Source: Hydrocarboniclastica marina (GTDB lineage: Bacteria > Pseudomonadota > Gammaproteobacteria > Pseudomonadales > Oleiphilaceae). From it: DNA of 64,000 nucleotides. Below are positions 1 through 64,000 of the stretch, piece after piece (the first letter of the stretch is position 1; each line of letters opens with the position of its first letter). A program made the position numbers and the translations under genes. The stretch is taken from positions 2,356,001-2,420,000 of the forward strand of contig NZ_CP031093.1 of the NCBI RefSeq assembly GCF_004851605.1. The letters are read 5' to 3'. Below the pieces are notes generated by a model. It saw only the letters and a list, made by a program, of their open reading frames with translations. It was not told the DNA's origin and did no database searches.

Positions 1-26
1 CCCGCTCAAGGCGGGCATTATTGTTT
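1..26 (-). terminator. Terminator palindrome, truncated by the window edge
   Basis: This is the right arm and loop of the same palindrome seen whole at 173-209 and 358-394. It sits directly after a minus-strand tRNA-Arg 3'-end fragment (about 30-46). The left arm lies outside the window. Confidence 0.6.
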
Positions 27-42
27 AATATGGCGCGGCTGG

Positions 43-158
43 GAGGATGATTCGGCCTTTCAGGCCTCACCCCTTCGGGGCCGCCGTCGCGTTGCTCCGG
101 CGTTCGCTCCACCTGCGTTGCAGGTTCCGCGTCGAACCTCTTTCGGTTCGAATCCCAG
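43..158 (-). repeat. Hairpin-rich repeat element, copy A, in a tRNA T-arm remnant
   Basis: On the minus strand the element begins near ggattcgaac, passes gaggttcga, and ends in gaatcatcctccc followed by the tRNA-Arg acceptor end and CCA. Several small inverted repeats are visible inside (ggcct/aggcc, ccccttcgggg, acctgc/gcaggt, tcgaacc/ggttcga). The flanks gaggttcga and aatcctcc are the two halves of the tRNA-Arg T-arm, so the ~90-nt core appears to sit inside the T-loop. Copies B and C are nearly identical. The family is not identified; it resembles REP/BIME-type noncoding repeats in structure. Confidence 0.7.
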
Positions 159-172
159 ACTCCGAGTGACGT

Positions 173-209
173 AAACAATAATGCCCGCTCAAGGCGGGCA
201 TTATTGTTT
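173..209 (-). terminator. Perfect 16-bp-arm terminator palindrome
   Basis: Arms 173-188 and 194-209 are exactly complementary around a 5-nt loop (tcaag). A T-rich run (attattgttt) follows the GC stem in either direction, so the structure could work as a bidirectional intrinsic terminator. It follows the tRNA-Arg 3'-end remnant of copy B on the minus strand. Confidence 0.8.
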
Positions 210-224
210 AATATGGCGCGGCTG

Positions 225-342
225 GGAGGATTATTCGGGGCTACACCCCTCACCCCTTACGGGGCCGCCGTCGCGTTGCTCTGGCGTTCGCTCCACTTGC
301 TTCGCAAGTTCCGCGTCGAACCTCTTTTCAGTTCGAATCCCA
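225..342 (-). repeat. Hairpin-rich repeat element, copy B, in a tRNA T-arm remnant
   Basis: Same architecture as copy A: ggattcgaac, gaggttcga, hairpin core, then aatcctccc, the tRNA-Arg acceptor end and CCA. It differs from A by scattered substitutions; for example the loop-proximal hairpin near 231-250 is ggggctacacccc instead of ggcctttcaggcc, which preserves stem pairing. Retained pairing despite sequence change suggests structure matters, but two copies are too few to prove it. Confidence 0.7.
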
Positions 343-357
343 GACTCCGAGTGACGT

Positions 358-394
358 AAACAATAATGCCCGCTCAAGGCGGGCATTATTGTTT
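358..394 (-). terminator. Terminator of the tRNA-Arg/tRNA-Ser cluster
   Basis: A perfect palindrome (arms 358-373 and 379-394) identical to that at 173-209, located 4 nt beyond the CCA end of the intact tRNA-Arg at 399-475. It is the likely intrinsic terminator of the minus-strand tRNA transcript. Confidence 0.85.
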
Positions 395-398
395 AATA

Positions 399-475
399 TG
401 GCGCGGCTGGGAGGATTCGAACCTCCGACCGCCTGGTTCGTAGCCAGGTACTCTATCCAGCTGAGCTACAGCCGC
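399..475 (-). tRNA. tRNA-Arg(ACG), copy 1
   Basis: A 77-nt cloverleaf with encoded CCA. The acceptor stem gcggctg pairs with cagccgc, the D-arm is gctcagctggatagagt, the anticodon stem is cctgg/ccagg with loop ctacgaa (anticodon ACG, read as ICG), and the T-arm is ggaggttcgaatcctcc. Its sequence is very close to the E. coli argV/Y/Z/Q type. In E. coli these tRNAs also follow csrA and serV, so this is the conserved locus. The sequence matches copy 2 over the whole tRNA. Confidence 0.97.
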
Positions 476-500
476 GTGTTTGGGTGCTGAAATTGTACCG

Positions 501-557
501 GCTGACGTAGACAGGTACTTTATCCAGCCGGCCGGCGCTCCGGGGAGCTACAGCCGC
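501..557 (-). pseudogene. Decayed tRNA-Arg 5' half with altered D-arm
   Basis: On the minus strand the acceptor 5' strand (gcggctgtagctc) and part of the anticodon arm (ggtactttatccag complement) are recognisable. The D-loop carries an extra ~17 nt of GC palindromes (gctccccggagc and ccggccgg), and the T-arm and 3' acceptor strand are missing. It lies directly upstream of the intact tRNA-Arg at 399-475. A near-identical fossil occurs at 880-957. It is predicted not to be functional as a tRNA. Confidence 0.75.
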
Positions 558-616
558 GTGTCGAAAGGCTAACACGGGTAATACTATTCTGGCACGGACT
601 CTAAAGTGGTCTTAGA

Positions 617-733
617 GGGGAGGATGATTCGGCCTTTCAGGCCTCACCCCTTCGGGGCCGCCGTCGCTTCGCTCTGGCGTTCGCTCCACTTGCTTCGCAA
701 GTTCCGCGTCGAACCTCTTTTCAGTTCGAATCC
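617..733 (-). repeat. Hairpin-rich repeat element, copy C
   Basis: Third copy of the element, with the same order of internal hairpins and the same ends (ggattcgaac side and aatcatcctccc side). Unlike A and B it is not followed by the tRNA-Arg acceptor end. Instead it is flanked by the 7-bp inverted repeat agtggtc (605-611) and gaccact (738-744), with a small ctctaa/ttagag hairpin next to it. It lies between the two tRNA-Arg modules. Confidence 0.7.
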
Positions 734-789
734 TTCGGACCACTCAGTCGACCTAAGCCGATGGGTGATGCCGAATTCCTACTTCAATT

Positions 790-866
790 TGGCGCGGCTG
801 GGAGGATTCGAACCTCCGACCGCCTGGTTCGTAGCCAGGTACTCTATCCAGCTGAGCTACAGCCGC
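790..866 (-). tRNA. tRNA-Arg(ACG), copy 2
   Basis: A 77-nt cloverleaf with encoded CCA, identical to the copy at 399-475 across acceptor, D, anticodon (ACG) and T-arms. No terminator palindrome follows it, so read-through into repeat element C and the second tRNA-Arg is plausible. Exact identity of the two copies in a region full of decay suggests gene conversion or strong selection. Confidence 0.97.
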
Positions 867-879
867 GTATTGGTTTTCT

Positions 880-957
880 GGACCTGTACTGACTGCCTGG
901 TTCGTAGTCAGGTACTTTATCCAGCCGGCCGGGGCTCCGGGGAGCTACAGCCTTGCG
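880..957 (-). pseudogene. Decayed tRNA-Arg 5' half with altered D-arm, second copy
   Basis: Minus-strand remnant between tRNA-Ser and tRNA-Arg copy 2. It keeps ggctgtagctc, ggataaagtacctg and the anticodon region actacgaaccagg, but the D-loop holds the same GC-palindrome insertion seen at 501-557. After the anticodon arm the sequence drifts (cagtcagtacagg in place of cggtcggaggttcga), and there is no T-arm or acceptor 3' strand. The shared insertion shows that the two fossils descend from one event or from duplication. Confidence 0.75.
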
Positions 958-964
958 CTTTGAT

Positions 965-1059
<95 letters not shown>

Positions 1060-1213
1060 AAAGACGCGACGCATAATACCATATAAAACTGAGATTCATA
1101 GGCTTGTGGTCGATTTTTCGGGGTTGGATTCCCGACCAGACCTGTTTGAGGTGACCCGGACCCGACAGGAACAATTAGCTTCCGAAATTGAATCCGCCCC
1201 AAGATTCTCCAAA

Positions 1214-1248
1214 CAAAAAAAGGATGAAACACACACCGTGCATCATCC
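1214..1248 (-). terminator. Intrinsic terminator of csrA
   Basis: On the minus strand ggatga (rc of 1243-1248) pairs with tcatcc (rc of 1222-1227), followed by a run of seven T (rc of 1215-1221). It lies 26 nt beyond the csrA stop codon and should separate csrA from the tRNA cluster. Confidence 0.7.
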
Positions 1249-1273
1249 CCATCAGCAACTGCTCTTTCCGGAC

Positions 1274-1468
1274 TTAGTCCTGTTCTGGCTCGGACCCATC
1301 CGTCTTTTCTTTCTGGATACGCTGGTAGATCTCTTCACGGTGAACTGCCACTTCCTTCGGCGCATTGACACCAATACGGACCTGGTTACCTTTGACACCC
1401 AGCACGGTAACAGTTACCTCGTCACCAACCATGAGCGTTTCGCCCACACGACGTGTCAGAATCAGCAT
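1274..1468 (-). CDS. csrA: Carbon storage regulator CsrA/RsmA
   Basis: A 64-residue RNA-binding global regulator that binds GGA motifs in mRNA leaders and controls translation and stability of transcripts for carbon storage, motility and biofilm. The sequence opens with [10 protein letters not shown] and keeps the RNA-contact residues Leu4 and Arg44 ([11 protein letters not shown]), followed by a short acidic tail as in other proteobacteria. Length fits the family (about 60-65 aa). It lies 156 bp downstream of lysC on the same strand, so it probably has its own promoter in that gap, and it is followed by a terminator and the tRNA-Ser/Arg cluster. This order is conserved in gammaproteobacteria. 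Confidence 0.97.
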
Positions 1469-1624
1469 CTTCTAACTCCTTGTTTAATCCTAAGCATCCC
1501 GTTCCAACTCTTGGCGGAAGGTTTCGGGTTCCTGTTCGCTGTTGCGTCAGTTCAAATCACAGGCGATCCTGCCCTGATCAAATACAACTCACACGTTGCA
1601 GCGGGTACTCAGCAGGAGAGCGAC

Positions 1625-2866
1625 CTATACCACCTGCTGAGCCACCTCGACCTGATCCAAACCGAACGTTCCATGAAGCGCCCGGACTGCCAGCTCAAGA
1701 TACTTCTCATCGATCACCACTGAAATCTTGATTTCTGACGTGGAGATCATCTGTATATTGATGCCTTCCTTCGAAAGACATTCAAACATTGTAGTCGCTA
1801 CGCCGGCGTGGGAGCGCATACCGACGCCAACTATCGACACCTTGGCAATCTTCGTATCGCCGGTAATGGCCCTTACATCGAGCTCCCGGGACGCTTGTTC
1901 TATGATCTGCTTGGCTCGGGCATAGTCGTTACGGTGCACCGTAAAGGTGAAATCCGTGCGATTGTCCGCGCCGACATTTTGCAGAATCATGTCGACTTCA
2001 ATATTGGCATCACTTACCGGTTTCAGTATACGCAAGGCAATCCCGGGTGTGTCAGAAACCCCGGCTACGGTTAACTTGGCTTCATCCCGGTTAAAAGCAA
2101 TGCCCGAAACTAGGGGTTGTTCCATGACTTCCTCATCATCAAGCGTGATCAGTGTACCCGGGCCTTCAGTAAAGCTTGAAAGTACTCTTAGTGGCACACG
2201 GTATTTACCGGCAAATTCCACCGAGCGGATCTGCAGGATTTTCGACCCGAGACTCGCCATTTCGATCATTTCTTCGAAGGTTATCTTGTCGAGACGGCGG
2301 GCGCTGTCGACGACCCGAGGATCGGTCGTGTAGACCCCGTCCACATCCGTATAAATCTGGCACTCATCTGCCTTCAACGCCGCGGCTAACGCTACTGCCG
2401 TGGTGTCAGAGCCGCCCCGGCCGAGTGTTGTTATGCTACCCTCGCCGTCCAGACCCTGAAACCCAGCCACCACGACCACACGACCTTTTTGCAGATCCCC
2501 ACGTATGGCTTCTTCATCGATGTTCTGGATCCGGGCCTTGGTGTAGGCGCTGTCGGTGCGTATGCACGCCTGCGCGCCAGTGTATGACCGCGCATCAATG
2601 CCGCGCTTTATCAAAGCCATACTGAGTAACGCAATCGTAACCTGTTCCCCGGTCGAAAGGAGCACATCCATTTCCCGCGGCACTGGCTGTTCCATGATTT
2701 CATTGGCCAGACCGACAAGGCGGTTGGTCTCTCCGCTCATGGCCGAAACCACGACAACGATGTCATGCCCCTCGTCACGGAAGCGCTTCACCCGATCCGC
2801 AACTGCATTGATACGCTCGGTCGTGCCTACGGAAGTACCACCGAACTTTTGAACGTAAAGCGCCAT
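1625..2866 (-). CDS. lysC: Aspartokinase (monofunctional, ACT-regulated)
   Basis: Phosphorylates aspartate to aspartyl-phosphate, the first step toward lysine, threonine, methionine and diaminopimelate. The protein has 413 residues. It starts MALYVQKFGGTSVG, the amino acid kinase signature, with the kinase domain over roughly residues 1-250 and two ACT regulatory domains over about 265-410 (for example VSIVGVGMRSHAGVA). There is no fused homoserine dehydrogenase. In Pseudomonas and Corynebacterium the 3' part of such genes can also be translated alone as a beta subunit; I did not establish such an internal start here. It sits between alaS and csrA, all on the minus strand. Confidence 0.96.
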   Translation of the reverse strand: MALYVQKFGGTSVGTTERINAVADRVKRFRDEGHDIVVVVSAMSGETNRLVGLANEIMEQPVPREMDVLLSTGEQVTIALLSMALIKRGIDARSYTGAQACIRTDSAYTKARIQNIDEEAIRGDLQKGRVVVVAGFQGLDGEGSITTLGRGGSDTTAVALAAALKADECQIYTDVDGVYTTDPRVVDSARRLDKITFEEMIEMASLGSKILQIRSVEFAGKYRVPLRVLSSFTEGPGTLITLDDEEVMEQPLVSGIAFNRDEAKLTVAGVSDTPGIALRILKPVSDANIEVDMILQNVGADNRTDFTFTVHRNDYARAKQIIEQASRELDVRAITGDTKIAKVSIVGVGMRSHAGVATTMFECLSKEGINIQMISTSEIKISVVIDEKYLELAVRALHGTFGLDQVEVAQQVV

Positions 2867-3079
2867 GAATAGGTGTCTCTATAGCCCAGTACTGGAGAAT
2901 TTCAGCTTACTGCTCGTTCGCCTGTTCGCGGCTCAGGTTGTCCGACGATCCGGCAATGACGAAAACGGGCGAGTATACGCGCAGACGCGGCGGCGCAATA
3001 GCCCCGTGCGACTGCAAGGTAGCCCGTTAATCAGCCCCCCGCCATAACCCACTGATCCGCTGGCCATTGATCCGCTGGG

Positions 3080-5704
3080 TTAGCCGGTCGCCTTTGCCAC
3101 CCAGTCAGGCACGCTGGCCAGGGCTTCGGAAAGTTTTTCCGGATCACTGCCACCGCCTTGGGCCATGTCAGGCCGTCCGCCCCCTTTTCCGCCAACCATT
3201 TGCGCAATGTCGCGAATCAGATCACCAGCGCGTACTTTGGCAACTGCGTCCTTGGTGACGCCCGCGACCAACACAACTTTGCCATCTTCGACCGTTGCGA
3301 GGATAACAATTGCCTTGCCAAGCTTATTCTTTAGCTGGTCGACGGTGTCCAGCAACGCTTTTCGGTCCGCGCCGGGCATTTCCTCCGCGACTACATTGTA
3401 GCCGTTAATTTCCCGGGCGCTTCCGGCGAGGTCATTTCCGGCCGAACTCGCAAGCTTGCCTTTGAGTTGCTCAAGCTCTTTCTCGAGTTGCCGGTTCCGG
3501 TCAACGACAGACTGAACCTTCTCAACCAGCGCTTCTCGCCCACTCCGAACCAGAGTGCCAACTTCCCGTATCTGGCTTTCCGTGGATCGCATCCAGTCGA
3601 GGGCGCCTTTGCCCGTTACCGCTTCGATACGGCGAACACCGGATGAGATGCCGGTTTCAGCAGTGATGTGGAACAGCCCGATGTCACCGGTGCGGGAAAC
3701 ATGGGTGCCACCGCAGAGCTCAACTGAAAAGTCATCCTTGCCCATGGATAAAACGCGCACCGAGTCGCCGTACTTCTCACCGAACAATGCTACGGCACCC
3801 CTGGCTTCGGCGCCGGCCATGTCGGTAACTTCAATCTGGACAGGTGCATTGGCCAGCACCTGTTCGTTGACCAGGTCTTCAATTTCTGCGATCTGCTCTG
3901 CCGTCAACGGCTCGAAATGGGAAAAGTCGAACCGCAGCCGTTCCGGGTTAACCAGTGACCCCTTCTGGGACACGTGATCGCCAAGAACCCTGCGCAGCGC
4001 AGCGTGTAACAAATGGGTGGCCGAATGGTTCAGTGCGGTAGCCGAGCGCTGGCCATGGTCTATCCGGGCATCGACCTGCATCCCAGGCTTCAGGTCACCA
4101 GCAACGACCCGCCCTATATGGAGGTGGTTTTTGCCGTCTTTGCGTGTGTCCTCGACCTCGAAACGTCCGCCCGGCCAGCTCAGCGTGCCGCGATCACCCA
4201 CCTGGCCACCGGACTCAGCGTAGAAAGGCGTCCGCTCAAGCACAACAATGGCCTTGTCGCCCACCGTGGCCTGGGTTTCGACGCCATCGACCAGCACCAC
4301 CTGAACGGTTTCATGACCGTCGATACTGTCGTAACCGGTAAACTCAGTTGCGCCGGAGAGAGAAAGCCCGGCGTTGTAATCCAACCCGAACTTACTCGAG
4401 GCTCGCGCCCTGTCGCGCTGCGCTTCCATTTCTTTCTCGTAGCCATCGTAATCGAGGGCAAGCCCCCGTTCCCGGGCGATGTCGTTGGTCAGGTCGACCG
4501 GGAAGCCGTAGGTGTCATAAAGCGTGAAAATCGTCTTTCCGGGAATCTCGGAGCCCTGCAGCGCGGCGATGTCCTGCTCAAGCAAACGCAGACCTTTGTC
4601 CAGTGTCTTGGCGAACTGCTCTTCCTCCTGCAGCAGGATCCGCTCGATCTGGGCCTGACTCTTGATCAGTTCGGGGTAGGCTTCACCCATCAGCTCGACC
4701 AGAGCACCCACCAGCTTGTGAAAGAATGGCCCGGTCGCACCCAGCTTGTTGCCGTGGCGGGCAGCGCGCCGGATGATACGGCGCAACACAAAACCACGCC
4801 CCTCGTTAGAGGGCATCACACCGTCAGCGATAAGGAATGCGCATGAGCGAATGTGGTCGGCAATGACCCGCAGTGACGCCTCGCTGGTGGCGACCCCGCC
4901 CAGCAGTCGGGATGCAGCTTCCAGCAGGTCCTGAAACAGGTCGATCTCGTAATTGCTGTGCACGCCCTGGAGCACGGCGGTTATCCGCTCCAGCCCCATC
5001 CCGGTGTCGACGGACGGCTTGGGAAGCGGCTGCATTTCACCGTCGGCAGTACGATTGAACTGCATGAAGACGACGTTCCAGATCTCTATGTAGCGATCAC
5101 CGTCTTCTTCAGGGCTTCCTGGCGGGCCGCCCGCTACATCCGGGCCGTGGTCGTAGAAAATTTCGCTGCAGGGGCCACAGGGACCGGTGTCACCCATCTG
5201 CCAGAAGTTATCGGAAGCATACGCGCCGCCCTTGTCGCCGATACGGATAATCCGTTCAGCCGGCACGCCGATCTCCTTTTCCCAGATGCCGAATGCTTCG
5301 TCGTCGCTCTCATATACGGTTACCCAGAGGCGGTCCGCGGCAATACCCAGCCAGTCGGGTGACGTCAGAAACTCCCAGGCGTAACCAATCGCCTCGCGCT
5401 TGAAGTAGTCGCCGAAACTGAAGTTGCCGAGCATCTCGAAAAAGGTGTGGTGGCGTGCGGTGTAACCGACGTTTTCCAGGTCGTTATGCTTGCCACCAGC
5501 TCGCACGCAGCGCTGCGAGCTGGTGGCGCGGGTATAGTTACGCTGTTCCCTGCCGAGGAAGACGTCCTTGAACTGATTCATACCGGCATTGGTGAACAGC
5601 AGCGTCGGATCGTCCGCCGGCACGAGCGAACTAGTGGGCACGACTTCATGACCCTGCTTCTTGAAGTAATCGAGGAAAGCCTGGCGTAACGCTGCTGTTT
5701 TCAT
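3080..5704 (-). CDS. alaS: Alanyl-tRNA synthetase
   Basis: Attaches alanine to tRNA-Ala. I place the start at 5704 ([14 protein letters not shown]), giving 874 aa, close to the E. coli length of 876; the frame stays open for another 213 nt upstream, but that extension has no family counterpart. Visible parts are the class II catalytic core in the N-terminal half, an editing domain with the zinc-binding HSATHLLH and CGGTH motifs, and a C-terminal segment with coiled-coil and DHHA1-like glycine-rich sequence ([14 protein letters not shown]). A purine-rich stretch (taggaatcagagaat) precedes the chosen ATG. It is followed by lysC and csrA on the same strand, with 213 bp before lysC. Confidence 0.96.
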
Positions 5705-6096
5705 AAATTCTCTGATTCCTAAACGTCGCTCATCAGGGGCCAGAATGACCGACGGCTGCTTACCGTTCGGGTGGACTTGTTCTTCCAGAGTGGTGCAATA
5801 GGTCTGGTTTTGACCGGACATTGCAAAACGAGTCCGGTCAGAGACAGGCCAAACATACTGGCGCATTACTCTATCACAGCTATCAGGCGCTAAAAACGAG
5901 AAACCGCCGGGGTACATTGGCTGCGCTGGCTCGGCCTCAGAGAAGATCTGACAAAGCGAACGGCGACGTTTATCAGCGGCTTGACCCCGGCAAGTAATGC
6001 CCCAGTGACGTCATGCAATGCTCTGCCTGTGCCTGGGCTCGTCCAGTTCGGGTATAATCCGGGCCGTTTCCTGCTGTCCTGCCTCCCGGAGAACCC
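5705..6096. other. Intergenic region, alaS / RDD gene
   Basis: This 392-bp divergent gap should hold the promoters of alaS (minus) and the RDD-family gene (plus). The alaS frame runs open to 5917, but no synthetase-like sequence is encoded there. I see no RNA gene, strong hairpin or known operator. The only clear signal is the ribosome-binding site ggagaa before the ATG at 6097. Confidence 0.5.
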
Positions 6097-6615
6097 ATGC
6101 CCAGACGTACCCGCGCCAGCCAACGCCCCGCTGCCGACACGCCAGCCGGACCTGAAGCGCCGACTGCGGCAGGATTAATAAGGCGGCTTGCAGCAATGCT
6201 ATACGACGGCCTCGTCTGCGTTGCCCTGGCACTGGTGCTGACAGGCATATACACGGCCGTATCCGCAAAAATTGTCGGGCCGGAGCTCTATCAGCAGCAG
6301 GCGCTCGCTAACGTGGGTAAGTTTGATCCACTGCTCGCCTCTATCCTTTTCGTGACCCTCTACCTGTTCTTTGCTTATTTCTGGCGCCACAACGGTCAGA
6401 CCCTGGGTATGCAGGCGTGGCACCTCCAGATAGAAAATGAGGATGGGTCCAGAATAAGCTGGATGCAGGCGCTGCTACGCTACCTGATGGGGTGGGTCAG
6501 CTGGCTGGCCTTGGGGATCGGTTATCTGTGGATTCTGTTCGACCGCGACCGTAAAGCCTGGACGGATCGGTTCTCTAACAGTCGCATGATCCGTATTTCG
6601 CCCCGACGCAAATAG
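6097..6615 (+). CDS. RDD family membrane protein
   Basis: A 172-residue inner-membrane protein. A Pro/Ala-rich cytoplasmic N-terminus of about 25 residues is followed by LIRRLAAMLYDGLV, which is the RDD-type signature (Arg...Asp-Gly), and by about three hydrophobic segments near residues 38-58, 82-105 and 128-150. The C-terminal part (GQTLGMQAWHLQI and later DRDRKAWTDRFSNSRMI) is typical of the family, where a conserved D-x-H/R-x-x-x-D region follows the last helix. Function is not established for most members; some have been linked to Na+/H+ antiport. It is divergent from alaS and convergent with lptG. Confidence 0.85.
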   Translation: MPRRTRASQRPAADTPAGPEAPTAAGLIRRLAAMLYDGLVCVALALVLTGIYTAVSAKIVGPELYQQQALANVGKFDPLLASILFVTLYLFFAYFWRHNGQTLGMQAWHLQIENEDGSRISWMQALLRYLMGWVSWLALGIGYLWILFDRDRKAWTDRFSNSRMIRISPRRK

Positions 6616-6667
6616 ACACGCAACATCAGCGGGCAGCTCTAACGGACAAAAAGCGTGCGAAAACAGC

Positions 6668-7726
6668 TCAGCCCGCGCGCCTTATAAGAAACGCCCCCAG
6701 AATCGCCGAGATCATGATGGGTGTAAGCGTTGCGAGAATGGGGTCAAACCCGAACACGGTGCTCATGGGACCCAGCAGATCCTGCATGTACTTGAACAGC
6801 AGGCCAACAACAATGCCAGTGAAGACCCTGAACCCCATGGTGACCGACCGCAGTGGCCCGAATACGAAGGAGATGGCAACCAGCACCAGAACCGACGTGG
6901 CGACGGGCTGGAGCACCTTTTTCCAGAACGACATCCAGTATTGATCGGCATTGAGGTCCTGTGAGTCCAGGTAGGAACCATAGGTGTAAAGTCCGGAGAT
7001 CGACAGATTGTCGGGTTTGACGATCAAGACGCTCAGGACTTCAGGCGTCAGGTCCGTCTCCCAGCGGTATCTGGCCTCTTCGTCACGCTGGGTTTCCTCG
7101 GGAGTCAGTCGCGTGCGGACCACGTCATGGAGCACCCAATGGTCACCGTGGTAAGTGCCCCGCCTGGCATGGATAGCCTCCTCCAACCACTGGTCGTCAT
7201 AACGGAACAGCGATATTCCGACCAGCGATCCATCGGTCTGCACTGCGTTGAAGTGCATGAAGCTGTCTTCCTCCCGATGCCAGAAACCATCCGCCGCCGC
7301 GACATTGACTGAGCCGCTCTGGGCCATCACTTTGTCACTCTGGGCCAGCCGCTCGAAGTAAGGCGCAACATATTCGCCGAGCAGGATTCCAGCGACAACC
7401 AGGACCAGCGCAGGCTTCATTGCCGCCCATATGATGCGCTTAAGCGAGACACCCGCAGCGCGTATCACCACCAGTTCCGAACTGCTGGCCAGGGCCCCCA
7501 TGCCGACGAGGCAGCCCATGAATGCGGCTAGCGGCAGGTAGTCGTAGATCCGCCGGGGTAACGTCATGACGATGTACCAGAGCGCGGCCAGGGCCTGATA
7601 GTCGCCCTTGGTATCGTCAAGTTCGGCGATGTAGCCAAACAGCAGGTCCAGAGACAGGACCACCACCAGCACCAGCGCCATCGCGCCAGCCACCGTTTTG
7701 ACGATGTAACGGTCGAGCTTACGCAT
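6668..7726 (-). CDS. lptG: LPS export ABC transporter permease LptG
   Basis: One of the two permeases of the LptB2FG transporter, which extracts lipopolysaccharide from the inner membrane and pushes it across the periplasm. I start it at 7726 (MRKLDRYIVKTVAG), giving 352 aa as in the family; an upstream in-frame extension to 7849 overlaps lptF and is unlikely. An N-terminal helix, a helix pair around residues 55-115 (with SSELVVIRAAGVSLK), a periplasmic beta-jellyroll domain (about 125-260) and C-terminal helices are visible. The ATG overlaps the stop of lptF by 8 bp, so the two genes are translationally coupled. Confidence 0.95.
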   Translation of the reverse strand: MRKLDRYIVKTVAGAMALVLVVVLSLDLLFGYIAELDDTKGDYQALAALWYIVMTLPRRIYDYLPLAAFMGCLVGMGALASSSELVVIRAAGVSLKRIIWAAMKPALVLVVAGILLGEYVAPYFERLAQSDKVMAQSGSVNVAAADGFWHREEDSFMHFNAVQTDGSLVGISLFRYDDQWLEEAIHARRGTYHGDHWVLHDVVRTRLTPEETQRDEEARYRWETDLTPEVLSVLIVKPDNLSISGLYTYGSYLDSQDLNADQYWMSFWKKVLQPVATSVLVLVAISFVFGPLRSVTMGFRVFTGIVVGLLFKYMQDLLGPMSTVFGFDPILATLTPIMISAILGAFLIRRAG

Positions 7727-8804
7727 GGCGCAGCCTCCTGCGGCGCTTGAGCTCCGGTAATTTATGCAACGCGAGCAATACACCCAGAAACAGCACGTGC
7801 ACCCACCAGAGACCCAGCCACTCAGGCATCTGCTCGTTCGCCAGCGCATCCCGGGCCACGATCAAGAGCCCCAGGTACGCGATGTAGATCAACATGGCCG
7901 GCAGCAGGTGGAAGAAACGCCCCTGCCGGGGGTTCACGCGGCTGAGCCGGATCGCAAGCAGTGTCACCACCGGCACGATCAGCGGCAAGGCGATACGCCA
8001 GTGCAACAAGGCCCGCTCTTCAGGATCGTCTGAAGCCATGAGCTCAAACGTGCTGACCGCTTCTTTGATACGTTTCTCGCGGGCGGCCTGGTTTTGGGAA
8101 ATTTTCAGCCCGTAGGACTCAAACTCGACCACGCGGTAGTCGCGCTGACCCGGCTGACCTTCAACGCGCGTACCCTCATGCAGAACCAGGAACCTGCTCC
8201 CGGTGACATCGTCGATGATCTGCGTCCCACGTTCAGCCGAAATCAGGACCACACCGTCGCCCTCGGGCTGGGCAATAAAGACCCCCCGTAGCTCGCGCTT
8301 GTCATCGCTCAGACCTTCGGTGTAGGTCACCCGCCCGCCAGAGCTCAGACTCTGAAAGCGCCCCGGCGCCAGCATTTCGAACTCGGTCATCTTGTACTGG
8401 TCATTGAATATCCGCTGTACCTGCTGCATCCCCCACGGCGACAGATAGAGGCTCATGAAGCCTACTATGACCATGACGACGAGACTGGCACCCAGAGTCT
8501 GCCACATGATCTGGCGCTCACTGACACCGCAGGCGAACAGTACGGTCATCTCGCTTTCCAGATACATACGCCCATATGCCAGCAAAATGCCGATAAACAG
8601 GCCCAGCGGCAGTATCAGTTCGAGAAACCCGGGGAAGCGGTAGCCCATGATGGCAAAGAGCACATCAGCCGCCAGCTCCCCCTGGGCCGCTTCCGCGAGG
8701 TACTTGATGAAACGCCCGCTCATGAAGACCAGCAGCAGAATGCCGGAGACTGCGGTCATGCTGATCAGAACCTGGCGCGTCAGGTAACGAAAAATGATAA
8801 ACAA
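7719..8804 (-). CDS. lptF: LPS export ABC transporter permease LptF
   Basis: Partner permease of LptG. It has 361 residues: MFIIFRYLTRQVLISM begins the first helix, followed by helices near residues 50-115 with the coupling segment ESEMTVLFACGVSERQI, a periplasmic jellyroll domain (about 125-265) and three C-terminal helices ending in a basic tail (LKRRRRLRHA). It is first in a two-gene operon with lptG. The lptB ATPase gene is not in this window, as is usual. It is divergent from pepA across a 336-bp gap, the same arrangement seen in E. coli and Pseudomonas. Confidence 0.95.
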   Translation of the reverse strand: MFIIFRYLTRQVLISMTAVSGILLLVFMSGRFIKYLAEAAQGELAADVLFAIMGYRFPGFLELILPLGLFIGILLAYGRMYLESEMTVLFACGVSERQIMWQTLGASLVVMVIVGFMSLYLSPWGMQQVQRIFNDQYKMTEFEMLAPGRFQSLSSGGRVTYTEGLSDDKRELRGVFIAQPEGDGVVLISAERGTQIIDDVTGSRFLVLHEGTRVEGQPGQRDYRVVEFESYGLKISQNQAAREKRIKEAVSTFELMASDDPEERALLHWRIALPLIVPVVTLLAIRLSRVNPRQGRFFHLLPAMLIYIAYLGLLIVARDALANEQMPEWLGLWWVHVLFLGVLLALHKLPELKRRRRLRHA

Positions 8805-9140
8805 GGGATTCCCTTACAGCACGGGTTACAGGTAACCGTTTTCCCACTCAGGGCCAGTTGCAGGTACGGTTCCGATAGTCAGCGTCCGGCAAAGGCGAGT
8901 TTTACCGGGGCAGACGCTGACAGGAGACCGTATTCTAGTTAACCTGTGGGCCTATTAACACTGTAAAGCCAGCGGTGCTTTTGTTCGCGTTTCCGGCGCT
9001 GGCGCAAACACGTGTGACCGAACTGATCCAACCGCCTCACCCGCGGGCTTATTCAACGGACTTATTTCGGCGGACTTTCTCAACAGATTTTCTCAACGGG
9101 CTTTCTCAACGGACTAGCTGACCCCCTTGCAGGAGAATGC
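8805..9140. other. Divergent lptF / pepA intergenic region
   Basis: This 336-bp gap separates lptF (minus) and pepA (plus) and should carry both promoters. I see no gene. Its right part (9046-9116) is a degenerate short tandem repeat, listed separately. In E. coli PepA also acts as a DNA-binding protein at its own promoter; nothing in this sequence proves or excludes that here. Confidence 0.5.
9046..9116. repeat. Degenerate short tandem repeat upstream of pepA
   Basis: The motif ttctcaacgg(g/a)ct recurs in direct orientation: attcaacggactt, ttctcaacagatt, ttctcaacgggct, ttctcaacggact, with spacings of about 13-28 nt. The last copy ends about 25 bp before the pepA start codon, so the array lies in the leader or promoter of pepA. 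Confidence 0.65.
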
Positions 9141-10622
9141 ATGAAATACGCACTGAACACCCAAGGCTTGATTGATTCCAAGGCCGACTGCCTCGTTATT
9201 GCCATTCCGGAGGACGGCGAGTGGCCCACCAGTAGCGCCGCTGCCGACCAGCAGATCGACGGGCAGTTGAAGAAGCTCGTCAAGAACGGTGACTTCAATG
9301 GCTCGCTGGGCAACACCTTCATGCTACCGCTTGCAGACGGCATGCCGTGGGAGCGCATTCTGCTGGTCGGTACCGGCAAGCTGAAGGAGCTAACCGTAGG
9401 CGGCTACCGCAAGCTGGTGGCAGCGGCGGTCGGTCGCCTTACCGACAGTGCCTGCAAGCACGCGTTGTTAACCCTCGCTGAGATTCCGGTTCTGGACCGC
9501 GATGAAGCCTGGCGCGTTACCCTTGTCACCCGCGTCGCCGAAGAGACGATTTACCGGTTCAGTGACTATAAAAGCAAGAAGCCGGCGAAGCAGCGCCTGA
9601 CGCAGATTACCGTCGATGTCAGCGGCAGTGACAAGCGATTGGAGCAGGCCCTCAAAGCAGGTGAAGCGATCGGTCACGGCATGAACATCACCCGTGACCT
9701 GGGCAATACACCGCCCAACATCTGCCACCCGGAATGGCTGGCCAGGCAGGCAAAGGACCTGGCCAAAAAACAGAGCACCCTGAAAGTCGAAACGCTCGGT
9801 GAGAAAGACATGAAAGAGCTGGGCATGAATGCGGCCCTGGCTGTGTCGGCGGGCAGTAAACAGCCCGCCCGTCTGATCGTGATCCACTACCAGGGCGGCA
9901 AGAAGGGCGATCAACCCCATGTGCTGGTGGGGAAAGGCATCACCTTTGATACCGGCGGCATCAGTCTCAAGCCCGGCGAGGGCATGGACGAGATGAAGTA
10001 CGACATGTGCGGTGCAGCCAGCGTTTTCGGCACCATGGCCGCGTTAGCGGAGCTTAAGCCGAAGGTAAACGTCATAGGCGTCATCATCGCCGCCGAGAAC
10101 ATGCCTGACGGCGAGGCCACGCGCCCGGGCGACATCGTCACGACGATGTCGGGCCAGACTGTCGAGATCCTGAACACGGATGCCGAGGGCCGGCTGGTAC
10201 TGTGCGATGCCCTCACTTATGTCGAGCGGTTTAAACCAGCGTCCGTACTCGATATTGCCACCCTGACCGGCGCCTGCATCATAGCGCTGGGCAACCAGGC
10301 CAGCGCGGTCATGAGCAATAACGACGCCCTCGCGCAGAAGCTGGTCGCCCTGGGCGAACAGAATGGCGACCGCACCTGGCAGCTTCCTCTCTGGGATGAG
10401 TATCAGCGGCAGCTGGACAGCAACTTCGCTGATATGCAGAACATCGGCGGTCGTCCGGCCGGCTCGATCACCGCCGCCTGTTTTCTCTCACGGTTCACCA
10501 AGACCTACACCTGGGCACACCTCGATATCGCCGGAGTAGCCTGGCTTTCCGGGAAAGAAAAAGGAGCAACCGGCCGCCCGGTGCCTCTGCTAATGGATTA
10601 TGTGCTGAGCCATGCCAGCTGA
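9141..10622 (+). CDS. pepA: Leucyl aminopeptidase (cytosol aminopeptidase, M17)
   Basis: A di-metal exopeptidase that removes N-terminal residues from peptides; E. coli PepA also acts as an architectural DNA-binding protein in Xer recombination. The protein has 493 residues. The N-terminal macro-like domain covers about 1-160 and the catalytic domain about 185-493. Metal ligands are visible as K265 and D270 (GKGITFDTGG), D288 (KYDMCG), and D347 and E349 in the signature NTDAEGRL. It starts the plus-strand run pepA-holC-valS; holC begins 11 bp before the pepA stop codon. Confidence 0.97.
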   Translation: MKYALNTQGLIDSKADCLVIAIPEDGEWPTSSAAADQQIDGQLKKLVKNGDFNGSLGNTFMLPLADGMPWERILLVGTGKLKELTVGGYRKLVAAAVGRLTDSACKHALLTLAEIPVLDRDEAWRVTLVTRVAEETIYRFSDYKSKKPAKQRLTQITVDVSGSDKRLEQALKAGEAIGHGMNITRDLGNTPPNICHPEWLARQAKDLAKKQSTLKVETLGEKDMKELGMNAALAVSAGSKQPARLIVIHYQGGKKGDQPHVLVGKGITFDTGGISLKPGEGMDEMKYDMCGAASVFGTMAALAELKPKVNVIGVIIAAENMPDGEATRPGDIVTTMSGQTVEILNTDAEGRLVLCDALTYVERFKPASVLDIATLTGACIIALGNQASAVMSNNDALAQKLVALGEQNGDRTWQLPLWDEYQRQLDSNFADMQNIGGRPAGSITAACFLSRFTKTYTWAHLDIAGVAWLSGKEKGATGRPVPLLMDYVLSHAS

Positions 10623-11082
10623 GGCTCAGGCCGCGCAAGCCCGGCACTGGTTCTACCTGGTGCCGGGCGCCGATGACGAACGTCGCTTTCACACGGCTGC
10701 GAAACTGGCCGAAAAGGCCTGGCGACAGGGCCACCGCATCTGCATCTGTTGCAACGACGAGGCCCAGGCACAGCGCATGGATGACGTTCTCTGGTCATTC
10801 AGGCCCGACGCGTTTATTCCCCATCGCATCCTGGCTGATAACGGCATGACCTGCATCGAACCCGTAGGCATTCAGTGGGTGGACCCCTCACCCGCCGACT
10901 GGCAGACGGTGATCGTGCTGGGCGCATGGCTGCCGGGAAGCGCGGACCAATTTGAGCGACTGGCCTTAATCGCCAACGACGACCCGACGGTACTGCAGCA
11001 GGCGCGCAAGCAGTATCGCCAGCTCGAAGCGCTCGGCATTACCCCCAAAGTCCACGATACGCGCAAAACCCAAAGCCGCTGA
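10612..11082 (+). CDS. holC: DNA polymerase III chi subunit
   Basis: The chi subunit of the clamp loader, which links the replisome to single-stranded DNA-binding protein. It has 156 residues, near the E. coli length of 147. Recognisable segments are HWFYLVPGADDERRFHTAAKLAEKA at the N-terminus (shown in part: RHWFYLVPGA), DVLWSFRPDAFIPH in the middle, and IVLGAWLPGSADQFERL toward the end. The start overlaps pepA by 11 bp, which implies translational coupling. Placement between pepA and valS is the standard gammaproteobacterial order. Confidence 0.93.
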   Translation: MPAEAQAAQARHWFYLVPGADDERRFHTAAKLAEKAWRQGHRICICCNDEAQAQRMDDVLWSFRPDAFIPHRILADNGMTCIEPVGIQWVDPSPADWQTVIVLGAWLPGSADQFERLALIANDDPTVLQQARKQYRQLEALGITPKVHDTRKTQSR

Positions 11083-11222
11083 TTGCCGCTCCCGGCGTCT
11101 GTAGCACGGGACGGGGTTCGCCCGCTGCTGAGGCACATGTATAATTGCGGCCCTTCGGCACCGTCCATTGCGTGAGTGCTGCAAGGCATCGCCCCCAGAT
11201 TGAAACCTGACCGGAACCCAGC

Positions 11223-14075
<2,853 letters not shown>

Positions 14076-14097
14076 ACGCGCCTGGCCGACGCCGCCT

Positions 14098-14997
14098 ATG
14101 TCCGCCTCCAATATTGCTGATTACGGCATCATTGGCCCGGGTTCCATCGGTCTGTTATGGGCTGTAAAGCTGAGAGCGGCCCACAGCGTCGCCCTCTGGG
14201 GCCGCAGTGGCCCCGTGGGCCTTTCACTGGAGTTCATGCAGGGCGAGACTATATCAGAGTCGTTTACTTTTGAGCCCCGCGGGCAGGCACCCGGTACCGC
14301 CCTCGTGACGACAAAAGCGTACGACACGGTGCGAGCACTCGACGGCGCCATCAAACGATGGCGTCAGCCTCCCCGGGCCATCGTACTTTTCCAGAATGGT
14401 GTTGGCTCCCAGGATGAGGTGCAGCAGAGGTTCGATCACATCCCGTTGCTCGCTGTAAGCACTACAGAAGGGGCTAACCGCACAGCCGACGGAGCACTGG
14501 TGCATGCCGGCTCGGGCCTGACCCGCCTGGGGCCGCTAAATGCATCAGGTGCCGCCTGGGCTGAAAAAATCGGCGCTGACTTCTGTGCAGCCGGCTTCGA
14601 CACTCGCCTTGAGACCGATATACGCATAGCACTGTGGGAGAAGCTCCTGATCAATGCGGGCATAAATGCGTTTACCGTCCTGCTTGATTGCCCCAACGGT
14701 GCCCTGCTCGGCCATTCCTTTTTTGAAGACCGGTTGCCACCGCTCTGTTACGAACTCGCGGTCGTGAGTCAGGCCAGCGGTTACCCTGCCACCGCAGAGA
14801 TCATTGAGGCGCGCATCCGCACAGTCGCCGAGAAGACCGCCGGCAATATCTCTTCCATGTTGCAGGACGTCCGTAGCGGGCGCCCAACAGAGATAGATGT
14901 GATCAATGGCGCGGTAGTCAGGGCCGGCATCGCCCTGGGCATTGCCACGCCCGTAAACAGGATGCTGGCTGACGCGGTAGCGGCCAGGACGCGATAA
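14098..14997 (+). CDS. Ketopantoate reductase family protein (PanE/ApbA-like)
   Basis: Predicted NADP-dependent 2-dehydropantoate 2-reductase of 299 residues. The N-terminal dinucleotide-binding motif reads GIIGPGSIGLLWAVKL (residues 10-25), followed by the family's FQNGVGSQDEV segment near residue 100, the catalytic-lysine region LWEKLLINAGINAFT near 185, and SSMLQDVRSGRPTEIDVING near 255, all typical of PanE. It begins 22 bp after the valS stop. Many genomes have several PanE-like paralogues with unclear substrates, so the pantothenate role is probable rather than proven. Confidence 0.85.
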   Translation: MSASNIADYGIIGPGSIGLLWAVKLRAAHSVALWGRSGPVGLSLEFMQGETISESFTFEPRGQAPGTALVTTKAYDTVRALDGAIKRWRQPPRAIVLFQNGVGSQDEVQQRFDHIPLLAVSTTEGANRTADGALVHAGSGLTRLGPLNASGAAWAEKIGADFCAAGFDTRLETDIRIALWEKLLINAGINAFTVLLDCPNGALLGHSFFEDRLPPLCYELAVVSQASGYPATAEIIEARIRTVAEKTAGNISSMLQDVRSGRPTEIDVINGAVVRAGIALGIATPVNRMLADAVAARTR

Positions 14998-15102
14998 CGG
15001 ATCCTACACAGGACCCCGCGTACCAATTTAGATCAAACTGTATCTCACCAACGACTCCTCGCTGCAAACGCCAGTCTGCAGCCGGGTCACCAGGAGAACG
15101 AC

Positions 15103-15660
15103 ATGGGCAACCGCCTTTCCAAAATCTACACCCGTACCGGCGACGACGGTACCACCGGCCTGGCTGACGGCAGTCGGGTAGCGAAGAGTGCCTGGCGAAT
15201 CGAAGCGATGGGCACGGCGGACGAGTTGAATTCGCATGTGGGAATGTTGGTTGAACTACTGCCCCCGGCGGACGAAGCCCGGACTCTGCTACAACGGATA
15301 CAGCATCACCTGTTCGACCTCGGCGGCGAATTCGCAATTCCCGGGTCGGCACTTATAGGTCAGGCTCACATCGACTGGCTGGAGCAGGAACTGGACAGGC
15401 TCAACGCGCCGCTACCGCCGCTGAAGAACTTCATTCTGCCCGGGGGGTCACCCGCAGCGGCTCAGGCTCACCTCGCCCGAAGCGTCTGCCGGCGTGCTGA
15501 GCGCATCGTGGTTGGCCTGGCAGCAGAAGAAGAGAACAACCCACTGGGCCGCATGTATCTGAACAGGCTGTCAGATTTTCTGTTCGTGCTGGCCCGAAGC
15601 CTGGCCCGGCGGGACGGCGCCCGGGAAGTCCTGTGGGAACAGGAACTGGGTCGGTTCTGA
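15103..15660 (+). CDS. Cob(I)alamin adenosyltransferase, PduO type
   Basis: Transfers the adenosyl group of ATP to cob(I)alamin to make coenzyme B12. It has 185 residues. The N-terminal ATP-binding motif is TRTGDDGTTGLADGSRV (11-27), and the downstream signatures SVCRRAERIVVGLA (near 125) and MYLNRLSDFLFVLAR (near 150) are standard for the PduO family. No cobalamin biosynthesis genes or riboswitch are seen nearby, so the enzyme may serve salvage of imported cobamide. A hairpin follows the stop codon. Confidence 0.93.
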   Translation: MGNRLSKIYTRTGDDGTTGLADGSRVAKSAWRIEAMGTADELNSHVGMLVELLPPADEARTLLQRIQHHLFDLGGEFAIPGSALIGQAHIDWLEQELDRLNAPLPPLKNFILPGGSPAAAQAHLARSVCRRAERIVVGLAAEEENNPLGRMYLNRLSDFLFVLARSLARRDGAREVLWEQELGRF

Positions 15661-15669
15661 TCCTGTCTG

Positions 15670-15698
15670 GGCGGGCAGAGCTGTAAGCGCTGCCCGCC
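15670..15698. terminator. Hairpin in the convergent gap, possible bidirectional terminator
   Basis: ggcgggcag (15670-15678) pairs with ctgcccgcc (15690-15698) around an 11-nt loop. It fills most of the 42-bp gap between two convergent genes. There is no clear T-run on either side, so termination efficiency is uncertain. Confidence 0.5.
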
Positions 15699-15702
15699 GC
15701 GA

Positions 15703-17730
15703 TCATGTTCTGAACGTCTCGATGACTTTCTGCAGGGAGCCCGTAAGCCCCGACAATTCTTTTGAGGCGCCGAGCGTCTCATCCGCATTGCCGGCTGTTT
15801 CCCGGCTCAGGTCTGAAATTCTCTCGACGTTGCTGCTGATGTTCTTGGCGACAGCCGTCTGCTCTTCGGCGGCCTGGGCGATTTGCTGACTCATATCCAC
15901 TATCTGCGAGATGCTGTTGACAATGTGCCCTAGCGCATCTGTGACCCGCCCAGACTGGGCAACGGTTTCTTCAGTTACTTTATGGCTGTTGGACATGGCC
16001 TTGACGGCGCCCTGGACGCCGGTCTGCAAGCGACCAATCATGCCTTCAATCTCTTCTGTGCTCTTGTGGGTACGCTGGGAGAGGGAGCGGACCTCGTCTG
16101 CGACCACAGCGAAACCGCGCCCCTGATCACCAGCGCGCGCGGCCTCAATCGCAGCGTTAAGCGCCAGAAGGTTAGTCTGCTCGGCAATTGCCTTGATTTC
16201 GACCAGCACCTGGCTGATGGCGTTACTGTCGACACTCACTCGGTCGATTGTCTCTGCGGCGCTGCGGATCTCATCGGCCAGCCGACTGATTGTCCGCACT
16301 GTTTCATCGACCACCTCTCTCCCCTGGTCAGCCTGATCATCCGCCTGCCGGGCCGAGTCAGACGCTTTTTGCGAACTTTCGGCGACTTCCTGGACAGCAG
16401 CAACCATCTGCTGCATGGCTTCCGATATCTCCCGTGTTTCGTGCTCCTGTTTGGACACGGCTTCGTTGTTGCTGTGGGCGCTGTCGTTGACGCGTTGCGC
16501 CTGCATATCAACCGCGCCGGATGTGCCGCTGACCGTCTTGATCAACTCGCGCATGCGTGCCGTCATATTGTTGAATTCGCCGGTCAGCGCGCCTAGTTCA
16601 TCCCGATTGTCGAGATGTATGCTAACGGTGAGATCACCTGCCGCTACCTGACGGGCGGCCTGTGAAAAGTTCGAGATCGCCTGTTTCACCGAGACAAGAA
16701 AGCCGACGTAAACGTACACGACAACGGCCAGCACCAGCGCCAACAAGGCAAAGATCATGAAGCGCTTCTGCGCCTGAGCCGACAACCGGTCCTGGAGGTT
16801 GGTGCCGATACTACCGTAGAGGCTGTCACTCAGGTCGTAGAATGTATCGATGCGCTGACTGAGCTCGGCATCAAAATCGGCAGGTGGTGTGTCCAGGCGA
16901 AACGGCACAATAACGTTCTCGTCCAGATAGGCCTGGGCTGCGGGTAATGCCGCAGAAGCGGCCTCCAGCCTATCGGTGTGGCTGGCGGCAATAGTCGGTG
17001 CGCCGTCCAGAAGCACATCGACTGCGCCGCTGAAGGCCACATCGAGGCTGGCCAAACGGTCATACAGGCCATTCACTTCATCCGCCATACGCGAATCCAT
17101 CTGCCCCTGGTCGAGCGCCCAGATGCCGTAGACGCGCGCCAGGCCAAGCGCTGCGGTAGCCTCGAACACGGCCTTGGTGCCAAGCTCAAGTGCCAGCTGA
17201 TTCTCCCGGGACGGGTCCTGGCCCAAGCCGGACGTCTGCAGCAAAACCCGTGTCAGGGTGCGCCCCTTCTGGACCAACTGCGCGTAATATCTGAACTGCC
17301 CGTCCAGCGCCTGCTGATAGACATCTTCTGTGCGTATGACCTGCCATTCACTGCTGAGATCGGCTAACTGGGCCTGAAACTGTTCGGTACCGGTAAAGAG
17401 ATTTGGTCTTGCCTGCAGGCTGCTCAACATCGACTCAATTTCGGCCGCCACTTCATCGCTACGAGGTGTCATTTCGCCCATTCCCAGCGTGGCCACGGTC
17501 CGGTAGTCGCGGTACTGCTCCAGCAGCTGGTTCAGCCGGGACACGTCTTTGAGCGCCTCGAGGCCATCATGGGCGCCCTCAATGCTCGCAATGGCCTGGT
17601 TGGTCTGGTGCACCACCAGATACCCCAGCCCAGCAATCGGGATCAGAAACAGAACACTGATCAGGCTGAATTTGGAGATAAGATTCAGCCGATTCATCAG
17701 CAACACTGCTGGAGAAAGGAGACGTTTCAC
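15703..17730 (-). CDS. Methyl-accepting chemotaxis protein
   Basis: A 675-residue transmembrane chemoreceptor. TM1 spans about residues 20-41, an unusually long, mostly helical periplasmic domain spans 42-322, TM2 spans 323-346, HAMP about 346-398, and the cytoplasmic signalling hairpin about 410-675. The conserved tip, which binds CheA and CheW, is at about 513-550 ([20 protein letters not shown]). The ~280-residue ligand domain is long enough for a double four-helix bundle (HBM-like), but I cannot assign the ligand. There is no C-terminal CheR-tethering pentapeptide (it ends VIETFRT). It is a single gene, convergent with the adenosyltransferase gene. Confidence 0.95.
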
Positions 17731-17919
17731 GTGAACCCCAAGCGTTAGTCCGCACCACAGAAGAACCCTTCGACCGATACATCGAAGGCATGCATTGAAC
17801 CCGTAACCCAGGTCAGCTATTCGATGAGTCTAGGTCAGGGTTCGGGTTTTAGAAAGAAATCACCCCCAACCTGAACGAAGTCGCAGTGCCTGCCAGATAC
17901 TGGTCGTGGATCCGCTGCA

Positions 17920-18525
17920 CTATTCGGATTCAGCGGGAGCGAGCACCGCCAGTTCTTTTAGATAGTGCTGCCATTCGAAGGCAGGGCCAGGATCGGTTTT
18001 ACGGCCGGGAGCCACATGGCTGTGGCCGACAATACGACCTGCGGTGATTAACGGAAACAGCACCATGATCTGTCGGGTGACCGACGCCAGGCATGCGTAT
18101 TGAGCGGCTGTATAGGGACTGTCATCGGTTCCTTCGAGCTCAATACCAATACCGTAGTCGTTGCATTCTTCGACGCCCTCAAAGGAGGACCGGCCAGCGT
18201 GCCAGGCGCGATCCAGCAATGAGACGAACTGAACCAGTTCGCCATCACGCCGGATATAGAGGTGCGATGAGACCTTCATGCCGATCAATTGCTGATAGTA
18301 AGGGTGAGCCGAACAGTCGAGCCTGTTGCAGAAGAACTGCTCAACTGCCTCTCCGGCAAATTCGCCGGGCGGAAGGGAGATGTTGTGAATAACCAGAAGC
18401 GAAATATCAGTCCCGGCCGGCCTGCTGTTGAAGTTGGGCGAGGGAACGGCACGCGCCTGGGTTAACCAGCCCCGCGGCCGGGCTTCGGTGTCCGACCAGA
18501 AGTCTGCAATGAAGTCTTCGGACAT
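17920..18525 (-). CDS. ampD: 1,6-anhydro-N-acetylmuramyl-L-alanine amidase
   Basis: A cytoplasmic zinc amidase that splits anhydro-muropeptides during cell-wall recycling; its loss derepresses AmpC beta-lactamase in species that have AmpR. It has 201 residues. Zinc ligands appear as H47 (LLVIHNISLPPGEF), H168 (VGHSHVAPGRKTDPGP) and D178, with K176 matching the catalytic lysine. Further family segments are DRAWHAGRSSFEG (105-117) and YGIGIELEG (124-132). It stands alone between the chemoreceptor and the DUF1631 gene. The ampE gene that often follows it is absent here. Confidence 0.95.
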   Translation of the reverse strand: MSEDFIADFWSDTEARPRGWLTQARAVPSPNFNSRPAGTDISLLVIHNISLPPGEFAGEAVEQFFCNRLDCSAHPYYQQLIGMKVSSHLYIRRDGELVQFVSLLDRAWHAGRSSFEGVEECNDYGIGIELEGTDDSPYTAAQYACLASVTRQIMVLFPLITAGRIVGHSHVAPGRKTDPGPAFEWQHYLKELAVLAPAESE

Positions 18526-18602
18526 GCTGCTGCCTTAAGTCGTTCGTGTCGATACCTGACGCTGCTAACCGCATTCTGAAAACCACGCGCGACGGAAGCA
18601 AG

Positions 18603-20999
18603 TCAATCCTTGCGAAGGCTCCTTAGATTACCGATGACTGACTCAAGCGCCCGGTCAAACAGCAACCCATCGTCCAGCAGCACAAGATGCCCTGTGCAGA
18701 GGGCCGAAGCCACCTCTGGCAGCTTGTACTCGGCAACTTTGCTGCCATTGCGGTTGGCGAAGATGTACTTCCCGGTCACTTTGATTACCGCTGCCAGCTT
18801 GCAGCGCAGCTTGCGCTCGTCTTCTGTCCTGAGCTCGAGCCAGGAGCCAACTCCCAGGGACTCGGCCCGCTCGAACCACTCTGGACCCGCCTGGTGGGGC
18901 CCGTCCGTAACGGGGACTTGCGTATGTACTGCACTCTCAGATTCGTGCCGGGACGTTGGCGCTGTCTCCGCCGGCTGCGCCATTGCCTGAGATTCGGTTT
19001 GCTCAGCGTCGGTTTCTTGCGCAGCTGCTGCAGGGGCGACAGGCCCCTTTGCTTCGCGGGCGGTTACCGCTGAATCATTGGTTTCACCAGCCGGTGCTAA
19101 CGGGGCCGGCGTATCAAGCAACCTGTTCGCCGGGCGGCTGGTGGAGAATGCCTGGGGCTGGGGCGGCTGGTCGGGCGTTTTCTCGTCCTCATGCAGAGCC
19201 AGCGCCTGAAGCACATCCACATGGACGATCTCCAGATCCCTCAGCAGCCTGTCAGCGCCGAACGGGTCCCAACCAATAGTCTGCAGACCTTCCCTCACGG
19301 AATCGACGATCTGCGGAATTGCTTTCAGCAGGGCCTGACGCGTGCCCTCGGTAACGGGCTTCGGGTCAACGCTCCAGACCAGAAGCTCAAGGGTAGACAC
19401 CGAGTGTTTCCAGCTGCTACCGGCATCGCCTTCGCGCAGAAAAAACCAGTGCAATACTTTGGCCCATGCCTCCTCGACCAACGGCTGGGTCGCTTCAGGG
19501 ATCTGATGACCTCGGCGTGCCTTCGCTACGACGCGGGCGACGGCGGCTCGGGCCAGTTCGCTCCGGGCACGCCCTTCTTCGGCGTCCTTGAGCCGCTGTT
19601 CGACGAGTTCCCGACGTCGACGATCCACATCCATGAACTGGGAGAAATCGTCGAGCAGCGTCTGGACCAGACTGAGATCGCTTTCGAACTCATTGATAAA
19701 CCGGGTAACGGTTGTCTCGATTTTTTCGCGCAAGGGGTCCCGCTGCCCGTCTTTTTTCGGCATCCAGCCCACGGCCGCCAGTGCCAGCTCATTCAGTAGC
19801 TTGCGGGCCGGGTGGCCGCCGCGATTAAAAAAACTGCGGTCCAGCAACGCGACCTTGAGTATAGGTATCTGCAGCCGTGCCAGCAGGGCCTTCATGGCTT
19901 CAGGCAGCTGGCGATCCTCAAGAATAAAGTCAAACAGCATCGACACGAGATTGATAACGTCGGCATCGACCCGCTGCACCTGGCCACTGCCGGATTGCTG
20001 GTGAGCGACGAGCCTGCCTACGAGCTTGCGCAGACTGTTGCCGGCAGGCAGCTGACCTTCGTGATGCTTCAGTTTGCCCTGGAAAGCGTTCAACAACGCA
20101 ATCAGGTGGCTGGTATCGACGTTGGCTACCGCCGCGCCCTGGGCCGCCGGGAACCCGCTATCGAGGCCGGTGCCGTGCAATAATTCCGTGAGTTCACTAA
20201 AGGTAACCGCAGACCCGCCCCCCTCAGTCCCGCTGAAAGAAGCCGCGGCAACGCCAGGCCCTGGCGTTGCGGTCCTGGTTCCCTGGGTCGTGGAAGTAAT
20301 GGGCGGGCGGCGTAACTCTGGCAGAACACCATCAGCAATCAACTGGCCGTTGGCTTCCTGATAGAAAAGGGCCAGACGCTCGCCGACAAACTTGTCAAAC
20401 AGCTTGAACAGGACCAGCTTGGCCGAGACTTCCATATCGAGTGTCGCAAAGGCTTCGCCAAGCCCGTGACAAAGTACCTGGGGCCCGAGCGGCATCTGGT
20501 CCAGCGACATTTTCACCGCCGGCAGCAGATGCTCCACGCGCACGTGCAGGAGCAATATCTGCTCGTTGTAACGGTTGCGGATACGCGTGACCATGTTATC
20601 CAGCGCGACCTGCTCTTCGAGCGTGCTGTCCTCGACCAGCGAGAGAGAATCCCTGTCCGTGTCATTACTGGCGTCGCCCATGAGTCGCTGTCGGGGATCA
20701 AACCGGCCAATCTCATTGAATGCACGGGCAACCCACTGCACGTATTCCAGCGTTATGGTCTGGCGCTGCAACCGCAGCTCACGCATCGCATCGAAGTAAC
20801 CGGTCTGCTCTATGTTGGACCCGGCCTTTTCAGAAAGCGCAAACAGCGCATCATCAGCCTGATCAAAGCACTCACCCAGAAGCTGCTGAAGGCGGCCAGC
20901 CGAATGGTCGCGCAGCTTCGCCAGCGGCGCAGGAAGCTGACCACGGCTTACGCCCTGCTGGCGCAGTTTGACGACTTTTGCTTCCGGTGTCATAGCCAC
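18603..20999 (-). CDS. DUF1631 family protein with C-terminal PilZ-like segment
   Basis: A 798-residue protein of the DUF1631 family, widespread in gammaproteobacteria and of unknown function. The N-terminal two thirds are helical and hydrophilic, with the family's repeated QLLGECFDQADDALFALSEKA-type opening (residues about 40-60). A low-complexity Pro/Ala/Thr/Gln linker covers about 620-700. The end (about 710-790: WLELRTEDERKLRCKLAAV) looks like a degenerate PilZ-type beta-barrel, a fold that binds cyclic di-GMP in other proteins; the RxxxR/DxSxxG binding motifs are not evident. No membrane segment or signal peptide is seen. It is divergent from nadC. Confidence 0.8.
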   Translation of the reverse strand: MAMTPEAKVVKLRQQGVSRGQLPAPLAKLRDHSAGRLQQLLGECFDQADDALFALSEKAGSNIEQTGYFDAMRELRLQRQTITLEYVQWVARAFNEIGRFDPRQRLMGDASNDTDRDSLSLVEDSTLEEQVALDNMVTRIRNRYNEQILLLHVRVEHLLPAVKMSLDQMPLGPQVLCHGLGEAFATLDMEVSAKLVLFKLFDKFVGERLALFYQEANGQLIADGVLPELRRPPITSTTQGTRTATPGPGVAAASFSGTEGGGSAVTFSELTELLHGTGLDSGFPAAQGAAVANVDTSHLIALLNAFQGKLKHHEGQLPAGNSLRKLVGRLVAHQQSGSGQVQRVDADVINLVSMLFDFILEDRQLPEAMKALLARLQIPILKVALLDRSFFNRGGHPARKLLNELALAAVGWMPKKDGQRDPLREKIETTVTRFINEFESDLSLVQTLLDDFSQFMDVDRRRRELVEQRLKDAEEGRARSELARAAVARVVAKARRGHQIPEATQPLVEEAWAKVLHWFFLREGDAGSSWKHSVSTLELLVWSVDPKPVTEGTRQALLKAIPQIVDSVREGLQTIGWDPFGADRLLRDLEIVHVDVLQALALHEDEKTPDQPPQPQAFSTSRPANRLLDTPAPLAPAGETNDSAVTAREAKGPVAPAAAAQETDAEQTESQAMAQPAETAPTSRHESESAVHTQVPVTDGPHQAGPEWFERAESLGVGSWLELRTEDERKLRCKLAAVIKVTGKYIFANRNGSKVAEYKLPEVASALCTGHLVLLDDGLLFDRALESVIGNLRSLRKD

Positions 21000-21257
21000 C
21001 TCGGTTAGCTGAAGCCGGGCAAGCGCCGGCCAATGGAGATAGTTGTCGATTCATAATAGTTCGTAGTCGTGTCAAGGTGTGTCAGTGATTGCAACGTTTT
21101 GTATGCGCCCCCTGAAGCTGGGCAATAACCCTTGCAGTGCTTAGCCAGCAAGGTAAACGCGGCTTTATTCCATGCTTGGCCAGAACGATCGATACCAGTA
21201 AACTTCTCGCGCCCGGATCAGCCTAGCCTTTACCGAACCTTTCTTGAGAGCCTCCCG

Positions 21258-22118
21258 ATGCAGCGATTCAGCCAGCAGGAACTGCAGCAAGCCATACATG
21301 CGAACGTCTCGGCAGCCCTTGCCGAGGATGTGGGCGACGGCGATATCACAGCAATGCTGGTTCCGGCAGAGCAACGGGTACAAGGCCGCGTTATCGCCCG
21401 TGAAGATGCGGTGCTGGCAGGCAGCGAATGGGCAACTGAGGTCTTCCGCCGGATAGATCCCAGCGTGGAGCTGCAGTGGCACTACCGGGACGGGCAAGCC
21501 GTACAGTGCCAGGAAGACAATGTACTGTTCACGTTCAAGGGCCCGGCCCGGGCCATTCTGACCGGCGAACGCAGCGCACTCAATTTCTTGCAGACACTGT
21601 CGGCGGTGGCCACGCGCTGCAGTTATTACCTTTCGAGGGTCAGCCATACCAGCGTGACATTGCTGGACACGCGCAAGACGCTGCCCGGCTTGCGCCTGGC
21701 CCAGAAGTACGCCGCGACTTGCGGCGGGTTCGGCAACCACAGATTGGGCCTTTTTGACGCGTTCCTGATCAAGGAGAACCATATCGCGGCGGCTGGCTCC
21801 ATCGCGGCCGCCGTTACACGCGCCCACGAAATTGCACCGGGCAAAACCGTGGAAATAGAGGTGGAGGATCTGGCTGAATTCGACCAGGCGCTGGAAGCCG
21901 GCGCCGACATCATCATGCTGGATGAATTCTCACTGGAGCATATGCGAGAAGCCGTTCGCCGCTGCGCAGGCCGGGCCCGGCTCGAAGCTTCTGGTGGGGT
22001 CAATGACAGTACCCTCGTGGCCATCGCTGAAACCGGAGTTGATTTTATATCGATGGGTACAGTCACTAAGGATATCCAGGCGGTAGACCTGTCGCTGCGC
22101 ATTACTTCGGGCTACTGA
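21258..22118 (+). CDS. nadC: Quinolinate phosphoribosyltransferase
   Basis: Converts quinolinate and PRPP to nicotinate mononucleotide in de novo NAD synthesis. I choose the ATG at 21258 ([13 protein letters not shown]), giving 286 aa, normal for the family; the frame is open back to 21132 but that part is unconserved. Visible signatures are [10 protein letters not shown] near residue 25, [12 protein letters not shown] near 110, [18 protein letters not shown] near 137 (quinolinate binding), IKENHI near 172 and [22 protein letters not shown] (about 200-220). It is a single gene with a 258-bp divergent upstream region shared with DUF1631. Confidence 0.95.
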
Positions 22119-22367
22119 AACAGGCATCAGCGACGGTTTGGTGCCGCATTGAAGTCAGGCTTAAACGGGTTTCTGGAGTTTCTGCACGTCTATTTCAGCC
22201 GAATATAAACCCTGGGTTAGCAATCAAGGTTAAATTTCGGAAATATTCTCGATTTTTCACCCGTTATGGTCAAAGCTCTAGAGATATCCAAGTAGTCATT
22301 CTGCAAGGATCCGTCTGCGTGTGAACTGCTGGTTCCACGACGATGTTTTCATCATCCCCGGGTCGCC

Positions 22368-25133
22368 ATGATTCATTCAGCCACGGACGGAACAGTGGAA
22401 CAAACGCAACCTCTGGATTTCAAACAACGGCGTTGGCCGTTCTGGCTGGTCTGCCTGACCGGTTTTGGTGTGCTGGCGCTCATCAGTGCTCAGTTGCCGT
22501 TTCCCGGCCTTCCTCTGTCTGCCTTATGGTTACCGTCCGGCCTGGCGTTGGCCCTGCTGTTACGCTACGGCCCGCAGATGTGGCCGCTGGTTCTGGCTGG
22601 CAGTGTAGTTGCAGTCCTTATACACGACGGGTTCTGGCAACACGGGTTTGGTAGCGAGCGGTATATTCTCGGCTTAACGCGGGTCCTGACCACCGTGGGC
22701 GAGGCAATGCTGGTCACGCTGGCATTGCAGCATATGCCGGTACGACGCCCGCTGATGAGCCACTTCTCCAGCTACTTGTGGCTTGTTGGGGTATGCACAC
22801 CGGCAGCATTCGCCGGAGCGCTGCTGACGACTGGCGTCCTGTTTGCGGTAAGCGACACGGAAATCGCCATCAGCAGTCTGATCCTTTCCCGCTTTCTGGC
22901 CAGTTTCCTGGGCATGTTGCTGGTGGTTCCTCTCCTGTTCACCGATACGTCTACCCCGACTCTCTATTATCTCTGGCGGCGCCCGGTCGAGTGGGTGTTC
23001 TGGCTCATTGGCCTGATTCTGCTGACGTCCCTCGCCCATCAGCAACAGATTCAGATCATCTATCTCGTGTCCCTGCTGATGATCTGGGCCGCGACCCGTT
23101 TTTCCCTTGCCGGCAGCATGGTGGCTATTGCACTTGGCGGCGTCGCCGCGACGGCTGAAACGTTGGCGTGGTACTCAGGAGCGGCGGACAAGTTCGGTCT
23201 GACCGAGCTTCTCATGCTTGAGGCACTCATCGCTGTCATGGTCGGTTCGTCGATTTACGTACGGGTACTGCTGGAGGATCGACGGCGGGTCGAGGCCAAC
23301 CTTGAAAACATGATCGAGGAGCGTACCCGCGAACTGCAGATCAAAAATTTTGAACTCCGGGATGAGATATTCGTCCGGGAGCAGGCTGAGAAATCTTTTC
23401 GGCGGTCCAACAAGCACTATCAGGCGCTGGTCGAAACCGCGAGTAATCCGATCATCGTTATCGATGAACATAATCGGGTAAGGCAATGGAACGGCGCCGC
23501 AGAGTCACTGTTTGGCTATAGCCGGGACGAAGCGATCGACAAGGATTTGCTGGAGGCGTATATACCCGAGGGCCGGAGGGACGAGATGGCCTGGAAGATA
23601 ACCAAAGTTCGCTCAAGCGGCCTGCTTAACGAAAGCATAGAAGCCGAAGCCCGCAGTTATGACGGCTCCCCTCATATCATGCTGTGGAACATCAACCGAT
23701 TGCAGGAGGCGGACGAAGATGTCCGCTCCCAGGTCATTCTGATTGGCCAGGACATCACCGAAATCCGCGAAACCCAGAACAGGCTTCATTTCCTGGCCCA
23801 CTACGACGCCCTCACAGGCACTGCAAATCGCCGGCTGTTCGAAGACCGTTGCCGGCAGGTTCTGGAGACCTCCTACCGTTACGGCCATCAGAGCGCGCTG
23901 ATAACGCTCGATGTCGACCATTTCAAGCGCATTAATGATACGTTTGGCCACGATGCCGGCGATGAGTTGCTGTGTGAACTGGCCAGGCGGTTACGGGACA
24001 GCGTGCGGGGCGAAGACACGATTTCCCGCATGGGCGGGGACGAGTTCGCCATACTGCTCAACCGCGTCAATGGCCTCGAGGGTTGCGAGAAGGTTGCGCG
24101 AGCCATTCTCGACAACATCACCCAGCCCATCAAACTGCCCTCAGGAGAGCTCGTCATTACCTCGAGTCTCGGCATTACGCTGGCACCGGACGATGGTCAG
24201 GACTACGAGCAGTTGCTGAAAAACGCTGATATGGCGATGTACCGGGCCAAGAATGCGGGCCGCAATACCATCCAGTTTTTCTCCAAGGACATGAACGAGG
24301 AAATGCGGCGCCAGCTGATGGTTGAAGCGGAACTGGGTCAGGCCATCGAAGCCGGTGACCTGCACCTTTACTATCAACCCGTGCTCGACACGTCCACTGG
24401 CCAAATCACTGCGCTCGAGGCATTGCTACGTTGGCACCACCCTGAAAAAGGCGTACTCCGGCCACATAGTTTTCTGGATGTGGCAGAACAGACTGGACAG
24501 CTGTTGGAACTGGGCGAATGGGTCTGCTACAACGCGTGCCTGCAGGCCAAGGCGATCCGTGCAATGAACGGCACGCCGATCCCGGTGAGCATAAACCTGT
24601 CATCGCGCCAGTATCATCACCCCCAGCTTTGCGCGACCCTCGAACGCATTATTCGCGAGACCCGGATAGAGCCGAACATGCTCTGTATCGAAGTGGATGA
24701 GAAAACCCTCTCTGAACGACTCAGCGAAGCGCCGCAGACCCTCAGAAATCTTCAACAGATCGGCGTTCAGGTCATTCTGGACCGTTTTGGAAGTGGGCTC
24801 TCTTCTGTTCGGCTACTGCGGGACCTGCCTTTTGATCAGGTCAAGATCGACGGGAGTCTGCTCCAGGATGTGCCTCAGGATGCCGCCGCGACCACGGTCG
24901 TGCGAACGCTGCTCAATCTGGCGATGGAAATGCGTTTCTCGATCTCAATCAGCGGTGTCGAAACCGACGAGCAGCTCGTGCTGTTGCGTAAGCAGGGCTG
25001 TCGCTTGATGCAGGGCCATCTGTTCAGTCAGGCAATTCCAAATGACCAGCTGGGTGAACTGTTCGAGCAGATTCGGCTGGGTAAAAATCTTGCTGACGGG
25101 CGCCAACTTGCCCTGTTGAACGCAAACTCCTGA
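22368..25133 (+). CDS. MASE1-PAS-GGDEF-EAL cyclic di-GMP signalling protein
   Basis: A 921-residue membrane protein. An N-terminal MASE1-type sensor with about eight helices covers 25-300 (with ALWLPSGLALALLLRYG at 52-68). A short coiled coil (303-345) and a PAS domain (about 350-465) follow. The GGDEF domain (about 475-640) is intact, with GGDEF at 556-560 and an RxxD inhibitory site at 547-550. The EAL domain (about 655-905) keeps E684 (EALLRW), N743, E775, D805, K826 and Q882. However, the canonical DDFG motif reads DRFG (R806) and AEGVE reads ISGVE (S862). I therefore predict cyclic di-GMP synthesis with a non-catalytic EAL domain. It is a single-gene unit after nadC. Confidence 0.92.
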   Translation: MIHSATDGTVEQTQPLDFKQRRWPFWLVCLTGFGVLALISAQLPFPGLPLSALWLPSGLALALLLRYGPQMWPLVLAGSVVAVLIHDGFWQHGFGSERYILGLTRVLTTVGEAMLVTLALQHMPVRRPLMSHFSSYLWLVGVCTPAAFAGALLTTGVLFAVSDTEIAISSLILSRFLASFLGMLLVVPLLFTDTSTPTLYYLWRRPVEWVFWLIGLILLTSLAHQQQIQIIYLVSLLMIWAATRFSLAGSMVAIALGGVAATAETLAWYSGAADKFGLTELLMLEALIAVMVGSSIYVRVLLEDRRRVEANLENMIEERTRELQIKNFELRDEIFVREQAEKSFRRSNKHYQALVETASNPIIVIDEHNRVRQWNGAAESLFGYSRDEAIDKDLLEAYIPEGRRDEMAWKITKVRSSGLLNESIEAEARSYDGSPHIMLWNINRLQEADEDVRSQVILIGQDITEIRETQNRLHFLAHYDALTGTANRRLFEDRCRQVLETSYRYGHQSALITLDVDHFKRINDTFGHDAGDELLCELARRLRDSVRGEDTISRMGGDEFAILLNRVNGLEGCEKVARAILDNITQPIKLPSGELVITSSLGITLAPDDGQDYEQLLKNADMAMYRAKNAGRNTIQFFSKDMNEEMRRQLMVEAELGQAIEAGDLHLYYQPVLDTSTGQITALEALLRWHHPEKGVLRPHSFLDVAEQTGQLLELGEWVCYNACLQAKAIRAMNGTPIPVSINLSSRQYHHPQLCATLERIIRETRIEPNMLCIEVDEKTLSERLSEAPQTLRNLQQIGVQVILDRFGSGLSSVRLLRDLPFDQVKIDGSLLQDVPQDAAATTVVRTLLNLAMEMRFSISISGVETDEQLVLLRKQGCRLMQGHLFSQAIPNDQLGELFEQIRLGKNLADGRQLALLNANS

Positions 25134-25173
25134 ACGCGTCTGCTCAGCCTGAACCCTACAGGTCCTGGAGCGT

Positions 25174-25521
25174 TCAGGCTTCTGTTATAAGTCGATCAAG
25201 TTCACGGATCATCTCTACGAGCCTATCCGTTGACAGAGGGATAGGCCGAAAATATTCCTCGGCCATAGGCGCAATGTCCGAACGGGCGGGCAACTCAGCA
25301 TCAGCCTCGATCAAAACACGGATCTTTTCCAGCAACACAAACTGTATCCACTGCGGGAAATGAAGCGTGTCTATACAGAAAGGTTCGGTGCTCGATAGCT
25401 GCTGAGCGGTTGGCACATTCTCGCTACCTTCCGGGGTCCACAATGCCAGGCGGCGCATCTCGCGCTCAATCTCCAGTACGGCATCTGCCAGCATTGCGTA
25501 GTGGCTGTAGCGTGCTTGCAT
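25174..25521 (-). CDS. YqcC-like protein (DUF446)
   Basis: A 115-residue cytoplasmic protein. The segment STEPFCIDTLHFPQWIQFVL (about 44-63) matches the NSTQPFFMDTMEPLEWLQWVL-type core of E. coli YqcC in pattern, and the C-terminal part (PMAEEYFRPIP) also fits. The family has no proven role; in E. coli the gene is next to truC, and members are small helical bundles. Here it follows the orphan ParA gene by 54 bp on the same strand, with hda upstream. It is convergent with the GGDEF-EAL gene. Confidence 0.8.
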   Translation of the reverse strand: MQARYSHYAMLADAVLEIEREMRRLALWTPEGSENVPTAQQLSSTEPFCIDTLHFPQWIQFVLLEKIRVLIEADAELPARSDIAPMAEEYFRPIPLSTDRLVEMIRELDRLITEA

Positions 25522-25575
25522 ACCCTGTTATCCCCAAAACCCGTTTCACTCAGATCACTTGCGCCTAGCAAGAAC

Positions 25576-26367
25576 TCATAGCGGCTGAACGTCGATCTTT
25601 TCGCCGTGAAGCAGCCTGTATAAATCGACGAACTGAAGGGTCAACGGATGCTTTGGCGCCATATGGATCAGAGGCTGACCCAGTTGATGTGACTCTTTCA
25701 TCTTCACAGACGACGCCAGCCGCACCGGAAGAACCGGCAGGCCCTCATCAATCAGCTCCTGAACCAGCCTCCGCGGCAAGCTGGCTCTCGACTGAAACTG
25801 ATTGGGTACAATTCCTTCCACGATGAGATCCGGGTTGTGGTCTTCCTGGAGCTCCTGGATTTCGCCAAGGATGTTGTATAGGGCCTGACGGGAGAAGTCA
25901 TCGCAGTCGAATGGAATCAGGCAGCGCTGAGCCGCTATAAGCGCTGATCTGGAATAGAAGTTCATGGAAGGCGCGGTATCGATGTAAATCGATTCGTAGG
26001 TTCCGCCGAGCTTCTTCAGAATATCCCGCAGCTTGTAGATTTTATGCTTGGCTTCGAGTTTGCGTTCGAGAAAATCGAGCTCTGGACTGGAGGGCAACAC
26101 CGACAGGTTTTCAAAAGGTGATGCATGGATGAACTCATCCGCATGCCGATTAACGATCTTGAACGAAATCGTCTGCTCGAGCAGGTCCGCGACAGTATCG
26201 CGCAAGGCCTCAGCGGGCTTTCCAAGCAGGTACTGGGTCGAGTTTCCCTGGGGATCCAGGTCCACGACCAGGGTCCGTTTGCCGCGACTGGCACTGATGG
26301 CTGCGAGATTGCACGCGATGCTCGACTTGCCTACGCCTCCTTTCTGATTAAAGACAACCCGTCTCAT
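25576..26367 (-). CDS. Orphan ParA-family (MinD/ParA) ATPase
   Basis: A 263-residue deviant Walker-A ATPase. The motif KGGVGKSS occupies 9-16 with the signature lysine, Walker A' is VVDLDPQGNSTQ (34-45), and Walker B is in YESIYIDTAPS (about 123-133). These belong to ParA/Soj proteins, which position DNA or protein cargo. There is no N-terminal DNA-binding extension, so it is the short ParA type. No parB or parS-like gene adjoins it; the neighbours are yqcC-like (54 bp downstream) and hda (53 bp upstream), all minus. A role in chromosome or cargo positioning is inferred from family only. Confidence 0.9.
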   Translation of the reverse strand: MRRVVFNQKGGVGKSSIACNLAAISASRGKRTLVVDLDPQGNSTQYLLGKPAEALRDTVADLLEQTISFKIVNRHADEFIHASPFENLSVLPSSPELDFLERKLEAKHKIYKLRDILKKLGGTYESIYIDTAPSMNFYSRSALIAAQRCLIPFDCDDFSRQALYNILGEIQELQEDHNPDLIVEGIVPNQFQSRASLPRRLVQELIDEGLPVLPVRLASSVKMKESHQLGQPLIHMAPKHPLTLQFVDLYRLLHGEKIDVQPL

Positions 26368-26420
26368 TACGTCTCGCTCCTGCCCTGTGAAAGTTATTGG
26401 TAAGCGCCGGGCTCCTACCT

Positions 26421-27122
26421 CTACCAGCCCATCACGCTTTTTACGAACGGAATGGTCAAGCGACGCTGGCTGCTGAGCGATGCCTCGTCCAGCAGATGCA
26501 ACACCTCAAGAAGCGCGCCGGTGTGCCGGTCCGCACGCCGGAGAATATAGTGGGCGACCTCGTCCGGCAACTCCAGCCCGCGAACCCGTGCGCGGGCACT
26601 CAGAATGATGAGCCGGTCGTCGTCCTTTGGCCGGGCCAGCTGCAGCAGTATGCCAGCGGATAAGCGCGACCGCAGGTCCGCGAGCGCCAGCGGCAGTTCG
26701 GCCGGAACAGCACGGGCGCTGATAAGCAAGGTCGCGCGGCGGTCCTGCAACCTGTTGTGCAGATGAAACAGCGCTTCCTCCCAGCGATAATCGCCACAGA
26801 CAACGTCAATATTGTCGAGACAGACCAGGCTTGCCGCGTCCAGCCCTTCCAAAACTTCAGGTGCCAGCTGCTGCAGCTCGGCAAGATCAACACAGAAACT
26901 GACGCCGCCCGCCGCCTCATGGTCGACCGCCGCCGCCTGCAACAGGTGACTCTTGCCCGAGCCGGTGTCGCCCACCAGAAGGGCCAGCGGTTGCTCCTCT
27001 GCCAGTGCGGCCGCGAGCCGGGCAACAGTGGCCACGTTGTGCCCACCGTAGAAGTTGCTGAAGCGGGCGTCGTCGCGCAACCTGACGGCCAGGGGCAACT
27101 GCGTGCCCGAACTGTCACTCAT
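26421..27122 (-). CDS. hda: DnaA regulatory inactivator Hda
   Basis: An AAA+ protein that, with the DNA-loaded beta clamp, stimulates ATP hydrolysis by DnaA to prevent re-initiation. The 233 residues start MSDSSGTQLPLAVRLRDDA; QLPL-x-V near residues 8-13 resembles the clamp-binding motif at the Hda N-terminus. Walker A is GDTGSGKSHLLQ (about 52-63) and Walker B LVCLDNIDVV (about 99-108). It lacks the DnaA domain IV helix-turn-helix, which separates it from DnaA. In pseudomonads hda also lies beside the DUF2066-purMN cluster. Confidence 0.94.
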   Translation of the reverse strand: MSDSSGTQLPLAVRLRDDARFSNFYGGHNVATVARLAAALAEEQPLALLVGDTGSGKSHLLQAAAVDHEAAGGVSFCVDLAELQQLAPEVLEGLDAASLVCLDNIDVVCGDYRWEEALFHLHNRLQDRRATLLISARAVPAELPLALADLRSRLSAGILLQLARPKDDDRLIILSARARVRGLELPDEVAHYILRRADRHTGALLEVLHLLDEASLSSQRRLTIPFVKSVMGW

Positions 27123-27265
27123 ATTCGACCGCCGGTGGGATCTGGGGCTCTAGAGGCTGATAAGGCTCGGGCATTTATCAGGCCGTGCATGACTTTCTCA
27201 ATGACTGGTTCGTCTCACTGGCTGGTTTGTCCGGTTAATGATTACTGACCTTGTACCCAAGCCCG

Positions 27266-27823
27266 TCAAGCCTGCGCCTCTCGCCGTGCACGCAGTGACC
27301 AGACAACGACGTAATGAAAGCCGCTCAGGGCAGTCGACAGCGCCACCAGGTATATGCCCATTGGCACTGCGAAGTCCGGAACCGATAGCCCCGCATATTC
27401 CGCCATAACAATGACCACAAACAGTATCTGGATAAAAGTATTGGCCTTGCCCAGCAAGGACGGCGACATTTGATAGCGGCCGATAAGGAAGTGGTAAGCC
27501 AGCGCACCGGTTACGATCAGAAGATCCCTCGCGACGATGACGATCAGCAGCCAGTCGGGAATAAGATCGGTGAGGGCCATCATCGCATAAGTGGTCAGCA
27601 ACAGCGCTTTGTCGGCAAGCGGGTCGGCTATGGCACCGAATCTGCTGAACCAGCCGAAACGCCTGGCCAGGAAGCCATCGGCACCGTCAGAAATAGCTGC
27701 CAGCATGAATAGCCCGAGGGCCAACATAAACTGCCCCCGATTCAACGCAATAGCGAAAGGCACAATCAGAGCAAATCGCACGAGCGTGAGGATGTTAGGC
27801 AACCAATGCCAACCGAAGTGCAT
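27266..27823 (-). CDS. CDP-alcohol phosphatidyltransferase family protein
   Basis: A 185-residue integral membrane enzyme that transfers a phosphatidyl group from CDP-diacylglycerol to an alcohol. The complete metal-binding motif is present: D46, D49, G50, A53, R54, G63, D67 and D71 (spacing D-x2-DG-x2-AR-x8-G-x3-D-x3-D). The N-terminus (WLPNILTLVRFALIVPFAIA) is typical of PgsA-like members. About five or six helices are visible. It may be a second PgsA or another phospholipid synthase; the acceptor alcohol cannot be read from sequence. It sits between DUF2066 and hda on the minus strand. Confidence 0.88.
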   Translation of the reverse strand: MHFGWHWLPNILTLVRFALIVPFAIALNRGQFMLALGLFMLAAISDGADGFLARRFGWFSRFGAIADPLADKALLLTTYAMMALTDLIPDWLLIVIVARDLLIVTGALAYHFLIGRYQMSPSLLGKANTFIQILFVVIVMAEYAGLSVPDFAVPMGIYLVALSTALSGFHYVVVWSLRARREAQA

Positions 27824-28030
27824 CTAAAAGCCTTCCTCCATCTCCACAGAAGCCCCTGCCCTGTCACTCGTGCCGTCAAGCCTGCTGAACAGACCGGTCC
27901 GCCGGCGCCGTAGCTCAGGGGTCGTAGAATTCGATAAGATCGTGCCTTCCACCGGCCGTAGTCTAACAGACTAACGATGCCACGAACTGCATACCTCATC
28001 TCGGCCCTGGAATCCGCACTTAACCTGTTC

Positions 28031-29302
28031 TCATGGGTTCCAGGTGAAGTAGAGAACCGGATAGAGCGATTTGAAATTCTCTTCGTCTTCGCGTTCCTGC
28101 TGAGAGCGTGGCGCACGGGATATCGGCTCGCCGGGTGCCGGGATCGGCATGAAACCCAGGTTGTCCGAACCGGGAGCGGGTTCGTTTTCAGCCCCGTTCA
28201 CCACATCAGCATAGGTTCCCCGGGGGGACTCTGGGGATACCGTCGCGCTGGAGCCGTCCTGGTCCGGGTTAGCTCCCCTGGCCGCCCGAACTTGCTCTTT
28301 TGTGCGCTGCTGCAGGCGACGCTCAAGCGCAAGGTGCTCCTGCAGAAGCTCGAGCTCACCGTTAAAGGCGAGGCGGACCCTAAGGGTATTGGGATGGACG
28401 CGCACGGGTGCGGCTTCGGAGACCGGTTCCATAGCGCCAAGTGCGCGCCGGATCTCCGCATAGGCTGCCAGATCGTCCACACCGCTTATCACAACGTCTA
28501 CCCGTTGCAGATTTCCAGTCGAGCCCGGCGCAACTGCGTACCGTGCGGCCAGCGCCTCCGCCCAGGCTGCAGCGACCGCCTCCGTCACCGCCGCGGGCGA
28601 GTTACCGTCGACGGTACCGTCGAGTGAAACGCCTGCTCCGCGCAAGGACCAACGCGCGCGGAATGCAGAGCCCGATTCCGCAATACGGGCCACGCCTAAC
28701 AGATCTGAGCGGTATGCTTGCGACGCCGCCTCGATGGGAGACATGAACATGCCCCAGATGTCAGACAGCCCGACGATACTCTGTTCGGCCTGATCGTACT
28801 TTGGCAGGACCAGCGGCAGCCCTCTGGCCTCACCAGCAGCCTTCATGGATCGGGTCCATTCGCCACCGCCATCAGCGGTAACCAGCTCTCTGCCGTCGCG
28901 GGATTGGGTGGCAACCCAGGCAAGAATGGCAGGTCGGTTTGCCCCCCAAACGGGTATGCCTATATCCGTCAGCGCGCGGGTGACACCGACCGCGCCAAAA
29001 GTGGCCGCCATCTGTAACGGACCGGCCCGGTCAGAGGACTGCTGGTAACGGTAAGACTGAACCAGATCCCGGGCATTTGCCAGAATCCGCTCGACGCCAT
29101 CGCGCTGCAGCACATCCGAGCTTCCCGCTACCCGGACCAGAACTGTTTCAAGTGCGCGAGCCAGTGCCTGGCCCCGCCGCGCTTCAGAGGTATCCTCAAC
29201 GGGTACCACAGCTTCATAAAGACCTTCCATTGGCACAGCAATCGCTTTAGCGGCGACCAGGAAACTTAACAGTAAAATTGGCAACCAGGTCTTTGTTCTC
29301 AT
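28031..29302 (-). CDS. DUF2066 domain protein, exported
   Basis: A 423-residue protein starting with a signal peptide (MRTKTWLPILLLSFLVAAKA, cleavage near residue 22), so it is probably periplasmic. The DUF2066 region follows (VPVEDTSEARRGQALARALE, then VRVAGSSDVL). The C-terminal ~100 residues are low-complexity and charged. The function of the family is unknown. Conserved position beside purMN and hda in pseudomonads suggests a stable genomic neighbourhood but not a purine role. It is divergent from purM. Confidence 0.85.
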   Translation of the reverse strand: MRTKTWLPILLLSFLVAAKAIAVPMEGLYEAVVPVEDTSEARRGQALARALETVLVRVAGSSDVLQRDGVERILANARDLVQSYRYQQSSDRAGPLQMAATFGAVGVTRALTDIGIPVWGANRPAILAWVATQSRDGRELVTADGGGEWTRSMKAAGEARGLPLVLPKYDQAEQSIVGLSDIWGMFMSPIEAASQAYRSDLLGVARIAESGSAFRARWSLRGAGVSLDGTVDGNSPAAVTEAVAAAWAEALAARYAVAPGSTGNLQRVDVVISGVDDLAAYAEIRRALGAMEPVSEAAPVRVHPNTLRVRLAFNGELELLQEHLALERRLQQRTKEQVRAARGANPDQDGSSATVSPESPRGTYADVVNGAENEPAPGSDNLGFMPIPAPGEPISRAPRSQQEREDEENFKSLYPVLYFTWNP

Positions 29303-29653
29303 GTGTTTTGGCTTTCTCCCGATACGCGGCTGAAATGCGCATGCTACTGCAGATTGTGCTTTGTGAACTGCTCAGAAAAGTGGTTCTCAGGATACAGCAA
29401 GCCTCTCATCGGGGACAGCAGCAGGCCGCAGCGGCGCCTTAAAGCCACTTCGCGCCACCTGTCGCTCGCGACTCGATTCTGCTCGCGGAACGCGCTATGC
29501 AAAAGCGAAACCCATCGCCTGGTCAGGCGCAGGCTCCGGACTTTCGGCGGCATTGCGTGCCGGCAGTTGGTCGCAGCCGGGGTAACTGCTAGAATTCGCG
29601 CCTTCACGTACGCGCCATGCAAGTACACGCCATCCAGTACATGAGAGTTCCCC
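29303..29653. other. Divergent DUF2066 / purM intergenic region
   Basis: A 351-bp gap that must contain the purM promoter (plus) and the DUF2066 promoter (minus). I searched by eye for an E. coli PurR-type palindrome (ACGCAAACGTTTGCGT-like) and a purine riboswitch and found neither. No gene is supported in it. Confidence 0.5.
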
Positions 29654-30709
29654 ATGAGCGATAAGAAACCCTCCCTGAGTTACCGAGATGCTGGCGTCGA
29701 TATAGATGCAGGCAGCGCGCTGGTCGACCGTATCAAATCGACCGCGGCCAGCACCCGTCGACCCGAAGTCATGGGCGGCCTGGGGGGGTTTGGCGCCCTG
29801 TTCGAACTGCCGAAGGGTTATCGGGAGCCGGTATTGATCTCCGGCACGGACGGCGTAGGCACCAAGCTCAAACTGGCCATGGACCTGGGCAAGCATGACA
29901 CCATCGGCATCGATCTGGTGGCCATGTGCGTGAATGACCTGGTGGTCGGTGGAGGTGAACCACTGTTTTTCCTCGACTACTACGCCACCGGCAAACTCAA
30001 CGTCGATGTTGCGGCCGACGTAGTGGCAGGCATCGGCCTCGGCTGCAGCCAGGCCGGCTGTTCGCTGGTCGGCGGCGAGACCGCCGAAATGCCGGGTATG
30101 TACCAGGGCGATGACTACGACCTGGCCGGTTTTTGCGTGGGTATCGTCGAGAAAGCCGACATTATCGACGGCTCTCGCGTTCAGCCGGGCGATTCACTGA
30201 TAGGTATAGCCTCCAGTGGTGCTCATTCCAATGGGTATTCACTGATCAGGAAGATCATCGAGGTCAGCCATGCTGACCTGAGCCAGACTGTAGACGGCAG
30301 GCCTCTGACTGAAAGCCTGCTCGAGCCGACCCGCATCTACGTGAAGCCTTTGCTGGAATTGATCAAGCGATGTGATGTGCGGGCGCTCTGCCACATCACC
30401 GGCGGCGGCCTCCCCGAGAATCTGCCCCGGGTGCTGCCGGACGGCACCACTGCCGTAATCGATACCGGCAGCTGGCAGTGGCCGGGAATTTTCTCGTGGC
30501 TGCAGGACCAGGGCGGCGTCAGCACAGCCGAAATGTACCGTACTTTTAACTGTGGCGTCGGCATGGTGGTTTGCGTGCCCGCAGACCAGCTGGAGCCAGC
30601 GCTCAAACACCTTGCGGAACTGGGTGAGCGGGCGTGGCGGATAGGTGCTATCGAGGCCGGTGATGGCGCGGCCACCGTTCGCTTTGAGTCTGGCACCGCC
30701 AGCCAATGA
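29654..30709 (+). CDS. purM: Phosphoribosylformylglycinamidine cyclo-ligase
   Basis: Closes the imidazole ring to form AIR, the fifth step of purine synthesis. It has 351 residues, standard for PurM. The start [20 protein letters not shown] (in part) is the family hallmark; the metal/ATP site is in [15 protein letters not shown] (about 58-72), and the conserved [12 protein letters not shown] lies near 143. The stop codon overlaps the start of purN in ATGA, indicating translational coupling. Confidence 0.97.
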
Positions 30710-31359
30710 CCGACAGCTCGACCCCCTGCCGGATCGTTGTGCTGCTTTCCGGCAACGGCTCCAATCTGCAGGCCATTATCAACCACTTCCAGGAAAGCAC
30801 ATCGGTGACCATCGCCGCGGTGCTGTCCAACCGTGCTGATGCGCAGGGGCTCAACCGGGCCCGCGCAGCTGGAATCCCGACCCGGGTGGTTGCCAAGGCC
30901 GACCATGTCACGCGAGAAGATTTCGACACTGCGCTGGCGACAGAGATCGAGCACTTCCAGCCCGATTTTATCGCTCTCGCGGGCTTCATGCGCATCCTGA
31001 CCCCTGCCTTTGTTGATAGATACGAAGGCCGCTTGCTTAACATCCATCCCTCGCTTCTGCCACGCTACCGCGGGCTGGACACCCATCAGCGGGCACTGGA
31101 TGCCGGCGACCCAGAACACGGCGCGACCGTCCACTTCGTCACAGCTGAGCTCGATGGCGGCCCGTCCATTCTTCAGGCCCGCGTACCCATCGAGCCTGGC
31201 GATTCACCCGAAGCCCTGGCGGCGCGCGTGCTGGAGCGTGAACACCAGATCTACCCCATGGCCATACAGTGGCTTTGTGAAGGACGACTACGCTGGCGGG
31301 ACCATATGGCCTGGCTGGACGGGGAACCGCTGAGCACGGCTGTTGTCGTACAGGCGTAA
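30706..31359 (+). CDS. purN: Phosphoribosylglycinamide formyltransferase
   Basis: Transfers a formyl group from 10-formyl-THF to GAR, the third step of purine synthesis. It has 217 residues. The catalytic Asn-His pair is in [20 protein letters not shown] (near residue 106), with [14 protein letters not shown] carrying the conserved Asp near 144. [12 protein letters not shown] near the N-terminus binds the phosphoribosyl substrate. It overlaps purM by 4 bp, and the DUF3108 gene follows 176 bp later. Confidence 0.96.
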
Positions 31360-31535
31360 CCCGTCATCAGCGAGGTGCCTTGCCTGCAACAGCAGCCTCC
31401 TCTGACCCATGGATTGTTGCTACAGTCGGGGAAGCGCTGCCGTTACAGGCAAAACCAACGACAGCTACCTGCGGTATACGTTAACCTAGCGATCTTATCC
31501 GTCCGTTCCCGAACCCTGATCGAACAATCTGGAGT

Positions 31536-32375
31536 GTGCTTCCGCTTATGTACTCAAGCCTTCGCCATCTCTTGCCTTCGGCCCTTACCCTGATGTTTCT
31601 CCTATGCCTGAGCATGGTTGATACCGCGCGCGCAGAACAAGCGCTCCAGGACCCGGACCAGGATCAAACGCAACCAGAGCAAGAGCAGGCCCCGGACGCG
31701 ACGAATGCAGTGCCGGCCACGGAGCTGAACCCCATAAAAGCCAAATACAGCGCCAGCCTTGAAAAAGGTATTCCGTTCAATGGCAGCGCCACGCGCTCAC
31801 TGAAGCAGCGCGACGACGGGCTTTGGGAATACCGATTCTATGTTGACTCATTCATAGCCGACATCCGGGAATCGCTTTTGCTGGAGTGGAACGGGCACCA
31901 GGTTATCCCTCTTGAGTACCGCTACGAACTGAGCGGCTGGATGATTCCCGATCGCGCGGCCAAACTGGATTTTGACTGGAACAAATACCGGGTTCGCAAC
32001 GATATCAAAGACAAGCCCTGGTACATGGACATCCACCGGGGCGTGCTCGATAAGCTGGGGTTCCAGCTGCAGCTCAGGCAGGATCTCAAAGCCGGCAAAC
32101 GCCGCATGATTTATGAGATAGCCGATGGCGGCAAGCTGAAGGAGTATGAGTTCAGCGTGGTCGGCGACAGAAAGCTCAAGACCAAGAACCACGGCACTGT
32201 GGACACGGTGTTAGTGGAAAAAGTGCGCGAACCCTACAAGAAGCGAGAAACCCATCTCTGGTTTGCGCCCGAGTGGGACTATCTGCTGGTACGAATGGTC
32301 CAGGTCGAGAGCGACGGCACGCGCTACGAGATCAACCTGGACGAAGCCCGGCTGCCCGATAAACGGATAGAATAG
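31536..32375 (+). CDS. DUF3108 domain protein, exported
   Basis: A 279-residue protein with a signal peptide (hydrophobic core LTLMFLLCLSMVDTARA, cleavage near residue 33) and a Gln/Asp/Pro-rich linker, then the DUF3108 domain over about 60-275, which is rich in beta-strand pattern (YRYELSGWMIPDRAAKLDFD in part). Start could also be Met5. Members are predicted periplasmic or outer-membrane-associated beta-proteins of unknown role. The gene follows purMN in pseudomonads too, so its place is conserved. It is convergent with avtA. Confidence 0.85.
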   Translation: MLPLMYSSLRHLLPSALTLMFLLCLSMVDTARAEQALQDPDQDQTQPEQEQAPDATNAVPATELNPIKAKYSASLEKGIPFNGSATRSLKQRDDGLWEYRFYVDSFIADIRESLLLEWNGHQVIPLEYRYELSGWMIPDRAAKLDFDWNKYRVRNDIKDKPWYMDIHRGVLDKLGFQLQLRQDLKAGKRRMIYEIADGGKLKEYEFSVVGDRKLKTKNHGTVDTVLVEKVREPYKKRETHLWFAPEWDYLLVRMVQVESDGTRYEINLDEARLPDKRIE

Positions 32376-32417
32376 CCCCGCTCAGAAGACCTTCGGGTAA
32401 AGGGCAAAGCGGGCGCT

Positions 32418-33692
32418 TCACGCCTCGCCGTCGTAGGCGCGCCGCACTTCCTCGGCAATGATATGCAGGCCCTGGGCTACCTGGTCATCATCCTGCGAGT
32501 AAGTCACTCGCAGGCATTCCTGACGGTGCCGCCAATGGTCAACGGGTAGCCCCGGAAAGAAGTAATGCCCGGATACCACAAGAACCCCGCGCATCTTCAA
32601 GCGCTGGTATAGCACTTCACTGGTAATGGGCAGATCTGGAAACCATAGCCAGAGAAACATGGCGCCTTCCGGTTCGTGAACAAACCAGGGATAGCCTTCC
32701 CCCATGGCAGCGCTAAATGTAGCAACAGCCCGCTCCATTTTCGCCCGGTAGAATGGTCCAATCACATCCCGGGATAAACGCAGAATCTCCCCGCTACGCA
32801 CCATATCCTCGGCCAGCATTGCGCCAAAGCTGCCAGTAGCCAGGTTCATGATGGCATTGACGCTCGCGAGCGCCTTGATCACAGGCTCCGCAGCGATGAC
32901 GATACCCGTGCGGGCAGCGGGTAAACCCAGTTTCGACAGACTGAGGCAGAAAATGATGTTCTCGTTCCAGTGCGCCGTTGCGTCTACATAAAGCAGCCCG
33001 GGGAACGGCGCCCCGTAGGCAGCGTCGACGATCAGTGGAATGTCCCACTGCCGGGCGAGGGCTTCCAGCCGCGCCATCTCGCCGTCAGTAACCACATTTC
33101 CAGTCGGATTGGTCGGCCGGGAGACGCAGATGGCACCAGTCTCTTCCGTGACCTGCAGCTGGTCAAAATCGACCCGGTACTTGAAACGGTGCTCCCCGTG
33201 AAAATCGATCTCCGGCCGCACAGAACGGAAGGTGCCCTCGTAAAGCCCAGCATCACTGTAGCCGATGTATTCCGGCGCGAGCGGTAGCAATATGTGGCGC
33301 GGTTGCCCGGCATCGCCGGCAGGCCTTGGCCCGGCAAACATATTAAAGAGCATGAAGAATGCCGCCTGACTGCCATTGGTCAGGCCGATATTGCCCGGCT
33401 TGAGCCCCCAGCTGTATTCGCGGTTCAGCAACTCAACCAGCGCACCAATGAACTGCTTTTCGCCCTGGGGCGGATCGTAAGTGCCGACAAGGCGCTTAAC
33501 TGCGGCCTCATCATTGGCGAGCCTCTGCAGTTCACGCTGGAACAGCGCTTGAACCGGCGGGACGTTGCCGGGGTTGCCGCCGCCCATCATGATCATGTCG
33601 TCGCCGGAGGCCATCGCGTTGCCGAGATCATCCATCAGCGAACTGATGCCGGCGTCAGCGGAAAACTTCTGGCCAAAGGCTGAAAGTTTCAT
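32418..33692 (-). CDS. avtA: Valine-pyruvate aminotransferase
   Basis: A PLP enzyme that interconverts valine/2-ketoisovalerate and alanine/pyruvate. It has 424 residues, matching AvtA. MIMMGGGNPGNVPPV near the N-terminus, the Asn/Pro site in SRPTNPTGNVV, the Asp in LIVDAAYGAPFPGL and the PLP-lysine region CLSLSKLGLPAARTGI are all visible. The start overlaps the stop of the upstream DUF416 gene by 4 bp (ATGA), so the pair is coupled. Confidence 0.93.
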   Translation of the reverse strand: MKLSAFGQKFSADAGISSLMDDLGNAMASGDDMIMMGGGNPGNVPPVQALFQRELQRLANDEAAVKRLVGTYDPPQGEKQFIGALVELLNREYSWGLKPGNIGLTNGSQAAFFMLFNMFAGPRPAGDAGQPRHILLPLAPEYIGYSDAGLYEGTFRSVRPEIDFHGEHRFKYRVDFDQLQVTEETGAICVSRPTNPTGNVVTDGEMARLEALARQWDIPLIVDAAYGAPFPGLLYVDATAHWNENIIFCLSLSKLGLPAARTGIVIAAEPVIKALASVNAIMNLATGSFGAMLAEDMVRSGEILRLSRDVIGPFYRAKMERAVATFSAAMGEGYPWFVHEPEGAMFLWLWFPDLPITSEVLYQRLKMRGVLVVSGHYFFPGLPVDHWRHRQECLRVTYSQDDDQVAQGLHIIAEEVRRAYDGEA

Positions 33693-34297
33693 TGAGGGTC
33701 AGCATCCAGGCCAAGTCCAAGATTACTGACACCGTCGTTGGCAGCGGTGGCCTTCAGCGCTTCAACCCATGCTTCGTCCGTCGACCGGGCCTCGCCCAGC
33801 ATTTCGAGCAGAAACTCCTGAAATCCCCGCTCAGCCTGCATCAGCTCGTGGCCCTCAAACAGGTCAACCAGCGCATCCTCATCCAGGCCTTCACCCTCGC
33901 TGAACTCAATAAACGTCATCACGACGGCGAATGATGCTGCTGAGGCAGCCGCTGCACGCGGCTTGTCAGGGTTTACGCGGCACAGGAACGCCTGCTCGAG
34001 CAACTCCACCATGGTGAGCGCTGGCTGGACACCGTACACCTCATGGGCGTCCGGGTCTGGCGCGCAGTGGGAGAGATGGGTCAGTAGCTGGAAAACGTCC
34101 AGATCATGGTCACGGCTGCCGAGCATTTCCCAGCCCTGGTCTAGCAGTTTCCTTACCCGCGCCCCGTGGTCGGGCGCCGTGAGCTCGGCGAAAAGGGCAA
34201 AATTGGGGTAGTTGCGCTCCGCGAGGGCGAGAATAAAGCCATACTCCCGCCAGCTCCGCAGTTGTCCCAGGCGTTTTTCGAACTGCTTTGGTTTCAA
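33689..34297 (-). CDS. DUF416 (YjaG-like) protein
   Basis: A 202-residue cytoplasmic protein of the DUF416 family. The start KPKQFEKRLGQLRSWREYGF and the later FAELTAPDHGARVRKLLDQGWEML (in part) are typical of E. coli YjaG and its relatives. It is predicted all-helical and acidic. No function is established. It is coupled to avtA by a 4-bp overlap and follows dcd by 110 bp, a gap that holds a tandem repeat. Confidence 0.8.
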   Translation of the reverse strand: MKPKQFEKRLGQLRSWREYGFILALAERNYPNFALFAELTAPDHGARVRKLLDQGWEMLGSRDHDLDVFQLLTHLSHCAPDPDAHEVYGVQPALTMVELLEQAFLCRVNPDKPRAAAASAASFAVVMTFIEFSEGEGLDEDALVDLFEGHELMQAERGFQEFLLEMLGEARSTDEAWVEALKATAANDGVSNLGLGLDADPQ

Positions 34298-34350
34298 AAT
34301 TGGCTTCCTTGAGAGCGACTGGTGTCACGAGAGCCCTGACTGCGCCACTT

Positions 34351-34418
34351 AGTTACTCAGGTGCGGGAGTTACTCAGGTGCGGGGGTTACTCAGGTGCCG
34401 GGGTTACTCAGGTGCGAG
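34351..34418. repeat. Four 17-bp tandem repeats at the dcd stop codon
   Basis: The unit (a/g)gttactcaggtgcggg occurs four times head to tail at 34351, 34368, 34385 and 34402; the first two are identical and the others differ at one to three positions. The copy at 34402-34418 contains the dcd stop codon and last codons, so the array looks like repeated duplication of the gene's 3' end into the spacer toward DUF416. Confidence 0.9.
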
Positions 34419-34977
34419 GCAGCGTCACCCCGCGCTGCCCCATGTATTTTCCCTTACGGTCGCGATAGCTCGTCTCGCAAATCTCGTCTGATTCGAAGAA
34501 GAGCATCTGCGCGACCCCCTCATTCGCGTATATTTTGGCCGGCAGGTTGGTGGTATTGGAAAACTCAAGCGTTACCTGGCCCTCCCACTCCGGTTCAAGC
34601 GGCGTGACGTTGACGATAATGCCGCAACGGGCATAGGTTGATTTGCCCAGGCATATGGTCAGCACGCTGCGGGGGATCCGGAAATACTCCACGGTTTGCG
34701 CCAGCGCGAAGCTGTTTGGCGGAATGATGCAGACATCAGCAGTCACATCGACAAAACTGGTTTCGTCGAAATTCTTGGGATCAACAGTAGCCGAATGCAC
34801 ATTCGTGAAGATCTTGAACTCGCGACTACAGCGCACATCGTAGCCATAGCTTGAGGTTCCGTAGGAAATAACCCGACCACCTTCGGCGTTGGCGCGCACC
34901 TGCCCCGCCTCGAACGGTTCGATCATCTGATGTTCCTGGGCCATCCGCTTGATCCAGCGGTCGGATTTAATACTCAT
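34408..34977 (-). CDS. dcd: dCTP deaminase
   Basis: Deaminates dCTP to dUTP, feeding thymidylate synthesis. It has 189 residues. The sequence [19 protein letters not shown] starts the family, with [20 protein letters not shown] (about 110-129) carrying the Ser/Arg and catalytic Glu sites and [18 protein letters not shown] following. This is the Pseudomonas-type form, which differs in detail from the E. coli enzyme. Its final codons lie inside a 17-bp tandem repeat. It lies between mrp (upstream, 168 bp) and DUF416. Confidence 0.95.
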
Positions 34978-35145
34978 GGGTGCTTACCTAACCTAGTCCG
35001 ATGAAGCCCGCCAGTTTACCCGCCGGTACCTGAAACCGCCAAACCCAACCGCTGGTTATCAGCCGGTTCGGTTTGGCGGCAGTTCGTCATTAACGGAAGC
35101 CCTGGCGGCCCCGGCCGAAGTCGTACCGCCACTAAAGGAACAGGC

Positions 35146-36243
35146 TTAGTCATCGCTGATTGAAATACTGGGAATCGGCGCGTGCAGGTTGCGGTCGCGC
35201 CGGGATAAGCTTGCCCCTACTCGACGGGCAATATCCCGGTACAACATGGCCACTTCGGAGTCGGGCTCGTTGATGACCGTCGGCCGTCCGGAATCAGTCT
35301 GCTCGCGAATGGTCATGTGCAGCGGCAGCTGGCCGAGCAGCTCGGTCCCGTATTCGTTGGCGACCCGCTCACCGCCGCCGGTCCCGAACAGCGCTTCGTG
35401 GTGACCACAGTTACTGCAAATGTGGGTGCTCATGTTTTCCACGACGCCCAAAACCGGGATATCAACCTTGCGGAACATTTCTATCCCTTTCTTGCAGTCC
35501 AGCAAGGCGATGTCCTGGGGCGTCGTCACGATAACCGCACCCGTGACCGGCACCTTCTGCGCGAGGGTCAATTGGATGTCACCCGTACCTGGCGGCATGT
35601 CGACCACCAGATAATCAAGGTCATCCCAGAGCGTCTGGTTGAGCAACTGCTGGAGTGCGCCGCTGACCATGGGGCCGCGCCAGACCATGGGGGTCTTGTC
35701 AGTGACCAGGAAGGCCATCGACATGGCCTGCACGCCATGGGCTTCGACCGGTACAAAATACTTGTCCTGCTTGGTCTGTGGCCGTGTGTTTTCTGGAATG
35801 CCGAGCATCATACCGACGCTGGGGCCGTATATATCCGCGTCCAGAATGCCAGTCCGGGCGCCTTCTTTCGCCAGGGCCAGGGCCAGGTTAACCGCTGTGG
35901 TCGATTTACCGACCCCGCCCTTGCCGGACGCGACTGCGACAATATTGCGAACGTTGCCCAACGATTGCAGTTCACCCTGGGCCTGATGCGTGCGAATTTT
36001 CTGCCGGGCGCTGACGTTAACTGTTTCTACCCCGGGCACATTCTCAATCACAGTGGTAAGCACTTGTTTCATACCGCCCAGGATGCCCTCGCAGGGATAA
36101 CCCAGCTCGACATCCACCGTTACGGTACTGCCGTCAATATCCAGGCGCTTGACTGCATCAAGTGACAACAGGTCCTGGTGCAGGTATGGGTCCTGGTAGG
36201 TGCGAATCGCCGCTTCGATGGCGTTACGGTCGATGGCGGACAT
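35146..36243 (-). CDS. apbC: Iron-sulfur cluster carrier Mrp/ApbC
   Basis: A P-loop NTPase that carries and transfers Fe-S clusters. It has 365 residues: an N-terminal MIP18-like (DUF59) domain over about 1-90 and an NBP35-type ATPase domain after about 95 with deviant Walker A SGKGGVGKSTTAVN. The cluster-binding CxxC is in HICSNCGHHEALFG (near residue 275). It is divergent from metG across 296 bp; the metG/apbC pairing is conserved across gammaproteobacteria. Confidence 0.94.
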   Translation of the reverse strand: MSAIDRNAIEAAIRTYQDPYLHQDLLSLDAVKRLDIDGSTVTVDVELGYPCEGILGGMKQVLTTVIENVPGVETVNVSARQKIRTHQAQGELQSLGNVRNIVAVASGKGGVGKSTTAVNLALALAKEGARTGILDADIYGPSVGMMLGIPENTRPQTKQDKYFVPVEAHGVQAMSMAFLVTDKTPMVWRGPMVSGALQQLLNQTLWDDLDYLVVDMPPGTGDIQLTLAQKVPVTGAVIVTTPQDIALLDCKKGIEMFRKVDIPVLGVVENMSTHICSNCGHHEALFGTGGGERVANEYGTELLGQLPLHMTIREQTDSGRPTVINEPDSEVAMLYRDIARRVGASLSRRDRNLHAPIPSISISDD

Positions 36244-36539
36244 AAGATCTCCAGCGCAGTGAGGTGAAACCGGCCGCTATAAAAAGCAGGCGTTGCTATT
36301 GCAGGAAGTCTACTGTTTTCAAACCTGCGCGAATAGCGTCAGGCCCGTCATTACTTGGCTCCAAGCGGATTTCGGGGGTGAAAATCGGCTCTGGCGGGAG
36401 TATCATCTCTGTCCCTTTTGAATTTCAGCCGCGTCTGCAAAGCGCTTACGCCCTTGCCAGCAAAACCCTTGGCGCCCGAACGGCCCGAGCCAGCGCCTGA
36501 AAATCACACCCGCGTTTAACCGTAAACCATGAGCTTTCT

Positions 36540-38609
36540 ATGACCGCAAGCCCGACAGCCTCAACGCCCGAGCCCCGTCGCGACATTCTGGTGACCAGCG
36601 CCCTGCCCTATGCCAACGGTCCGATTCACCTCGGCCATTTGCTGGAATATATCCAGACCGATATCTGGGTCCGTTTCCAGAAGCGCCGCGGCCAGAACTG
36701 TATCTACGTCTGCGCGGACGACGCCCATGGCACAGCAATCATGTTGCGTGCGGAACGCGAGGGTATCACCCCGGAAGCGCTGATCGACCGTATAAACGCG
36801 GAACACCGTGAAGATTTCGCCGGGTTTCTGGTGGGTTTCGATAATTACTATTCCACCCACTCCCCTGAGAATGAACGGTTCTCCAGCCTGATATACCAGC
36901 GCCTGCGCGACAACGGGCATATTGCGGTCCGGGAGATTACCCAGGCGTTTGACCCTGAGAAGCAGATGTTCCTGGCCGACCGGTTCATCAAAGGAACCTG
37001 CCCCAAGTGCAAGTCAGAGGACCAGTACGGGGACAACTGTGAAGTCTGCGGTGCCACCTATACGCCGATGGAGCTGATCGATCCACGCTCGGCCATTTCC
37101 GGCGCCAGACCTGTTGAAAAGGGCTCTGAGCACTATTTCTTCCGGCTGCCGGAGTTTACAGTGTTCCTGCGCGACTGGACCCGCAGCGGCACGCTGCAAC
37201 CCCAGGTTGCAAATAAACTGGCAGAGTGGCTTGATGCAGGCCTGCAGGACTGGGACATCAGTCGCGACGCCCCCTACTTCGGTTTTGAAATTCCGGGCGC
37301 GCCGGGCAAATTTTTCTACGTCTGGCTCGACGCGCCAATCGGCTACCTCGCAAGTTTCGAAAACCTCTGCCAGCGCCGTGAAGATCTCGACTTCGACCAT
37401 TTCTGGAAACCGGGCTCCAGCGCCGAGGTGTATCACTTCATTGGCAAGGACATCATCAATTTTCACGCCCTGTTCTGGCCGGCCATGCTCCACAGCGCCG
37501 AGCTGCGCACGCCGACGGCCGTTTACGCCCATGGCTTTGTGACTGTAAATGGCAAAAAGATGTCCAAGTCCCGTGGCACCTTCATCATGGCCCGAACATA
37601 TCTGGACCACCTGGATCCGGAGTACCTGCGGTACTACTTCGCCGCCAAGCTGACCGCCCATGTAGACGACCTCGACCTCAACCTTGAAGATTTTGCCCAG
37701 CGAGTCAACTCCGACCTGGTTGGCAAGGTGGTCAATATCGCCAGCCGAACGGCTGGTTTCATCTCGAAGAAATTCGACGGTCGTCTCTCGACGGAGCTGA
37801 GCGAACCCGATCTGTTGGCCCGTTTCGTCAGCGCCGGCGAGGAGATCGCCCAGTGCTACGAAAACCGCGAGTTCAGCCGTGCCATGAGGCTGGTGATGGA
37901 ATTGGCCGACCAAGCCAATCTGTACGTCAACGATGAGGCGCCCTGGGTGCTGGCGAAGAACGCGGATACCCTGCCGCAGGTCCAGGCGATCTGCACCAAC
38001 GCCCTGAATATGTTCCGGGTGCTGATGACCTATCTGGCCCCCGTGCTTCCGGCGACGGCTGCCCGGGCTGAGGCGTTCCTCAACTGTTCCCTGGACTGGC
38101 ACGAGCGCGGCGACTATCTGCTTGATCATGGCGTAGAGCCCTTCAAACCGATGATGCAGCGGATCGATATGAGCCAGATCGAAGCCATGCTGTCCTCAAC
38201 CCGTCAGGATCTGCCCCCGGCGTCGGAAACACCGGCTGAGCAGCCCGGCAAAGACACTGTAAAACCGGCTGCACCGCTGGCTGACGAGATCACCTTCGAC
38301 GACTTTGCCAAAGTTGACCTTCGCATTGCCCGGATCGTCAACGCCGAGCACGTGGAAGGCGCCGATAAACTCCTGCGGCTGACCCTCGACATCGGTGTGG
38401 CAGAGCGACAGGTATTTGCCGGCATAAAAACCGCGTACCGCCCCGAGGAACTGCAGGGCCGGCTAACTGTCATGGTAGCCAACCTCAAACCCCGCAAAAT
38501 GAAGTTTGGCATGTCCGAGGGCATGGTTCTGGCGGCGGGTCCCGGAGGCAAGGATATCTGGTTGCTGGCCCCGGATGACGGCGCCGAGCCCGGCATGCGA
38601 GTAATGTGA
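36540..38609 (+). CDS. metG: Methionyl-tRNA synthetase
   Basis: Charges initiator and elongator tRNA-Met. It has 689 residues. HIGH motif HLGH is at 30-33, the zinc knuckle is CPKC...CEVC near 146-165, and KMSKS is at 340-344. After the anticodon-binding domain, a linker rich in Pro/Glu/Ala (about 560-585) leads to a C-terminal tRNA-binding (EMAP/Trbp111-like) domain over about 590-689 ([19 protein letters not shown]), which dimerises the enzyme. It is followed 25 bp later by rsxA, so read-through into the rsx operon is possible. Confidence 0.97.
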
Positions 38610-38634
38610 TGATGGCAACGAACACCGGCGGGAC

Positions 38635-39216
38635 ATGACCGAGTATCTGTTAATTCTGGTCAGTACGATCCTGGTGAACAACTTCGTGTTGGTTCAGTTT
38701 CTCGGGCTGTGTCCGTTCATGGGCGTTTCCAACAGGCTGGAAACCGCCATGGGCATGTCCCTTGCCACGACCTTCGTGCTGACCCTGTCGTCAGTCTGTA
38801 GCTATCTTGCCTACAACTGGCTGCTCGAACCCCTGGGGCTGACCTTTCTCCGCACGATCACCTTCATCCTGGTGATCGCCGTCGTTGTCCAGTTCACCGA
38901 GATGGTGGTGCGCAAGACCAGCCCGCTGTTGCACCGGGTCCTGGGCATTTTCCTGCCGCTGATCACCACCAACTGCGCCGTGCTGGGGGTCGCCTTGCTG
39001 AATCTCAATCAGCAACATAGTTTCCTTGAGTCCGTGCTGTACGGTTTTGGCGCGGCCGCCGGCTTTTCGCTGGTAATGGTACTGTTCGCGGCGATGCGGG
39101 AGCGTATCGCGGTCGCTGACGTGCCCCAGCCTTTCCGTGGGTCAGCCATTGGCATGATCACTGCCGGGCTCATGTCCCTTGCGTTCATGGGCTTCACCGG
39201 GCTGGTCAGTCTCTGA
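38635..39216 (+). CDS. rsxA: Electron transport complex subunit RsxA/RnfA
   Basis: Integral membrane subunit of the Rsx (Rnf) complex, which moves electrons between ferredoxin-type and NAD(H) pools; in E. coli it keeps SoxR reduced. It has 193 residues and six predicted helices. The opening [19 protein letters not shown] contains the conserved Cys that helps bind a membrane [2Fe-2S] cluster between RsxA and RsxE, and [14 protein letters not shown] carries the second Cys. It is first of six co-directional genes rsxABCDGE. Confidence 0.96.
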
Positions 39217-39218
39217 TT

Positions 39219-39827
39219 ATGCTGTCTACCGTCACCCTCGCGATAAGCGCCCTGCTCGGGTTGGCCCTGGCCTTTGGCGCGATACTGGGTTACGCCTCGA
39301 TTCGCTTCCGGGTTGAAGGCAACCCTCTGGTGGAGCAGGTTGACAAGCTTCTTCCCCAGACCCAGTGCGGCCAGTGCGGCTATCCCGGCTGCCGCCCGTA
39401 TGCCGAGGCGATTATCGACGGCGACAAGATCAACAAATGCCCGCCCGGTGGCGAGCAGACAATTCAGGCTTTGGCAGCATTACTGGACGTGGCAGCGGAG
39501 CCGCTGGACAGCGAACACGGCAGTGAGCAGGTCAAGCGCGTCGCTATCATCCGCGAGGACGAGTGCATCGGCTGCACCAAGTGCATTCAGGCCTGCCCGG
39601 TGGATGCGATCCTGGGCGCGGCCAAACACATGCACACCGTCATCGAGAGCGAATGCACCGGCTGCGATCTCTGCGTTGAGCCCTGCCCGGTAGACTGTAT
39701 CGATATGGTCCCGCTGGCTACGGACATTCGCAGCTGGGTCTGGACCCGTCCAGTTGCTGACGGTGCAGCGCACAAACCCGTCCATCAACTGATCGCCAGC
39801 GACCGTCAGCCCGAGGCTGTGCGCTGA
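39219..39827 (+). CDS. rsxB: Electron transport complex subunit RsxB/RnfB
   Basis: Ferredoxin-like subunit that accepts electrons and passes them to the complex. It has 202 residues. An N-terminal membrane helix (about 3-25) is followed by a Fe-S domain with CGQCGYPGC near residue 50, then two 4Fe-4S motifs [14 protein letters not shown] and [14 protein letters not shown] in the C-terminal half. It starts 2 bp after the rsxA stop and shares a 1-bp junction with rsxC, consistent with a polycistronic message. Confidence 0.96.
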
Positions 39828-41626
39828 TGGGAAAACTCTGGGATTTCCACGGGGGTGTTCATCCCCCCGAGCGCAAACAGCAGACCACCCGGAACCCCAT
39901 CTGCGGGGCGGGCATACCCGACCGGCTAATCGTGCCCTTGCAGCAGCACATTGGCGCGTCTGCCAAATGCCTGGTCGCGCCGGGTGCCCAGGTCGACAAG
40001 GGCCAGCCCATCGCATCCGCCCAGGGCGAACTCAGCGTTGCAGTTCACGCGCCCACGTCAGGCCGGGTCCTGGCCATTGAAGCGCATCCGGTCCCACATC
40101 CTTCTGGGCTGGAGGACTGGTGTGTAGTGATCGAGCCTGACGGCGAAGAACGCTGGGCGACACTTGCGCCCTGCGCGGACTTTCGTGCGATGGATGCTGC
40201 AGCTTTGCTGGAGCGCATCCGTGGGGCAGGCATTTCAGGGCTTGGTGGTGCGGGCTTTCCAACAGCTATCAAGCTCAACTCAGCTGGCAACGGACCTCTG
40301 ACGACGCTGATCATCAACGGCGCCGAATGCGAACCCTACATTACCGCCGACCAGATGCTGATGCAGGAGCGAGCGGATGAGGTCGTAACGGGTGCGGAGA
40401 TCCTGGCCAGCATCCTCCAGCCGCAGCAGTGCCTGATCGCTGTGGAGGACAATAAACCACTGGCCATCGAAGCGCTCAAACGGGCCGCGAACAAAACCGC
40501 CGTCGAAATCGTGCCCATCCCGACCAAATACCCTTCTGGCGGCGAGAAACAATTGATCGAAATACTCACCGGGCTTCAGGTTCCGTCGGGGGGCATCCCG
40601 GCCGATATTGGTGTTATCTGCCAGAATGTGGGCACAGCGGCAGCGGCGTATCGGGCGGTCTGTTTGGGCGAGCCGCTGATATCGCGCGTGACGACTGTCG
40701 CCGGAGAGGCATTGCAACGCCCGGGCAATTTCGAGGTATTGCTGGGTACACCATTGAGCCACCTCCTGACCCAAGCCGGGATAGATCATGAGCGACTGCA
40801 CAGGCTGATCCTGGGTGGCCCCATGATGGGCTTCGCGACAGACAACGCAGCCACGCCGGTGACCAAGACCACCAACTGCATAATCGCGGCGACAGCGGCC
40901 GAGTTGCCTGACCCACCGCCCGCACAGCCCTGTATACGTTGTGGCATGTGTGAGCAGGTCTGCCCCATGGAGCTGCTGCCCCAGCAGCTTTTCTGGTTCA
41001 GCCGATCCCGTCAGAACGACGAGGCTGAAGCACTTGATCTGTTCGACTGCATAGAGTGCGGAGCCTGTACCTACGTCTGCCCCAGCGCTATCCCACTGGT
41101 GCAATACTACCGGGGTACAAAAGGCGAGATTCTTCAGCACCGGGCAGAACAGCTCAAAGCGGATCAAGCCCGCATGCGATTTGAGGCGCGTCAGGCGCGT
41201 CTGGCCCAGGAGCAGGCCGACAAAGAGGCCCGGCGCCAAGCCCGCAAAGAAGCCGCTGCTTCTGCGGCTCATCCAGACGCTTCCGGCGCGCGCAAAGCCG
41301 CGTCGCGGGCTGACGCTGTGCAGGCCGCGCTTGCCCGGGCCCAGACCAAACAGAAGGCCCAATCACTCCAGAAGAAACAGACTGAATCTCCCCAGGACGT
41401 CGTTGCCCTGGAGAAAAACCTGACCCGCACCAGGGCAAAGCTTGAAAGAATGGAAGCTGACCTGCAGGACGCCCGGCAAACGGACCCCGCCAGAGCTGCA
41501 AAGCTAGAGGAAGCGATCGACAGCAACCGGTCCCGACTGAGAGCCGCCGAGAAGGCGTTGCAGACGGCACGCAACCTTCGTATGTCGGATACGGACGACG
41601 GCCGCGAGGAGGCGCTGAAAAAGTGA
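39827..41626 (+). CDS. rsxC: Electron transport complex subunit RsxC/RnfC
   Basis: Peripheral NADH/FMN-binding subunit of the Rsx complex. It has 599 residues. The glycine-rich [18 protein letters not shown] near residue 130 begins the NADH/FMN domain. Two 4Fe-4S motifs follow: [14 protein letters not shown] and [13 protein letters not shown]. The last ~150 residues are a long charged coiled-coil tail rich in Ala/Arg/Gln/Lys (for example [20 protein letters not shown]), as often found in gammaproteobacterial RsxC and of unclear use. It overlaps rsxD by 4 bp. Confidence 0.96.
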
Positions 41627-42792
41627 GCTTTCTCTCAGCTGCTTCGCCTCTTCACCGTGCACCGTCTGGCAGTAGTGCCGTCATGATGTGGGTCATTCTG
41701 GCCGCGATTCCCGGCCTGATGGCACAAACACTGTTCTTCGGTTGGGGCAACCTGATCAACGTGCTCTGGTGCACTACGCTTGCTCTGGGCTTCGAAGCCG
41801 TGATTCTTAAACTACGCCGCCGACCCGTACTGTTTCATCTGCGTGACTGCAGCGCCGTGGTAACAGGCCTGCTGCTCGGGCTGGCGCTTCCGCCGCTACT
41901 GCCCTGGTGGGCATCTGTCACCGCGGTGGGCGTGGCTATCATCCTTGCAAAACATCTCTATGGCGGGCTGGGTTATAACCCTTTCAACCCAGCCATGGTT
42001 GGCTACGCGCTGGTGCTTATCTCGTTTCCGGTCGCAATGACGGTGAACTGGGCCGCCCCGGAGACGCTGCTTGACCGGACCCTGAGCTTTTTTGATACCG
42101 CTGCGATCATCTTCAATGGTGCGTCTGCAGCGCCGGACGGCTGGTCCATGGCCACGCCATTGGACGTCTACAAGAACGAAATAGACTCCGAGCTTGCGAC
42201 GGCAGTGATCCAGGCGCCGGTTTTCGGCAGTGGCATTGCCCTCGGCTGGGAATGGGTAAACGTCAGCTTTCTGGCCGGAGGCTGTCTGTTGCTATACAGA
42301 CGCATCATCACGTGGCATATACCCGCCGGGGTGTTGGGCGGGCTCGCTCTGCTGAGCCTCGCGCTGGGCTGGGATGTCGACCAGAACGTGCCGTTGACGC
42401 TACATCTCTTTGGCGGCGGTACCATGCTGGGCGTGTTTTTTATCGCGACAGACCCTGTTTCAGCCGCGACCAGTAACCGGGGCAAGCTGGTTTTCGGGTT
42501 AGGCATCGGTGTCCTGGTCTATCTCATACGCACCTGGGGCGTTTACCCCGATGCCTTTGCTTTTGCAGTGCTGCTCATGAACTTTGCGGCGCCCTTCATT
42601 GATTACTACACCAAGCCGCGCAGCTACGGTCATTCAGCACGCCAACGCACTCTAACCGATCAGGGCCATCAGGCCCGCCCTCTTCGCGCCGGCCTGGATC
42701 AGAGCAATGACGCCCCACAGCGCGATGCGGCAGGTTCGGATCTCGTGCCGGGCTCAGCAATGACGGAGGCAGACCATGTCAGCCGTCTCTAG
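41623..42792 (+). CDS. rsxD: Electron transport complex subunit RsxD/RnfD
   Basis: Membrane subunit with covalently bound FMN. It has 389 residues and about nine or ten helices. The flavinylation threonine is in [13 protein letters not shown] near residue 285, the conserved (S/D)xAT pattern. [20 protein letters not shown] is a family hallmark. The C-terminal ~40 residues after [12 protein letters not shown] are hydrophilic and vary between species. Its end overlaps the start of rsxG by 17 bp. Confidence 0.95.
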
Positions 42793-43519
42793 GGTCGTGA
42801 TCAAAAACGCGTTGGGTCTGGGCCTGTTTGCAATGGTAACAGCAGGGCTCGTGGCCCTGACCCAGCAACTGACAGCTGACGATATCGCGGTACAGAAACG
42901 CCGGGCCCAAGCCAGCGCACTGCTTGAAGTTATCCCCCGTGCCTACCACGACAACGAGCTGGCCGAGTCGGCTTTCACCATAGCCGCCAACCCTGCCCTC
43001 GGCTTCCAAAAGAATGGCACCGGCTACCGGGCTTTGCGGGACGGGGCCGTAAGTGCGGTTATTCTTCCGGTAGTCGCACCCGATGGCTACGCCGGGGCCA
43101 TTCGCCTGATCCTGGGCATTGACCGAAGCGGTCGCCTGCTGGGTGTGCGTGTTCTTGATCACCATGAGACGCCCGGGCTGGGCGATCAGATCGAGACGCG
43201 CAAGTCTGACTGGATCCTGGGCTTTACCGGCCATTCGCTCGGTAATCCCGAGCCGGACGGGTGGAAGGTCAGGAAGCACGGCGGCGAATTCGACCAGTTT
43301 ACAGGCGCGACGATTACGCCCAGCGCCGTGGTACGCGCGGTGAGGCGAGCCCTGGCGTACTTTCATGCTCACCAGGAAGTACTCTTTGACAAAAGCGTCA
43401 GCGCTGTTGGCGATGGCGGAGGAGCCCCCCGGAAAAACAGCACCGAAAGAAAAATTGAGCACGGTTCGCGGCACGCCGCGCCCGACCCAACCCGACAACC
43501 TTACCAGGACTCGATGTGA
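42776..43519 (+). CDS. rsxG: Electron transport complex subunit RsxG/RnfG
   Basis: Periplasm-facing FMN-binding subunit anchored by one N-terminal helix (about residues 10-30). It has 247 residues; the usual length is about 205-215. The covalent FMN threonine is in [15 protein letters not shown] (near residue 180). The extra length is a polar C-terminal tail after about 205 (ending RQPYQDSM). It overlaps rsxD and rsxE, which places it in the middle of the coupled operon. Confidence 0.94.
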
Positions 43520-44232
43520 AGCTTGCGCAACGCTCTCTGATCAGACTCAGCCGGGACGGGCTCTGGACCAACAATCCCGCTCTGGTGCAGATTCTGGGCC
43601 TGTGTCCGCTGCTCGCCGTCACGTCCTCTGTGGTCAACGCGGTGGGCCTGGGGCTGGCCACACTGCTCGTTCTGGTGGGCTCGAACGTTGCTGTTTCACT
43701 GATTCGAAACCATGTTTCAGAGGCCGTGAGGCTGCCCGCCTTTGTGATGATTATTGCGTCGCTTGTGACCTGCACCGAGTTGCTGATGCAGGCCTATACC
43801 TACGAGCTCTATCTGATACTGGGCATATTCATACCGCTGATAGTGACCAACTGTGCGATTCTCGGCCGGGCTGACGCCTTCGCCTCGCGAAATGGGGTGC
43901 TGCCGAGTGCAGTCGACGGTTTCATGATGGGAATGGGATTCTTCTGGGTCCTGTTCATACTGGGCGGAATGCGTGAGCTTATCGGGCGGGGAACACTCCT
44001 GGCCAACATGGACCTTCTTTTCGGGCCGGCGGCAGCGGCGTGGAAGATACAGGTCTTTCCTGACTACACCGAGATTCTGTTCGTGGTCTTGCCGCCCGGG
44101 GCGTTCATCGGGCTAGGGCTTCTGATTGCGCTCAAGAATGCTGTTGATACCGAACTTGCCAGACGTAAAGCATCATCTTTGCCTGCTCCGGCGGGCAGCA
44201 AGCGAGTCAGGGTAACAGGCACCCCAACCTGA
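43516..44232 (+). CDS. rsxE: Electron transport complex subunit RsxE/RnfE
   Basis: Membrane subunit related to RsxA. It has 238 residues and six helices. [19 protein letters not shown] and [15 protein letters not shown] carry the two conserved Cys that, with RsxA, bind the intramembrane cluster. It has a short basic C-terminal tail. It overlaps rsxG by 4 bp and ends the rsx set; nth follows 38 bp later, as in E. coli. Confidence 0.96.
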
Positions 44233-44270
44233 AAAATTTTTCCAGAAGCGTTAGAAAATGAGAGCTGGTT

Positions 44271-44912
44271 TTGAACAAAGAAAAGCGCGCTGCCATATTT
44301 GAGCGACTAAAAATCGCAAACCCCGCCCCAACGACAGAGCTGGAGTACAGCACACCTTTTGAGCTGCTTGTTGCCGTGGTGCTTTCAGCTCAGGCGACCG
44401 ACAAAGGCGTCAACAAAGCGACTGCGCGACTGTTTCCCGTTGCGAACACGCCCGAGACGATACTTGAGCTGGGGCTTGAGGGTTTGAAAGAGCACATCTG
44501 TACCATAAATTTCTATAACACCAAGGCCCAGAATGTGATGAAAACCTGTCAGGCCCTGGTGGAGCACCACAGTTCGCAGGTGCCCAGCACCCGGGCTGAG
44601 CTGGAAGCGCTACCGGGCGTCGGCCGCAAGACCGCCAACGTGGTGCTGAACACGGCGTTCGGCGAGGCCGCCATGGCGGTGGATACGCATATTTTTCGCG
44701 TGTCCAATCGCACTGGCATAGCCAAGGGAAAAAACGTGCTGGAGGTTGAGCAACGGCTGATGCGACTGGTGCCGAAAGAGTACCTGCAGGATGCCCATCA
44801 CTGGCTGATACTGCACGGCCGCTATACCTGTGTGGCGCGCAAGCCCCGCTGCGGTATCTGCCTCATTGAGGACCTGTGCGAGTTCAAACAGAAGCGGGAT
44901 TATCTCGAGTAG
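44271..44912 (+). CDS. nth: Endonuclease III (DNA glycosylase/AP lyase)
   Basis: Removes oxidised pyrimidines and nicks abasic sites. It has 213 residues. The start is TTG at 44271, which gives the conserved MNKEKRAAIFERL; the nearby ATG at 44258 is out of frame and ends quickly. The helix-hairpin-helix LPGVGRKTANVV holds the catalytic Lys, VDTHIFRV holds the catalytic Asp, and the 4Fe-4S loop has Cys in C-x6-C-x2-C-x5-C spacing (CVARKPRCGICLIEDLC). The link to rsx is conserved and may reflect its Fe-S cluster or oxidative stress. Confidence 0.96.
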   Translation: MNKEKRAAIFERLKIANPAPTTELEYSTPFELLVAVVLSAQATDKGVNKATARLFPVANTPETILELGLEGLKEHICTINFYNTKAQNVMKTCQALVEHHSSQVPSTRAELEALPGVGRKTANVVLNTAFGEAAMAVDTHIFRVSNRTGIAKGKNVLEVEQRLMRLVPKEYLQDAHHWLILHGRYTCVARKPRCGICLIEDLCEFKQKRDYLE

Positions 44913-45029
44913 CGCTCAGGATCTGGCTTGTGCAGCGTTTTTACTACAGGTCATGCGCTGCGTATCCGGGTTCAGCCGGCCCCTGGCAGCGGCCGACGCT
45001 GCTGACCGAAGAACGCTATGCCGCGAGGC

Positions 45030-45602
45030 TCACTGCCCGAGCATGCCTTCCTTGAGGCCGGACTGAACAGGATCATCGGATAGCCAGATGCCGAACACAG
45101 CCCGCTTGAAGAGTTCCCCTTCGGCCACAATGCCCTGATCCACGCCGTTTTTGTAGACGAGCACGCCCTTTGCCGGATCATGGACAATGTCGAACTGGTC
45201 ACCCTCCGCGATTTCCTCGTCGAATCCCGCGAGAAACCGTTCTACCTGCGCCTTGATCGGCTCGATATCGCCATCCATGGACTTGTTCAGCCCCTCCATG
45301 GTCGCCTCCTTCAGCTTGGCACTGGTGATCATGCCGGAAACAATCATGAGCCTTATCGCCATGGGCTGGTCTGATTCAATAATTTCCCGTGCGGCCGCCT
45401 CGGCCATCGACTCAGGCAGATAGAGCCCGCCGACGTAGATATCCATGAACCACTGTTCCCGCACTCCGGCACCCTTGAGCTTAAGCTCATGCCCGGCAAA
45501 ACTCCCCCGCGCTGGCACCTCGACACCGGCAATGCGCTCCGCCTCAACGGCGCCGGCCAAAGCCGATAGAAAAATCATTACCGCTGCAATTAGTGGCTTC
45601 AA
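45030..45602 (-). CDS. Chalcone isomerase-like exported protein
   Basis: A 190-residue protein with a signal peptide (MKPLIAAVMIFLSALAGAVEA). The mature part has the bacterial chalcone-isomerase-like pattern: LKLKGAGVREQWFMDIYVGG (about 40-60), then MIVSGMITSAKLKEATMEGL and FGIWLSDDPVQSGLKEGMLG at the end. Bacterial members are not flavonoid enzymes as far as is known; they may bind fatty acids or act in the periplasm. It is downstream of rpoS and convergent with nth. Confidence 0.88.
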   Translation of the reverse strand: MKPLIAAVMIFLSALAGAVEAERIAGVEVPARGSFAGHELKLKGAGVREQWFMDIYVGGLYLPESMAEAAAREIIESDQPMAIRLMIVSGMITSAKLKEATMEGLNKSMDGDIEPIKAQVERFLAGFDEEIAEGDQFDIVHDPAKGVLVYKNGVDQGIVAEGELFKRAVFGIWLSDDPVQSGLKEGMLGQ

Positions 45603-45712
45603 TGTACCTCCCCTGTAACCGGATCGCGGTTCCGAACAAAACGGCTCTATTCAGCCTGGCTCACATTCTATACCCAAGCTTTGTCAGCTTATCAGACCAA
45701 GTACCCTATAAC

Positions 45713-45752
45713 GGCAAAAACCCCGATCCAGATATCATCTGAACCGGGGTTT
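45713..45752 (-). terminator. Intrinsic terminator of rpoS
   Basis: On the minus strand aaaccccg pairs with cggggttt, with a second inner stem cagat/atctg, followed by a T-run (rc of 45716-45720). It lies about 45 nt beyond the rpoS stop. Confidence 0.85.
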
Positions 45753-45795
45753 CTTCGAAAGGACGAGCAGTTGGTGCCCGCCTTGAGTTTTCTAC

Positions 45796-46794
45796 TCAGG
45801 CGCTGAAGAGCGTTTCGCTGGACAGCCCTTCTTTCTCCATCAGCTCGCGCAGACGACGCAGGGCTTCAACCTGGATCTGACGAACCCTTTCACGGGTCAA
45901 GCCAATCTCGCGACCAACATCCTCAAGGGTGCAGGTATCATAACCGCGCAGGCCGAAGCGCCGAGCGAGTACTTCCTGCTGTTTGTCGCTCAACTGATCG
46001 ATCAGGCGATCGATGCAGCCGCGCATATTGTCTTCCTGCAGCATCTCAGCCGGGTCGGACGCGCCCTCATCAGCCACGGTGTCGAGCAACGATTTGTCGC
46101 CATTGACGCCAACCGGGACGTCCATGGATGTTACGCGCTCATTCAGCCCCAGCATGCGCTTGACGTCGGCTACCGGCTTGTCCACAACCGCGGCGATTTC
46201 CTCAGCAGACGGCTCGTGGTCGAGTTTCTGTGCCAGCTCACGCGCGGTGCGCAGATACAGGTTAAGTTCTTTCACGACGTGGATCGGCAAGCGAATGGTG
46301 CGGGTCTGATTCATGATCGCACGTTCGATAGTCTGACGGATCCACCAGGTGGCGTAGGTCGAGAAACGGAAGCCACGCTCCGGGTCAAACTTTTCTACCG
46401 CACGGATCAGACCCAGGTTACCTTCCTCGATCAGGTCCAGCAGTGTAAGGCCACGATTCACGTAGCGGCGCGAAATCTTGACCACCAGGCGCAGGTTGGA
46501 CTCGATCATGCGCTTGCGGCCACTCTCTTCGCCCTTGCGTGCGAGGCGGGCGAAGTACACTTCTTCTTCTGGTGTCAGAAGCGGGGAGAAACCGATCTCA
46601 TTGAGATAAAGCTGGGTTGCGTCGAGTTGCTTGTGGCCCGAGTAGTAGCTGGACGCCTGGCGAGCTTTCTCGATCGAGACAACCCCATCGTCTTCTGCAT
46701 CCAGATCATCGTCCACGCCAAGGTCCAGCGCCGAAGCCTGTTCTTCCTGCTCTTCTTCAAAAGTCTCGTCGATCAGTTCGCGTTCTGCAGCCAT
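45796..46794 (-). CDS. rpoS: RNA polymerase sigma factor RpoS
   Basis: The stationary-phase and general-stress sigma factor. It has 332 residues. Region 1.2 is around [20 protein letters not shown], region 2 around [15 protein letters not shown] and [19 protein letters not shown], and region 4 around [20 protein letters not shown]. The N-terminus is acidic ([20 protein letters not shown]). In relatives the main rpoS promoter lies inside nlpD, which is the next gene upstream here; the nlpD-rpoS spacer is 89 bp. It ends at a strong terminator. Confidence 0.97.
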
Positions 46795-46883
46795 GTTCTT
46801 AATCCTGCCGTTTCCAGTCCCCGTTAAACTCCGCCTCTTTTATTTTTGCTCTGGCGAAGCACATTCACCTTTCGGTGTGTTTG

Positions 46884-47717
46884 TTAGCGAGGCGGCAAGT
46901 AGCGCATGGGGTCGACCGGTTTGCCACTTTTGCGTATTTCAAAGTGCAACTTGGTTCGGTTTGTTCCCGTCGCTCCCAACTCCGCAATCTGTTGACCCTG
47001 CGCTATGCGCTCGCCTTCCCTGACCAGGATCTTTCGATTGTGGGCGTAGGCACTTAGAAAATGCTCATTATGGTTAATAATGATCAGTTCCCCGTAACCT
47101 AGCAGTCCGCTGCCGGCGTACACCACCTCACCGTCAGCAGCGGCCCGTATTGGGTCTCCCGCCTCACCGGCGATATCAATTCCTTTGTTGATAACGCCGC
47201 TGGTAGAGAACGTCGCAATTACCGGGCCAACAAATGGCCAACGCCAATTGATGTTGGCAACGTTTCGATCATCCCTCTGTAACTGTTTGTTACTCTTTGG
47301 GGTATTCGCGGCCACTTTCGGCTGGGACGATCTGGCAGGGGCAGCGCGCCGAGACGATTGAGCGGGTTGCGCCGGAGACTTGGCGGCGACAGACCTGGAT
47401 GCTCTGTTGGGATTGCCCTGGAGGTCCAGGCGGATAACCTGCCCCGGCTTGATTGTGTAGGGCGACCTGATTCCGTTGGCATCGGCAAGCTCATGCGCAT
47501 CACGGCCATAACGCCAGGCGATTCCAAATAAGGTGTCACCCGGCCTGACGACGTGGCGCCCCCAGTTTACAGGCGGGTTGTAACGGTCATCCCGGTAGAT
47601 GTCCGGCGAGGTACAACCAGGCACAAGCAGCATCAGTAACAGCAGAGCAATCACCGGCGGGGCTGTCCTGGCGAGTCTGGCCAGGCTAAGCGTTTGATGC
47701 GAATGGAATCTGGCCAT
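46884..47717 (-). CDS. nlpD: Lipoprotein NlpD, LysM-M23 amidase activator
   Basis: An outer-membrane lipoprotein that activates the cell-separation amidase AmiC. It has 277 residues. The lipobox is LLVPGC with Cys at about residue 35. A LysM domain covers about 55-100 (HVVRPGDTLFGIAWRYG), a Ser/Pro/Ala linker follows, and a LytM/M23 domain covers about 155-270. The catalytic zinc ligands are lost: HxxxD reads NKGID and HxH reads KLHFE, as in E. coli NlpD. It lies directly upstream of rpoS. Confidence 0.95.
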   Translation of the reverse strand: MARFHSHQTLSLARLARTAPPVIALLLLMLLVPGCTSPDIYRDDRYNPPVNWGRHVVRPGDTLFGIAWRYGRDAHELADANGIRSPYTIKPGQVIRLDLQGNPNRASRSVAAKSPAQPAQSSRRAAPARSSQPKVAANTPKSNKQLQRDDRNVANINWRWPFVGPVIATFSTSGVINKGIDIAGEAGDPIRAAADGEVVYAGSGLLGYGELIIINHNEHFLSAYAHNRKILVREGERIAQGQQIAELGATGTNRTKLHFEIRKSGKPVDPMRYLPPR

Positions 47718-48053
47718 CGGTCCGAACTCTAAGCTATAAAAATGACTTTAATATTCTTAAAGGTTCTTATCGATACCCCGATTTTCTATCTCCCTGCGGT
47801 AACTGGCTCAGCTGCCGGAACATTATTTTGACGCACAGGGTCAGCCATGTGACCTAAATTGTTACTTTACGGAACGCCCTCGGTAACACTTTCGCCCCGA
47901 AGGTTACACTTATGTAATGCATATAAACGCTTTTTGGAATTTTGGAGAGATCCTGAATAGCTGATTTGATAATCACTTACCGGCTTTACCTCACAAAAAA
48001 GTCCTGAGTACGTGGCTTTGGCAGTGCATCTGCACCTAAACTCCGGTTCATGC
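47718..48053. other. Intergenic region between DUF368 gene and nlpD
   Basis: A 336-bp, AT-richer stretch between two minus-strand genes. In pseudomonads pcm is close to nlpD, so this gap and the DUF368 gene look inserted or moved into the conserved surE-pcm-nlpD-rpoS order. It probably carries the nlpD promoter. No gene or strong hairpin is supported. Confidence 0.45.
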
Positions 48054-49025
48054 TTAGGGGGCGCGCTTATTTTGACGCTCGCCCAGCCACTCAAGCAGTA
48101 ACACCAACACAAAGCCCGCTGCTGCAAGACCGAGGGCCGACACCAGGTAATGAGGTTCGCCGGTAACGGAAGAATAGTCCACCGGGCCGACATTTGCCTG
48201 AACCAGCGGCAACGGATTGCCGTGACGGTCTTCGCCCCACTCTTGGGTCAGCTTCCATGGCCAGACCTTGTTCAGGGAACCGACCATGAAACCGGTAAGC
48301 AGCGCCAGGGCTACGGCCTGGTAGCGCCTTAGCGCCCAGGCGATCAGGCGGGAAAACAAGAGCAGCCCGCTCAGGCAGCCGGCGGCAAAGATTCCCAGTA
48401 CCAGAATGGCTCGCTCATCAATCGCGTTGACCACGGGCGCATACATGCCCATGAGCAAGAGAATGAAGCTACCGGAGATGCCCGGCAAAATCATGGCGCA
48501 AATGGCTATGGCGCCGGCGGCAAAAAGCGTCAAGCTGGTCACCGCGATCTGTCCCGGAACCATTAAGGTGATTCCAAAGGAAACCACAGCACCTGCAACC
48601 AGCGCGGCTATTTCGCCGGGTCCAAACCGGTCGATCTGGCGACCCACGTACCAGATAGCGGCAACGATGAGCCCGAAAAAGAAACTCCAGAGCCGGACTG
48701 GCTGCTGCTCCAGCAGCAGACTGATCACGCTGGCCAGACTGACAATACTCGTCAGTATTCCGGCTAGTAAGGCCAGCAGAAACGTGCCGTCAAGCTCGCG
48801 CCAGAAACGCCGCGCCTGACGGTGCTTCATCGCTGAGAACAGTACCGCAGGCCCATGGGCAATGGCGGTCAGGAGCCTTTCGTAAATACCTGATATAAAA
48901 GCGATCGTGCCGCCTGATACACCAGGTACTATATCTGCCGCTCCCATGGCGCATCCTCTCAGAAAGACCCCCGGGATCGAATGGCTCACTGTCCGTCGCT
49001 GGTCGCTCAAGAATTTTCCTTCCAC
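48054..49025 (-). CDS. DUF368 family membrane protein
   Basis: A 323-residue polytopic membrane protein with about eight or nine helices. The family signature GAADIVPGVSGGTIAFISGIYERLL (in part: GAADIVPGVSGGTIAF) occupies about residues 28-52. Recent work on DUF368 and DedA proteins links them to recycling of the lipid carrier undecaprenyl phosphate at the outer face of the membrane; I apply that by family only. Position between pcm and nlpD is not the usual one. Start could be Met1 or Met27 (MGAADIV); Met1 is preferred because the upstream part is basic and the family often has it. Confidence 0.85.
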   Translation of the reverse strand: MEGKFLSDQRRTVSHSIPGVFLRGCAMGAADIVPGVSGGTIAFISGIYERLLTAIAHGPAVLFSAMKHRQARRFWRELDGTFLLALLAGILTSIVSLASVISLLLEQQPVRLWSFFFGLIVAAIWYVGRQIDRFGPGEIAALVAGAVVSFGITLMVPGQIAVTSLTLFAAGAIAICAMILPGISGSFILLLMGMYAPVVNAIDERAILVLGIFAAGCLSGLLLFSRLIAWALRRYQAVALALLTGFMVGSLNKVWPWKLTQEWGEDRHGNPLPLVQANVGPVDYSSVTGEPHYLVSALGLAAAGFVLVLLLEWLGERQNKRAP

Positions 49026-49073
49026 AGTAGCTTTACAGTTGCAGTTGCAGAACAGGCCGCCGATGCCTTTGGC

Positions 49074-49730
49074 CTAACGCACCACGCCTTCCAGAAGTGG
49101 CACGAACCGGACCGGTTCGAGCACGGTTGTGACAAAGTCGTCGCCACGCCGAACCACCCGCGTGAGCATCTGGGACGACTCGCCTACGGGAATGATCATG
49201 GTCCCGCCCTCAGCCAGCTGCAACGGAAGCTCATCGGGTATGCGCGCCGGCGCTGCGGTAACCAGTATGGCATCGTAGGGCCCGGCTTCGGGCCACCCCA
49301 TGGTTCGACCCGCCAGACGCAACGAGACATTGTGCAGGCTCAGCTGACGCAAACGCTCACGTGCTTTGGCCTGTAGGGGCGCGATTCGCTCGACACTGAA
49401 CACCTGTTCTACCAACTGAGCAAGAATAGCGGTCTGGTAACCCGATCCTGTACCGAGCTCCAGAACCCGGGAAGGCTTGCTCTGCATCAGTATCTCGGTC
49501 ATCCGGGCCACAATGTACGGCTGGGATAACGTTTGACCGTGGCCAATCGGCAGCGAGCTGTCTTCATACGCCCTATGGGACAAGGCCTCATCCAAGAAAA
49601 TGTGGCGCGGGGTCTTGAGAATGGCGTCAAGCACTTTCGTATCCCGGATACCCGCTTCCTGTAACCGCTGGATGAGCCGCATACGGGTCCTTCGCGAGGT
49701 CATGCCGATGCCATCAAGCTGCGCGCTCAT
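49074..49730 (-). CDS. pcm: Protein-L-isoaspartate O-methyltransferase
   Basis: Repairs isoaspartyl residues in ageing proteins using S-adenosylmethionine. It has 218 residues. The substrate-binding [20 protein letters not shown] (about 62-81) and SAM motif [15 protein letters not shown] (about 90-104) are clear. Its start overlaps the surE stop by 4 bp, so the two are coupled, as in most proteobacteria. Confidence 0.96.
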
Positions 49731-50476
49731 GCCTGGGCCTCCATCCAGTCCTGAAGCGGCCCGAACGCATCATAGCGCGTCATATCAACCTGCAGGGGTG
49801 TAATGGAGACCTTGCCTTGCTGGACCGCATGAAAGTCCGTGCCGGGGCCGGCGTCATCTCCGGCGCCGGCCGCTCCAATCCAGAACCGTTCACGACCCCG
49901 GGGGCAGGTCACAGGCTGGGAAGCCTGGCCACGGGCGCGATGGCCAAGGCGGGTGATTTCCCAGCCTTTTATCTCATCGTACGGCACATCGGGCACGTTG
50001 ACGTTCAGGATGGTTCGGGCACCGACCGCCAGCGGCATGGCATTGTCCAGCATGCGCCGGACAACCCGCGCTGCCGTGTCGTAATGCATGCGTCCTTCAT
50101 TAACCAGCGACACAGCAATTGCCGGCTGAGCAAGAAAGCGCCCCTCGACAGCCGCAGCGACTGTGCCTGAATAGAGGACGTCATCACCCAGATTAGCGTG
50201 CGTGTTGATACCTGAGATCACCCTGTCGAACGCCGTATCGAAAATATCACCAAGGCCGAGATGTACGCAGTCGGTAGGCGTTCCGTCGATGCTGACGAAA
50301 CCGTTTGGGAGGAACAGCACATCCAGGGGACGCGTCAGGGTCAACGCGTTACTCGCGCCGCTGTGATCACGATCAGGCGCCGCGACCCGCACGTCGCCCA
50401 GGTCGCGCAGCATCTCAAACAGAGCGCCGAGCCCGGGTGCGTTAACGCCATCATCATTGGACAACAACAAATTCAC
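49727..50476 (-). CDS. surE: 5'/3'-nucleotidase SurE
   Basis: A metal-dependent nucleoside monophosphatase and exopolyphosphatase linked to stationary-phase survival. It has 249 residues. The N-terminal [16 protein letters not shown] carries metal ligands D8 and D9, with [14 protein letters not shown] near 35-48 and [20 protein letters not shown] near 88-107. It is coupled to pcm by an ATGA overlap and follows truD by 47 bp. Confidence 0.96.
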
Positions 50477-50523
50477 GTTCGTTTCTCCACCCGGTCACCC
50501 GGAACAAATATCAATGAGTCTGG

Positions 50524-51501
50524 TTACTGCCCGGGTGCTTTCTCAGGTTCGGCCGAGATCAGGGTCACAGCCTCTCCCAGCCATGAAGTCGCGTAACTGC
50601 CAGCCGACAGGCTGAATGCCAGAATGAGATCGTCGCCTTCCCAGCGCATGTCGAAATCCCGTGGCACAACGCAAAGGTCGCGTCGTTCGGGCGCCAGACG
50701 GCGCGCTCTGAACAATCTGTCGAACGCGGGATACGCCGCAAGCATGCTGTTCTCAGTCTCAGCCAACGGACCGCTCGCGCCTCCGCCGCCATCCCCGAGC
50801 ATGGGCCCGGTCGGGCGTTCCAGGATCGGATCGCCCTCAATCCTGTTGAGCCAGGTGCCAGCCTCTACCCGAGCTGCCAGAACCTCGTTGAAAAGCCATG
50901 ACCGTGCCGCTGACAGGTAAAGCCCGGTACGGACATTTCTGCCCCGCAATTTGCGCGGGTCAAGGGCTTCAGCTTCCCGAAGGTTACCACCACCATGACC
51001 AAACCGTTGAGGACCAAAGTAGTTCGGACCGCCCTTTTCCGCCAGTATATTCAGCCGTGTTTCCAGGGCGGGCCGGTCACCCTGAACCTCACGTAGCCGG
51101 ATCACAAAGCGGTTGCCCCAATGCTGCCCGCGTCTCAGCTTACTGCGATTACGTGTATGCGAGAGAATCCTGAATTCGGCCCCCAGTTTTTCCAGCGCTG
51201 TATCGTCGGCAATACCCGGTAACTGTATGCTGAACCACTGACGGGTGACGGCATGGCGATCTTTGAGTCCGCAGAAGCTGACCGCCATATGTTCTACACC
51301 CAGGCAGCGAGCCAGTTGTCTGCCGATAAAATCAGTATTGTCGCCACGCTTTTCGAGCCAGAGGCACAGGTGCTCACCCTCTCCCGAGAATGGCTCCGTC
51401 AGAATTTCTTCAACCTCAAAATCTTCAGGGACCGTCTTGAACCGGCCCGTCGCGACCGGCCCTCCCCAGGCAAAGGGCCAACTCAGACGCCACTGGTTCA
51501 T
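50524..51501 (-). CDS. truD: tRNA pseudouridine(13) synthase TruD
   Basis: Isomerises U13 in tRNA-Glu. I start it at 51501 ([14 protein letters not shown]), giving 325 residues, where the ATG overlaps the ispF stop as ATGA; the open frame reaches 51567 but runs into ispF. The catalytic Asp is in [15 protein letters not shown], after the family motif [12 protein letters not shown]. The conserved [16 protein letters not shown] and [15 protein letters not shown] also fit. Order ispD-ispF-truD-surE-pcm is standard in pseudomonads. Confidence 0.94.
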
Positions 51502-52010
51502 GCCGCGCTCCCGGCAGCCGTGACCTTCTTCGTGTCCTGGGCCTGTAGCAGGCATACAGCCTGGCACGCGATACCTTCGCCACGCCCGGTGAAACCCAAA
51601 TGTTCTGTAGTGGTCGCTTTCACACTGATGAGATCGGGTGCGACCTGCAGGTCCTGGGCAATGTTTGAGCGCATGCCGGTTATGTGAGGGGCAATCCTGG
51701 GGGCCTGGGCAATTATCGTCGCGTCCACATTGACCACGCGATAGCCTCGGGAGTGGACCTGGCGCATCACTTCGTGCAACAGCGCCCGGCTGTCGGCATT
51801 CTCCCAGCGTGCCTCGGTGTCAGGAAACAGATGGCCGATATCACCCAGCGCGAGCGCACCCAACAGGGCGTCTGACAGTGCGTGTAGCAAAACATCGCCG
51901 TCTGAGTGCGCCTTCAGGCCACGCTCATGGGGAATACGAACCCCACCCAGCGTAACGTATTGTCCTTCTTCGAACGCGTGGACATCGAAACCCTGGCCAA
52001 TACGGAACAT
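51498..52010 (-). CDS. ispF: 2-C-methyl-D-erythritol 2,4-cyclodiphosphate synthase
   Basis: Forms the cyclic diphosphate in the MEP isoprenoid pathway. I start it at 52010 ([13 protein letters not shown]), giving 170 residues as expected for IspF; upstream in-frame sequence to 52130 is unconserved. The zinc ligands D9 and H11 are in GFDVHAF, with [20 protein letters not shown] and IGHLFPDTE following. The end overlaps truD by ATGA. ispD lies 47 bp upstream. Confidence 0.96.
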
Positions 52011-52057
52011 ACCCACTCCCGTCTCATGTTCGTTCAGCCCGGCGTAACCGGGCCTGA

Positions 52058-52768
52058 TCAGTGACCCCGAAGAATCCAGGCGGCTAGCGCCAGATCCTCC
52101 GGGACGGTCACCTTGATATTGTCGGCACAACCGGCCACCAGTCGGGGCTGAAGTCCGAGCAGCTCTACTGCGGAGGCCTCGTCGGTGATTTTCGCGCTGT
52201 TTTCCCGGGCACTCTGCAGCGCCCGGTCAAGCACCTCAAACCTGAAAACCTGAGGCGTCAGGGCCCGCCATAAGCGGCTCCTGTCAGCGGTAGCCTTCAC
52301 CGCGCCGTCTGCGCCCACTTCCTTGATCGTGTCTGTCAAAGGCGCGCCCAGCAACCCGCCAACCCTGTTTTCAGCCAACTCATCCAATAACGAATCAATA
52401 TCCGCCTCTCTGACACAAGGCCGGGCAACATCGTGCACCAATACCCAGTCCAGCGGTGACGCCCGCCCCCTGAACTGGTCGAGCCCTGCCCGAACAGAAT
52501 CGTCCCGCTCGGCTCCACCTGTAAAAGGCACAATTCGCCCGTTCGACGCGCTTTCGGTATTGCCCCACCAGCGGTCGTCGGGGTGTAACGCCAGATAGAT
52601 CGTATCGATACGACCAACCTTCAGCAGCCGCTCCAGGGTAAGGTCGATCAGAAACCGATCGCCCAGTCTCAGATAGGGTTTGGGCCGGTCAGCCCGCATA
52701 CGGGCGCCGACACCGGCTGCCGGGACGATAGTCCAGACTCGGGGTGATTGGCTGCTGTTAGGCGTCAT
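52058..52768 (-). CDS. ispD: 2-C-methyl-D-erythritol 4-phosphate cytidylyltransferase
   Basis: Makes CDP-methylerythritol in the MEP pathway. I start it at 52768 ([15 protein letters not shown]), giving 236 residues; the frame is open to 52867 but that part is not family-like. The nucleotide-binding loop is [20 protein letters not shown]; the usual PKQYL reads PKPYL here, keeping the important Lys. [11 protein letters not shown] near 105 is conserved. It stands between ftsB and ispF as in E. coli. Confidence 0.95.
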
Positions 52769-52921
52769 ATCAGGATCTGGTATGGCTGAAAGTCGCACGG
52801 ACTGGTCGGTACTGGCTGCGCCCGCGGGAACCGGGCGAGGGTCAGTCGATCTGGACCCGAACAGCATCTTACAGGAATCAACAGCCCGTCAGAGTCAGAC
52901 GAGTGTGCAAACGTGCTATCG

Positions 52922-53194
52922 CTAAGGTTGCACGACAAGGAAGAAGGTTTCGCCTTTGCGAATCAGGCCCATGTTGGTGCGGGCGCGCTCTTCAATAGCG
53001 CCTTCTGGCTCGCGTAGATTGCGTACCTCGGCCATCAACCGGTCATTCCTGACTTTAAGGACATTGTTGGCTTCCTGCTGGGCCTCAATTTGCTGATTGA
53101 GCTGCCAGACCTGCGCAAAGCTGCCTTCGCCCACCCAAAGGCGGAACTGAAGACAGACTATCATCACGGCCATAATGGCCCAAAGCCACTTCAT
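52922..53194 (-). CDS. ftsB: Cell division protein FtsB
   Basis: A bitopic divisome protein that forms FtsQLB with FtsL and FtsQ. It has 90 residues: a short N-terminus, one membrane helix over about 3-20 (LWAIMAVMIVCLQFRLWVG), a periplasmic coiled coil over about 25-65 (VWQLNQQIEAQQEANNVLK) and the conserved end with EERARTNMGLIRKGETF. It follows eno after a terminator, so a promoter should exist in the 245-bp gap 53195-53439. Confidence 0.95.
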   Translation of the reverse strand: MKWLWAIMAVMIVCLQFRLWVGEGSFAQVWQLNQQIEAQQEANNVLKVRNDRLMAEVRNLREPEGAIEERARTNMGLIRKGETFFLVVQP

Positions 53195-53318
53195 GGGTTT
53201 TCCTCAGGTCGCATCAGGCAGTTGTCCATGCATGTGCCCATGCTCAGAGCCAACCCTTCAGCAACGACTGTCACCAGCAGAAAAATAATCGCCCGGGATT
53301 AACAGGTCCGGAGCAAAA

Positions 53319-53354
53319 ACCGGTGTCCGGCAAAGATTTGCAGCGGACACCGGT
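53319..53354 (-). terminator. Intrinsic terminator of eno
   Basis: accggtgtccg (53319-53329) pairs perfectly with cggacaccggt (53344-53354), and on the minus strand the stem is followed by a T-run (rc of 53315-53319). It lies 86 nt beyond the eno stop and separates eno from ftsB. Confidence 0.9.
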
Positions 53355-53439
53355 ATTTACCCATAAATGCTAAGCTAAATACTAGACCAGGTCGGCAAAA
53401 TCGCCACTCAGCATATCAACTGATGGGGACAGCCGAGCA

Positions 53440-54759
<1,320 letters not shown>

Positions 54760-54812
54760 TCAATAAGTGGCAAATTTGAGCGCCATAGTAATCAAAAACA
54801 AAAAAGAAATGT

Positions 54813-55673
<861 letters not shown>

Positions 55674-55715
55674 TCAAGAGAGGCCTCGCGATAGCTCCGG
55701 ACCTGGCAATGCAGT

Positions 55716-57413
<1,698 letters not shown>

Positions 57414-57480
57414 TCACAAAGACCCTCACAGATGGGACGCCAGATTAGCAGAAAGTGACGGGGTGCTCAATCAGTAAGCG

Positions 57481-58863
57481 TTAACGCAGCGGCTTGGCAG
57501 CACCCGTTGCTCTGGCACGAAACGGTGGCGAATGCCAGCGAATCACCCACCCGGACTGTCCCGCCAGGGCACGGTAGTCAGGGTGAATCCACAGATCACC
57601 GATGCCGACCAGAACATCGGCCTGCCATATCAGCGGCAATGCAGCTCGCTCCCAGGGAGGGATACGCCTCCCCTGCAACCACTTTTTGAGCGGCTGTCGC
57701 TGACCGCTGGCCAACACGATGTGTTCGCCGCCCTGGCGAGACCGGACGGTAAAGCCTGGCTCAAAAGGCACAAGCCCTTTACCCTCGCTACGCTCGGCGA
57801 CCAGTTGGCCTTCGCCCCAGGATAGCGCCCCAGGTGGCTGCCACAACGTCGAATCGGGCCGATGCCCCAGTACGGCCTGATTCAGTACCATTGCCCGACC
57901 GTTGTAACGCCTGATCACGAAGCCCGGCCCGGAAATTTCGGCAGTGCCATCTGCCCTAGCAGCGAGAAACTCCGGCAGCGCATTGAGCAGCTGTTTTTCA
58001 CCCAGGGGCGGCAAACCTGAAGTACGCAGCCACCATTGTACGAAGTTCCGCTGCCTGGGCTCGCTCAGCTGCAGCAGCGGCTCCAGTAAAAGATCCCCGG
58101 TCGAGGCTTCGACAGTACAGGCGGCGTCCATCTCTGCCAGTTCGTTCAGCAGGATGACTGCCTCTCGGCCGTGCCTGGCATTGCGCTCCATTCGCTCGCT
58201 TGCGTCGGGCCATCGCCTTTTGAGTATGGGCAACACACGATTACGAAGGTAATTACGGTCGTAGTGGTCGTTGGCGTTGCTGGGATCCTCAATCCAGAAC
58301 AGGCCCGACTCCCGTGCAAGCTCGGCCAGTGCCTGACGCGTCTGGGAAAGCAGCGGACGGTAAAGCTGGGCCTGACCCAGCGGACGGCTCTCCGGCATGG
58401 CTGCGAAGCCTGCCAGGCCTGATCCCCGCATCATGCGGTACAACTGGGTTTCCGCCTGGTCGTCCGCGTGGTGGCCCAATAACAGCACTTCTCCGGAACG
58501 CAGGTTTTGCTCGAAAGCCTCGTAGCGGGCGTCGCGGGCCGCGTCTTCCAGGCCCTTTCCGCTGTCGCCCTCCACGGCCACCGGAACAATTTCCAGCGGC
58601 ACCGCCAGCCTGTCGCAGATATGCTGACATACTGACGCCCAGGCATTGGATTGAGACTGCAGCCCGTGGTTGATGTGGACTGCCCGCAAGGTATGAGGTC
58701 GTGCCCTGTGCTGTTGCCACGCCATCGCCAGGTGCAACAGCACCACGGAATCCAGACCGCCGCTCAGAGCGACGGTCCAGGCTACAGGAGGAAGGTTTTC
58801 AAAGGCCCGCTGAAGGGAAACGGGCCACGACGCAGGAGAGAGCGGATCAGCGACCCGTGTCAT
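57481..58863 (-). CDS. tilS: tRNA(Ile)-lysidine synthase TilS
   Basis: Modifies C34 of tRNA-Ile(CAU) to lysidine so it reads AUA. It has 460 residues. The PP-loop is in [14 protein letters not shown] (about 33-46), with [22 protein letters not shown] near 130-150 as the second active-site region. The C-terminal domains (after about 250) are less conserved and end in a basic tail. Its start overlaps accA by 17 bp, so the two are coupled. Confidence 0.95.
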
Positions 58864-59800
58864 AGGCGGTAAGACGCTGATAGCGCTGTTCGATCAGATC
58901 GTCCGTATCCAGTTCGCGCAAACGCTCCAACTCTTCGATCAGTGCGGTGCGCAGACTGCTTGCCATCAGTTCAGGATCCCGGTGAGCACCACCGAGGGGT
59001 TCGGCAATGATCCGATCCGCGAGTCCCAGCTCGCGCAGCCGCTTCGCCGTTACCCCCATCGCATCTGCGGCGACAGACGCGAACTCTGCGCTCTTCCAGA
59101 GAATCGAGGCGCACCCTTCCGGCGAGATGACCGAATAAGTCGCATATTGCAGCATCATCAGCTTGTCACAGACACCGATAGCCAGCGCGCCGCCGGAGCC
59201 GCCTTCCCCGATGACGGTAGAGATGATCGGCGTTCGCAGACGAGACATTACACCAAGATTGTAGGCAATCGCTTCGCTCTGACCACGCTCTTCGGCGCCA
59301 ATGCCGGGATAGGCCCCGGGTGTATCAATGAAGGTCAGCACCGGAACGCCGAAACGCTCGGCCAGCTCCATCAGACGACAGGCTTTACGGTACCCCTCCG
59401 GACGCGGCATGCCAAAGTTACGCTTAACCTTGTCCTTGATCTCACGGCCTTTCTGATGGCCAATAACCATGACCGATTGGCCGTCGAGGCGCGCCAGGCC
59501 ACCGACAAGCGAGGCATCATCACCGTAGCGGCGGTCGCCGTGCAGTTCGTCGAAATCGTCAAAGATCTGGGGGATATAGTCGAGCGTATAGGGACGCCTC
59601 GGATGGCGGGCAACCCGGGCAATGTCCCACGACGAAAGATCCGCGAAAATGCTCTCGGTCAGGTTGACACTCTTGCTCTTGAGCCGGCTGATTTCGTCAG
59701 TAATGTTGATGTCGGAGTCATTGCCGACCAGACGCAATTGCTCGATCTTGTCTTCAAGCTCGGCGATAGGCTGTTCGAAATCGAGGTAGTAAGGATTCAT
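58847..59800 (-). CDS. accA: Acetyl-CoA carboxylase carboxyltransferase alpha subunit
   Basis: With AccD transfers CO2 from biotin to acetyl-CoA, the committed step of fatty acid synthesis. It has 317 residues. [18 protein letters not shown] at the N-terminus, the middle [20 protein letters not shown] and [20 protein letters not shown] are diagnostic. It lies 423 bp after dnaE and overlaps tilS. The dnaE-accA-tilS order is conserved in gammaproteobacteria. Confidence 0.97.
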
Positions 59801-60223
59801 GATTACCCGTTGGTTACTGGCGTCAAGCCGGTCACTTTTAGTTAAATGGCCGTGGTAGCTTCAAATGGCTGTGGCCGCGGCTCAATCACAATCGCTAGTG
59901 TGCCGATGCAAACAGAAAAGCAGTGCAGCTGAAAATGCAAGTTACTTCAGAAGGCTGCGCGAGTCACGGTCGTTATTGTTCACAGTCTCGTCATACTTTC
60001 TTCCCGCAGACTCGACGTTTCCCGTGAATATCGGTTCAGGTTTTCTGGGCTACTCCCTGCACCATTACGCTCACTGCACCGTGATAAGCGCGCCTTGCCA
60101 GCCGCGTGACGGTTTCCAATGTAGCAGCCTTGGGCAGCAGGCAAAAGGCGGACATTAGTATAAAAAGGGTCGGCTTCATCCCCGACCGCCAACCAGGCGC
60201 CCGAATATTCGTCGGTGGTGACG
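59801..60223. other. Intergenic region, dnaE to accA
   Basis: A 423-bp spacer between two minus-strand genes. It holds the dnaE terminator (60161-60187) and, by inference, the accA promoter. No reading frame in it looks protein-like and I see no tRNA-like or riboswitch-like fold. Confidence 0.5.
60161..60187 (-). terminator. Intrinsic terminator of dnaE
   Basis: On the minus strand ggtcgg (rc of 60182-60187) pairs with ccgacc (rc of 60168-60173) around an 8-nt loop, followed by a C and a run of T (rc of 60161-60167). It lies 36 nt beyond the dnaE stop. Confidence 0.75.
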
Positions 60224-63200
60224 TTATTCGTAGACCAGATTGACCCGGTCATCACCCAGCAAGCGCCGCAGCCCAAGCAGAAGCTCATCATCTGGCAAGA
60301 CCTGCCAGTCAGCGCCCAGCTGAATTTGGGTACGGGCATCTGCGCGTGCGTAGTCGACACTGACCCGGCACCCTTCTGCCCGATAGGGGCGTAGCACCGC
60401 AGTTAGCTCGTCCATCAGGCCGTTGCCCAGCTGCTTGTGGTCAATAGCCAACTTCAAGCCGCGGCTGTAGCGCCGCCGGGCTTCTGCCACATCGTACACC
60501 GCCTCGGCCCTCACCTTCAGCGAACCGTTGTAGTCGTCATAACTGATATTGCCTTCAACGATCAGCACCGCATCTTTCTGCAGTGCTTCCCGACTCTGAT
60601 CGAACGTCTCGGAAAACATGGCGATCTCAATCCGTGCGCTGCGGTCGTCAAGCGTCGCAAACGCCATGGTCTGGCCACGCTTGTTCTTCATGGTCCGGAA
60701 GGCCACCAGCAAGCCGGCGATACGTTGGGTGCCCTTGCCTGGCTTCAGCTGGGCGATGGCATTGGGCGCAAAGCGCCGGACTTCTCGCTCATACTCATCA
60801 AAAGGGTGGCCGGTCAGGTAAAGTCCCAGCGTATCTTTCTCACCCTGGAGGCGGGCCTTGTCGCTCCATTCCCGCAGGTGCGCAACTTCTACATACGGGT
60901 CATCCTGGCCTTCGGGAATCAGGTCTTCCCCAAACAGGTCACCCATGCCCGCGTCGGCGTTCCGGCTTTGCTGACCCGCCTGTTGCACTGCTTTTTCGAT
61001 GCTTGCCATTAATTGCGCGCGGCTGGGTCCCTGTTTGTCGAGCGCCCCCGCCCGAATCAGGGCTTCCAGCGCCCGTTTGTTGACCTTGCGCATATCGACG
61101 CGGGCGCAGAAGTCGAACAGATCCCTGAATGGCCCGCCGTTTCTCCGGGCAGCGACGAGGCTTTCGATAGGGCCCTCGCCCAGCCCCTTTATCGCGCCAA
61201 GCCCATACACCACTTCACCGGCATCGTTAACGGTGAAGGTGTATTCGCTGGTATTGACGTCAGGCAGGACCAGTTCGAGCTTGAGATTACGGCATTCCTC
61301 AACGAGGGTTACCACTTTGTCCGTATTCTGCATGTCCGCCGTAAGCACCGCGGCCATGAACTCGGCGGTGTAGTGGGTTTTCATCCAAAGGGTCTGATAC
61401 GACACCAGGGCATAGGCGGCAGAGTGGGATTTGTTGAAACCGTACCCCGCGAACTTTTCTACCAGATCGAAGATGTTCTCAGCCAATTGCTGGTCTATGC
61501 CGTTGTTGGCGCAACCCTCAATAAAGATGGTCTTCTGCTTGGCCATCTCCTCGGGCTTTTTCTTACCCATGGCACGGCGCAGCAGGTCAGCCTCACCCAG
61601 CGAGAACCCAGCCATGACCTGGGCAATCTGCATGACCTGTTCCTGATACAGGATGATGCCATAGGTCGGCTCCAGCACCGGTTTGAGCCCGGCGTACTGA
61701 AAGTCGGGATGAGGATAGGATACCGGCTGGCGACCGTGTTTACGGTCGATAAAGTCGTCCACCATGCCCGATTGCAGGGGACCCGGCCGGAACAGCGCCA
61801 CCAGGGCGATCATGTCTTCCAGGGAGTCGGGCTGCAGGCGCCGGATCAGATCCTTCATGCCGCGGGATTCCAGCTGGAACACCGCTGTGGTATCGGCTTT
61901 CTTCAACAGCTCGAACGACGGGCCGTCATCCAGTGGAATAGACTCAATGTCCAGATCGAGCAGCCCCTGGCGACGGCGGCGGGCGTTAACCATTTTCAGC
62001 GCCCAATCGATAATCGTGAGCGTCCTTAACCCCAGGAAGTCGAACTTGACCAGCCCGGCCTCTTCCACATCGTTCTTGTCGAACTGGGTTACGAGACTGG
62101 TGCCATCAGGCTCGCAGTACAGCGGTGCAAAATCAGTCAGATTGGTGGGTGCGATGACCACGCCACCGGCGTGTTTGCCGGCGTTACGCGCAACACCCTC
62201 CAACTTGCGTGCCATCTCCCAGATTTCCTGGGCTTCTTCGTCAATCTCCAGGAACTCTCTCAGGGCCGGCTCCTGTTCGACCGCTTTTTCAAGGGTCATG
62301 CCCACTTCGAAGGGAATCAGCTTGGACAGCTTGTCGGCCAGGCCGTAGGACTTGCCTTGCACCCGGGCCACGTCCCTAACCACCGCTTTCGCAGCCATGG
62401 TGCCGAACGTGATTATCTGGGAAACAGCATTGCGGCCATATTTTTCGGCGACGTAGTTGATGACCCGGTCGCGGCCTTCCATACAGAAGTCGACGTCGAA
62501 GTCGGGCATGGACACCCGCTCCGGATTTAGAAAGCGCTCGAACAGCAGGTCGTACTGTAGCGGGTCAAGATCGGTAATCAGCTGCGAATATGCAACCAGA
62601 GAGCCGGCGCCTGACCCCCGGCCCGGCCCCACCGGTACGCCGTTCTGTTTGGCCCACTTGATGAAGTCCATGACGATCAGAAAGTAGCCTGGGAACCCCA
62701 TCTCCAGAATGATATCGAGCTCGAACTTCAGGCGCGTAAAATAGACCTGCCTGCGTTCCGCATAATCGGGTGCGTTTGGGTCGAGAATCGTTTTCAGGCG
62801 GTCTTCAAGCCCCTCTTCGGATACCTTGATGAAGAACTCATCCATGGTCAGCCCATCGGGAACCGGGAACTGGGGCAGGAAGTACTCCCCGAGCCGGACC
62901 GGCACATTGCAGCGCTCGGCAATCGCCAGAGTGTTCTCCAGTGCTTCCGGAATGTCCTCGAACAGGGCCGCCATTTCTTCCGCGGACTTCAGATACTGCT
63001 GGTCACTGAACCGATGTTCGCGCCGCGGGTCATCCAGCGTCCGGCTTTCGCCGATACACACGCGAGCCTCGTGTGCCTCGAAGTCGTCCTGGGCCAGAAA
63101 CTGCACCTCATTGGTGGCCACCACGGGAATATCCAACTCGGTCGCCAAACCCATGCTCAGGTGCAGGCACTCCTCGTCGTTAACCCGGCTGGCCCGTTGC

Positions 63201-63706
63201 AGCTCCAGGTAGTAACGGTCAGGAAACAGGGCCAGCCAATACTCGGCCCGCTGACGCGCCAGGTCGGACTTACCGTTCAGAAGAGCGCGACCCACGTCGC
63301 CCGCTTTGGCGCCGGACAGCGCAATCAGTCCACCTGAGCGGGCTTCAATCCACTCGCGTTTGATTAGCGGCTTGTCGAAAACCTGGCCTTCCGTAAAGCC
63401 GAGAGAAATGATTTCGGTCAGATGGCGGTAGCCGTCAGCGTTGGTGGCCAGCAATGGCAGCAGGAACGGATTCTGGGGTTCGTCAGGATTTTCCAGCCAG
63501 AGATCAGCGCCCACTATCGGCTTAACCCCGGCACCCAGCGCGCCTTTGTAGAACTTCACCAGCGAAAACATGTTCGACTGTTCGGTCAGAGCAATAGCCG
63601 GCATGTCGAGCTCGGCCACCCGCTTGAATAGCGGCTTTATGCGGACCAGCCCGTCAACCAGTGAATATTCTGAATGGACTCGCAAATGAACAAAAGCTGC
63701 AGACAT
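60224..63706 (-). CDS. dnaE: DNA polymerase III alpha subunit
   Basis: The replicative polymerase. I start it at 63706 (MSAAFVHLRVHSEYSLVDG), giving 1160 residues, equal to E. coli DnaE; 20 upstream in-frame codons are not conserved. The PHP domain covers about 1-280, the catalytic Asp residues are in PDFDVDF near residue 400, the fingers and beta-clamp-binding regions follow, and the HhH and OB domains cover about 830-1080. The clamp-binding motif is probably in GMGDLFGED near 920. It ends in a terminator. Confidence 0.97.
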   Translation of the reverse strand: MSAAFVHLRVHSEYSLVDGLVRIKPLFKRVAELDMPAIALTEQSNMFSLVKFYKGALGAGVKPIVGADLWLENPDEPQNPFLLPLLATNADGYRHLTEIISLGFTEGQVFDKPLIKREWIEARSGGLIALSGAKAGDVGRALLNGKSDLARQRAEYWLALFPDRYYLELQRASRVNDEECLHLSMGLATELDIPVVATNEVQFLAQDDFEAHEARVCIGESRTLDDPRREHRFSDQQYLKSAEEMAALFEDIPEALENTLAIAERCNVPVRLGEYFLPQFPVPDGLTMDEFFIKVSEEGLEDRLKTILDPNAPDYAERRQVYFTRLKFELDIILEMGFPGYFLIVMDFIKWAKQNGVPVGPGRGSGAGSLVAYSQLITDLDPLQYDLLFERFLNPERVSMPDFDVDFCMEGRDRVINYVAEKYGRNAVSQIITFGTMAAKAVVRDVARVQGKSYGLADKLSKLIPFEVGMTLEKAVEQEPALREFLEIDEEAQEIWEMARKLEGVARNAGKHAGGVVIAPTNLTDFAPLYCEPDGTSLVTQFDKNDVEEAGLVKFDFLGLRTLTIIDWALKMVNARRRRQGLLDLDIESIPLDDGPSFELLKKADTTAVFQLESRGMKDLIRRLQPDSLEDMIALVALFRPGPLQSGMVDDFIDRKHGRQPVSYPHPDFQYAGLKPVLEPTYGIILYQEQVMQIAQVMAGFSLGEADLLRRAMGKKKPEEMAKQKTIFIEGCANNGIDQQLAENIFDLVEKFAGYGFNKSHSAAYALVSYQTLWMKTHYTAEFMAAVLTADMQNTDKVVTLVEECRNLKLELVLPDVNTSEYTFTVNDAGEVVYGLGAIKGLGEGPIESLVAARRNGGPFRDLFDFCARVDMRKVNKRALEALIRAGALDKQGPSRAQLMASIEKAVQQAGQQSRNADAGMGDLFGEDLIPEGQDDPYVEVAHLREWSDKARLQGEKDTLGLYLTGHPFDEYEREVRRFAPNAIAQLKPGKGTQRIAGLLVAFRTMKNKRGQTMAFATLDDRSARIEIAMFSETFDQSREALQKDAVLIVEGNISYDDYNGSLKVRAEAVYDVAEARRRYSRGLKLAIDHKQLGNGLMDELTAVLRPYRAEGCRVSVDYARADARTQIQLGADWQVLPDDELLLGLRRLLGDDRVNLVYE

Positions 63707-63925
63707 GGGGCTCCCGGAATACACGACAACACGCTGAAATACGCGTGAAAAGGCTGGATATAGCAATACTGGAGGTTGGAAAACAACCGGTCGAAAGCGT
63801 CAAGCCGCAACCCACGCAGGCATGCGGCAAAGCGCAACTATTCTAGCAGGGTTGGTGCCTGCTGCTTAGTCCTGGTTGATTCAATCAGAGGCTGGGAAGA
63901 CATTCGCCTTGCTGGCGGTAGCGCA

Positions 63926-64000
63926 TTATTCCCAGCCCTCGCTGGAGGCCTGGATAACCGTCAGCAGCTCATTACGGGTCTGCGGGCCAAAGCGGGCTTC
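63926..64000 (-). CDS. C-terminal end of an unidentified protein (partial)
   Basis: The last 24 codons of a minus-strand gene run from the window edge to a TAA at 63926-63928. The encoded tail reads EARFGPQTRNELLTVIQASS then EGWE. It is upstream of dnaE in the same direction, with a gap of about 219 bp. In relatives rnhB or an amino acid carrier gene is near dnaE, but this tail does not match what I recall of RNase HII, so I do not name it. Frame choice rests only on the absence of stops and codon-like composition. Confidence 0.5.
   Translation of the reverse strand, partial: EARFGPQTRNELLTVIQASSEGWE

Follow-up and report, generated by a model that had tools for sequence, protein, structure and literature searches.

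The first part of the window, by which we mean the whole 64,000-nt stretch of Hydrocarboniclastica marina DNA under analysis, is occupied by a minus-strand tRNA cluster adjoining csrA and an ORF read as lysC. Three copies of a short, hairpin-rich element (A, B and C) lie in this cluster, their sense strand being the minus strand, as it is for both tRNA-Arg(ACG) genes and for tRNA-Ser(GCT). In the list below, RF00391 is the Rfam family RtT, and R1 is a covariance model that we built from the window copies and their relatives. The R1 scores of the window copies are consequently inflated, and RF00391 provides the independent test of these copies.

31-170, minus strand: copy A, a tRNA-linked repeat (TLR/RtT) with 5' arm, hairpins and borrowed tRNA-Arg 3' end (RF00391 at 179-31, 33.1 bits; R1 at 38-160)
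214-355, minus strand: copy B, the TLR nearest the tRNA-Arg at 399-475 (RF00391 at 364-214, 27.2 bits; R1 at 221-345)
610-750, minus strand: copy C, a TLR between the two tRNA-Arg genes, its tRNA 3' end lost (RF00391 at 750-610, 20.1 bits; fold)
31-48, minus strand: borrowed tRNA-Arg 3' end of copy A, 18 nt identical, ATCCTCCCAGCCGCGCCA (sequence comparison)
214-232, minus strand: borrowed tRNA-Arg 3' end of copy B, 19 nt identical (sequence comparison)
172-210, minus strand: 39-nt terminator-like palindrome of the repeat unit (inverted repeats; a partial copy at 1-27 is cut by the window edge)
357-395, minus strand: 39-nt terminator-like palindrome directly behind the tRNA-Arg at 399-475 (inverted repeats)
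399-475, minus strand: tRNA-Arg(ACG), intact, source of the borrowed 3' end (ARAGORN)
790-866, minus strand: tRNA-Arg(ACG), second and identical copy (ARAGORN and sequence)
967-1059, minus strand: tRNA-Ser(GCT), head of the tRNA cluster (ARAGORN)
506-557, minus strand: partial tRNA-Arg copy with a D-loop hairpin, CCCCGGAGCGCCGGCCGG (sequence)
889-952, minus strand: second partial tRNA-Arg copy with a D-loop hairpin (sequence)
1274-1468: csrA
1625-2866: long ORF, read as lysC

Repeat analysis of the window returned three direct repeats of 103 nt each (41-143, 225-327 and 618-720), and a genome-wide search with copy A as query recovered C at E 5.5e-42 and B at E 1.4e-36, so that the three copies reported by the first-pass annotation lie where it had placed them, far beyond chance. 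A fourth copy sits just beyond the window (G000:C1:2355857-2355977, G000 being this genome) and equals A over the 121 nt compared. A, B and this outside copy form a single tandem array of 183-185 bp units, each with a 39-nt terminator-like palindrome; A and B are a tandem duplication, not two separate insertions.

Read in the sense direction, the element runs from a 5' arm through a GAACC..GGTTC hairpin and further hairpins to ATCCTCC. The edges of the core are GAGGTTCGA on one side and, on the other, ATCCTCC in A and AATCCTCC in B. These are the two T-arm halves that the first-pass annotation had recognized. The second half continues, beyond what it described, into the tRNA-Arg 3' end including CCA, exact over 18 nt in A and 19 nt in B, after which comes a copy of the palindrome found behind the tRNA. 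Copy C retains GAGGTTCGA (709-717) and ATCCTCCC, the remainder of the tRNA-Arg 3' end is gone, and its outer stem appears, from predicted fold and sequence, to be rebuilt from GAGTGGTC and GACCACTT.

The two partial tRNA-Arg copies carry near-identical D-loop hairpins of 17-18 nt, and each lies just upstream of an intact tRNA-Arg; in another genome (G205) the same hairpin-stuffed tRNA-Arg copy runs on into a T-loop TLR core. A search for sigma-70-type promoters near copies A-C found none, so that transcription of the copies would depend on read-through.

Family membership, structure and placement

Copies A-C belong to the tRNA-linked repeats (TLRs; Rfam RtT, RF00391), a family that is known, if poorly understood, rather than undescribed. 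In Escherichia coli, the tyrT and rrn operons carry TLRs that have been on record since 1978 (Egan and Landy 1978; Rudd 1999, both as cited in PMC8144298), and the hallmark of the family is a final 18-19 nt that match the 3' end of the tRNA or rRNA upstream exactly (PMC8144298). RF00391 aligns to all three window copies end to end (positions 1-130) on the minus strand, at scores below its gathering score of 45 bits; homologues from seven genomes of the same family lie above it, with a maximum of 52.6 bits. These same-family RtT sequences align with both the window copies and the E. coli tyrT repeats. Conversely, R1 detects E. coli rrB, which lies behind 5S rRNA and outside the training set of the model, at 27.8 bits (E 4.4e-8). 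All three copies sit directly behind a stable-RNA gene on its strand, A and B behind the tRNA-Arg at 399-475 and C behind that at 790-866. A (18 nt) and B (19 nt) share the exact 3' end of the RNA in front of them, which C lacks; copy C is a TLR minus its borrowed end, and A and B are filed as TLRs.

Each unit consists of an outer stem (P1), the GAACC..GGTTC hairpin and three to four additional hairpins, the core measuring about 90 nt. Across 26 homologues, 88.5% of cells pair, falling to 35-44% when the structure is slid; 22 of 37 pairs have changes on both sides against a shuffled mean of 13.1, and the covariation score is 0.295 against 0.146 in shuffles. The early observation that stem pairing survives substitution was thus borne out, and the consensus structure is kept by covariation in an alignment that includes the E. 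coli tyrT copies. P1 pairs in 70% of cells of the 26-homologue alignment. Over 168 copies, the P1 5' arm pairs at -16.6 kcal/mol with its own 3' arm and at -12.7 kcal/mol with the 3' arms of copies at other isotypes. Short-arm pairing in copy C is worse than average, and a longer outer stem is predicted for it.

The association with tRNA ends holds widely. Among 153 copies with flanking sequence, 119 follow a same-strand tRNA or tmRNA at a distance of usually 25-70 nt, typically about 50 nt; the upstream RNAs comprise Ser, Arg, Tyr, Gln, Glu, Met, Lys, Ala, Asp, Val, Pro and Gly tRNAs and three tmRNAs. The nearest tRNA is always on the strand of the copy, orientation being fixed. Compared with the neighbouring tRNA, the copy 3' end gives a mean local score of 14.2, against 6.1 for other isotypes, and its own neighbour beats all other isotypes in 82 of 115 cases; the p-values of this test and of the P1 arm swap ignore relatedness among copies and are not used as evidence. 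In three genomes of the window's family (G001, G011, G205), copies carry 5S sequence instead of tRNA sequence. The 5S-linked copies and the 3'-end matches together make the placement rule "end of stable RNA" rather than "T-loop". Across the phylum, and mainly in Gammaproteobacteria, the P1 3' arm typically copies the 3' end of the upstream stable RNA, with a 5' arm adapted to pair with it.

By R1, 92 of 245 genomes in the order and 96 of 274 in the class carry TLRs, as does one family belonging to another class, and an exact-pattern scan of named genomes gave matches in Marinobacter, Mangrovitalea and other Gammaproteobacteria. The TLR from the other class (G577:C20:29220-29337, L287), located behind tRNA-Gln, scores 108.9 bits, above most in the window's class, and was possibly acquired by horizontal transfer. 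In G207 and G160 (L171, L179, L180), core-like hairpins occur in an unrelated palindromic repeat (CTTTGCTTACTTT..AAAGTAAG) with no tRNA near.

This genome holds eight copies at three loci by R1. At G000:C1:1844561-1844694 (L110), a fragment of tRNA-Ser holds a TLR core in its D-loop and immediately precedes an intact tRNA-Ser(GGA). At G000:C1:3793235-3793728 (L111-L113), three tandem TLRs (188 bp) follow a 3'-half fragment of tRNA-Arg(CCG), and this array is perhaps the far end of a genomic island.

Cores inside tRNA loops and the question of movement

About eight loci in other genomes show the core interrupting a near-complete tRNA gene, exactly at TTCGA^TCC; in place of the paired arm, the left flank of the core is here a nearly whole tRNA. 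The split genes are three tandem Gln and one Ser(TGA) in G399, Ser(CGA) in G513, Ser(GGA) in G115, Arg in G205 and Ser(GCT) in G540, with others of like appearance in G015 (Arg) and G051 (Ser). In the first five of these genomes (six loci), an intact tRNA with the same anticodon follows after 31-119 nt; the intact tRNA-Gln of the two outer Gln units in G399 stands beyond the next unit. A D-loop form also exists, in which 22 nt of a tRNA-Ser 5' end, preceded in some cases by a leader, run into the core upstream of the intact gene. Eight such copies were found (G000, G152, G173, two in G217, G238, G409 and G540), with a further one in G109, and in G540:C141 a single tRNA-Ser has cores in both loops. 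In the searchable literature we found no description of such a D-loop "5-prime TLR" or of a tRNA occupied in both loops.

Taken as a class, these forms suggest that the TLR core could be a module that lodges in the loops of stable-RNA gene copies, using them as a scaffold (T-loop after A58, tRNA-Ser D-loop after A21, 5S), and that has spread between them, the 5-prime TLR and both-loop forms included; we regard this as tentative and, on balance, somewhat improbable. T-loop splits would also result if the stretch from the GGTTCGA of a tRNA to the GGTTCGA of the TLR behind it were deleted, whereas the D-loop cases are unexplained by such a deletion. Because of the split-tRNA and D-loop cases, T-loop insertion is worth keeping as a minority reading. 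The T-loop as an insertion site, as first proposed, is retained only in part: the splits at TTCGA^TCC speak for it, while GGTTCGA doubles as one strand of the conserved local hairpin (GAACC..GGTTC). TTCGAA as a generic target had to be given up, since copies stand behind 5S rRNA and in tRNA-Ser D-loops without TTCGAA, and a palindromic target would permit both orientations, whereas copies always share the strand of the nearest tRNA.

A stronger version holds that the core is non-coding mobile DNA moved in trans, inserting into the T-loop after A58, the D-loop after A21 or a 5S loop, with survivors limited to those insertions that had a second intact tRNA copy. In its favour, near-complete tRNAs split at the same T-loop point are followed by an intact tRNA of the same anticodon (G399, G513, G115, G205, G540, G015, G051), D-loop copies occupy one position, each upstream of an intact tRNA-Ser, and both loops of one tRNA-Ser are filled. 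Besides, core likeness across loci of one genome is 0.68 for the same isotype and 0.55 for different isotypes, against 0.50 and 0.48 between genomes, a pattern that fits spread and that gene conversion also explains. However, the split genes can be produced by the deletion described above, orientation is fixed, and we saw neither a linked enzyme nor a clean empty site. Within the window's family, cores cluster by host tRNA, with 4 label changes against about 10 in shuffles, on a core tree whose forks are mostly unsupported and which is used for label clustering only; this mostly vertical clustering points to cores that would be inherited mostly vertically, with occasional exchange within a genome. 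Clean empty sites were sought at tRNA-Ser(GGA) in seven congeners of G040 (Marinobacter family), and none was seen: G040 and G052 have the unit, G011 has a truncated form, G046 a deletion scar, G205 and G021 have remnants, and G265 and G245 show no trace of it, homology stopping behind the terminator. Repeated loss accounts for this pattern at least as well as gain. A and B, too, are tandem duplicates. Movement in trans as first suggested is unlikely.

The check for a REP-type transposase proposed alongside that suggestion gave a single Y1_Tnp (TnpA-REP-like) protein in the genome, at C1:2529174, about 173 kb away and with no link seen; no R1 copy occurs within 100 kb of its gene in this genome. 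REP elements are dispersed intergenic copies in both orientations, whereas here eight copies at three loci are tied to tRNA sequence, and a REP/RAYT system was rejected.

The arrays might instead be by-products of unequal recombination at tRNA genes, devoid of RNA function, their structure and 3'-end identity being relics of tandem duplication. Tandem units with their terminator, deletion scars and remnants in the congeners, and copy-number variation in E. coli, where the tyrT array varies among strains from 1 to 4 annotated RtT units, are all consistent with this. It is nevertheless quite improbable in view of the covarying stems, the adaptation of P1 to each tRNA, the persistence of the family across the class and its expression in E. 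coli and Actinobacillus. Another way of explaining the duplicated tRNA 3' ends takes them for attL/attR scars of a site-specific integrative element, as the tRNA 3' ends that bracket the core look like att repeats, a segment of about 9.6 kb at tRNA-Ser(GGA) in G011:C13 (about 286.1-296 kb; L294, L085) is enclosed by an RtT core repeat (~57 nt), and three units follow the tRNA-Arg(CCG) 3' fragment in this genome. But the repeat spans the terminator and the whole unit, and a gene-less 90-nt core that recurs at many isotypes is a misfit for integrase att scars, which we rejected as hardly credible. The 9.6-kb segment of G011:C13 is possibly an island that used a TLR as its attachment site.

The proximity of csrA (1274-1468) raises yet another reading, in which the units are CsrA-binding decoys like E. 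coli RrB, an RNA that binds CsrA in vitro (PMC8144298). The csrA neighbourhood, however, belongs to the tRNA cluster, GGA is depleted in the cores (1.58 per core against 2.67 in shuffles), and among 131 P5 loops 13 read GGA and 71 GAA, so that the GGA motifs kept in the hairpin loops of CsrB-type sponges are not conserved here. A CsrA sponge was rejected on this depletion, decoys at this locus are very improbable, and a general CsrA role for TLRs is unlikely; the authors of the E. coli study predict no CsrA binding for the remaining 19 E. coli TLRs (PMC8144298).

A proposed RNA unit and its relation to known systems

Transcription and processing have been reported for E. coli TLRs, with the 3' repeat proposed as an RNase E site, and E. 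coli RrB is transcribed and processed to an sRNA (PMC8144298). RtT RNAs of Actinobacillus were detected on Northern blots (PMC4986893). Transcription and processing of the unit, shown in these other bacteria only, are predicted by analogy for H. marina. Considered jointly, our observations are probably best explained if A-C are TLRs, each providing an sRNA unit that is released from the tRNA transcript and matured at its borrowed 3' end. Polymerase that runs through the tRNA terminator would include the unit in the tRNA transcript, and the borrowed 3' end would be recognized by the enzymes that mature tRNA and 5S 3' ends, releasing a small stable RNA whose abundance would follow tRNA and rRNA transcription. 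This RNA might act by binding a protein or another RNA, CsrA being in general an unlikely target. Arrays would grow and shrink through recombination between units, and such recombination, acting at the shared GGTTCGA, may also be what splits tRNA genes.

TLRs have been without an accepted function or origin since 1978, an early claim of a stringent-response role for the tyrT TLR having later been retracted, according to the account in PMC8144298. Our census shows them to be widespread, at many tRNA isotypes, tmRNA and 5S. With an outer stem that adapts to whichever RNA end is borrowed, the question why a TLR copies its neighbour's 3' end becomes a hypothesis of RNA processing that can be tested, and the split tRNA genes give a way into the origin and movement of TLR units. 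In this sense, the array in the window represents ordinary TLR family biology and not a new transposon.

Among known systems, the E. coli TLRs, including rttR at tyrT, share with the window copies the same-strand position behind a tRNA, the 18-19 nt tRNA-identical 3' end, the tandem array (units of about 178-185 bp) and an alignable multi-hairpin core. The window copies differ from the tyrT TLRs in their host, tRNA-Arg(ACG) and not Tyr, in the terminator-like palindrome within the unit, in a larger P3 hairpin and in the loss of the tRNA 3' end from copy C. With respect to RF00391, they align over 1-130 yet score below 45. REP/BIME elements with TnpA-REP (RAYT) are, like TLRs, short non-coding repeated hairpins; TLRs are instead tied to stable-RNA genes in one orientation and not scattered in spacers. 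The RrA, RrB and RrF sRNAs of the E. coli rrn operons belong to the same family by R1 (27.8 bits), but their host is 5S rRNA and their CsrA-binding GGA loops are absent from the window copies, while their placement behind 5S recurs in three genomes of the window's own family.
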